Of a stretch of DNA of 32,156 nucleotides, positions 1-32,156 are shown piece after piece (positions within the stretch are counted from its first letter, which is position 1; each line of letters opens with the position of its first letter). A program made the translations under genes and the position numbers. Below the pieces are notes generated by a model, which worked only from the letters and a program-made list of their open reading frames with translations, made no database searches and was not told the DNA's origin. Source of the stretch: Alphaproteobacteria bacterium (GTDB taxonomy: Bacteria; Pseudomonadota; Alphaproteobacteria; RF32; CAG-239); NCBI GenBank assembly GCA_017445475.1, contig JAFSUB010000008.1, positions 1-32,156 of the forward strand, written 5' to 3'.

Positions 1-180
1 CCGAATTTTGATAAATCTTGTTAACCTTCGTTAATTTTAGGGATAAATTAGGGGAAAAATTTTAACCTTTCTTAACGGCAATTTTTGGAATTTTTTGCGA
101 TTTTTTCACTTTTCCACTTTTCAAATTGCAAGCAAAAAATATTACTTATCGACAGATATTTAAACAACACCTTTTCTCAT

Positions 181-401
181 CCTAGGGCTTGTCCCTAGGA
201 TCTCCTCTATATTGTCATTCTCGGGTTCATCCCGAGAATCTCTCTTGGATACTAGACACAAGGCCTAGTATGACAATAAAGAAATAAACCGTCATTATTG
301 AGATTGCTTCGTCGCTACGCTCCTCGCAATGACAAGAAAAAAACTCCTCGCAATGACAATATAAAAGAGATACCAGACACAAGGCCTAGTATGACAATAA
401 A
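181..401. repeat. Cluster of short intergenic palindromic repeats
   Basis: Four kinds of inverted repeat are packed here: CCTAGGG/CCCTAGG (181-199), ATTCTCGGG/CCCGAGAAT (217-239), ATACTAG/CTAGTAT (249-271) and a GTCATT...AATGAC unit (291-333). A 27-base stretch beginning AGACACAAGGCCTAG occurs twice exactly (254-280 and 375-401), and CTCCTCGCAATGACAA also recurs (320-335, 343-358). The layout resembles the dispersed intergenic elements common in alphaproteobacterial chromosomes. A related unit lies at 32028-32066, so these repeats probably mark chromosomal rather than phage DNA. No coding capacity is seen; bases 1-180 show only AT-rich sequence with recurring TTAACCTT words. Confidence 0.7.
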
Positions 402-427
402 AAAAACCACACCTTAATGATTAAATA

Positions 428-456
428 TTGACAAGTGTGGCTCAGAAAGATATAAA
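428..456 (+). promoter_or_regulatory. Sigma70-type promoter of a possible small RNA
   Basis: TTGACA (428-433) is followed after exactly 17 bases by TATAAA (451-456), a near-consensus promoter. No open reading frame with a ribosome binding site follows on this strand before the terminator at 702-729. Transcription would start near 462, at the first base of a GC-rich hairpin. Confidence 0.6.
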
Positions 457-461
457 AAATA

Positions 462-729
462 GTCCGGTGCGCAGACGCCGGACAAATTCTTCAATCCGAA
501 AGGGGTTAAACCTTACTTTAACTCACTTTCTGAGTTGAAGATAACCTATATTTAAATAAAAGTCAAGCACTTTTTTAAATGTAGGCAAAGGTTTTCCCCT
601 TTCAATATTATGAAAGGCAAAAAATAATAAGAATACAAATTATTCTGATTATTCGGAAAATCCGATTTTCTTATCTGTTAAATATAGATAAGAAACGGGG
701 TGGCGGAGAAATCCGCCGCTCTTTTTTTT
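462..729 (+). ncRNA. Putative structured non-coding transcript or orphan leader
   Basis: Between the promoter at 428-456 and a terminator (GGCGGA 702-707 / TCCGCC 712-717, then a T run to 729) lie several hairpins. GTCCGGTG/CGCCGGAC (462-483) is one. An AACTCA/TGAGTT arm pair with a CTTTC loop lies around 520-537. TCGGA/TCCGA (653-665) is another. The last is a perfect 10-bp stem TTTCTTATCT/AGATAAGAAA (667-695). I compared it by eye with the conserved cores of 6S RNA, small SRP RNA, tmRNA and RNase P RNA and recognise none. It could be an unknown small RNA, or the leader of a gene separated from its coding part by insertion of the phage region. The 3' half is AT-rich, so one continuous transcript is unproven. 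Confidence 0.35.
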
Positions 730-752
730 GTTTTGAGGCGCACGAAGCGAAG

Positions 753-1151
753 TTAAGACAAATCAGACAAATCCGGCCTTTGATAGTTCGGCCCTTTCAG
801 AACCTTGCCATCCGCGCGCTTTAAGGGTTTCCCATCAACAAGTTTTGACATATTGCTTTGGTGAACTCGGGCAAAAACCTCTTCCATCGGAATGGAAAAC
901 GTAACGACCATGCCGCTCACGACATATTGAAGATCGGCAAGCTCCTTAAACATTTTGCGTTTCGTTTCAATGTCCGCATGGCCTGTTTTTTCAATTTTGG
1001 CAATCATCGCGTCAATTTCGGCATTAAGCTCTGCAACTTCCTCTGATATCAGCTTTTTGCGCAACTCTAGCAAAGATTTTGAATATGGGGCGGCAACGTC
1101 CATTTCCATTGCTTGATGAAATTGCAAAACAAGTTCTTCATATTGATTCAT
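753..1151 (-). CDS. MazG/HisE-like nucleotide pyrophosphohydrolase
   Basis: The 132-residue protein fits the all-alpha NTP pyrophosphohydrolase fold (phosphoribosyl-ATP pyrophosphohydrolase-like). The metal-binding pattern is visible as SEEVAEL near residues 36-42 and KELADLQY near 69-76, followed by the VHQSNMSKL segment and a GKVLKGPNYQ-like tail typical of small phage and bacterial members. Such enzymes hydrolyse nucleoside triphosphates to monophosphate and pyrophosphate, often cleaning the nucleotide pool; the substrate here is unknown. It is the last gene of the leftward set behind the repressor. Its GGAG ribosome site lies inside a perfect 12-bp inverted repeat (1159-1196), so translation may be controlled by RNA structure. 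Confidence 0.8.
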   Translation of the reverse strand: MNQYEELVLQFHQAMEMDVAAPYSKSLLELRKKLISEEVAELNAEIDAMIAKIEKTGHADIETKRKMFKELADLQYVVSGMVVTFSIPMEEVFARVHQSNMSKLVDGKPLKRADGKVLKGPNYQRPDLSDLS

Positions 1152-1158
1152 AGTGCTC

Positions 1159-1196
1159 TCCTTTTTTCAACGGATAGCCTTTTTTTGAAAAAAGGA
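1159..1196 (-). promoter_or_regulatory. Inverted repeat covering the ribosome site of the MazG-like gene
   Basis: TCCTTTTTTCAA (1159-1170) and TTGAAAAAAGGA (1185-1196) are perfect inverted 12-base arms with a 14-base loop. On the minus-strand RNA, the arm nearer the gene carries AAAAAAGGAG, the ribosome binding site 8 bases before the ATG at 1151. Closing the stem would hide that site. This is a direct sequence observation; regulation is inference. Confidence 0.5.
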
Positions 1197-1200
1197 CAAG

Positions 1201-1395
1201 CTAAAAAATTTGCTCGGTTGAAAATTTTTCATCCGAGCGTAAGGACTCAATTTTTTGATTGAGCACAGAAAGCTGTTTTTGGTGTGTTTTATACAGCACC
1301 GAAGAATAATAGGCATCATCTCCGATTTCGCATATCAAAATTTGTTCTTTCAAATTTGCCTTTTCTTTCAATAGTTCTTGCAACTTTTGAATCAT
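1201..1395 (-). CDS. Small coiled-coil protein, phage lysogeny region
   Basis: A 64-residue reading frame starts at the ATG at 1395, chosen because GGGAG lies 8-9 bases upstream; longer in-frame starts would run into the repressor gene. The protein is rich in Lys, Glu, Leu and Gln, with heptad-like hydrophobic spacing in its first 25 residues and again at residues 39-52, suggesting a short helical hairpin or coiled coil. No family was recognised. It sits between the repressor (stop at 1505) and the MazG-like gene on the same strand and is probably cotranscribed with both. Confidence 0.6.
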   Translation of the reverse strand: MIQKLQELLKEKANLKEQILICEIGDDAYYSSVLYKTHQKQLSVLNQKIESLRSDEKFSTEQIF

Positions 1396-1504
1396 CTCGT
1401 TTTCTCCCTCAAGCACCATATAGTGATAAAAACACTGTGTATCAAGAGAAAATATAATTTTTTTATTATTTTTATAAAAGATTTTTACTAGTTTTAAGAG
1501 CCGA

Positions 1505-2143
1505 TTACCCGATTTTTTCAGCTTTGAAACAAAACACAACTTTTGCCGCGACATCAACTTTTTTTGCACTCAAAGAAACAGGCTTATAGTTGGCATTGTC
1601 CGAAATAAGCATCAACTCACTAGGTGAAATTTGTTGAACACGCCTGATGGCATAATAATCTTTACCGGCAATTAAATATAAGCCGTCAGTTGAATACGCA
1701 TTACATGAAAAATCTGCCAACACATAATCGCCGTTTTTTAACGTCGGGCTCATAGAATCACCTGCCACACGAAGCATTTTAACGGAACTCGGATCGCTTG
1801 CGGTCATATTGCGAAAATCTGTCAAAGGAAGCGACATAAAACCGATTGTTGGCGAATTTTTCCCTTCAAACGAAACCATCTCAATCAAAGCTGTCGGCGT
1901 ATGCGGCGCGTTTGAAAAAATCGTTTTCGGAAGTTTGATATCGGTCAGTTCCTGCTCATCAACATCTAAAATTTCAGCCAGCTTGCGACGTTGCTCTTCC
2001 GGCAGGCGCAAAGGAGAACCCTTGTTGATGTATTGGTGCAAATATGCCTCATTTTTTCCTATCTGCAAGGAAAGAGAACGATAATTTTTGCCCTTTTTGC
2101 GAATTAAATCATCGATGTGCGTGCGGATTTGTTCTATATTCAT
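1505..2143 (-). CDS. Phage repressor, HTH (XRE) plus S24 peptidase-like domain
   Basis: The 212-residue protein has an N-terminal helix-turn-helix region (about residues 5-60, with a YRSLSLQIGKNEAYLHQYI recognition segment) and a C-terminal LexA/CI-like S24 fold (about 95-205). The nucleophile motif AGDSMSPTL is present (Ser130), followed by NGDYVLAD. The region that normally carries the catalytic lysine reads YYAIRRVQ, so the lysine position holds arginine (167/168), and no Ala-Gly or Cys-Gly cleavage pair is evident in the linker. Self-cleavage may therefore be lost or altered. It starts at an ATG with AAAGGAG upstream and faces the 2276 gene across a 132-bp AT-rich control region, the normal place for a lysogeny repressor. 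Confidence 0.85.
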   Translation of the reverse strand: MNIEQIRTHIDDLIRKKGKNYRSLSLQIGKNEAYLHQYINKGSPLRLPEEQRRKLAEILDVDEQELTDIKLPKTIFSNAPHTPTALIEMVSFEGKNSPTIGFMSLPLTDFRNMTASDPSSVKMLRVAGDSMSPTLKNGDYVLADFSCNAYSTDGLYLIAGKDYYAIRRVQQISPSELMLISDNANYKPVSLSAKKVDVAAKVVFCFKAEKIG

Positions 2144-2180
2144 TTTGTTAACTCCTTTAACTGCAAGAAAATATGCGGAT

Positions 2181-2251
2181 AATGTATCATAAATTTCTTA
2201 CCTGTGCAAATAATATTTTTCTTATTGATAATATTATACAAATCTTATAAA
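2181..2251. promoter_or_regulatory. Divergent control region between repressor and rightward genes
   Basis: Leftward, TTGCAC (complement of 2204-2209), a 17-base spacer and TACATT (complement of 2181-2186) form a plausible repressor promoter. Rightward, TTGATA (2225-2230), a short 15-base spacer and TATAAA (2246-2251) precede the 2276 gene. An inverted repeat ATAATATT/AATATTAT (2210-2217, 2230-2237) spans the space between them and overlaps the rightward -35, so it is a candidate operator. All are seen in the sequence; function is inferred. Confidence 0.5.
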
Positions 2252-2275
2252 AGAAAAACAAAAAGGAGAAAATTT

Positions 2276-2698
2276 ATGTCTTATTCGCTTATAGAAACAT
2301 ATTATAGAAAAGGGTGGTTAAAATGCGGCGCGCACACCTTCTCTGCCACAGACAGGTTTATAGCCGCACAAAAGATTCAACAGCTTTATACCAGCCTTGA
2401 GGACATCTCGGCAGGTGTTGTCAATTTGCAAAAACCGCGCGTTGACGGCGGAAAAATATTTGATCCGGCAGACAGATATTTCGACACGCGCAAAGCTTTT
2501 TTAAGTCTCTGGAAAAAGCTTTCTCAAAAACATCAAATGCTACTTGAAACCGTTGTGCTTAAAAATCAAAAACCATATCTTGAAAAGATTGATGCGCAAC
2601 ATATAAGGCAACTCAAAAAAAACTTAAACGCGGCCCTTGATTGTTTGATATTTGCATATTCGGAACAATTTAACAACAAAGAAGGCAACTATGTCTGA
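2276..2698 (+). CDS. Phage small protein, possible regulator (DUF6456-like pattern)
   Basis: The 140-residue protein starts at the ATG at 2276 behind AAAAGGAG; a longer in-frame start at 2204 has no ribosome site and lies in the control region. The first part (YYRKGWL...FSATDRFIAAQKI) and the helical C-terminal part (ARKAF-like segment, LSQKHQMLLETVVL, then LKKNLNAALDCLIFAY) loosely recall DUF6456-type alphaproteobacterial proteins. They also recall phage sigma-like or antitermination proteins that end in a helix-turn-helix. That likeness is from pattern memory and is weak. Being the first gene opposite the repressor, it occupies a cro- or Q-like regulatory position. Its last 8 bases overlap the next gene. 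Confidence 0.65.
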   Translation: MSYSLIETYYRKGWLKCGAHTFSATDRFIAAQKIQQLYTSLEDISAGVVNLQKPRVDGGKIFDPADRYFDTRKAFLSLWKKLSQKHQMLLETVVLKNQKPYLEKIDAQHIRQLKKNLNAALDCLIFAYSEQFNNKEGNYV

Positions 2699-2972
2699 AA
2701 CCCGATATGAGCAATATATTCAAGCACTGCGCATTCAAAAACTCTTTTGCGCCGTTCTCGTTTTGGCCGCAAAAGATGCCTTTCAAAATTCCCCCAAAAA
2801 CGGCAAAAAAATAAAGCGCGAGGCAGAAGCTTTTTTTGATTCATATTTTGATATGACCGTTGTTTGCAAGCTCGCAAATGTTGATTTTTTTCAAATAAAA
2901 AAGATTACTCAAGAAAAATTTTTAACAAACCGGCAAAAATATGATAAAATTATATTAGAAATAGAAGATTAA
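2691..2972 (+). CDS. Small basic phage protein before the late leader
   Basis: A 93-residue protein starting at the ATG at 2691, overlapping the preceding gene by 8 bases, which suggests translational coupling. It is helical and lysine-rich, with a segment AFQNSPKNGKKIKREAEAFF near the middle and an Ile/Lys-rich end. No family was recognised and no membrane segment is present. It sits directly before the promoter-terminator leader of the late operon, the place where lambda-like phages encode their late antiterminator. A role in late-gene activation is therefore worth testing but is only positional inference. Confidence 0.6.
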   Translation: MSETRYEQYIQALRIQKLFCAVLVLAAKDAFQNSPKNGKKIKREAEAFFDSYFDMTVVCKLANVDFFQIKKITQEKFLTNRQKYDKIILEIED

Positions 2973-3011
2973 AACAAGATTTTTGGCTTAAAATACAAGA
3001 TATTACCAATG

Positions 3012-3020
3012 TTATCCACA
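3012..3020 (+). promoter_or_regulatory. Consensus DnaA box beside the late-leader promoter
   Basis: TTATCCACA at 3012-3020 is a perfect 9-base DnaA recognition sequence, 8 bases upstream of the TTGACA of the following promoter. A single box can occur by chance; its placement makes DnaA influence on the promoter conceivable. Confidence 0.4.
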
Positions 3021-3028
3021 AGAGGGAC

Positions 3029-3057
3029 TTGACAAGATTCAAAAAATGTGTTAGAAA
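3029..3057 (+). promoter_or_regulatory. Candidate late-operon promoter
   Basis: TTGACA (3029-3034) is followed after 17 bases by TAGAAA (3052-3057). It is the only clear promoter-like pair between the regulatory genes and the 14-kb structural operon. Transcripts would meet the terminator at 3091-3124 after about 60 bases. Confidence 0.5.
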
Positions 3058-3090
3058 GAAAATATCCTAAAAAAGGAAGATGTTTCATCA

Positions 3091-3124
3091 AAAAGAGCGC
3101 CATAGCATCGGCCGCTCTTTTTTG
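3091..3124 (+). terminator. Intrinsic terminator in the late leader
   Basis: AAAAGAGCG (3091-3099) pairs with CGCTCTTTT (3113-3121) and the T run continues to 3123. It lies upstream of the structural genes rather than after a gene, which suggests an attenuated short leader RNA that must be read through for late expression. Confidence 0.65.
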
Positions 3125-3171
3125 TTGGTTTGTGCCGGCTAAAAAAAACAAAGGAAAGACGGCATTTTTTA

Positions 3172-3279
3172 TGGCGGGGCAAAATTTTTTTCATTCATAC
3201 GTCCTTTCATTTTTAACATCTGCAAGAAAAGCCCCGCCACACCTATCTTTAATAGCGCGGCGGCCGAAAGGAAACGCCG
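3172..3279 (+). promoter_or_regulatory. Structured late-operon leader (long stem and hairpin)
   Basis: TGGCGGGGC (3172-3180) and GCCCCGCCA (3231-3239) are perfect 9-base inverted arms around a 50-base AT-rich loop. They are followed by CGGCG/CGCCG (3258-3262, 3275-3279). These stand out sharply in an otherwise AT-rich 379-base gap (2973-3351) with no credible coding frame. RNA-based antitermination or attenuation is the natural hypothesis. Confidence 0.45.
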
Positions 3280-3351
3280 ATAAACGTTTCAAAAACACAG
3301 CGCAAAGCATCTATTTTTAATTTTTTTTAATTTCATCAATAAGGTAAAAAA

Positions 3352-4059
3352 ATGACGAGTATTTTGGAAATATGTCAGGAGGCTGCAGATATCACGGCGA
3401 CGCAGCGTCCGGAAGATTTGTTTGAAAGAAATGTGCAGCACAATGCCATCTTTTTATCCGTCGCCAAAAACGAGCTTGACAGCTTAATGCGTTATGGTAA
3501 TTGGCAAGAGCTTTTAAGCGAAGGCAGTTTTTCAACCATAGAAGGAAAATCGTTTTATCCGTTTGAGGATATCGTGCCTGATTTTTATGCTTTTCTGCCG
3601 GGCACCATATTCATCAAAGACAGCGGAGAAAAACTTATCGGCGCGGTAACCGCCGAGGCAAAAATGAATGAACTTTGTTTTCACTCTCCGATTGAAAGCA
3701 CTTTCAAAATCGAAAACAACGGCTTTAAGTTTTTAAAAATGCCGAAAAGCAGCGTCAAAATTGTTTTTATGTATCGCTCAAACGCTGTTTGCACCGATGC
3801 AAAAACCTTTGAAAAAAAGAAAACATTAAGCGCAAACACCGACGTTCCGATTTTTGATCAATATCTTGTTAAACTCGGCATTATTTGGCGTTGGCTCAAA
3901 CGAAACGGCATGGATTATGAAGAAGAATATAACGAATATCAAAAAGAACTCAAAAAGAAATTTGCCTTATCGCTTGCCATCAAAGACATTCACATGTCTA
4001 AAGACCTAAACGCCTTTGAAAATGAAACTTGTCTTAACGTTGTCATCAACAAAAATTAA
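3352..4059 (+). CDS. Head-tail adaptor (neck) protein, podovirus type
   Basis: The 235-residue protein starts ILEICQEAADITATQRP and continues through a pattern of helix, ELDSLMRYGNWQELL, SEGSFSTIEGKSFYPFEDIVPDF. This is characteristic of the first connector protein beneath the portal in many short-tailed phages (P22 gp4 / T7 gp11-like role). The assignment rests on this N-terminal pattern and on its place immediately before the portal gene; the C-terminal helical part (DYEEEYNEYQKELKKKFA) is less conserved. It is the first gene of the late operon, with AAGGT upstream of the ATG and 12 bp before the portal start. Confidence 0.65.
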   Translation: MTSILEICQEAADITATQRPEDLFERNVQHNAIFLSVAKNELDSLMRYGNWQELLSEGSFSTIEGKSFYPFEDIVPDFYAFLPGTIFIKDSGEKLIGAVTAEAKMNELCFHSPIESTFKIENNGFKFLKMPKSSVKIVFMYRSNAVCTDAKTFEKKKTLSANTDVPIFDQYLVKLGIIWRWLKRNGMDYEEEYNEYQKELKKKFALSLAIKDIHMSKDLNAFENETCLNVVINKN

Positions 4060-4071
4060 GGAAAGTAGAAT

Positions 4072-5919
4072 ATGAAAGAAGTTGAAATATGGATTAAAAA
4101 AATTGAAAAGGCTGAAAAAAAATATGCCCCTTATTTTGATTTAATCGGCGATATCCGCCGCTATTACAAAAACGAAAATGCCAGAAACGAACAAAATATG
4201 TTTTGGACAACCATCGAAACACTTAAGCCGTTTTTATATTTCAAAGGACCGAAACCTTTCGTTCAGCAACAACACCAAACAGGCGACTTATCTGCCTCAT
4301 GCGCCTGCCGCATTTTGGAAAAAGCGCTTAAATGGGATTTGGCACAATTTGATTTTGACGGCATAATGAAATATGTTCGAAACGATTTTTTGCTGTTCGG
4401 ATTTGCAAGTGCCTATGAGCAATATGTGCCGAAATTCAAAAAAGCATCTCTTGTTAAAAACGGAAGCGAAACCGTTTTTGATGTGCTTGACGACGAAACC
4501 ATTGAAACAATTTATATCAAGCCGGAAGATTTCATAGCAGATGTCGAAAAAGTTGATGTTTGGGAAGATGTGAGCTGGTTTGCGCGCAAAATAGAAATGA
4601 GCCGAAACGAAATCATTAATCAGTTCGGTAAAGAGCTTGCAAGTTTTCTTTGCCCTTCAAAAGACACTTTTCAAGACAACATAACCGTTTATGAAATTTG
4701 GGATAAAACCGACAAACAAATTTTATATTTGGCCAAAGAATGCGATTCGAGATTTTTGAAAATCAGAAAAAATGCCGCAGAGATAACCGGTTTTTTTGCC
4801 ATGCCAAAACCTTTGTTTGCAACACTTGCCAATGACGGTTTAATTGTCGTTCCTGATTATGTGCAGCTCAAACCTTTGTTAAACGAGCTCCAAGGCATAA
4901 CCTCAAGAATGCAACTAACGATGCAGGCCATTAAAGTTTCGGGCGCATACGACAATTCTTTTCCCGAGCTTGCCAACATTTTAAACAAAGAAGTTACACT
5001 TGTTGCCGTTTCCGATTTCGACAGATTAAAAGAAAACGGCGGTTTGAAAGGCATAATGGATTTTGCACCAATCGAGCAATATGTCAACGCACTGCAAGCA
5101 CTGGCCTTAAGGCGTCAAGACATTATTGACCAGATTTATGAGATGACGGGCGTTTCCGACATTATGCGCGGCACATCAGACAAAACGGAAACAGCCACCG
5201 CTGTAACAAAAAAAACAAATTTCGGCACACTGCGCAATCAGGACAGGCAAAATGAACTTTTGCGTTTCATCACCGATTTGCTCACCATTAAAGCCGAAAT
5301 GATTTGCGAATGTTTTTCGGCCGAACATCTCAAAATGTTCGCAGACTCAGACGTTGCGCCCGAAATTGCCGACAAGGCCGTTATGCTTTTAAAAGAAAAC
5401 AAACTCCGCGGTATGATTTTAGGCGTTGAAACAGATATTTCTCTCATACAGGAAGAAGTTGCTCTCAAAATTCAAAATGCCCTTGGCGTTATTCACAATT
5501 TAATTGTTCAGGCCTTTAATGTTGTTTCGTCGCAACCGCTTTTGTTGCCGCTTTACAAGCAAATGATTCTGTCGGTGCTTCAAACGCTTCCGAACGCAAG
5601 GCAATATGAACAGATTTTGGAAAAAACGTTTGACTCCATTGCCCTTGAGCTTCAAAAGCAGCCCACCCCCGTTTTGAACACTGCTTTATTGCAAATTAAA
5701 CAGCAAGAACAAAAGATGATGCTTGATCATCGGATGAAAGAAAAAGAATTTGCCTTAAAAACAGCCGAATTTTCTCTCAAAGAAAAAGAGCAAAAAGACA
5801 AAAAAGAACTCACGGAAAAAGAAATGAATCTGCAAGCGCTTTTAAAGGCCAAACAAATTGAAAAAAATCAGGCCAAAAACGATGCCAACATCTCAACGGG
5901 CTACGTCAAAGAATTTTAA
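4072..5919 (+). CDS. Phage portal protein
   Basis: The 615-residue protein has the size and layout of podovirus portals, the dodecameric ring at the capsid vertex through which DNA is packaged and ejected. Recognisable parts are the N-terminal helical region with FWTTIETLKPFLYFKGPKP (about 43-61), the wing region, and the stem/crown helices around IEQYVNALQALALRRQDIIDQIYEMTGVSDIMRG (about 334-368) followed by TATAVTKKTNFG. The last 75 residues are a highly charged Lys/Glu/Gln coiled coil (KEKEFALKTAEFSLKEKEQKD), which fits a barrel extension. Ribosome site AAGGAAAG precedes the ATG. The gene is intact. Confidence 0.85.
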   Translation: MKEVEIWIKKIEKAEKKYAPYFDLIGDIRRYYKNENARNEQNMFWTTIETLKPFLYFKGPKPFVQQQHQTGDLSASCACRILEKALKWDLAQFDFDGIMKYVRNDFLLFGFASAYEQYVPKFKKASLVKNGSETVFDVLDDETIETIYIKPEDFIADVEKVDVWEDVSWFARKIEMSRNEIINQFGKELASFLCPSKDTFQDNITVYEIWDKTDKQILYLAKECDSRFLKIRKNAAEITGFFAMPKPLFATLANDGLIVVPDYVQLKPLLNELQGITSRMQLTMQAIKVSGAYDNSFPELANILNKEVTLVAVSDFDRLKENGGLKGIMDFAPIEQYVNALQALALRRQDIIDQIYEMTGVSDIMRGTSDKTETATAVTKKTNFGTLRNQDRQNELLRFITDLLTIKAEMICECFSAEHLKMFADSDVAPEIADKAVMLLKENKLRGMILGVETDISLIQEEVALKIQNALGVIHNLIVQAFNVVSSQPLLLPLYKQMILSVLQTLPNARQYEQILEKTFDSIALELQKQPTPVLNTALLQIKQQEQKMMLDHRMKEKEFALKTAEFSLKEKEQKDKKELTEKEMNLQALLKAKQIEKNQAKNDANISTGYVKEF

Positions 5920-5931
5920 AGGAGTTATTGA

Positions 5932-7482
5932 ATGCTGAAGAAATGTTATCGACATGTCAAATCCGTTGATTATATTTTGCCCGCACCTGTCGGTGGCCTC
6001 AACAAAAGAGATCCGCTGTCGGCAATGGACAGACTGGACGCCATACAAATGGACAATTATATTCCCCTTGCCGGCTCGATTGAACTGCGTCCGGGATATG
6101 AAACATACGCAAAATTAGCCGATTTTGAAGTTTCAAAAAAAATCGAAACACTTGCTTGTTACAACACTTCTCAAACAACAAGAATGATTGCGGTTTTTGA
6201 CGGCTTAGCTTATGATGTTTCGTCAAAAACCCCGTCTTGTTTTGAAAACATCAGTTTTTCGCAAAACAGATGTCAGAGCGTGCAATATAAAAACAGGCTT
6301 TTTCTCCTAAACGGCACAGACACACCGAAAGTTTTTTATGTTGATGATCAAAATCAAACCCATCTTGAAAATTGGGGTTTTGTCGGACAAGACTTGAATG
6401 ACACAAAAATCGTCAACGCCGGCGTCAGCCACGAATTTTTATGGTTTGTCGAAAAAAACTCAACACGCGCGTGGGTGTCCGGTGTCGGCGGAAACATTGC
6501 CGGAACTCTGGAATCTTTCGACGTTTCAGAGGTTTTGAAATGGGGCGGACATCTCATTTCGGTTTTCAATTGGACTGTTGATGGCGGCACAGGGCTTGAC
6601 GATTACACTTGCTTAATGAGCTCGGAAGGCGAGGTTTTAATTTACAAAGGCTATAATCCGAATGATGCGGACAACTGGTCTTTAATGGGCTCATATAAAT
6701 TGAGCAAACCGCTCGGTTATCAGTGCGTTATGCCTTTTCAGGGCGATGTCATCATTATATGCCAAGACGGATATATGCCTCTTTCAAAAGCTTTAAGCGC
6801 CAACAACGCTGTCGTTTCGTCGCTTGTTTTTTCCGATAAAATCAGAGGACTTGTGCTCGACAGAGCCGCAATGTATCAACATCAAAACGGCTGGCAAGGC
6901 ATTATTTATGCTAAAAAAGGCTATGCCATCTTCAATGTGCCCGTCGGAAACAACTTTGAACAGCACGTGATGAACATCAACACGGGCGCGTGGTGTCGTT
7001 TCACAAACATTCACGCAACCTGCTGGTGTTTATATGACGGCGAACTTTATTTTGCCTCGGGCAACGCCGTTTATTGTTTCGGAAAAAATTTCGATGACAA
7101 CGGACAGGCAATTGAAGGTCTGGTTGAACAGGCATACAGCAGTCTTTCAAGCGAAAACCTAAAAAAAATCGTTCTCTTAAAGCCAAAACTTCGAACATCT
7201 AAAGATTTCAGGCTGATTATTTACACAAATATGGATTATGAAACAAGACAGACAAGCTACTATGTCAACCTTTCCTCCGACAGCGGCGCCAAATGGGGCA
7301 ACGCCAAATGGAACGACGCCGCGTGGTTCTCACTTAAAACAAAAAAAATGCAGGGACAGTGGCTTGCAAATTCTGCCACCGGTTATAAGGTAAGCGTTGT
7401 TTTCAAAACCAAAACAGCCGGAAACGCAATTGAGTGGTATGAAACAGGCATTCGCTTTCAAACCGGCACAGCAATCTTATAA
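5932..7482 (+). CDS. Tail protein, packaged-DNA stabilisation (P22 gp10-like)
   Basis: The 516-residue beta-rich protein begins with LPAPVGGLNKRDPLSAMDRLDAIQMDNYIPLAGSIELRPGYETYA in spaced form. This 'gg.n.rd.l..M...dA..ldN..P....v.lR.G' pattern is what I associate with phage tail accessory proteins of the gp10 type. These form a beta-propeller-like hub closing the portal channel and holding packaged DNA. Repeated short blades with Asp/Gly turns and WxL motifs occupy residues 60-400. It follows the portal by 12 bp with AAAGGAG before its ATG. The exact position in the virion is inferred. Confidence 0.7.
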   Translation: MLKKCYRHVKSVDYILPAPVGGLNKRDPLSAMDRLDAIQMDNYIPLAGSIELRPGYETYAKLADFEVSKKIETLACYNTSQTTRMIAVFDGLAYDVSSKTPSCFENISFSQNRCQSVQYKNRLFLLNGTDTPKVFYVDDQNQTHLENWGFVGQDLNDTKIVNAGVSHEFLWFVEKNSTRAWVSGVGGNIAGTLESFDVSEVLKWGGHLISVFNWTVDGGTGLDDYTCLMSSEGEVLIYKGYNPNDADNWSLMGSYKLSKPLGYQCVMPFQGDVIIICQDGYMPLSKALSANNAVVSSLVFSDKIRGLVLDRAAMYQHQNGWQGIIYAKKGYAIFNVPVGNNFEQHVMNINTGAWCRFTNIHATCWCLYDGELYFASGNAVYCFGKNFDDNGQAIEGLVEQAYSSLSSENLKKIVLLKPKLRTSKDFRLIIYTNMDYETRQTSYYVNLSSDSGAKWGNAKWNDAAWFSLKTKKMQGQWLANSATGYKVSVVFKTKTAGNAIEWYETGIRFQTGTAIL

Positions 7483-7496
7483 CAAGGAGATTTTTT

Positions 7497-7757
7497 ATGA
7501 AAGCCATAGCAGACAGAGTGTTACTTAAGCTTGAAGAAAAACCCGAGCAAAAGCACGGCATATTGTTGCCCGATAATTTTCAAACCGTCAAAACCATTGG
7601 CAAAGTTTTATCTGTCGGTAAAAACGTAACTTCCGTTGATATTGGTGATGTTGTGTTGTTTCACGCTTTTGACGAGCTTCCGACGCTCAAAAAAGACATT
7701 GTTGCCGTGCGTGAAAGCTCAATTCTTGCCATTATGGAAGACGGTGAAAATCTATAA
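7497..7757 (+). CDS. GroES-like cochaperonin encoded in the phage operon
   Basis: The 86-residue protein aligns by eye with GroES. It has an opening ADRVLLKLEE like HDRVIVKR, a mobile-loop region ending HGILLPD at about residues 20-26 (the I-L-L hydrophobic tripeptide that docks to GroEL), then GKVLSVGKN, VDIGDVVLF and a closing SSILAIMED like ESDILAIVE. The roof-loop region is shorter than in GroES (97 residues in E. coli). The role would be capping host GroEL to fold capsid or other virion proteins, as T4 gp31 does. It lies between the tail hub and terminase genes with a strong AAGGAG site, so it is expressed with the structural genes. Confidence 0.85.
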   Translation: MKAIADRVLLKLEEKPEQKHGILLPDNFQTVKTIGKVLSVGKNVTSVDIGDVVLFHAFDELPTLKKDIVAVRESSILAIMEDGENL

Positions 7758-7771
7758 CAAGGAAAGAAAAA

Positions 7772-8002
7772 ATGAGAAAGCCGAAAACACTTAAAGACAC
7801 TTTAACTCAAATGGCGCTTGATAAAGACATCAGCAAACGGCTTTGTGATGTGCTCATTGATGAAGCCACAAACGGCAACCTCAAAGCCATCGACATCATC
7901 AGAGATGTCATCGGCGAAAAAAACGCTTCGCCCGAAGCACACATCAAACACGTCTCGCACATCAAAATTGAGGTTGTTGATGCAAAAACAACTCAAAATT
8001 AA
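7772..8002 (+). CDS. Probable terminase small subunit
   Basis: A 76-residue helical protein with the segments LKDTLTQMALDKDISKRLCDVLIDEATNGNLKAIDIIRDVIGEK in spaced form. The 'A..Gn.kAi..i.d.iGe' pattern and its place directly before and overlapping the large terminase by 23 bases support a DNA-recognition (small) terminase subunit. It is shorter than most small terminases and no helix-turn-helix can be proven by eye. An alternative is a packaging accessory protein. Confidence 0.55.
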   Translation: MRKPKTLKDTLTQMALDKDISKRLCDVLIDEATNGNLKAIDIIRDVIGEKNASPEAHIKHVSHIKIEVVDAKTTQN

Positions 8003-9299
8003 AATTGCGCGCCCTTTCCTGCCCCTCATCAATGAGAAAAAAAGAATTAAATTTTTTTACGGCGGACGCGGCGGCGGAAAAAGTTATGCGTTTGCAGATT
8101 CCTTATTGCTCTTAGGATTACAGAAAAAACTTTTAGTCGCCTGCCTTCGAGAAATTCAGGAATCAATCAAAGATTCCGTTCACCGCTTGCTTTCCGAAAG
8201 AATCAGTTTTTACGGACTTGATGAATTTGAGGTTAAAGAAACGGAAATTCTCAACCGCATCAACGGCACACGCTTTATCTTTAAGGGTTTGCGCAGTCAG
8301 GACATTCAAAAAATCAAATCTTTGGAGGGCGTTGATATTGCATGGATTGAAGAAGCACAAACAATTTCCAAAAAATCATGGGAAATTTTGGCGCCGACCA
8401 TTCGAAAAGACGGTTCCGAAATTTGGATTTCCATGAACAGAATTGAAGAAAATGATCCGCTTTGGATTCTTTTGGCGGCGCACCCCGATGAAAGAACGCT
8501 TGTTTGCAGGGTTAATTACAACGACAACCCGTTTTGCCCCGACGAGCTCAAAAAACAAGCACTTGCCTGCCGGCAAAAAAGCCCCAGTGATTATGCCCAT
8601 ATATGGGAGGGCGAACCCTTAAGGCAAGGCGATTATAAACTCATCGACGCACACAAAGTGCGCTTGGCGATGAGCCCGAAAATCAAAGAGTGTTCGTCGC
8701 CTCTTGTCATCGGGCTTGATGTTGCGCGCTTCGGAGATGATTCAAGCGTTTTTTGTTTTCGGCGCGGAAGGTTGTGTTTTAAGCTTGAAGTTTATGATAA
8801 AAAAGACACTGTCGAGCTTGCAAACATTGCAACAAACATCATCGGCACACACAAACCCCAACGCATTTTTTTAGATGCCGGCGGTGTGGGCGGCGGTGTT
8901 TATGACATATTGCGCGACAGAGGTTTTAAGGAAGTTGTCAAAGCCGTCAACTTTGGGGCAAAAGCCATCAACGATGAGCGATACGGCAACAAACGCGCCG
9001 AAATGTGGGATATGCTCCGCGAATGGTTCAATGAAGATGTTGAGCTCATATCAAACGAGCGTCTTTATAACGAACTGTGCGCCGTCAATAAAAAATATGA
9101 CCATCAAGGCCGGCTGCTTTTGGAAGAAAAAGAAGAGATTAAAAAGCGGCTCGGACATTCCACCGATTTGGCCGACGCCCTTGCCTTAACATTTGCGGAA
9201 CCCGTTTATGACAGAGGGCGCATACAGCTATACGGAAACGGAAAAGTCATCATTGAAGATATGTTTTGCGAACACCGGCAGAACAAAAGCGGTTGGTAA
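7980..9299 (+). CDS. terL: Terminase large subunit
   Basis: The 439-residue DNA-packaging motor has a Walker A GGRGGGKS at residues 28-35 and a Walker B region VDIAWIEEA near 120. The coupling region is around SMNRIEENDPLW. The RNase H-like nuclease carries its acidic residues in GLDVARFGDDSSV, FLDAGGVGGGVYDIL and STDLADALALT. The overall form resembles the PBSX/T4-like terminase group. The ATG at 7980 was chosen because it has GAGG upstream and directly precedes the conserved part; upstream in-frame codons overlap the small-subunit gene. The gene sits after the portal and tail hub, not at the operon start as in P22. Confidence 0.92.
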   Translation: MQKQLKIKIARPFLPLINEKKRIKFFYGGRGGGKSYAFADSLLLLGLQKKLLVACLREIQESIKDSVHRLLSERISFYGLDEFEVKETEILNRINGTRFIFKGLRSQDIQKIKSLEGVDIAWIEEAQTISKKSWEILAPTIRKDGSEIWISMNRIEENDPLWILLAAHPDERTLVCRVNYNDNPFCPDELKKQALACRQKSPSDYAHIWEGEPLRQGDYKLIDAHKVRLAMSPKIKECSSPLVIGLDVARFGDDSSVFCFRRGRLCFKLEVYDKKDTVELANIATNIIGTHKPQRIFLDAGGVGGGVYDILRDRGFKEVVKAVNFGAKAINDERYGNKRAEMWDMLREWFNEDVELISNERLYNELCAVNKKYDHQGRLLLEEKEEIKKRLGHSTDLADALALTFAEPVYDRGRIQLYGNGKVIIEDMFCEHRQNKSGW

Positions 9300-9311
9300 A
9301 AAAGGAAAAAA

Positions 9312-9521
9312 ATGTTTGAAGAAATTTTATTGCCCGACGGCACGGTTGCTCAATCAAGTGCCGATGTTGACGCTTTTTTGAAAAAAAACAACCTTGCCAC
9401 GTCGAGCGATTTCAGCGACGCATATTTGAAAAATATCCGTCAGCAACACGAGCACCTTCAAAGGCAAAATGCTTTTGAAGATTTTATTCAAGAATATAAA
9501 AAAAGGATTTGGAATGAGTGA
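9312..9521 (+). CDS. Small phage protein of unknown function
   Basis: A 69-residue acidic and helical protein opening FEEILLPDGTVAQSSADVDAF and ending in a charged helix with FEDFIQEYKKRIW. A ribosome site AAAGGA lies 9 bases before the ATG. It sits between terminase and scaffold and overlaps the scaffold start by 8 bases. No family was recognised; a packaging or assembly accessory role is only positional. Confidence 0.65.
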   Translation: MFEEILLPDGTVAQSSADVDAFLKKNNLATSSDFSDAYLKNIRQQHEHLQRQNAFEDFIQEYKKRIWNE

Positions 9522-10362
9522 GTTAAGAGATGAACTCGAAAAAAACTTCGCTTCGGCGGACTTGCAAAGCGAAGAACAACCGGTCGACTTAAAGGACAGT
9601 TTAAACCAAGAAGATTTTGATTTAATTGCTGCGCCCAAAAGTTACACCAAAGAATTTCAAGAAAATTTTAAGGCGCTTTCGCCCGAATGGCAGAAATATC
9701 TGCTTGAGCGGGAAAAGCAAACGGAAAAAGGATTTTCTGAACTCGGGAACAAACTGAACGCCTATAGGTGGTCCGACAAAGTTTTTGAAGACAGAAAAGA
9801 GCGTTTAAATGCTTTGGGCTTTAAAAAGGCGCAAGACTATGTTGAAAAACTGGCCTTGCTTGACGATGCCGTCAACAAAAATCCCAAGCAGACTTTACAA
9901 ATGCTCGAAGCCGTTTACGGCGTTCAACAAAACAGCAACAACGCTTCTCAAAAACAAACACAGCAACAAATTTTGGAAAGCATCAAAGCGGCCGGAAAAG
10001 CTTTGGATAAAAGGCAAAGCGAAGCTGCATTTTTCGATTTGGCGCATTTTGTAAATGCCGTCAACGACAACGGTCAGCCGAAATATCCCTTTTATCAGGA
10101 TGTCAAAACCGATATGGCAAAAATTTTCAAAACAGCCCAAGCTGACACACTGCAAGAGGCTTATGAAAAAGCGGTTTGGCTTAATTCGAAGGTTAGAGAA
10201 AAGATGATTGAAAACAAAATCAACAACATCTTAAGTGAAAAATTAAGCTCGGCGCAAAATGCCAAAGAAGCGTCGTTTCGGCCAAAATCAAAAGTTGAAG
10301 CCGAGCCGAAAGAATTGTCACTGCGTGAAGAATTGGAAGCACAATTTAGAAAGGAATTTTAA
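9514..10362 (+). CDS. Capsid scaffolding protein
   Basis: The 282-residue protein is highly charged, almost entirely helical, and lies directly before the major capsid gene, the canonical scaffold position. It has a central stretch FQENFKALSPEWQKYLLEREKQTEKGFSELG (about 50-80, broken here only by description) seen in many podovirus scaffold-like proteins. A Gln/Asn-rich linker (about 149-168) and a charged end RPKSKVEAEPKELSLREELE follow. The ATG at 9514 with AAAGGATTTGG upstream gives coupling with the previous gene. Scaffold proteins shape the procapsid and leave before DNA fills it. Confidence 0.7.
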   Translation: MSELRDELEKNFASADLQSEEQPVDLKDSLNQEDFDLIAAPKSYTKEFQENFKALSPEWQKYLLEREKQTEKGFSELGNKLNAYRWSDKVFEDRKERLNALGFKKAQDYVEKLALLDDAVNKNPKQTLQMLEAVYGVQQNSNNASQKQTQQQILESIKAAGKALDKRQSEAAFFDLAHFVNAVNDNGQPKYPFYQDVKTDMAKIFKTAQADTLQEAYEKAVWLNSKVREKMIENKINNILSEKLSSAQNAKEASFRPKSKVEAEPKELSLREELEAQFRKEF

Positions 10363-10365
10363 TTT

Positions 10366-11364
10366 ATGACAGCACCTAATGCAACTTATGATTCGATTTT
10401 CACGACAACCCTTGAAAATCGTTCAAAAAAAATGGCGGACAACATCACAAAAAACAACGCGCTTTTAAGCCGTTTGTCCGCAAAAAACAAAATCCGCACC
10501 GTTGACGGCGGCTCCAAAATTTTGGAAGAACTTGAATACGGCCAAGGCGATATGGTTTGGTATAGCGGTTTTGACACCATATCATACACCGGCCCCGAAC
10601 TTTTCAGCGCGGCGGAATATGCTCTAAAACTGTGTGCCACACCTGTTGCGATTTCCGGTGAAGATATGCTCAAAAATTCGGGCAGCGCACGTATGATAGA
10701 CTTGTTCGAAAAACGCATTCACAACGCCGAAAAAACAATGAGCAACAAAATTGCCGAAGCGCTTTATTCCGACGGCACGGGAAGTTCGGGCAAAGAAATC
10801 GGCGGCTTAAAATTGCTTATTGCCGATGCACCGATATCAGGCACAGTTGGCGGCATCAACCGCGCCACATCGGGCAACGAATTTTGGCGCAATCAGGCCA
10901 ATGTCATTTCAGCCGAAGCCAATGCTTTGACAAGTTCAACCATTTTAGGCAAGATGAACGATATGTATCTTAAGTGCTCACGCGGCACGGACAAACCCGA
11001 TTTGATTGTTACCGACGATTATCTTTATGATATGTATGAAGCGGCCTTACAACCCATGCAGCGCTTTACCGATCCGAAATTGGCCGACGCCGGTTTCAGA
11101 ACTTTGCGCTATAAGGGCGCCGATGTCATTTTTGACGGCGGACAAGGCGGCAGTTGCCCCTCAAAGCATATGTATTTTATCAACACAAACTACCTGTATT
11201 TGCGTCCTCACAAAGACAGAAACTTTAAGGTCATCGGCGGTGAGCGCTTGGCCATCAATTCAGACGCCATATACAAAATCATCGGCTGGGCCGGAAATTT
11301 GACAATGTCAAATGCCAAATTGCAGGGTGTTTTGGTTGATTACATTGCGCCGGCAGTCAACTAA
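10366..11364 (+). CDS. Major capsid protein
   Basis: The 332-residue protein has the pattern of podovirus HK97-fold capsid proteins. It includes an N-terminal TLENRSKKMADNITKNNALLSRL arm, a segment GGSKILEELEYG, the spine-helix region MIDLFEKRIHNAEKTMSNKIAEALYSDGTG, and late sheets with YKGADVIFDGG, MYFINTNYLYLRPHKDRNF and GWAGNLTMSNAKLQGVL. Genomic context (after scaffold, with a strong intrinsic terminator 18 bases past the stop) supports a highly expressed virion component. The gene starts 4 bases after the scaffold stop with AAGGAA upstream. No disruption is seen. Confidence 0.85.
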   Translation: MTAPNATYDSIFTTTLENRSKKMADNITKNNALLSRLSAKNKIRTVDGGSKILEELEYGQGDMVWYSGFDTISYTGPELFSAAEYALKLCATPVAISGEDMLKNSGSARMIDLFEKRIHNAEKTMSNKIAEALYSDGTGSSGKEIGGLKLLIADAPISGTVGGINRATSGNEFWRNQANVISAEANALTSSTILGKMNDMYLKCSRGTDKPDLIVTDDYLYDMYEAALQPMQRFTDPKLADAGFRTLRYKGADVIFDGGQGGSCPSKHMYFINTNYLYLRPHKDRNFKVIGGERLAINSDAIYKIIGWAGNLTMSNAKLQGVLVDYIAPAVN

Positions 11365-11382
11365 GCTGCTTTTTAAAAATCG

Positions 11383-11410
11383 GAGGCGTTTAAAAAACGC
11401 CTCTTTTTTT
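11383..11410 (+). terminator. Terminator after the capsid gene
   Basis: GAGGCGTTT (11383-11391) pairs with AAACGCCTC (11395-11403), followed by seven T. It would reduce, not necessarily end, transcription of downstream tail genes, giving capsid protein in excess. Confidence 0.85.
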
Positions 11411-11437
11411 AAAAAAAACACACAAGGAAAACAAAAA

Positions 11438-11971
11438 ATGGAATTTGAATTTTCAAGCTTTCAAAATGTTCTTGCGCCTCAAAATCAAAACAACGGTGTG
11501 GTTGCAAGATTTTACGACAAATACGTTCAAACCGAAAAATTTGCACAAAACGGCCTGCCCGTTTTTGAAAAAAAACTGTATGTCGAAATTAAGGTTAAAG
11601 ACCAATATGATGTTTTTGATCAGCCGGCAACCGAAGAACACATCAAACGCTTTGAGGCCCAATATCAAAACTATCTTAAATCATTAAAGCAGGAAAAAAA
11701 GGGCACACCTTTATCTATGTTTGCATTTTTAAATGCCGAACAAATTACGTGTTGCCATTTTCGAAACATCTTCACCGTCGAATCTCTCGCACAGCTTGAT
11801 GAAACAACCGCACGTGCGCTCAATCTTGAAAACGAAAGAGATTTGGCGCTCGATTTTTTACGCATTTCAAAAAACAATAAGGCGCTTTTTGAGCTGAAGA
11901 AAAAACAAAAAGAATATTTGGCTGAAATTGAAAATTTAAAACAAGAAATTGAAAGCTTAAAAAACAAATGA
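11438..11971 (+). CDS. Conserved phage protein after the capsid gene
   Basis: A 177-residue protein beginning with a VARFYDKYVQ segment, then KKLYVEIKVKD, HIKRFEAQYQNYL, KKGTPLSMFAFL, a TVESLAQLDE motif and an ALNLENERDLALDFL segment, and ending in a Lys/Glu coiled coil. This succession of VEI, RF..qY..f, GTPL and TVE.LA matches a widespread uncharacterised podovirus protein found beside capsid genes. The TVESLAQL part resembles a helix-hairpin-helix. The ATG at 11438 follows CAAGGAAAA; the gene ends in an ATGA overlap with the next. Structural or decoration roles are possible but unproven. Confidence 0.65.
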   Translation: MEFEFSSFQNVLAPQNQNNGVVARFYDKYVQTEKFAQNGLPVFEKKLYVEIKVKDQYDVFDQPATEEHIKRFEAQYQNYLKSLKQEKKGTPLSMFAFLNAEQITCCHFRNIFTVESLAQLDETTARALNLENERDLALDFLRISKNNKALFELKKKQKEYLAEIENLKQEIESLKNK

Positions 11972-12420
11972 AACGACAGCAACCAAAAACTTGCCGCATC
12001 TTTTTTGACGCGGGCGGCAGTGTTGTGCGCTGGGTGTGTGGCAATTTAGGCGAAAACACGCGCTGGGTTGGCCAAAACATCAGCCTTGGCATTGAGCTCG
12101 AAAAAAAGCTGATTGCCGGCATCATCATCAATGACATCAGACCTTATGTTGACGCTTGGCTCACCATTTATGCACAAAACAAAAAGTGGTGCAATCGGCG
12201 CGTTTTAAGAACTGTCTTTGAGGTTGTTTTTAATTTATTGAAATGTCGCCGCGCCAGCGTGATGGTCGACGCAGACAATATACAAAGCCAAAATCTTGTT
12301 TCAAGGCTCGGCTTTGTTCAAGAGGGTGTTTTGCGCGCCTATCAAAACAACGGCCACGACGCCCTTGTGTATTCTATGTTAACAAACGAATGTCGATGGA
12401 GGACAACAAAAAATGAGTAA
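11968..12420 (+). CDS. GNAT-fold acetyltransferase-like protein
   Basis: The 150-residue protein ends in a pattern typical of GNAT enzymes: VDADNIQSQNLVSRLGFVQEGVLRAY, then GHDALVYSMLTNECRW. The 'N..S..l..klGF..EG.lR' motif is the acetyl-CoA-binding second half of the fold. The first half (VRWVCGNLGENTRWVGQNISLGIE...GIIINDI) fits the beta strands, though the usual Q/RxxGxG/A loop is not clear. Catalysis may therefore be weak or lost. Phage operons often carry such a gene between capsid and tail genes. Both gene ends overlap neighbours by 4 and 8 bases. Confidence 0.65.
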   Translation: MKRQQPKTCRIFFDAGGSVVRWVCGNLGENTRWVGQNISLGIELEKKLIAGIIINDIRPYVDAWLTIYAQNKKWCNRRVLRTVFEVVFNLLKCRRASVMVDADNIQSQNLVSRLGFVQEGVLRAYQNNGHDALVYSMLTNECRWRTTKNE

Positions 12421-13099
12421 AGGATTAAAACTATTCGATAAGGTCAGCGACGGTATGAAGGTGTCGTATAATTCTCAGCCCACCGAAGATTATGTGCGGT
12501 TTTTAAACGGCTATGACACAACAAATGCCGACAATACGCTGGCAAATTTAAACTCTTGGGCAGATAGGGCAAGTGCCAACTTGCAAAATATGGGCGATTA
12601 CACTTTTAATGTCGGCGGTGATGTGCTTGAAAAGCAAAGAGTTGAAGACGCGACATATCAAAATTATTTAAGCAAAATTTTGCCGCTGTATAGCAGTGCG
12701 GCAGATGATTTGCAAACGCGCCTGATTAACCAGGGAATCGGAACCGACAGCGCGGCTTATCGCAACGCCATGAGCACCTTGCTTGCCGCGCAAAATGCGG
12801 CCTTAAACGACGCGGCTTTCAATGCTATTGAAGCCGGAGAAAATGCTTATACAACCGATTTGAACAACCAAATTGCGGCAGGAAGTTTTGCAAACGCTGC
12901 TCAACAATCATACATTGATCAGCTTTTATCTGCGCTCACAAATTCACACAGCGCCTATGATGTTGCAACAGATAAATATTTGGCACAAAACAATTTGGCA
13001 CAAAATCAGGCAAACGCTCAAAACCAATCACTGAGCCATAAACTGAACGCCATAAAGATTGGGGCTGACACAGCAACAAAACTCATCAACGGCTTTTAA
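12413..13099 (+). CDS. Internal/ejection-type virion protein
   Basis: A 228-residue, Ala/Asn/Gln-rich helical protein. Residues about 85-145 carry a pattern I associate with podovirus ejection or internal proteins: LYSSAADDLQTRLINQGIGTDSAAYRNAM, then AAQNAALNDAAF ('L..qG...gs.AY..A'). A second helical stretch runs to the C terminus. It follows the GNAT gene with a strong GGAGG site and an 8-base overlap. The likely role is delivery into the host with DNA, or a tail needle-like function; which one is not resolved. No signal peptide. Confidence 0.6.
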   Translation: MSKGLKLFDKVSDGMKVSYNSQPTEDYVRFLNGYDTTNADNTLANLNSWADRASANLQNMGDYTFNVGGDVLEKQRVEDATYQNYLSKILPLYSSAADDLQTRLINQGIGTDSAAYRNAMSTLLAAQNAALNDAAFNAIEAGENAYTTDLNNQIAAGSFANAAQQSYIDQLLSALTNSHSAYDVATDKYLAQNNLAQNQANAQNQSLSHKLNAIKIGADTATKLINGF

Positions 13100-13114
13100 G
13101 CAAAGGAGGGAAAA

Positions 13115-13891
13115 ATGTCTTTTGACAGTCAGGGAAATTTCACAAGAAACTACAGCTGGGAGCAAGACCGCTTGAACGACATCGGCATTGTTTCCGACAG
13201 GCACGATGATGAAGATGACAATTTTGCAAACGCGTTAAACAACTGCTTTTGCCGTGATGGCAGAGCGATTGCGACCGGAAATTTTAAGATGGGTTCGTAT
13301 AAAATCACCGGTCTTGGAAACGGCACGTCTTCCAACGATGCTGTCAATAAAAGCCAACTTGACAGCACACAATCAACGCTTCAAACGGCAATTGATGCCA
13401 TCGACAGAGAACTCGGTGCAACAAACTACATCGGCGACATTAAAGCATCGCTTCAAAATGCCAATCACGGAAACTGGCTTATCTGCGACGGGCAAGCGGT
13501 GAGCCGAACAACCTATGCGGATTTGTTTTCGCTTATCGGAACACATTTCGGCACGGGCGATGGTTCAACCACATTTAACGTCCCCGATTATCGTGGCAAG
13601 TTCCTGCGCGGTTTGGGCGGTGATTCGGCTGCTGATATTTATACGGCGCAAGAGGAAGGTTTGCCGAATATCACAGGTGAAGCGCAGCTTGCAGACGATA
13701 GGCAAACATCGTTTTCGGGCGCTCTTTATAAAGAAAGCGGAAGTTCGCCGAACTCGACGGACAGCGGAACGTTTAGCAACAGACTTGGTTTTGACGCTTC
13801 AAAATCGAATGCGATTTACGGCGCGTCAGAGCACGTTACTCCCGTCAACCAAGCGGTTAATTGGTTTATCAAAGCGTTAGAGGAGAGCTGA
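13115..13891 (+). CDS. Tail fibre protein with phage tail collar domain
   Basis: The 258-residue protein has an N-terminal virion-attachment region (NYSWEQDRLNDIGI, then FKMGSYKITGLGNGTSSNDAVNKSQLD, a common fibre shaft start). A clear tail-collar domain occupies about residues 107-180: GNWLICDGQAVSRTTYADLF, LIGTHFG.GDGSTTFNVPDYRGKFLRG. The C-terminal part (HVTPVNQAVNWFIKA) is the usual end of collar-domain fibres. Such proteins trimerise and bind the host surface. The ATG at 13115 follows AAAGGAGGG. It opens a run of five fibre-like genes. Confidence 0.85.
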   Translation: MSFDSQGNFTRNYSWEQDRLNDIGIVSDRHDDEDDNFANALNNCFCRDGRAIATGNFKMGSYKITGLGNGTSSNDAVNKSQLDSTQSTLQTAIDAIDRELGATNYIGDIKASLQNANHGNWLICDGQAVSRTTYADLFSLIGTHFGTGDGSTTFNVPDYRGKFLRGLGGDSAADIYTAQEEGLPNITGEAQLADDRQTSFSGALYKESGSSPNSTDSGTFSNRLGFDASKSNAIYGASEHVTPVNQAVNWFIKALEES

Positions 13892-13892
13892 A

Positions 13893-14246
13893 ATGAGCGG
13901 AATGGTTCAAAACAATTTAATCACGGTGCGTCAAGGCGACAGCTTTGCCATCAATTTAGAATTCAAAGAAGGCGGTAAACCAGTTGATTTAACGGGGGCC
14001 TCTCTTTTAATGCAGGTCAGAGATGAAGAGGGCAATATTAAATTTTCATTGTCCGGAACACCTGTCGATGTTTTAGATGGGAAAATGGCGCTTTTATTAA
14101 CACCCGAAGAAACAAGCATTGATGTCGGCGATTATGCAACCGACATTCAATTAACGCTTTCGGGCGGACAGGTTAACACCATCTGGCCGGCAAATGTAAA
14201 CCAAATCGGCGTTTTTCGTATCACCGAGCAGGTAACGAGGGTTTGA
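13893..14246 (+). CDS. Small tail/baseplate protein, BppU-N-like beta domain
   Basis: The 117-residue beta protein has the pattern 'v.qGdsf.i.l.f...G.pvDLtGasl.mqvRd..g' at residues 8-45 and continues EEGNIKFSL...LTPEETSIDVGDYATDIQLTL. This resembles the immunoglobulin-like N domain of BppU-type baseplate or fibre proteins found in many phages. It has coupled translation with the collar gene (1 base between) and lies 1 base before the next gene. A structural role linking fibres is likely. Confidence 0.65.
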   Translation: MSGMVQNNLITVRQGDSFAINLEFKEGGKPVDLTGASLLMQVRDEEGNIKFSLSGTPVDVLDGKMALLLTPEETSIDVGDYATDIQLTLSGGQVNTIWPANVNQIGVFRITEQVTRV

Positions 14247-14247
14247 A

Positions 14248-14724
14248 ATGATTGAAATCAAAGAAAATCAGACATTCTTGAATATTGATATCGGTTCATC
14301 ATGTGATGTGCTGGCAAACATTGAGGAAAAGAAGAAAATTGATGTTATCATCGGTGATGCGGCCAAAATGGACGTTCAAAAGGCCGTGAACTATATTGCA
14401 AGCGGCAAGGCAGAATTAACCCCGCTTGCAACAAGAGCCGAAAGCGCGGCACAAAGTGCTGAAAGTTACGCCAATTCCGCCAAAGACAGTGCAGAAGAAG
14501 CTTTAAGTGCGGCGCAAAGTATCATCAGCGACAAAACCTTCATTTTCGAACAAGCGGTTGCATCTGATGAGTGGACAATCACACATAATCTAAAAAAACA
14601 CCCATCGGTAACGGTGGTTGATACGGCAGATAACGTCATCTGGCCTGTCGTGCAATATATTGATGACAACAGTTGCGTGGTCCGCTTCAATGCGGCCACC
14701 AAAGGAAAGGCATATTTGAATTAG
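14248..14724 (+). CDS. Tail fibre-associated protein
   Basis: A 158-residue protein with a short beta start, an Ala/Ser-rich coiled-coil middle (ESAAQSAESYANSAKDSAEEA at about 63-83 in spaced form) and a C-terminal domain of about 60 residues. That domain carries EWTITHNLKKHPSVTVVD, VVQYIDDNSCVVRFNAATKGKAYL, a compact beta module common at the ends of phage fibre proteins. The coiled coil implies trimerisation. The gene lies in the fibre cluster and starts 1 base after the previous stop. Confidence 0.65.
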   Translation: MIEIKENQTFLNIDIGSSCDVLANIEEKKKIDVIIGDAAKMDVQKAVNYIASGKAELTPLATRAESAAQSAESYANSAKDSAEEALSAAQSIISDKTFIFEQAVASDEWTITHNLKKHPSVTVVDTADNVIWPVVQYIDDNSCVVRFNAATKGKAYLN

Positions 14725-14736
14725 GAGTAAAAAACA

Positions 14737-15837
14737 ATGGCAACGAATAACTTTTTGACAGATGTCAACTTAAACAAAAACGAACTGCAAAATGCGGTGG
14801 TGCAAAATCTATCTGTTGCACCGGCAAGTCCGATTGCAGGTCAAACATATTTTAACACGGCAGACAACTTGATGTATGTCTATAACGGCTCGGCTTGGGT
14901 TAATGCGCTTGCGCAAGGCACGACATACACCTTTTCAAGCCCGCTTTCTGAAACAAGCGGAACAGTGAGCGTCGGAACGGCCTCATCATCGGCGGCCGGT
15001 GTGATTGAAATTGCAACCGACACGGAAGCAACAACCGGCACAAGCGAAACGCTCGCCGTCAACCCCAAGCAGCTTGCAACAAAAGTTACGGCAAACGCCT
15101 CTATTACGGGCGGCACAAAAACAAAAATCACATACGACGCAAAAGGTTTGGTAACAGCAGGTGCCGATTTGGCGGCTTCTGACATTCCCGACATCAGCGC
15201 AACTTATGTTACGGTGGCCTCAAAAGGCGTGGCCAATGGCGTGGCAAGTTTGGATTCAAGTGGCAAAGTTCCGTCTGCGCAACTTCCGGCTTATGTTGAC
15301 GATGTGGTTGACAGCTATGTTATTTCAGGGGCAACAGCTCTTTCTGCCGGCTGGCTCTCGGCAACATCGGGCGGCAGCGCCTTAACGCCTGAAACAGGCA
15401 AGATTTATGTTGTGTTGTCAACGGGTGAATACTTGAACAAGACATATCGCTGGAGTGGCACGACCTATGTTGAGATTTCCGCCTCGCCCGCACAGGCAAC
15501 CGAATCAACCGCCGGTATTGCGGCAATCGCAACCGATGCGGAAGTTACGGCCGGAACAAACGACACAAAGTTTATCACGCCTAAAAAACTTGCAACATAC
15601 ACGACAAGTGCGGCGCATATCAGCTCATCGACCAACCCGCTTTTAACGGTTACGGGCGGTGTTTGCACGTGGACAATCTCTTCAACGCCGACAAATGCGA
15701 TTGTGCAGGTTTATGAAGTTTCGTCGGGCAATATGGTTTTTGCCGAACAAACGCTCGGTTCGGGTTCGGTTACAATTAAAATGAACTCAACCTCTGACAT
15801 TTCAGCCGGAACGTATAAGGCGGTTATCATCGGATAA
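14737..15837 (+). CDS. Tail fibre protein with repeated shaft units
   Basis: The 366-residue protein opens with FLTDVNLNKNELQNAVVQNL and a PIAGQTYFNTADNLMYVYNGSAWV module typical of virion-attachment ends. Two copies of a fibre repeat are visible at residues 86-117 (AAGVIEIATDTEA...NPKQLA) and 258-288 (TAGIAAIATDAEV...TPKKLA). This is the unit found in T-even-like and P2-like fibres. A C-terminal beta domain of about 70 residues ends TYKAVIIG. The Thr/Ser/Ala-rich, Cys-poor composition suits a secreted fibre. It probably determines receptor binding together with the following two genes. Confidence 0.8.
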   Translation: MATNNFLTDVNLNKNELQNAVVQNLSVAPASPIAGQTYFNTADNLMYVYNGSAWVNALAQGTTYTFSSPLSETSGTVSVGTASSSAAGVIEIATDTEATTGTSETLAVNPKQLATKVTANASITGGTKTKITYDAKGLVTAGADLAASDIPDISATYVTVASKGVANGVASLDSSGKVPSAQLPAYVDDVVDSYVISGATALSAGWLSATSGGSALTPETGKIYVVLSTGEYLNKTYRWSGTTYVEISASPAQATESTAGIAAIATDAEVTAGTNDTKFITPKKLATYTTSAAHISSSTNPLLTVTGGVCTWTISSTPTNAIVQVYEVSSGNMVFAEQTLGSGSVTIKMNSTSDISAGTYKAVIIG

Positions 15838-15848
15838 AGGGGGCGCTT

Positions 15849-16202
15849 ATGAGCTCAACATTCTTAAACATTTCAACCGATGCGACTTTGGGTGGAAACG
15901 GTGCCTCAAACAGCACTGTTTCCTCTCAAGCGGCCGTGAAAGCTTATGTTGACAATGTGGCAAGCAACAAGCAAAACACAATCACCGGTGCCGTGTCAAA
16001 CGTTGTGAGTTCAAATTTAACGGCAAACCGTCCGGTGTGCACAAACGGCGAGGGCAAATTAAGAGTTGCCGCCACCGTTACAAACACGCAGCTCGGCTAT
16101 TTATCGGGCGCGACGAGCAACATTCAAACACAGCTTAACGGCAAGCAAGACGTTTTGACGTGGTCTTACAATTCGTCAACAGAAACTTTAACCATCAGCT
16201 AG
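15849..16202 (+). CDS. Short tail fibre protein
   Basis: The 117-residue protein carries fibre-shaft hallmarks: AAVKAYVDNVASNKQNTI, an SSNLTANRPVCTNGEGKL stretch, and TNTQLGYLSGATSNIQTQLNGKQD. The last repeats a unit (LGYLSGA.s.iQTQLn.Kqd) found in many phage and gut-prophage fibres. It has the same style as the 14737 gene but is not a fragment of it by frameshift: it has its own ATG behind AAAGGGGG and an intact stop. It may be a fibre tip or a diversified side fibre. Confidence 0.75.
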   Translation: MSSTFLNISTDATLGGNGASNSTVSSQAAVKAYVDNVASNKQNTITGAVSNVVSSNLTANRPVCTNGEGKLRVAATVTNTQLGYLSGATSNIQTQLNGKQDVLTWSYNSSTETLTIS

Positions 16203-16213
16203 GAGATTAAAAA

Positions 16214-16579
16214 ATGGCACAAGCTGTTAGACTTGACATCTATCCGTATCCTTTAACGAATTTGGTTGTGATGGACAGCAACGGTAACACATATTCCAAT
16301 ATTTCCTACTCTAGTTATACTTTTGTGGTATCAGCGAACAGAACATATACCATCAGCGCGGACGGATATGTTACACAAACCATTACAATAGAAGGCAATA
16401 CAGAAATTACGCTGCAACCCAAAAAAGATTTTGCGTATTTATCTGACGGCTCGGAAACGTATTATGTGAAAGACGCCGTGGCAAGAGATAAGCTAGACGC
16501 AGGCGTGAGCGGCTCGTTTACAACAAACGACGGTAAAACCGTAACCATAACAGGCGGCATCATCACCGATATTTCGTAA
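16214..16579 (+). CDS. Small fibre/adhesin protein
   Basis: The 121-residue beta-rich protein has an N-terminal domain resembling a short Ig- or carboxypeptidase-regulatory-like fold (residues 10-75: SNGNTYSNISYSSYTFVV, then YTISADGYVTQTITIEGN.EITLQP). A C-terminal tail SGSFTTNDGKTVTITGGIITDI follows, common at the ends of small phage structural proteins in gut-associated phages. It begins 11 bases past the preceding stop with TAGGAG upstream. Receptor binding or fibre capping are reasonable guesses. Confidence 0.65.
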   Translation: MAQAVRLDIYPYPLTNLVVMDSNGNTYSNISYSSYTFVVSANRTYTISADGYVTQTITIEGNTEITLQPKKDFAYLSDGSETYYVKDAVARDKLDAGVSGSFTTNDGKTVTITGGIITDIS

Positions 16580-16594
16580 AGGAATAAGTTAAAG

Positions 16595-16873
16595 ATGATT
16601 GATGACATTAAGGTTTTGCTTTTTCTGATAGCGGCGGCGATTGCTTCCGCTATCATTCGTTTTAAGGGCTTAACGCAGGTTTTTATCGACGCGGTTTTGG
16701 GCTTTGTGATGGGCTATTCGTTTTATTTGCTTTTAGGTTTTTGGATTTTAGACGGGGCAACACGAAGCGGTTTTTGCGGCATCATCATTTTATGTTCACG
16801 CCCTCTATACGATTGGACAAACGATTTTATCATTCATAAACTGACCGATTTGATTGAAAGAAAAACAAAATGA
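16595..16873 (+). CDS. Holin
   Basis: The 92-residue protein has hydrophobic segments at about 7-20, 35-55 and 60-72, a short charged N terminus and a basic C terminus (IERKTK), as expected for a small holin that permeabilises the inner membrane at a timed moment. It lies immediately before the lysozyme gene and overlaps it by 4 bases (ATGA). The lysozyme has no signal peptide, so a holin is needed for export. The holin class cannot be fixed by eye. Confidence 0.75.
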   Translation: MIDDIKVLLFLIAAAIASAIIRFKGLTQVFIDAVLGFVMGYSFYLLLGFWILDGATRSGFCGIIILCSRPLYDWTNDFIIHKLTDLIERKTK

Positions 16874-17340
16874 TTGCACTTGATGAAATACAAAAACGGC
16901 TTCTTCTTCACGAGGGAGCTGTTGACCATATATATACTTGCCCCGCAGGTTATAAAACCATCGGCATTGGCCGGAACTTGGAAACAAACCCACTTACCGC
17001 AAAAGAAAAAGAGGTTGTCGGCGATATATCACACGGCATCACACTTGATAAAGCGCTCTATCTTTTGAGAAACGATGTGAAACGGTGCGAGAAAGAATTA
17101 AGCGACAACATTTCTTGGTTTTATCAACTTGACGATGAACGCCAGTATGCGCTTTTGGATATGTGTTTTAACATGGGCATTAAAAAGCTTTTGGGCTTTA
17201 AGAGAATGCTTGGCGCAATGTTTATCGGCGATTTCAGAGGCGCGGCCAAAGAGTGTTTGATGAGCAAATACGCACGCGATGTCGGCAAACGTGCCAAACG
17301 AATCGCGACACTCATTGAAACGGAGATTTGGGCGAAATGA
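16870..17340 (+). CDS. Endolysin, T4/P22-type lysozyme (GH24)
   Basis: The 156-residue muramidase has the catalytic arrangement Glu-8aa-Asp/Cys-5aa-Thr as Glu15, Cys24 and Thr30, within LLLHEG and YTCPAGYKTIGIGRN; the Cys variant at the middle position is well known in phage endolysins. Further family landmarks are LDDERQYALLDMCFNMG and KRAKRIATLIETE at the end. It cleaves the glycan backbone of peptidoglycan. No signal peptide or signal-anchor is present, so it depends on the holin. ATGA overlaps join it to holin and Rz. Confidence 0.92.
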   Translation: MIALDEIQKRLLLHEGAVDHIYTCPAGYKTIGIGRNLETNPLTAKEKEVVGDISHGITLDKALYLLRNDVKRCEKELSDNISWFYQLDDERQYALLDMCFNMGIKKLLGFKRMLGAMFIGDFRGAAKECLMSKYARDVGKRAKRIATLIETEIWAK

Positions 17341-17576
17341 GGCTTGAACTTGTTAAATGGGGATTGTGCCTTTTATTTATTGTTGCGCTTTGCGTGGCTT
17401 TTTATCTTTTGGGCAGAAGCCATGCGGAAGTGAAGATTGTTAAACAAAAGGGCGAGGAAATAATCAAAGAGGTGGAGGTGATTAAGTATGTCGAGAAGGA
17501 AAAAGCTCAAATTTGGAGCAAGCCTAACGCTTCTTCTGATGAGCTTATCGGCTTGTTCATGCAAGATAAATTATGA
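17337..17576 (+). CDS. Rz-like inner-membrane spanin (i-spanin)
   Basis: The 79-residue protein begins at the ATG at 17337 (ATGA overlap with the lysozyme stop) and has a single N-terminal membrane segment (WGLCLLFIVALCVAFYLLG, about 8-26). A charged helical periplasmic part with KQKGEEIIKEVEVIKYVEKEK follows. This is the i-spanin form, which together with Rz1 fuses inner and outer membranes at the end of lysis. The rz1 gene starts inside it in the +1 frame. An in-frame TTG at 17328 is less likely. Confidence 0.75.
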   Translation: MRLELVKWGLCLLFIVALCVAFYLLGRSHAEVKIVKQKGEEIIKEVEVIKYVEKEKAQIWSKPNASSDELIGLFMQDKL

Positions 17577-17721
17577 CGTGTGTCCAGTTTATCCGATTGG
17601 CGGAAAGGCGGTTGGGCAAGAACTCAGCCGCTTAAACGCTTCTGATTATCCAAACACGTTTGAATGGCTGGCGCGGATTAACAAGTTAAGGCAAGAATTG
17701 GCACTTTGTAATCCTAAATAA
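17488..17721 (+). CDS. Rz1-like outer-membrane spanin lipoprotein (o-spanin)
   Basis: The 77-residue protein has a basic start (SRRKKLK), a hydrophobic segment and a lipobox Leu20-Ser-Ala-Cys23, so Cys23 would be lipid-modified. The mature part has VCPVYPIGGKAVGQELSRL and FEWLARINKLRQELALC, typical of spanin lipoproteins from this type of lysis cassette. It overlaps the Rz-like gene by 89 bases in the +1 frame, a hallmark of Rz/Rz1 pairs. A strong GGAGGTG site sits at 17473-17479. It is the last gene of the late operon. Confidence 0.85.
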   Translation: MSRRKKLKFGASLTLLLMSLSACSCKINYDVCPVYPIGGKAVGQELSRLNASDYPNTFEWLARINKLRQELALCNPK

Positions 17722-17742
17722 TGAAAATTTGCAAAATATATA

Positions 17743-17771
17743 TTGACAAAGTTTTACTTTTCGGCTATATT
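17743..17771 (+). promoter_or_regulatory. Promoter of the gene at 17805
   Basis: TTGACA (17743-17748) and TATATT (17766-17771) are separated by 17 bases, just after the spanin genes. This gives the following gene transcription independent of the phage late operon. Confidence 0.7.
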
Positions 17772-17804
17772 GAGTTTGTGAAAAATAATTATTAACCAAA
17801 TAAA

Positions 17805-18209
17805 ATGTTCAAAATGAAAAATTTTAAAAATCTAGAGGCCAATGGCCGTCAGCTCGTTTCCGTGGTTCGTATCCGTCCCGTCTATCCGGCAAAACAGCTG
17901 GATACGAGCGATTTTACCAATCCCCGTATCTGGGCAATCATCCCAGGATGGTTGGACAGTAACGGACAGATTACGTCCCTCAAGACGGGCAATCGCGTTC
18001 CGGTCTATGCGGGAGACGAGGTGCGCATTGAGATGTGCGGTGTCGCCTATGACTACGAGAGTGGTGATAGAATTATCTACACCCGCCGATGGGAGAATGG
18101 AAAACCCGTTTACTTCTTCGCAGAACGCACCTGCGCCGACAACAGCTGTTGCCCGCACAAGGCCTTCGGGGAATACCTCAAAAAGGCCCCGAAGCAGCGC
18201 ATTTGGTAA
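17805..18209 (+). CDS. Unrecognised protein, candidate phage moron gene
   Basis: A 134-residue soluble protein, beta-rich, with SVVRIRPVYPA, a WAIIPGWLDSNGQITSL stretch, AGDEVRIEMCGVAYDY, and a cysteine cluster CADNSCCPHKAF near residues 112-123 that could bind metal. No family was recognised and no signal peptide or membrane segment is seen. The coding sequence is visibly richer in G+C (about half or more in the lines I counted) and lacks the A/T runs of the phage genes. It has its own promoter and terminator, lies after the lysis genes, and shows no clear ribosome site before the ATG at 17805 (or the second ATG at 17814). These are the properties of a moron, a lysogen-expressed cargo gene. 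Confidence 0.65.
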   Translation: MFKMKNFKNLEANGRQLVSVVRIRPVYPAKQLDTSDFTNPRIWAIIPGWLDSNGQITSLKTGNRVPVYAGDEVRIEMCGVAYDYESGDRIIYTRRWENGKPVYFFAERTCADNSCCPHKAFGEYLKKAPKQRIW

Positions 18210-18221
18210 AATTTTTCAAGA

Positions 18222-18252
18222 GGGGGTTGTCTTTTTAAGATAACCCCTTTTT
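18222..18252. terminator. Bidirectional terminator between the moron and cca
   Basis: GGGGTTGTC (18223-18231) pairs with GATAACCCC (18239-18247) with one G-T pair, followed by T5 on the plus strand; A-rich sequence precedes it for the opposite direction. It ends the rightward gene and overlaps the cca stop. It also marks a plausible right boundary of the phage region. Confidence 0.8.
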
Positions 18253-19488
18253 GTTTTTAAATTCTCTGATTTTTTGATCAAGCACCAAAACCTTATATGC
18301 TTTCAACTTGCTTGCAAACTGCGCGTCTTTCGTCATTTTCTTAAAGTTTGGCATATCTTGCGCTTTAATTTTCTCAAGTTCTTTAAGCGCAAACCTTAAA
18401 AGCTCAGCCTTAAGCTCAAATTCGGCACGTCCCTTTGCTCTGTTTGCACAACTTGAGCTTTCAAAATCGGCACGGCAAACTTTGATATATTCTTCCAAAT
18501 AAGACGTGTGGTTAATTTCAAGCTTTGAGATAAGCTCATAAATTTTGACCGCACGCATTTCAAAAATGCAAAAATAAAGCATATGAAGCCGCGCTGATGC
18601 AAGCGCAAAGCGCAAAAATCTGTTTGACACCTTAAGCCGTTTGCATAAAGTTTTAATCGGTTTTTCGCCAAGCACATCATGCCCGTGGTGCGATGGCCAT
18701 TCTTTCGGGTTTGTTAAGGCTTTTCCCAAATCGTGCGTTAAAACACCAAATTTCACAAGCACCGATTCGCCCTTTGAAACTTTAAGGGCACTCATCACGT
18801 GGCCAAACGTTGTGCCCTCGGGATGATATTTGAGTTTTTCCGGCACATCAAACAAGGCTTCAACTTCGGGCATAATTTCTTTGAGGGCGCCAAGCTCATA
18901 CATCAGCATAAAAAATCTTTCGCTGTGCTCTGAACAAAGCGCTTTAACAACCTCGTCCCATATCCGCTCGAGAGTTAAGTTTTTCATTGCACCATCTTCA
19001 ACCATTTTTTTACAAAGTGCAAACGTTTCATCTGCAACTTCAAAATCGAGCTGCGCACTAAAACGGCAAACCCTTAAAACCCGAAGCGGATCTTCAACAA
19101 AATGTTCGGCATTGATGTGGCGCAAAACGCGATTTTGAATGTCTTGTATGCCACCGAAAAAGTCGATGTATTCACCCGTTTGCTCATCATAGGCAATGGC
19201 ATTACACCTTAAATCGCGCCGCTCTAAATCTTCGCGCAGGGTAATATTTTCTGAAAAATCAAACGAAAAATCGGTGTGTTTTAAGCCTGTCTTAACCTCT
19301 TTTCGTGCCAAAGCATATTCTTCTTTCGTTTCGGGATGCAAAAAAACAGGAAAAGATTTGCCCACTTCAACAAAGCCCAAATCGCGCATTTTTTGCACCG
19401 TTGCCCCGACAACAACATAATCGTTGTCGTTTGCTTTTATCCCCAAAAGCGCATCTCTGACAGCACCGCCGACTTTATAAATTTTCAT
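18235..19488 (-). CDS. cca: CCA tRNA nucleotidyltransferase with HD domain
   Basis: The 417-residue enzyme adds and repairs the 3' CCA end of tRNAs using CTP and ATP. It begins KIYKVGGAVRDALLG, the class II signature. It continues with KANDNDYVVVGAT (acidic metal ligands, one of the usual DxD residues seen as NDND), RRDLRCNAIAYDEQTGEYIDFFGG, then EDPLRVLRVCRFSAQLDF (nucleotide-selecting region). An HD phosphohydrolase domain follows with LTHDLGKALTNPKEWPSHHGHD near 250-270. This domain order and the N terminus closely resemble the E. coli Cca type (412 residues). GAGGG lies 5 bases before the ATG. It is chromosomal and marks the end of the phage region. Confidence 0.93.
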   Translation of the reverse strand: MKIYKVGGAVRDALLGIKANDNDYVVVGATVQKMRDLGFVEVGKSFPVFLHPETKEEYALARKEVKTGLKHTDFSFDFSENITLREDLERRDLRCNAIAYDEQTGEYIDFFGGIQDIQNRVLRHINAEHFVEDPLRVLRVCRFSAQLDFEVADETFALCKKMVEDGAMKNLTLERIWDEVVKALCSEHSERFFMLMYELGALKEIMPEVEALFDVPEKLKYHPEGTTFGHVMSALKVSKGESVLVKFGVLTHDLGKALTNPKEWPSHHGHDVLGEKPIKTLCKRLKVSNRFLRFALASARLHMLYFCIFEMRAVKIYELISKLEINHTSYLEEYIKVCRADFESSSCANRAKGRAEFELKAELLRFALKELEKIKAQDMPNFKKMTKDAQFASKLKAYKVLVLDQKIREFKNKKGLS

Positions 19489-19595
19489 TTTCCCTCAAAA
19501 ATCTTTTTCTTTTAAAAACCTTACTTTATAAGATAGCTCGTTTTTTTTGCGTTGCCATCTTTTTTTTCATCTTATGCCTTAAAAACAAAAACATC

Positions 19596-19623
19596 TTGAC
19601 AAAACTTTGAGCCGACATATAAT
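19596..19623 (+). promoter_or_regulatory. Promoter of the membrane protein at 19670
   Basis: TTGACA (19596-19601), 16 bases, TATAAT (19618-19623): both hexamers are consensus. The leader up to the ATG at 19670 is AT-rich and has no obvious ribosome site. Confidence 0.75.
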
Positions 19624-19669
19624 AAGCCTATCAACTTGATTATTATTCACCTTAAAAAATATTTCAATT

Positions 19670-20203
19670 ATGCTTTACACTGTTTTACTGGGGGTATTTA
19701 TCGGCCTCCTGTTTGTGCTTTTGTTCGTCAGCTCAAAGCTGGAAAGGCACGTTGATATCAAAATCATCAACACGGTTTTCCTTGTTTGCTCCGTTCTTGT
19801 CGGCGCCTTTGCCGGATACAGCTTCACCATGGAAACTGTCAATCCGAGAGGTTTCAATCTCCTTGGTTACGCATTGCTCTTTTTGTTTGTCTTAATTGTT
19901 CGCGGCGCTTATCTGCCCAAAACAATCCGCAGCGACAAAATTTACGAGCTTTCCGAAATCTGTTCGGCAATCATGCGTGGCCCTGAAGAGCAAAGAACAA
20001 TCGCGGGTTCGATTCAAGAGGGGCGTTACAAGTTTTATGTATACGTCCGCATCACGCCCGAGCAAGAAGCATTGCTTGCCGCACAGGGTTATTTTGATGC
20101 GAAAACATCTTCAAACAAAGCCCTCAAGGTTTGCTTAAAATCGCGCACAAGCACCATAAACAACGGCGCTTTTTACGATGCAGAAATGCATTTGGCAGAA
20201 TAG
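19670..20203 (+). CDS. Unrecognised membrane protein
   Basis: The 177-residue protein has three hydrophobic segments at about residues 3-22, 34-51 and 65-82. A soluble C-terminal part of about 95 residues follows (IYELSEICSAIMRGPEEQR..., RYKFYVYVRITPEQEALL, LKVCLKSRTSTINNGAFYDAEMHL) that looks like a small alpha/beta domain facing the cytoplasm or periplasm. No family was recognised. It has its own consensus promoter and terminator, so it is monocistronic. Like the gene at 17805 it lacks a visible Shine-Dalgarno sequence. Confidence 0.7.
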   Translation: MLYTVLLGVFIGLLFVLLFVSSKLERHVDIKIINTVFLVCSVLVGAFAGYSFTMETVNPRGFNLLGYALLFLFVLIVRGAYLPKTIRSDKIYELSEICSAIMRGPEEQRTIAGSIQEGRYKFYVYVRITPEQEALLAAQGYFDAKTSSNKALKVCLKSRTSTINNGAFYDAEMHLAE

Positions 20204-20205
20204 AA

Positions 20206-20232
20206 GGAAGGCCTCAAGCCTTCCTTTTTTTT
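20206..20232 (+). terminator. Terminator of the membrane protein gene
   Basis: GGAAGGC (20206-20212) pairs with GCCTTCC (20218-20224), followed by eight T. It lies 2 bases past the stop codon and just beyond the convergent kinase gene. Confidence 0.85.
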
Positions 20233-20234
20233 GC

Positions 20235-21680
20235 TTAAATCCGAAAAAGGCTCAAATCAAACCCGTTTATTACAAAAAAACAAACAATAATGTTAATAAG
20301 CGCATAAATTTTGAGCATATTCACGAGCAAATCATATTGCAAAAGCGGCAAAATCTTTTTGCCCTCATCAAGCCCGACATAAAGCAATTTTAAAAAGATT
20401 GCACAAACAAAAATTTGCAAAAAGTAGCCCTTTGATGACAAAACATCGCGATACGGATAAAGCAACAGGCAAAGCGCACCGAAAAAGAAAAGCCACAAAA
20501 CAACAACAAAAAGCGCCAATTTGTTTAAGCGCACGAACTCCCGTCTTTTTTGCAGTTTTGAAGCCAAATTTTTTTCGCTCGTCAGCTCGGAAAGCTCCAT
20601 TCCCCTGATTTTTTGCGGTGCTTCTTTTTCTTGTTTAATTGCTGTTATGGTTGCCTTAAATCTGTCTTCCATCGCGCACATTCCGCAGCCTTTTGCCGTG
20701 AAATAGCCGTGATTTTGGTTTTTTTTGCATTCTTTGTAAACCTTAAATAAATATGTCAAATGGGCATACCACTCTTTTGCCGTCGGCCTTTGTTTGTTTT
20801 TAACAAAAGCACGATCGAAAAGCTCAAGCGTTTTTGAATCGAGATATTCGTGTATGCTGTATGGGTGTGGATCTTGATATGTGTCCGGCCACAAGCCGTA
20901 TGCGTAATGATATTTTTCAATGCGCGTTTGAATATCGTCCATTTCGCCCCCGCTTTTGCGCGGCGTTCCCGAAAAAGGGTGAATACCGTTGTTTAACAGC
21001 TTAAACAAAATCACGGCCAGCGCAAATTTGTCTTGTTCTTCGCCCATTTCTTCTGGCGTTTGGCTCATACCTTCGGGATATATATATTCTTCGCTCACAA
21101 ATTCGGCGGGATAACGCGCTCTATCACCTTTAATGGAAAAACCGTCGCAATCAAACATCGCAACCCGCATATTTTCTTTATAAACCGACACATTGGCCGG
21201 TTTTAAGTCAATGATATAGTGTCCGCATTGGTGCAAAGCCGCCACCATCGCCGTGATATTATACGCGGCATTCAAGCGGTATTTATAACTTTCCGGAAGC
21301 CCTATTTTTTGGCGCACGGCTTTTTGCATTAAATGGTCAAGCGAAACCGCTTCATTCGTGTTGATAAGCGGCATCAAATAACCGACGCAAAAACCTTCAT
21401 CATCTTCCAAAACAGCTTCCGGCCAAGCAATTTGAATAAATTTTTTACCGTTTTCCCAAACCGGTTCGATGTTCGGCTTGTTTTGAAGCATTGCCTCAAG
21501 TTTTAAGCGGTTTGTTTTGCTTTTTGCTCTGTCATGAAAAATTTTTGCAACGAGTTCGGGGTGTGTTACGCTTTCATAAATTTTGCCGGCCGCACCGCCT
21601 TTATTGATAAGCGCGCCAAGCTTTTCGCGCTCGAAATGCCCGTCCGAAAAAATTGCATTATAAATCAAACTTTCTTCCAT
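20235..21680 (-). CDS. Membrane-anchored Ser/Thr kinase-like protein (YegI-like)
   Basis: The 481-residue protein has an N-terminal protein-kinase fold: a glycine loop NKGGAAGKIYE (about 26-36), the ATP-binding lysine in ELVAKIF (about 46), a catalytic loop IIDLKPANVSVY (Asp about 158, Asn about 163; the HRD histidine is replaced) and FDCDGFSI in place of DFG. A Cys/His-rich stretch (CKKNQNHGYFTAKGCGMC, about 328-345) and a C-terminal domain with about three membrane segments follow. This matches E. coli YegI and kinases of TerY-P triads. The ATG at 21680 shares its A with the phosphatase stop (TGATG), indicating coupling; an upstream TTG at 21695 is less likely. The likely partner and antagonist is the PP2C encoded before it. 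Confidence 0.8.
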   Translation of the reverse strand: MEESLIYNAIFSDGHFEREKLGALINKGGAAGKIYESVTHPELVAKIFHDRAKSKTNRLKLEAMLQNKPNIEPVWENGKKFIQIAWPEAVLEDDEGFCVGYLMPLINTNEAVSLDHLMQKAVRQKIGLPESYKYRLNAAYNITAMVAALHQCGHYIIDLKPANVSVYKENMRVAMFDCDGFSIKGDRARYPAEFVSEEYIYPEGMSQTPEEMGEEQDKFALAVILFKLLNNGIHPFSGTPRKSGGEMDDIQTRIEKYHYAYGLWPDTYQDPHPYSIHEYLDSKTLELFDRAFVKNKQRPTAKEWYAHLTYLFKVYKECKKNQNHGYFTAKGCGMCAMEDRFKATITAIKQEKEAPQKIRGMELSELTSEKNLASKLQKRREFVRLNKLALFVVVLWLFFFGALCLLLYPYRDVLSSKGYFLQIFVCAIFLKLLYVGLDEGKKILPLLQYDLLVNMLKIYALINIIVCFFVINGFDLSLFRI

Positions 21681-22429
21681 CACACGCGCACCCAAACCAG
21701 CGTTTTATCGTCCATGCTCAAATTTTGTGCCTTTGGCGTTTCAAGCGTATTTTTTAAGGCTTTTTTGGCATGTTTCAAATTCGTTTGACCTTCCAAAAAA
21801 TGATTGATTGGCAAAACAAACCCTTTTTCAAACGTGCGCGCGCTTTTTTTCAAGGCAAACCCCGTAACGCCGTCCGTCATCAAAAAAAGGCTTGATGCGT
21901 TTTCAAAAGGCGTAAAGCGCAAACTGTCTTTCCAATCGTCCATGGTATAAAAAAAGGTTTCGCTTGAAAAAATACCGTTTTCCGGCTCGGAAATCACATA
22001 ACTGTCCTTGTTTTCACCAAGCAAAGCAATGGCCGCACCATCGCCGATATGAAAGAAAAATCCCCTGCCCTTAAAATAAACCGCACCGACAAGCGTTGCC
22101 GCAAAATCAACCAATCCGTCTTCATTTTTTTGCTTATTGAATCGGTGAATCAAAAGCGCATCGCGCGCCACTTCAATGGCGTCAACAACATCTTGCTTAA
22201 TGTTGTCAAATTTTGCCCTTTTAAGAACCCGACACAAAACATCACACACATTTTTTGCGCCGATTTTACCGTATTTTGCCGAACCCGCACCGTCAGACAC
22301 AACCGCAACCACGCGCGACGTATTTTGAAAAAATGCAAAACAGTCCTGACACTTCAAACCTTTGGCCTTGTGATAAGGTCCGACAACACTCACACCCACA
22401 ATTTTTGTTTTATTCTTCGTTCCAAGCAT
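21680..22429 (-). CDS. PP2C-family protein phosphatase (PphC-like)
   Basis: The 249-residue metal-dependent phosphatase shows the PP2C landmarks in order: KCQDCFAFF, VAVVSDGAGSAKYGKIGA (first metal Asp), DFAATLVGAVYFKGRGFFFHIGDGAAI, LFLMTDGVTGFA and a final MDDKTLVWVRV (last metal Asp). It belongs to the shorter form found in vWA-phosphatase-kinase triads and corresponds in position to E. coli PphC (YegK), which opposes YegI. No membrane segment is present. It overlaps the vWA gene by 20 bases and the kinase start by one base, so the three are expected to be made in step. Confidence 0.85.
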   Translation of the reverse strand: MLGTKNKTKIVGVSVVGPYHKAKGLKCQDCFAFFQNTSRVVAVVSDGAGSAKYGKIGAKNVCDVLCRVLKRAKFDNIKQDVVDAIEVARDALLIHRFNKQKNEDGLVDFAATLVGAVYFKGRGFFFHIGDGAAIALLGENKDSYVISEPENGIFSSETFFYTMDDWKDSLRFTPFENASSLFLMTDGVTGFALKKSARTFEKGFVLPINHFLEGQTNLKHAKKALKNTLETPKAQNLSMDDKTLVWVRV

Positions 22430-23105
22430 TGATGTCTTTCAGCAAATCATCGGCGTGGGGCGCCGCTTTTGAAACACACGAAACGCTGCGGCTGAGCCAC
22501 AAAAAGAATTCCGTAAACTTCAAACCGACCAATCTTTTCGGCGCCATAATCGAAAACTTCGCAAGCTTTTCCAAATTTGCGCCCTGCGTGCCGATGGCAT
22601 GCACAATCACTTTCTTATCAATTTGTGCCTGACAACATTTTTCTGCCGCTTTTTCCCAGTCATAATCCGTCGGTTCGCCATCGCTGACCAAAAAAATCCA
22701 CGGCCTTTTCGAACTCACGCCGCAGGTGTCATACAAATCTTTCTGATCTTCGATTTTTTTTAGGGCCAGTGTAACGGCTTTGCCCAAAGGTGTTAAACCG
22801 CCGGCTTCCATTGAGGGCGCCGTAAAATTCATTGCATCAACCCAATCGGAAGCCACAACCGGCTCATCTTCCTTGCCGCAGGCCTTAATAATGAGAATCT
22901 GCACGCGCGAGGAGGCGTCAATATCTTCCTTAAGTTCTTTTTCCAATGCTTTTAAGCCGGCATTGAGCTGCTTGATGGGCTCGCCCCGCATTGAGCCCGA
23001 GCAATCAAGCACCAAAACGCAAGGCGTGCGTTCGTTTGCGTTGTCGGCAAATTCCACATAGGGAATCATATCATCTGTTATATTATCGTTTTGATTATTT
23101 GCCAT
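22410..23105 (-). CDS. vWA domain protein (TerY/YegL-like)
   Basis: The 231-residue protein is essentially one von Willebrand A domain with a complete metal-ion-dependent adhesion site: DCSGSM (about 30-35), the Thr in GGLTPLGKAV (about 98) and the Asp in FLVSDGEPTDYDW (about 140). Such TerY/YegL proteins are cytoplasmic and are thought to assemble or scaffold signalling partners in stress-response complexes. A GAGG site precedes the ATG at 23105. It follows the small lipoprotein gene by 9 bases, and its 3' end overlaps the phosphatase gene. Confidence 0.85.
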   Translation of the reverse strand: MANNQNDNITDDMIPYVEFADNANERTPCVLVLDCSGSMRGEPIKQLNAGLKALEKELKEDIDASSRVQILIIKACGKEDEPVVASDWVDAMNFTAPSMEAGGLTPLGKAVTLALKKIEDQKDLYDTCGVSSKRPWIFLVSDGEPTDYDWEKAAEKCCQAQIDKKVIVHAIGTQGANLEKLAKFSIMAPKRLVGLKFTEFFLWLSRSVSCVSKAAPHADDLLKDINAWNEE

Positions 23106-23114
23106 TTTTTTGCC

Positions 23115-23249
23115 TCAATTTTTTGGATATGTGTGCGGATAACCGCTTTGCTCATAAGGTTTCGGATCTGAAATTTTGCCGCACGCACCGATTTGAAAAA
23201 CGATTGCGGCAACAATCATCGCTTTAAAAAAATAAAAAAAACATTTCAT
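23115..23249 (-). CDS. Very small lipoprotein (LptM-like)
   Basis: I found this 44-residue frame by reading the minus strand between 23250 and the vWA gene. It begins MKCFFYFFKAMIVAAIVFQ, followed by the lipobox Ile20-Gly-Ala-Cys23 and a short mature peptide GKISDPKPYEQSGYPHTYP. A Cys-Gly start and a 'YPxxYP' end in a tiny lipoprotein resemble LptM (YifL)-type outer-membrane lipoproteins that assist the LptDE lipopolysaccharide translocon; this is pattern-based. AAAAGG lies upstream. Its stop is 9 bases from the vWA start, so it seems to be the first gene of that operon. Confidence 0.7.
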   Translation of the reverse strand: MKCFFYFFKAMIVAAIVFQIGACGKISDPKPYEQSGYPHTYPKN

Positions 23250-23344
23250 AAATTTTAACCTTTTCATTGTATCACGCTTTAATAGGAATTATATTCAGAA
23301 TCGGCTATAAAAGTATAGCATAATTTAAAGGATTTTCACAGCTA

Positions 23345-23875
23345 ATGCGTCATATTTTATCAACATTTGTTTTTTTGAGCAGCCTTTTTTTGACCTTCCA
23401 AACTTTTGCAAAAGAGGACGCCGTCAACATCTTTGCCTTTTCGCGCGACGTGCCGAAAACGCAAATCACGCACGAAAGCGGCAAAAAAATTCGCTTAAGC
23501 GATTTTAAGGGACAGTTTGTTGTGGCAATGTTTTGGTCGCGCACCTGCGGACCGTGTGTGAAAGAGCTTGAAGATCTCAACACTTTTTATAAAGCGGCCT
23601 TAAAAGAAAACATCCGCCTTGTTTTAATTTCACCTAAAAAAGAGTGGAAAAACACCGACGAACAGCGCCGTTTTTTAACAAAATACCACGCAACTGATTT
23701 GGAATCTTACACCGACGACAAGGGCAATTTGGCCGCCGATTTCGGCATTTTCACAACCCCGCACACGGTTTTAATCAACGAAGACGCTCAAGAAATCGGC
23801 CGCATCAAGGGAACGGCCAAATGGGCCGACAAACGCGTCTTGAAATACATCAAAAGTTTGAAAAAAGACTCGTAA
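23345..23875 (+). CDS. Periplasmic TlpA/ResA-like thioredoxin
   Basis: The 176-residue protein has a cleavable signal peptide (hydrophobic residues 4-19, cleavage plausible after FQTFA). A redoxin fold follows: KIRLSDFKGQFVVAMFWSRTCGPCVKELEDL with a Cys68-Gly-Pro-Cys71 active site, and FGIFTTPHTVLINEDAQEIGRIKG with the cis-proline region at TTPH. Members reduce disulfides in the periplasm, often for cytochrome c maturation or other specific clients. No cytochrome genes are nearby. It stands alone on this strand, divergent from the vWA operon, with AAAGGA 12 bases before the ATG. Confidence 0.85.
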   Translation: MRHILSTFVFLSSLFLTFQTFAKEDAVNIFAFSRDVPKTQITHESGKKIRLSDFKGQFVVAMFWSRTCGPCVKELEDLNTFYKAALKENIRLVLISPKKEWKNTDEQRRFLTKYHATDLESYTDDKGNLAADFGIFTTPHTVLINEDAQEIGRIKGTAKWADKRVLKYIKSLKKDS

Positions 23876-23975
23876 AAGCCCTCTGATTTTCTTTAAAAAA
23901 TTCCGGCAGCTCCCCTCAAGGCTTGCCGAATTGAATCTTTTAAAAATAAAAACCGTTGATAACTTGATTTTTGAG

Positions 23976-26483
<2,508 letters not shown>

Positions 26484-26510
26484 GATCGATTCTTTTTTTC
26501 AAACCCTTTT

Positions 26511-26550
26511 GATGTGGTTAGAGCGCGCTTTGGCCACATCTTATTTTTTT
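26511..26550 (+). terminator. Terminator of gyrB
   Basis: GATGTGG (26511-26517) pairs with CCACATC (26534-26540), followed by TTATTTTTTT. From there to about 26800 the sequence is AT-rich spacer; the frames in it look accidental. Confidence 0.8.
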
Positions 26551-26810
26551 AAATTAAAAAAATAGACATATTTTGGTTGTGGGGCATAAAAATATACGCT
26601 GAAAATTCAAACACTTAAAACTAATTATCTGATTTTTTGGCGTTTTATTTTTGTTAATCTTTTTATCCACTTTTTCAAAAAAAAATTTTGTTTCATTTAT
26701 AAGGACATAGCACTTTTTAACCATTTTTTTACCATTTTTTACTTGAGGATTTTTTTGATTTTTGTAAGACTCAAAAAAAATCATTTTGAAACACCGAAAA
26801 ATTTTTGTGC

Positions 26811-26857
26811 ATACAATATATTGTTTCTTTACTTTTTTTTAACACAATATATTGTAT
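26811..26857 (+). promoter_or_regulatory. Two NrdR boxes upstream of nrdD
   Basis: The perfect palindrome ACAATATATTGT occurs at 26813-26824 and again at 26844-26855, exactly 31 bases apart (three helical turns). With flanks, the second reads ACACAATATATTGTATGT, close to the NrdR consensus ACACWATATATWGWGT. NrdR is the ATP/dATP-sensing repressor of ribonucleotide reductase genes and typically binds paired boxes at this spacing. This directly predicts repression of the nrd operon when dATP is high. Confidence 0.9.
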
Positions 26858-26923
26858 GTTCTAAACAATTTAACACGCTTGAACTGAAAACTTAATTTTG
26901 ACGATGCAGGGATAAAAAAACAA

Positions 26924-29032
26924 ATGTCTGAACAAAAAAACAACGAACTCAAATTTGAATGTGCCGCAAGGGTTGATCAGGTTTCAAAACGCGACGGCAC
27001 GCTTGCCCCCTTTGATGCAAGCAAAATATACAATGCCATCTTAAAAGCCGGTGTCACAACGGGTGAACTCAATGAAAAAAGCGCCCACGTTTTAACCGAA
27101 AAAGTTTTGCTTGAAATTGCACAAGCACACGCAGGCGAAGTTCTTTCGATTGAAGACATTCAAGATTTGGTCGAAAAAGTTTTAATCAAAGAAAATCACT
27201 TTAAAACGGCAAAGGCCTACATTCTTTACCGCGAAAAAAGAAACTGGATGCGCCACAACAAAAAGACGATGGTTGACGTTGAAAGCTCAATCAACGAATA
27301 TCTTGAAAAGCTTGACTGGCGCGTCAATGCGAACGCCAATCAGGGCTATTCAAACGGCGGACTGATTTTAAATGTTTCCGGCAAGGTTACGGCAAACTAT
27401 TGGTTAAGCACGGTTTATCCGTCAGAGGTGGGCGACGCGCACAGAAACGGCGACATTCACATTCATGATCTTGATATGCTTGCGGCCTATTGTGCCGGTT
27501 GGTCGCTTAAAACTTTGCTTAAAGAGGGCTTTAACGGCGTGCGCGGCAAGGCAGAAGCCAATCCGCCAAAGCATTTATCGGCGGCAACAGGGCAGATGGT
27601 TAACTTTATGGGCACGCTTCAAAATGAGTGGGCAGGCGCACAGGCTTTTTCTTCGGTTGACACATATTTGGCGCCGTTTGTCAGAAGGGATAATCTCTCG
27701 TATAAAGAAGTTAAGCAATGCATGCAAGAGCTGATTTATAACTTAAACGTGCCTTCACGCTGGGGTTCGCAAACACCGTTTACAAACTTTACGTTTGACT
27801 GGGTTTGCCCCGAAGATTTAAGAGATCAGCACCCTTACATCGGCGGTCATATTGCCGGACACGATGAAAACTTTTTGCCCATCATTGAAGGCCAAGAAGA
27901 GATGCCGTTTACATATGGCGATTTGCAACGCGAAATGGATATGATTAACCGCGCCTACATCGAGGTAATGATGGAAGGCGATGTTTTGGGCAGGCCCTTT
28001 ACATTTCCGATTCCAACCTATAACATGACGCCTGATTTTCCGTGGGAAAATGAAAATACGGAGCTGTTGTTTGAAATGACGGCAAAATACGGTATGCCTT
28101 ATTTCCAAAACTTCATCAATTCGGTTTTAAAACCGGGGCAGATTCGCTCGATGTGCTGCCGTTTGCAGCTTGATTTGCGCGAACTCTTAGCCAAAGGCAA
28201 CGGTCTGTTCGGCTCGGCGGAACAAACGGGTTCGATTGGTGTTGTAACGTTTAACTGCGCGCGCTTGGGTTATGTTTACAAAAACAATGAACAAGGTTTG
28301 TTTGCGCGCGTTGACGAGCTGTTGCGCATTGCGCAAACCTCGCTTGAAATTAAGCGCAAAGTCATTCAGCGCCTCATTGACAACGGTTTATATCCCTACA
28401 CAAAGCGCTATCTCGGCACACTTCGCAACCACTTTTCAACAATCGGTGTGAACGGCATTAACGAGATGATCAGAAACTTCACCGATGATGCGCACAATGT
28501 TGCAGACGCTTGGGGACAAGAATTTGCCGTTAAGTTTTTAGACTATATTCGCGCAAAGCTTGTTAAAATGCAGGAAGAAACAGGACATATGTATAATCTT
28601 GAGGCAACACCTGCCGAAAGCGCGACATACCGCTTTGCAAGAGAAGACAAAAAACGTTATGTCGGCATTATTCAGGCCGGAACAAGCGAAGATCCGTATT
28701 ACACAAACTCTTCGCAATTGCCGGTCGGCTATACCGACGATCCGTTTGAGGCGCTTGATTTGCAATCAACACTGCAAACAAAATATACGGGCGGCACCGT
28801 TTTGCACCTTTATATGAACCAGCGCATTTCATCAGCTTCGGTTTGCCGCGATTTGGTCAGACGCGTGTTAACAAACTATCGTTTGCCCTACATCACCATC
28901 ACACCGACGTTTTCCATTTGCCCGAAACACGGGTATTTAAACGGCGAACACAAATTCTGCCCCATCTGCGATGAGGAGAAAAAGGCAGAAAAGCTTAAAG
29001 CCTTTAAAGCCACAAACTCAAATGTTGCTTAA
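26924..29032 (+). CDS. nrdD: Anaerobic ribonucleoside-triphosphate reductase, large part without glycyl radical domain
   Basis: The 702-residue class III reductase converts ribonucleotides to deoxyribonucleotides without oxygen. An N-terminal ATP-cone (about 14-105) provides allosteric control. The barrel shows GDIHIHDLDMLAAYCAGWSL, FTFPIPTYNMTPDFPW, RSMCCRLQLDLREL and GSIGVVTFNCARLGYV. It ends with a zinc-type CPKHGYLNGEHKFCPICDEE motif and a short tail. The usual C-terminal glycyl-radical segment RxxGY...NxGK is missing from this chain and is found in the next gene instead. The ATG follows CAGGGA. Two NrdR boxes lie upstream. Confidence 0.93.
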   Translation: MSEQKNNELKFECAARVDQVSKRDGTLAPFDASKIYNAILKAGVTTGELNEKSAHVLTEKVLLEIAQAHAGEVLSIEDIQDLVEKVLIKENHFKTAKAYILYREKRNWMRHNKKTMVDVESSINEYLEKLDWRVNANANQGYSNGGLILNVSGKVTANYWLSTVYPSEVGDAHRNGDIHIHDLDMLAAYCAGWSLKTLLKEGFNGVRGKAEANPPKHLSAATGQMVNFMGTLQNEWAGAQAFSSVDTYLAPFVRRDNLSYKEVKQCMQELIYNLNVPSRWGSQTPFTNFTFDWVCPEDLRDQHPYIGGHIAGHDENFLPIIEGQEEMPFTYGDLQREMDMINRAYIEVMMEGDVLGRPFTFPIPTYNMTPDFPWENENTELLFEMTAKYGMPYFQNFINSVLKPGQIRSMCCRLQLDLRELLAKGNGLFGSAEQTGSIGVVTFNCARLGYVYKNNEQGLFARVDELLRIAQTSLEIKRKVIQRLIDNGLYPYTKRYLGTLRNHFSTIGVNGINEMIRNFTDDAHNVADAWGQEFAVKFLDYIRAKLVKMQEETGHMYNLEATPAESATYRFAREDKKRYVGIIQAGTSEDPYYTNSSQLPVGYTDDPFEALDLQSTLQTKYTGGTVLHLYMNQRISSASVCRDLVRRVLTNYRLPYITITPTFSICPKHGYLNGEHKFCPICDEEKKAEKLKAFKATNSNVA

Positions 29033-29074
29033 AATTTTGAACTTAAACTTTATTTTACGGAAGGATTAAAAAAC

Positions 29075-29278
29075 ATGACAAACATTATCAACTTCAACGA
29101 CATTCAATTAACCGACGCCGAACGTCAACCTTGCGAAGTTTGGACACGTGTGATGGGCTATCACAGACCGGTTTCCGAATTTAACAAAGGCAAGAAGAGC
29201 GAATATTATTCACGTCTTTGCTTTTGCGAAGAAAAAGCCGTGATGCGCATTGATGCTGACAAATTGGCGGCCGAATAA
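29075..29278 (+). CDS. Separately encoded glycyl radical domain of the anaerobic reductase
   Basis: The 67-residue protein contains CEVWTRVMGYHRPVSEFNKGKKSEYYSR (about 20-47, given here as its key parts: R25, G28, Y29, N37, G39, K40, E43). It aligns with the E. coli NrdD end that carries glycyl radical Gly681 in R-x-C-G-Y followed by N-x-GK-x-E. Gly28 is therefore the expected radical site, activated by NrdG. The frame is 42 bases past the nrdD stop and has its own GGAAGGA site and ATG, so it is a separate gene rather than a sequencing frameshift. It must bind the NrdD core to give an active enzyme. Confidence 0.8.
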   Translation: MTNIINFNDIQLTDAERQPCEVWTRVMGYHRPVSEFNKGKKSEYYSRLCFCEEKAVMRIDADKLAAE

Positions 29279-29288
29279 AACAAACAAA

Positions 29289-29999
29289 ATGTCCGACATT
29301 CAAAAACTTTTAATCGGCGATGTTCAAACTTTCAGCATCGTCGATTTTCCTTGCCATATTGCGGCCGTTGCTTTTTTGCAGGGTTGCCCGTGGCGGTGTC
29401 CGTTTTGCTATAACAAAAGCCTGCAAACCTTAAAGCAAGAAGAAGAGCCCACGTGGACTTTTGAAAAATTTTTGTTTTTTTTAGAGCGCCGCAAAGGTGT
29501 TTTGAACGGTGTTGTTTTTTCAGGCGGCGAACCTTTAATGCAAAAAGGGCTTTTCGAGGCCGTCAAATCGGTTAAAAGTTTGGGCTATCACGTCGGGCTT
29601 CACACAGGCGGTTACAGGCCCGATGCCTTAAAAACCGTTTTGACACATCTTGATTGGGTTGGTTTTGACCTAAAAGCCCCAAAAGCAAAATATAAGGCCA
29701 TCACAGGCGGTTTCGATGCTTTTGAAGATGTCAAAAAAAGCCTTCATATATTGGCTCAATCAGATGTTCATTTTGAATGTCGCACAACCTGCGATCCGCG
29801 TTTTTTAAGCCTTGATGATTTGTTTGAACTCGGCGAATTTCTGAAAAGCATGGGCGTTAAAGAATACTACCTTCAAAAATATCGCCCGCCGGAAAGCGAT
29901 AAGGCAACAACCGACGCAAACGCCGAAGCTCTGGTTTCCAGTGAAAAACTCAATCGATTTTTAAAATCTTCTTTTGAAATTTTTGATGTCAGAAGATGA
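29289..29999 (+). CDS. nrdG: Anaerobic reductase-activating protein, radical SAM
   Basis: The 236-residue protein has the radical-SAM cluster motif Cys33-Pro-Trp-Arg-Cys37-Pro-Phe-Cys40, followed by VVFSGGEPLMQ (SAM-binding GGE), GLHTGGYRPDAL and DWVGFDLKAP. It uses S-adenosylmethionine and an iron-sulfur cluster to generate the glycyl radical on the reductase, here presumably on the separate 67-residue protein. The form is the longer NrdG type. The ATG at 29289, 10 bases after the preceding stop, was preferred to an upstream ATG that overlaps the previous gene; no strong ribosome site is visible, suggesting coupling. Confidence 0.92.
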   Translation: MSDIQKLLIGDVQTFSIVDFPCHIAAVAFLQGCPWRCPFCYNKSLQTLKQEEEPTWTFEKFLFFLERRKGVLNGVVFSGGEPLMQKGLFEAVKSVKSLGYHVGLHTGGYRPDALKTVLTHLDWVGFDLKAPKAKYKAITGGFDAFEDVKKSLHILAQSDVHFECRTTCDPRFLSLDDLFELGEFLKSMGVKEYYLQKYRPPESDKATTDANAEALVSSEKLNRFLKSSFEIFDVRR

Positions 30000-30013
30000 T
30001 GTTTATCAAACTT

Positions 30014-30040
30014 AAAAGGCGGATTAAACCGCCTTTTTTT
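30014..30040. terminator. Bidirectional terminator between nrdG and pssA
   Basis: AAAAGGCGG (30014-30022) pairs with CCGCCTTTT (30029-30037), with T8 on the plus strand and A4 preceding for the minus strand. It separates the convergent nrd and phospholipid operons. Confidence 0.85.
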
Positions 30041-30848
30041 TGTTTTCAAACGCTTTTTTATCGCGCGCAAACCGAAGCGCCACAAGCGGAATTGACAACA
30101 GATAAAGTAGCGTCATAACCCCAAGCGTGAGCCACGGCTGAATAAGCATAAAGTTGATAAAAAGCACCACCACAAGCATCAACGGCATAAACATTGACTG
30201 GTGAACCTTTGTCTTTTTAAGCGATATGGTCGGAATGCGACTGACCATCAAAAAAGCAACCAAAATCATCATCACCGCACAAAATGCGTTTGACCTTAAG
30301 ATGAACTCCACTTCCGGAAAATCAAACGAAATCAGCACAGGCATAATGCCAAGCGCGGCAGCGGCCGGCGCCGGAACACCGACAAAGTAATGCGACCAAT
30401 ATTCGGGCGCATTTGCGGCGTCAAGCATTGTGTTAAAACGCGCTAAACGCATTGCCATACCCATTGCAAAAATCAAACAAAAAAGCCAGCCGAATTTGGG
30501 CAAATCAAAAAGCGACCATTGATAAATCAAAATTGCGGGCGCAACGCCGAAACTGACGAAATCGGAAAGCGAATCAAGCTCGGCGCCAAACTTGGACGAA
30601 GCTTTCAAAAAACGCGCCACACGTCCGTCAAGCCCGTCAAACAAAGCCGCCAAAAAAATGCACAAAACAGCCTTCGTCCAGTTTTCAGCAATTGAATAGC
30701 GAATCGATGTTACACCCGAGCAGAGTGCCATCATGGTTACCATATTCGGCGCAATTTTGCGAAACGGAATTTCGGTTAATTTTTGCTTTGAAAGCATAAG
30801 TTTGTCGTTAATGTTTTTGATTTTTATCTTATCGTTTAAGTTTTTCAT
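30024..30848 (-). CDS. pssA: CDP-diacylglycerol-serine O-phosphatidyltransferase
   Basis: The 274-residue membrane enzyme makes phosphatidylserine from CDP-diacylglycerol and serine. The CDP-alcohol phosphotransferase signature is complete: DGLDGRVARFLKASSKFGAELDSLSD (D-G-x2-...-A-R-...-G-x3-D-x3-D, near 70-95). About seven hydrophobic segments follow. The ATG at 30848 was chosen over an in-frame start at 30941 because GAGG lies 6 bases upstream and the longer form would overlap psd; the spacing to the psd stop is 2 bases. Psd then decarboxylates the product to phosphatidylethanolamine, so the two genes form a pathway operon typical of alphaproteobacteria. Confidence 0.92.
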   Translation of the reverse strand: MKNLNDKIKIKNINDKLMLSKQKLTEIPFRKIAPNMVTMMALCSGVTSIRYSIAENWTKAVLCIFLAALFDGLDGRVARFLKASSKFGAELDSLSDFVSFGVAPAILIYQWSLFDLPKFGWLFCLIFAMGMAMRLARFNTMLDAANAPEYWSHYFVGVPAPAAAALGIMPVLISFDFPEVEFILRSNAFCAVMMILVAFLMVSRIPTISLKKTKVHQSMFMPLMLVVVLFINFMLIQPWLTLGVMTLLYLLSIPLVALRFARDKKAFENKKKAV

Positions 30849-30850
30849 TT

Positions 30851-31561
30851 TTACCTCACAACGCCTTTCGGTCTTTCCTGTTTTGAAGCGGTGAGGTTGG
30901 CAAGCATTGTTTCGCCGGCAACCATTGTTTGTCCGACGCACACAAGCGGCTCAACGTCAGTCGGCAAATAAACATCCAAGCGCGAGCCGAAGCGAATCCA
31001 CCCAAAGCGCGAACCTGCCTGATAAACATCACCTTCTTTGGCAAGACAAACAATGCGCCTTGCAACAAGACCGGCAATCTGCACAAAAGCGATATCCTTG
31101 CCGCACTCGGTTTTCATTGACAGCATCTGGCGCTCGTTGTCTTTGCTTGCCTTGTCAAGCGTTGCATTTAAAAATTTGCCCTTAACATATTTTGTTTTCA
31201 AAATTTTGCCCGTGGCCGGACTTCTGTTGACATGAACATTAAAAACGCTCATAAAAATGCTGATTCGATTGAACGTTTTTGTATTCAGCCCCAATTCTTC
31301 TGGACCGGTAACGCGCGTTATCATCTGCACAATGCCGTCAGCAGGGGCAACAACAATGTCTTTGATGTCCGGCGTGATGCGGTCCGGATCTCTGAAAAAG
31401 TAATAACACCAAACGGTTAAAACAAGCCCGATAAGCCCGAGCGGCATCCATAAAAGCCCCAAAAGCGCTGCAATCACGGCAAAGATGCTCACAAACTTCC
31501 ACCCATCCTGATTGATGTTCGGGAAGATATATTTTTGAAGCGAAATATCAATATTTTTCAT
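30851..31561 (-). CDS. psd: Phosphatidylserine decarboxylase
   Basis: The 236-residue proenzyme is of the short (alphaproteobacterial/archaeal-like) type. After an N-terminal hydrophobic region (about 22-52), it shows YYFFRDPDRITP, VVAPADGIVQ, RISIFMSVFNVHVNRSPATG and the end motif RFGSRLDVYLP. Self-cleavage before the serine in F-G-S-R gives the beta chain and a pyruvoyl-carrying alpha chain. The product is phosphatidylethanolamine. It is the first gene of the psd-pssA operon; no strong ribosome site is evident, and a GC-rich inverted repeat lies 68 bases upstream (31629-31642). Confidence 0.92.
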   Translation of the reverse strand: MKNIDISLQKYIFPNINQDGWKFVSIFAVIAALLGLLWMPLGLIGLVLTVWCYYFFRDPDRITPDIKDIVVAPADGIVQMITRVTGPEELGLNTKTFNRISIFMSVFNVHVNRSPATGKILKTKYVKGKFLNATLDKASKDNERQMLSMKTECGKDIAFVQIAGLVARRIVCLAKEGDVYQAGSRFGWIRFGSRLDVYLPTDVEPLVCVGQTMVAGETMLANLTASKQERPKGVVR

Positions 31562-31628
31562 TTTTTATTTTTCCTTAAACCTTTAAGCATACCGAAACGC
31601 TGTTTCTGCCGTATGCGTTTTAATCTGT

Positions 31629-31642
31629 CGGCACACGTGCCG
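31629..31642. repeat. Short perfect inverted repeat upstream of psd
   Basis: CGGCAC-AC-GTGCCG has six-base perfect arms with a two-base centre and stands out in an AT-rich 174-base gap between psd and the tRNA gene. It could be an operator for either divergent unit or a hairpin; no known factor was recognised. Confidence 0.4.
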
Positions 31643-31735
31643 TTTACACGACAAGAAAACCACATTTTTAAAAAAATTACAAGTTTTATATTGCATTTAT
31701 GAAATTATGTGATAATAAAAGGGGAGTAAATTTAT

Positions 31736-31822
31736 GCGCTTGTGGCGGAACAGGTAGACGCTGCAGACTTAAAATCTGTTGGGAGCAATCCCGTGCCGGT
31801 TCGATTCCGGCCTAGCGCACCA
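31736..31822 (+). tRNA. tRNA-Leu (anticodon TAA)
   Basis: The 87-base class II tRNA folds with the acceptor GCGCTTG paired to CTAGCGC (one T-T mismatch). It has a GGCGGAACAGGTAGACGC D-arm, an anticodon loop CTTAAAA with anticodon TAA at 31770-31772, and a long variable arm TGGGAGCAATCCCG. The T-arm is CCGGTTCGATTCCGG and CCA is encoded in the gene. It decodes UUA and UUG. A strong terminator starts immediately after it. Confidence 0.95.
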
Positions 31823-31859
31823 ATAAAAAAAGAGGGGGTTTATACCCTCTTTTTTTATT
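31822..31859 (+). terminator. Terminator after tRNA-Leu
   Basis: AATAAAAAAAGAGGG (31822-31836) pairs perfectly over 15 bases with CCCTCTTTTTTTATT (31845-31859) around an eight-base loop, with the T run within the 3' arm. It begins at the last base of the tRNA. Confidence 0.85.
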
Positions 31860-31964
31860 GGTATGTTAGTATCGGAAGCGAACCGAGGTTCGGAATCGAA
31901 GTTTTGCCGGATTTATTCGGCAAAAGCTGAGATGAGCGAGCATTGCAAAGCGGTGTCGAGCTCC

Positions 31965-31982
31965 TTCCGGCCTAGCGCACCA
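31965..31982 (+). repeat. Duplicate of the tRNA-Leu 3' end (att-like)
   Basis: TTCCGGCCTAGCGCACCA at 31965-31982 is an exact 18-base copy of the tRNA-Leu 3' end at 31805-31822. Copy-to-copy distance is 160 bases. Integrases acting on tRNA 3' ends leave precisely this kind of direct repeat. The intervening DNA carries the first terminator, CGAAC/GTTCG (about 31879-31893) and TTTTGCCG/CGGCAAAA (about 31902-31925) inverted repeats, and no gene. A second terminator follows at 31988-32015. Confidence 0.65.
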
Positions 31983-31987
31983 TTTTT

Positions 31988-32015
31988 AAAAACCGTCCTT
32001 TTGGGGGCGGTTTTT
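31988..32015 (+). terminator. Second terminator past the tRNA 3'-end copy
   Basis: AAAAACCG (31988-31995) pairs with CGGTTTTT (32008-32015), with further TCC/GGG pairing inside. Its distance from the second CCA (6 bases) is what one expects of an original tRNA terminator displaced by an insertion. Confidence 0.75.
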
Positions 32016-32027
32016 GTATGAATTGTC

Positions 32028-32066
32028 ATTCCTTGACCTGCGCGGCGCGTCAGGTCATCAAGGAAT
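32028..32066. repeat. Intergenic palindromic repeat element
   Basis: ATTCCTTGACCTG (32028-32040) and CAGGTCATCAAGGAAT (32051-32066) are imperfect inverted arms (one two-base bulge) around CGCGGCGCGT. It carries the TGTCATTC start also seen in the left-edge cluster. The remainder to 32156 contains no gene that I can support. Confidence 0.6.
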
Positions 32067-32156
32067 CTGATCTTTGCGTAGCGCTTATTTTTTTTAATTC
32101 GAAGATGCTCTGACCAAATCTAGCGATTTGGAGGCATGACATTTTATTTTTTTGCA

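Follow-up and report, generated by a model that had tools for sequence, protein, structure and literature searches.

Short non-coding inserts with host-matched flanks behind tRNA genes of an alphaproteobacterium and its relatives

The tRNA-Leu locus

The window analysed here, a stretch of 32,156 nucleotides that forms contig C22 of a 1.33-Mb alphaproteobacterial genome (G000), carries near its right-hand end a tRNA-Leu(UAA) gene whose 3′ tail is repeated a little further downstream. The features of the locus, with tRNA positions given as nt, are as follows.

31736-31822, + strand: tRNA-Leu(UAA), intact and with its CCA end, the host gene of the element (ARAGORN, tRNA-Leu(taa); Rfam RF00005, 55.1 bits)
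31805-31822, + strand: tail copy 1 (tRNA nt 59-76), within the functional tRNA (exact 18-nt repeat)
31823-31858, + strand: T1, a symmetrical terminator hairpin of A-tract, GC stem and T-tract, whose palindrome reaches into the CCA (sequence and fold)
31858-31884, + strand: IR, in which the acceptor 3′ strand and T-arm of the tRNA are copied in inverted, degenerate form, TTGGTATGTTAGTATCGGAAGCGAACC against TTGGTGCGCTAGGCCGGAATCGAACC (reverse-strand self match, 31797-31858)
31885-31892, + strand: a tight turn and a sense T-arm stub, GAGGTTCG, the T-stem 5′ strand to nt 57 (P2 hairpin with the end of the IR; fold)
31893-31964, + strand: class A core, an AUC-GA-AG..CU-GA-GAU helix and a second hairpin (homologous cores in relatives; fold)
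31965-31982, + strand: tail copy 2, the displaced copy (DR), tRNA nt 59-76 with CCA (exact repeat)
31983-32016, + strand: T2, the tRNA gene's original terminator (similar to the one that immediately follows the unoccupied tRNA-Leu of G013, locus L030)

A preliminary description of this DNA reported an 18-base duplication of the tRNA-Leu 3′ end around a 142-base insert, with a second terminator behind it, and we find just this arrangement at 31805-31822 and 31965-31982. The 18-mer TTCCGGCCTAGCGCACCA occurs exactly twice in the window; the two copies agree at 18/18 nt, are preceded by unlike bases (A and C, respectively), and enclose 142 nt (31823-31964). By chance, an exact 18-mer repeat within ~150 nt would be expected with a probability of order 1e-9. 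The same description spoke of inverted repeats within the insert, and these are present, but they are something more specific: a degenerate inverted copy of the host tRNA at 31858-31884, together with a sense T-arm stub (GGTTCG, 31887-31892). The class A core has tRNA nt 57 on its one side and, on the other, nt 59 of the second tail copy. The host-matched inverted copy and the stub had been missed, as had the common cores and the family-wide spread described below.

The stem of T1 includes the CCA of the tRNA (CCAATAAAAAAAGAGGG..CCCTCTTTTTTTATTGG). An automatic terminator scan of the window listed neither T1 nor T2; T1 was missed because its T run sits inside the stem. The region from 31823 to 31982 is predicted to fold with -69.5 kcal/mol (z = -7.0, equalled by 0/200 shuffles), and for the part beyond T1 z is -4.7 (tRNA strand) or -2.8 (opposite strand). 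In searches with Rfam 15 of this locus and 16 related loci, tRNA matches alone scored above the gathering score; sub-threshold matches (mir-627, STnc430) were put down to AU-rich hairpins or to the tRNA. As the preliminary description had proposed, we looked for the same insert elsewhere in G000 and found it to be single-copy. The other match was the reverse strand of the insert's own left half, which matches itself because the insert holds an inverted copy of the tRNA 3′ end.

Two other features of the window can be mentioned here. At 32023-32145 lies a second dispersed, palindrome-like repeat (TTGTCATTCCTTGACCTGCGCGGCGCGTCAGGTCATCAAGGAATCT..GGCATGACATTTT), and a similar sequence follows the tRNA-Gln element at locus L011. 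Between 3352 and 17340 there is a prophage-like run of open reading frames, unrelated to the tRNA-Leu site, with large terminase-, portal-, capsid-, tail-fibre- and lysozyme-like products as judged from their translations alone.

A family of elements matched to their host tRNAs

Elements of the same construction stand behind other tRNA genes. Downstream of the tRNA come T1, the IR, a tight turn, a sense stub of the T-arm that runs to nt 57 (GGTTCG), the core, the DR, and T2, the DR being a copy of the tRNA tail that begins at nt 58 or 59 and ends with the CCA. Since the ends of the core are flanked by the nt 57 stub and the nt 58/59 tail, the core lies in the T-loop of what is otherwise a second, incomplete 3′ half of the tRNA. 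The anatomy is clearest at tRNA-Asn of genome G015, which reads ctgatttgaacagatgacc-gat-ggtcatctgttcg, core, AATCAGATAGTCGGAGCCA. Across the family the inserts are 130-250 nt long and non-coding. A T1-type terminator is commoner at occupied tRNAs (26/37) than at empty ones (29/80; Fisher p = 7e-4), and at tRNA-Glu T1 is unlike the original terminator, which remains downstream; we judge T1 to be carried by the element.

The two parts of the inverted copy are unequally kept: the T-arm (nt 49-56) is well preserved, whereas the acceptor part is ~60% identical, despite an exact direct copy. Long perfect palindromes around T1 may be selected against, which could account for the decay of the acceptor part. 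In a sample of 307 loci, 14 tRNAs lack a good direct copy but have an inverted T-arm that is near-perfect, a hint that the inverted copy has its own role. Wobble changes in the inverted copy showed no asymmetry of the sort that RNA pairing would leave (109 vs 90).

Within G000, 10/38 tRNAs have an exact copy of their own tail of at least 12 nt within 450 nt, and in nine of these it is 18-24 nt long. The copied tail is always that of the tRNA concerned, and the direct and inverted scores place the host tRNA first or nearly so among the 38. About 18/38 tRNAs have at least one inverted or direct copy, with none at the His, Pro, Trp, Asn, Val-tac and most Leu tRNAs. When the same tRNA was checked in relatives, genomes of the same genus proved to have homologous inserts at tRNA-Leu and also behind Ser, Lys, Arg, Gln, Glu and Ala tRNAs. 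In five genomes from three genera, there were 6-10 exact copies per genome among ~30 tRNAs, and the occupancy of a given tRNA varied between species. A larger sample of 294 tRNA loci, which is enriched because many loci came in through core matches (the G000 count is unbiased), contains 88 loci, from 29 isoacceptors, whose tail is copied exactly over 16 nt or more; 54/88 copies are exactly 19 nt long (nt 58-76). Identity of the direct repeat is bimodal, with 19/19 at 79/307 tRNAs of the family and its relatives. Among 22 tRNA loci of other families, nearly all of them tRNA-Leu, no tail copies were found.

Three recurring classes of core (A, B and C) could be recognised, and the junction with the tRNA tail is specific to the class: the DR starts at nt 59 in class A, at nt 58 in class B and mostly at nt 56 in class C. 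Homologues of the window's class A core stand behind Ser, Lys, Arg, Gln, Glu and Leu tRNAs in relatives. Class B cores form a three-way junction with GAAAG, CGGUC and GAUGAG. Over 108 distinct copies of class B, 97.5% of cells are paired and both sides have changed in 9/13 pairs (0/500 shuffles); this covariation was counted for class B alone, the window copy belonging to class A, where the alignment is uneven. One-sided wobbles in class B fit the tRNA strand only in 15 cases and the other strand only in 6, with one invariant G-U pair set aside. Class C consists of a long A/U hairpin followed by a second hairpin, with apparent compensatory changes, and its cores occur in both orientations between tRNA flanks. 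At L132, L154, L163 and L169 the class C core is inverted between tRNA-matched flanks, as if flipped by recombination between IR and DR. Near-identical cores lie behind the Ser and Gly tRNAs of one genome with terminators and tails that are specific to each tRNA, and tRNA-Leu itself carries class A in G000, G003 and G008 and class B in G006. Two known structures were considered and rejected. A hammerhead ribozyme was suggested for class B by GAAA, GUC and GAUGAG at a three-way junction, but the U in CUGAUGA covaries within a stem and there is no Rfam match; for integron attC sites, comparison by eye gave no core match.

A model of class B finds matches in 138/153 genomes of the order, with at most 20 copies each, and in 15/17 genera. 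Outside the order it matched 3 of ~285 other alphaproteobacteria, one of them showing this anatomy at tRNA-Glu. Class B elements are present in G338 (L238) and G340 (L237), two alphaproteobacteria of other families, and those of G338 stand in tandem at tRNA-Glu with exact 19-nt tails; their presence suggests either transfer or an older origin. In an independent scan of named genomes, a class B pattern matched uncultured alphaproteobacterial assemblies, mostly from rumen and gut. Here 66/87 matches had a tRNA on the same strand no more than 600 nt upstream, and 13 of the others touched a contig edge; the set covers 21 isoacceptors, and the exact tails are 19 nt long in 29/41. Three matches, in Clostridia, Comamonadaceae and Arthrobacter, were discarded as chance. 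The pattern had no match in viral contigs, and a phage or viral source of the insert was set aside, the matches being limited to phage tRNA-Leu genes.

Contigs often end inside or beside these elements (L060, L064, L077, L080 and others), so our counts are lower bounds. This also has a practical side, in that several contigs end in the repeats and the second tails resemble tRNA fragments. A near-identical copy of the tRNA-Leu element of G008 was found at L012 (G008:C34:1432-1578), running from inside T1 to past T2 with no adjoining tRNA; it is either a moved copy or an assembly chimera.

The point of insertion can be read from tRNA-Glu(UUC) of two genomes, G087 and G088, whose upstream flanks are 87% identical. 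G087 presents the orthologous empty site, CCA|ATCGCAACACCCTCG, while in G088 three different elements lie between the CCA and ATTGCAACACCCTCG; put another way, the CCA of G087 is followed by ATCGCAACACCCTCGATTTTC, and in G088 ATTGCAACACCCTCGATTTTT comes after the three elements. From this comparison, insertion is exact between the CCA and the original terminator. As the tandem arrays show, the site is used repeatedly. The arrays are polarised: in 25 of them, the tail copy nearest the tRNA is the better match in 14, the worse in 0 and tied in 11, and shuffled tails gave no arrays. The best reading of this polarity is that each new element enters at the tRNA and pushes its predecessors outward; alternatively, the nearest tail copy could be preferentially converted by the tRNA.

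Probable insertion at the T-loop and alternative explanations

On balance, we think it probable that 31823-31982 is one copy of a family of non-coding elements of 130-250 nt, each insertion of which would split the tRNA at the T-loop and provide it with a new tail and terminator. The tRNA would be parted in the T-loop, between nt 57/58 and 58/59, and kept intact by the new tail (nt 58-76) and the symmetrical terminator T1 brought by the element, while the old tail would be shifted downstream to form the direct repeat beside the old terminator T2. Between the tails would then lie the inverted copy of the tRNA 3′ half, the T-arm stub, and the folded core that is common to elements at other tRNAs. 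Later copies would enter beside the tRNA and displace earlier ones outward, giving tandem arrays. We infer that strand exchange takes place in the T-loop and that the displaced copy is the old tail; a recombinase would presumably act, supplied in trans or by the host, and the folded core on the tRNA strand may be its recognition structure. Two suggestions of the preliminary description, integration at the tRNA 3′ end and a minimal non-autonomous element with its own terminator, are supported by the exact tail duplications at 29 isoacceptors, by the orthologous empty site, and by the fact that almost all genomes of the family have such elements at many of their tRNAs.

Several observations fit this model poorly. 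No recombinase is linked to the elements. The genomes have a few Pfam integrases (tyrosine recombinases) each, including some of XerC/XerD size, and certain genomes seem to have little else; no dedicated integrase is shared between them, and the 130-250-nt inserts contain no gene. The IS110 recombinase (DEDD, PF01548) was found in 0/8 genomes, with control genomes positive, Cas1 (PF01867) in 1/8 and reverse transcriptase (PF00078) in 1/6. The lone reverse transcriptase match among these six related genomes lies in G000 (C19:77517-78122), in an open frame of 407 aa. A site-specific integrase normally needs identity between the attP and attB cores (26 bases in mycobacteriophage Ms6; PMC1762012), which leaves one core with flanks for 29 tRNAs unexplained, and an integrase gives no reason for the added inverted copy. 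Nor does the model account for the decay of that copy to ~60% identity in its acceptor part next to an exact direct copy, or for the 14 tRNAs that have a near-perfect inverted T-arm and no good direct copy, and neither excision nor a circle has been seen.

Some of these difficulties would be removed if the core alone moved, as RNA or single-stranded DNA, and the remainder of each element were copied from its target, a mechanism that we regard as rather unlikely. The IR, turn, stub and DR would be made on the spot in two rounds of snap-back (copy-back) synthesis that use the target tRNA as template, the terminator hairpin providing the first turn. Such copying would explain both the made-to-measure flanks at 29 isoacceptors around common cores and the order sense, T1 palindrome, antisense, turn, sense. 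It also agrees with the finding that the nearest neighbour of a core comes from the same genome more often than expected by chance (8 vs 1.5 expected, 0/1000 permutations); however, nearest neighbours also tend to be at the same isoacceptor (16 vs 3.2 expected), as would follow from descent within one tRNA. The enzyme needed was not found, the reverse transcriptase being present in 1/6 genomes, and freshly copied flanks sit poorly with an acceptor part of the IR that has decayed where the DR is exact, unless the selection against palindromes considered above is the cause. More generally, we hold as a tentative possibility, somewhat short of an even chance, that the family represents a novel type of genetic parasite or repeat, in which a folded, non-coding core travels from one tRNA gene to another, its ends being rebuilt each time from the target tRNA. 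If the inverted copy, T-arm stub and 19-nt tail are indeed rebuilt from the target, one element would fit nearly every tRNA without damaging it. To our knowledge, no bacterial mobile element builds its ends from its target like this.

The match between flanks and host might instead be maintained by selection for pairing, the insert being a cis-acting regulatory RNA (a T-box-like sensor or a tRNA-like 3′ processing signal) with the core as its sensing or protein-binding domain. The conserved fold that favours the tRNA strand would suit this idea, as would an inverted T-arm that is kept better than the acceptor part and at times outlasts the direct copy. We nevertheless find it improbable: close species differ in occupancy at the same tRNA and many tRNAs are empty, core classes swap at one and the same tRNA (A and B at tRNA-Leu in G000, G003, G008 and G006, as given above), class C cores are met with in either orientation, the arrays in which tails accumulate are polarised, and T1 ends transcription of the tRNA ahead of the element.

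Genomic islands are classically recognised by a duplicated tRNA 3′ end that starts at the T-loop (PMC9897764), and the preliminary description had offered the scar of an excised island as one reading, in which the insert would be a scar or att remnant of an ordinary tRNA-integrated island that has lost its genes. This is very unlikely given similar 130-250-nt inserts at 29 isoacceptors, near-alike at unrelated tRNAs, with tRNA-specific inverted copies and conserved, covarying cores (compensatory changes being established for class B). The one empty-site comparison moreover shows three small inserts and nothing more, and no long version was met with in searches for tails within 0.9 kb. Finally, a decayed tandem duplication of the tRNA gene, which the preliminary description had named as the finding that would overturn integration, can be practically dismissed: although true tandem tRNA genes exist at a few loci (Val-gac and Pro-ggg in G015), the 88 inserts contain no tRNA 5′ half above shuffled controls (mean score 12.6 vs 13.0 for shuffles; 10 vs 12 for the window insert), and the inverted copy and common cores would be left unexplained.

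Relation to known systems

Of the sites at which bacterial mobile DNA docks, tRNA genes are the best known, and the rule there is one integrase, one tRNA, and one core. Here, inserts too small for a gene sit behind many different tRNAs in a single genome and are spread over most of the family, with the tRNAs kept intact. We take them to be tRNA-docking mobile DNA, with a real chance that they are a new kind altogether. A literature search, mostly outside subscription journals, found no description of the family, which is apparently undescribed. If confirmed, the family would preserve a chronological record of insertions behind each tRNA, would be new among structured RNAs or DNAs and missing from Rfam, and would serve as a model for studying how the ends of an element come to match any target.

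The 18-nt or 19-nt stretch from CCA to T-loop, accompanied by a complementary copy, recalls tRNA-primed or tRNA-tagged retroelements: retroviruses have an 18-nt primer site for a tRNA 3′ end, and mitochondrial retroplasmids have tRNA-like CCA ends. This is a resemblance only: the present elements have no coding capacity, and a reverse transcriptase, as retrons, group II introns and DGRs would require, was found in 1/6 genomes. Among Cas1 systems, casposons, which use tRNA genes, and CRISPR arrays resemble our elements in their polarised growth at a fixed leader-like site, with the target duplicated at each insertion; here, however, Cas1 was found in 1/8 genomes, there are no terminal inverted repeats, and the inserts are homologous rather than random spacers. 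IS110/IS1111 elements with their bridge RNA likewise combine a structured RNA with target-matching stretches, but the eight genomes searched have no IS110 recombinase. Like MITEs and REPINs, the elements are short, non-coding, structured, repeated and presumably mobilised in trans. Those repeats have fixed terminal inverted repeats common to all copies and are dispersed between genes, whereas our elements have flanks that change with the target tRNA, are nearly confined to tRNA 3′ ends, and have a repeat length set by tRNA position.

Islands and mobilisable elements in tRNA and tmRNA genes with a crossover in the T-loop, such as the islands at ssrA of Dehalococcoides (20-bp repeat, T-loop site; PMC3146451) and the phage Ms6 (PMC1762012), share the insertion in or near the T-loop, the restored gene, the downstream copy of 18-21 nt of the gene's 3′ end, and the accretion of several elements in tandem. 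The direct repeat of the tRNA 3′ end, restored tRNA and exact empty site that are usual for tRNA islands and IMEs are all found here. In contrast to such islands, the present elements are 130-250 nt long, free of genes and without a linked integrase. And where an island has an att core for one tRNA, here the same core class appears at 21-29 isoacceptors with host-specific tails, and each element holds an inverted copy and a T-arm stub of its own host tRNA.
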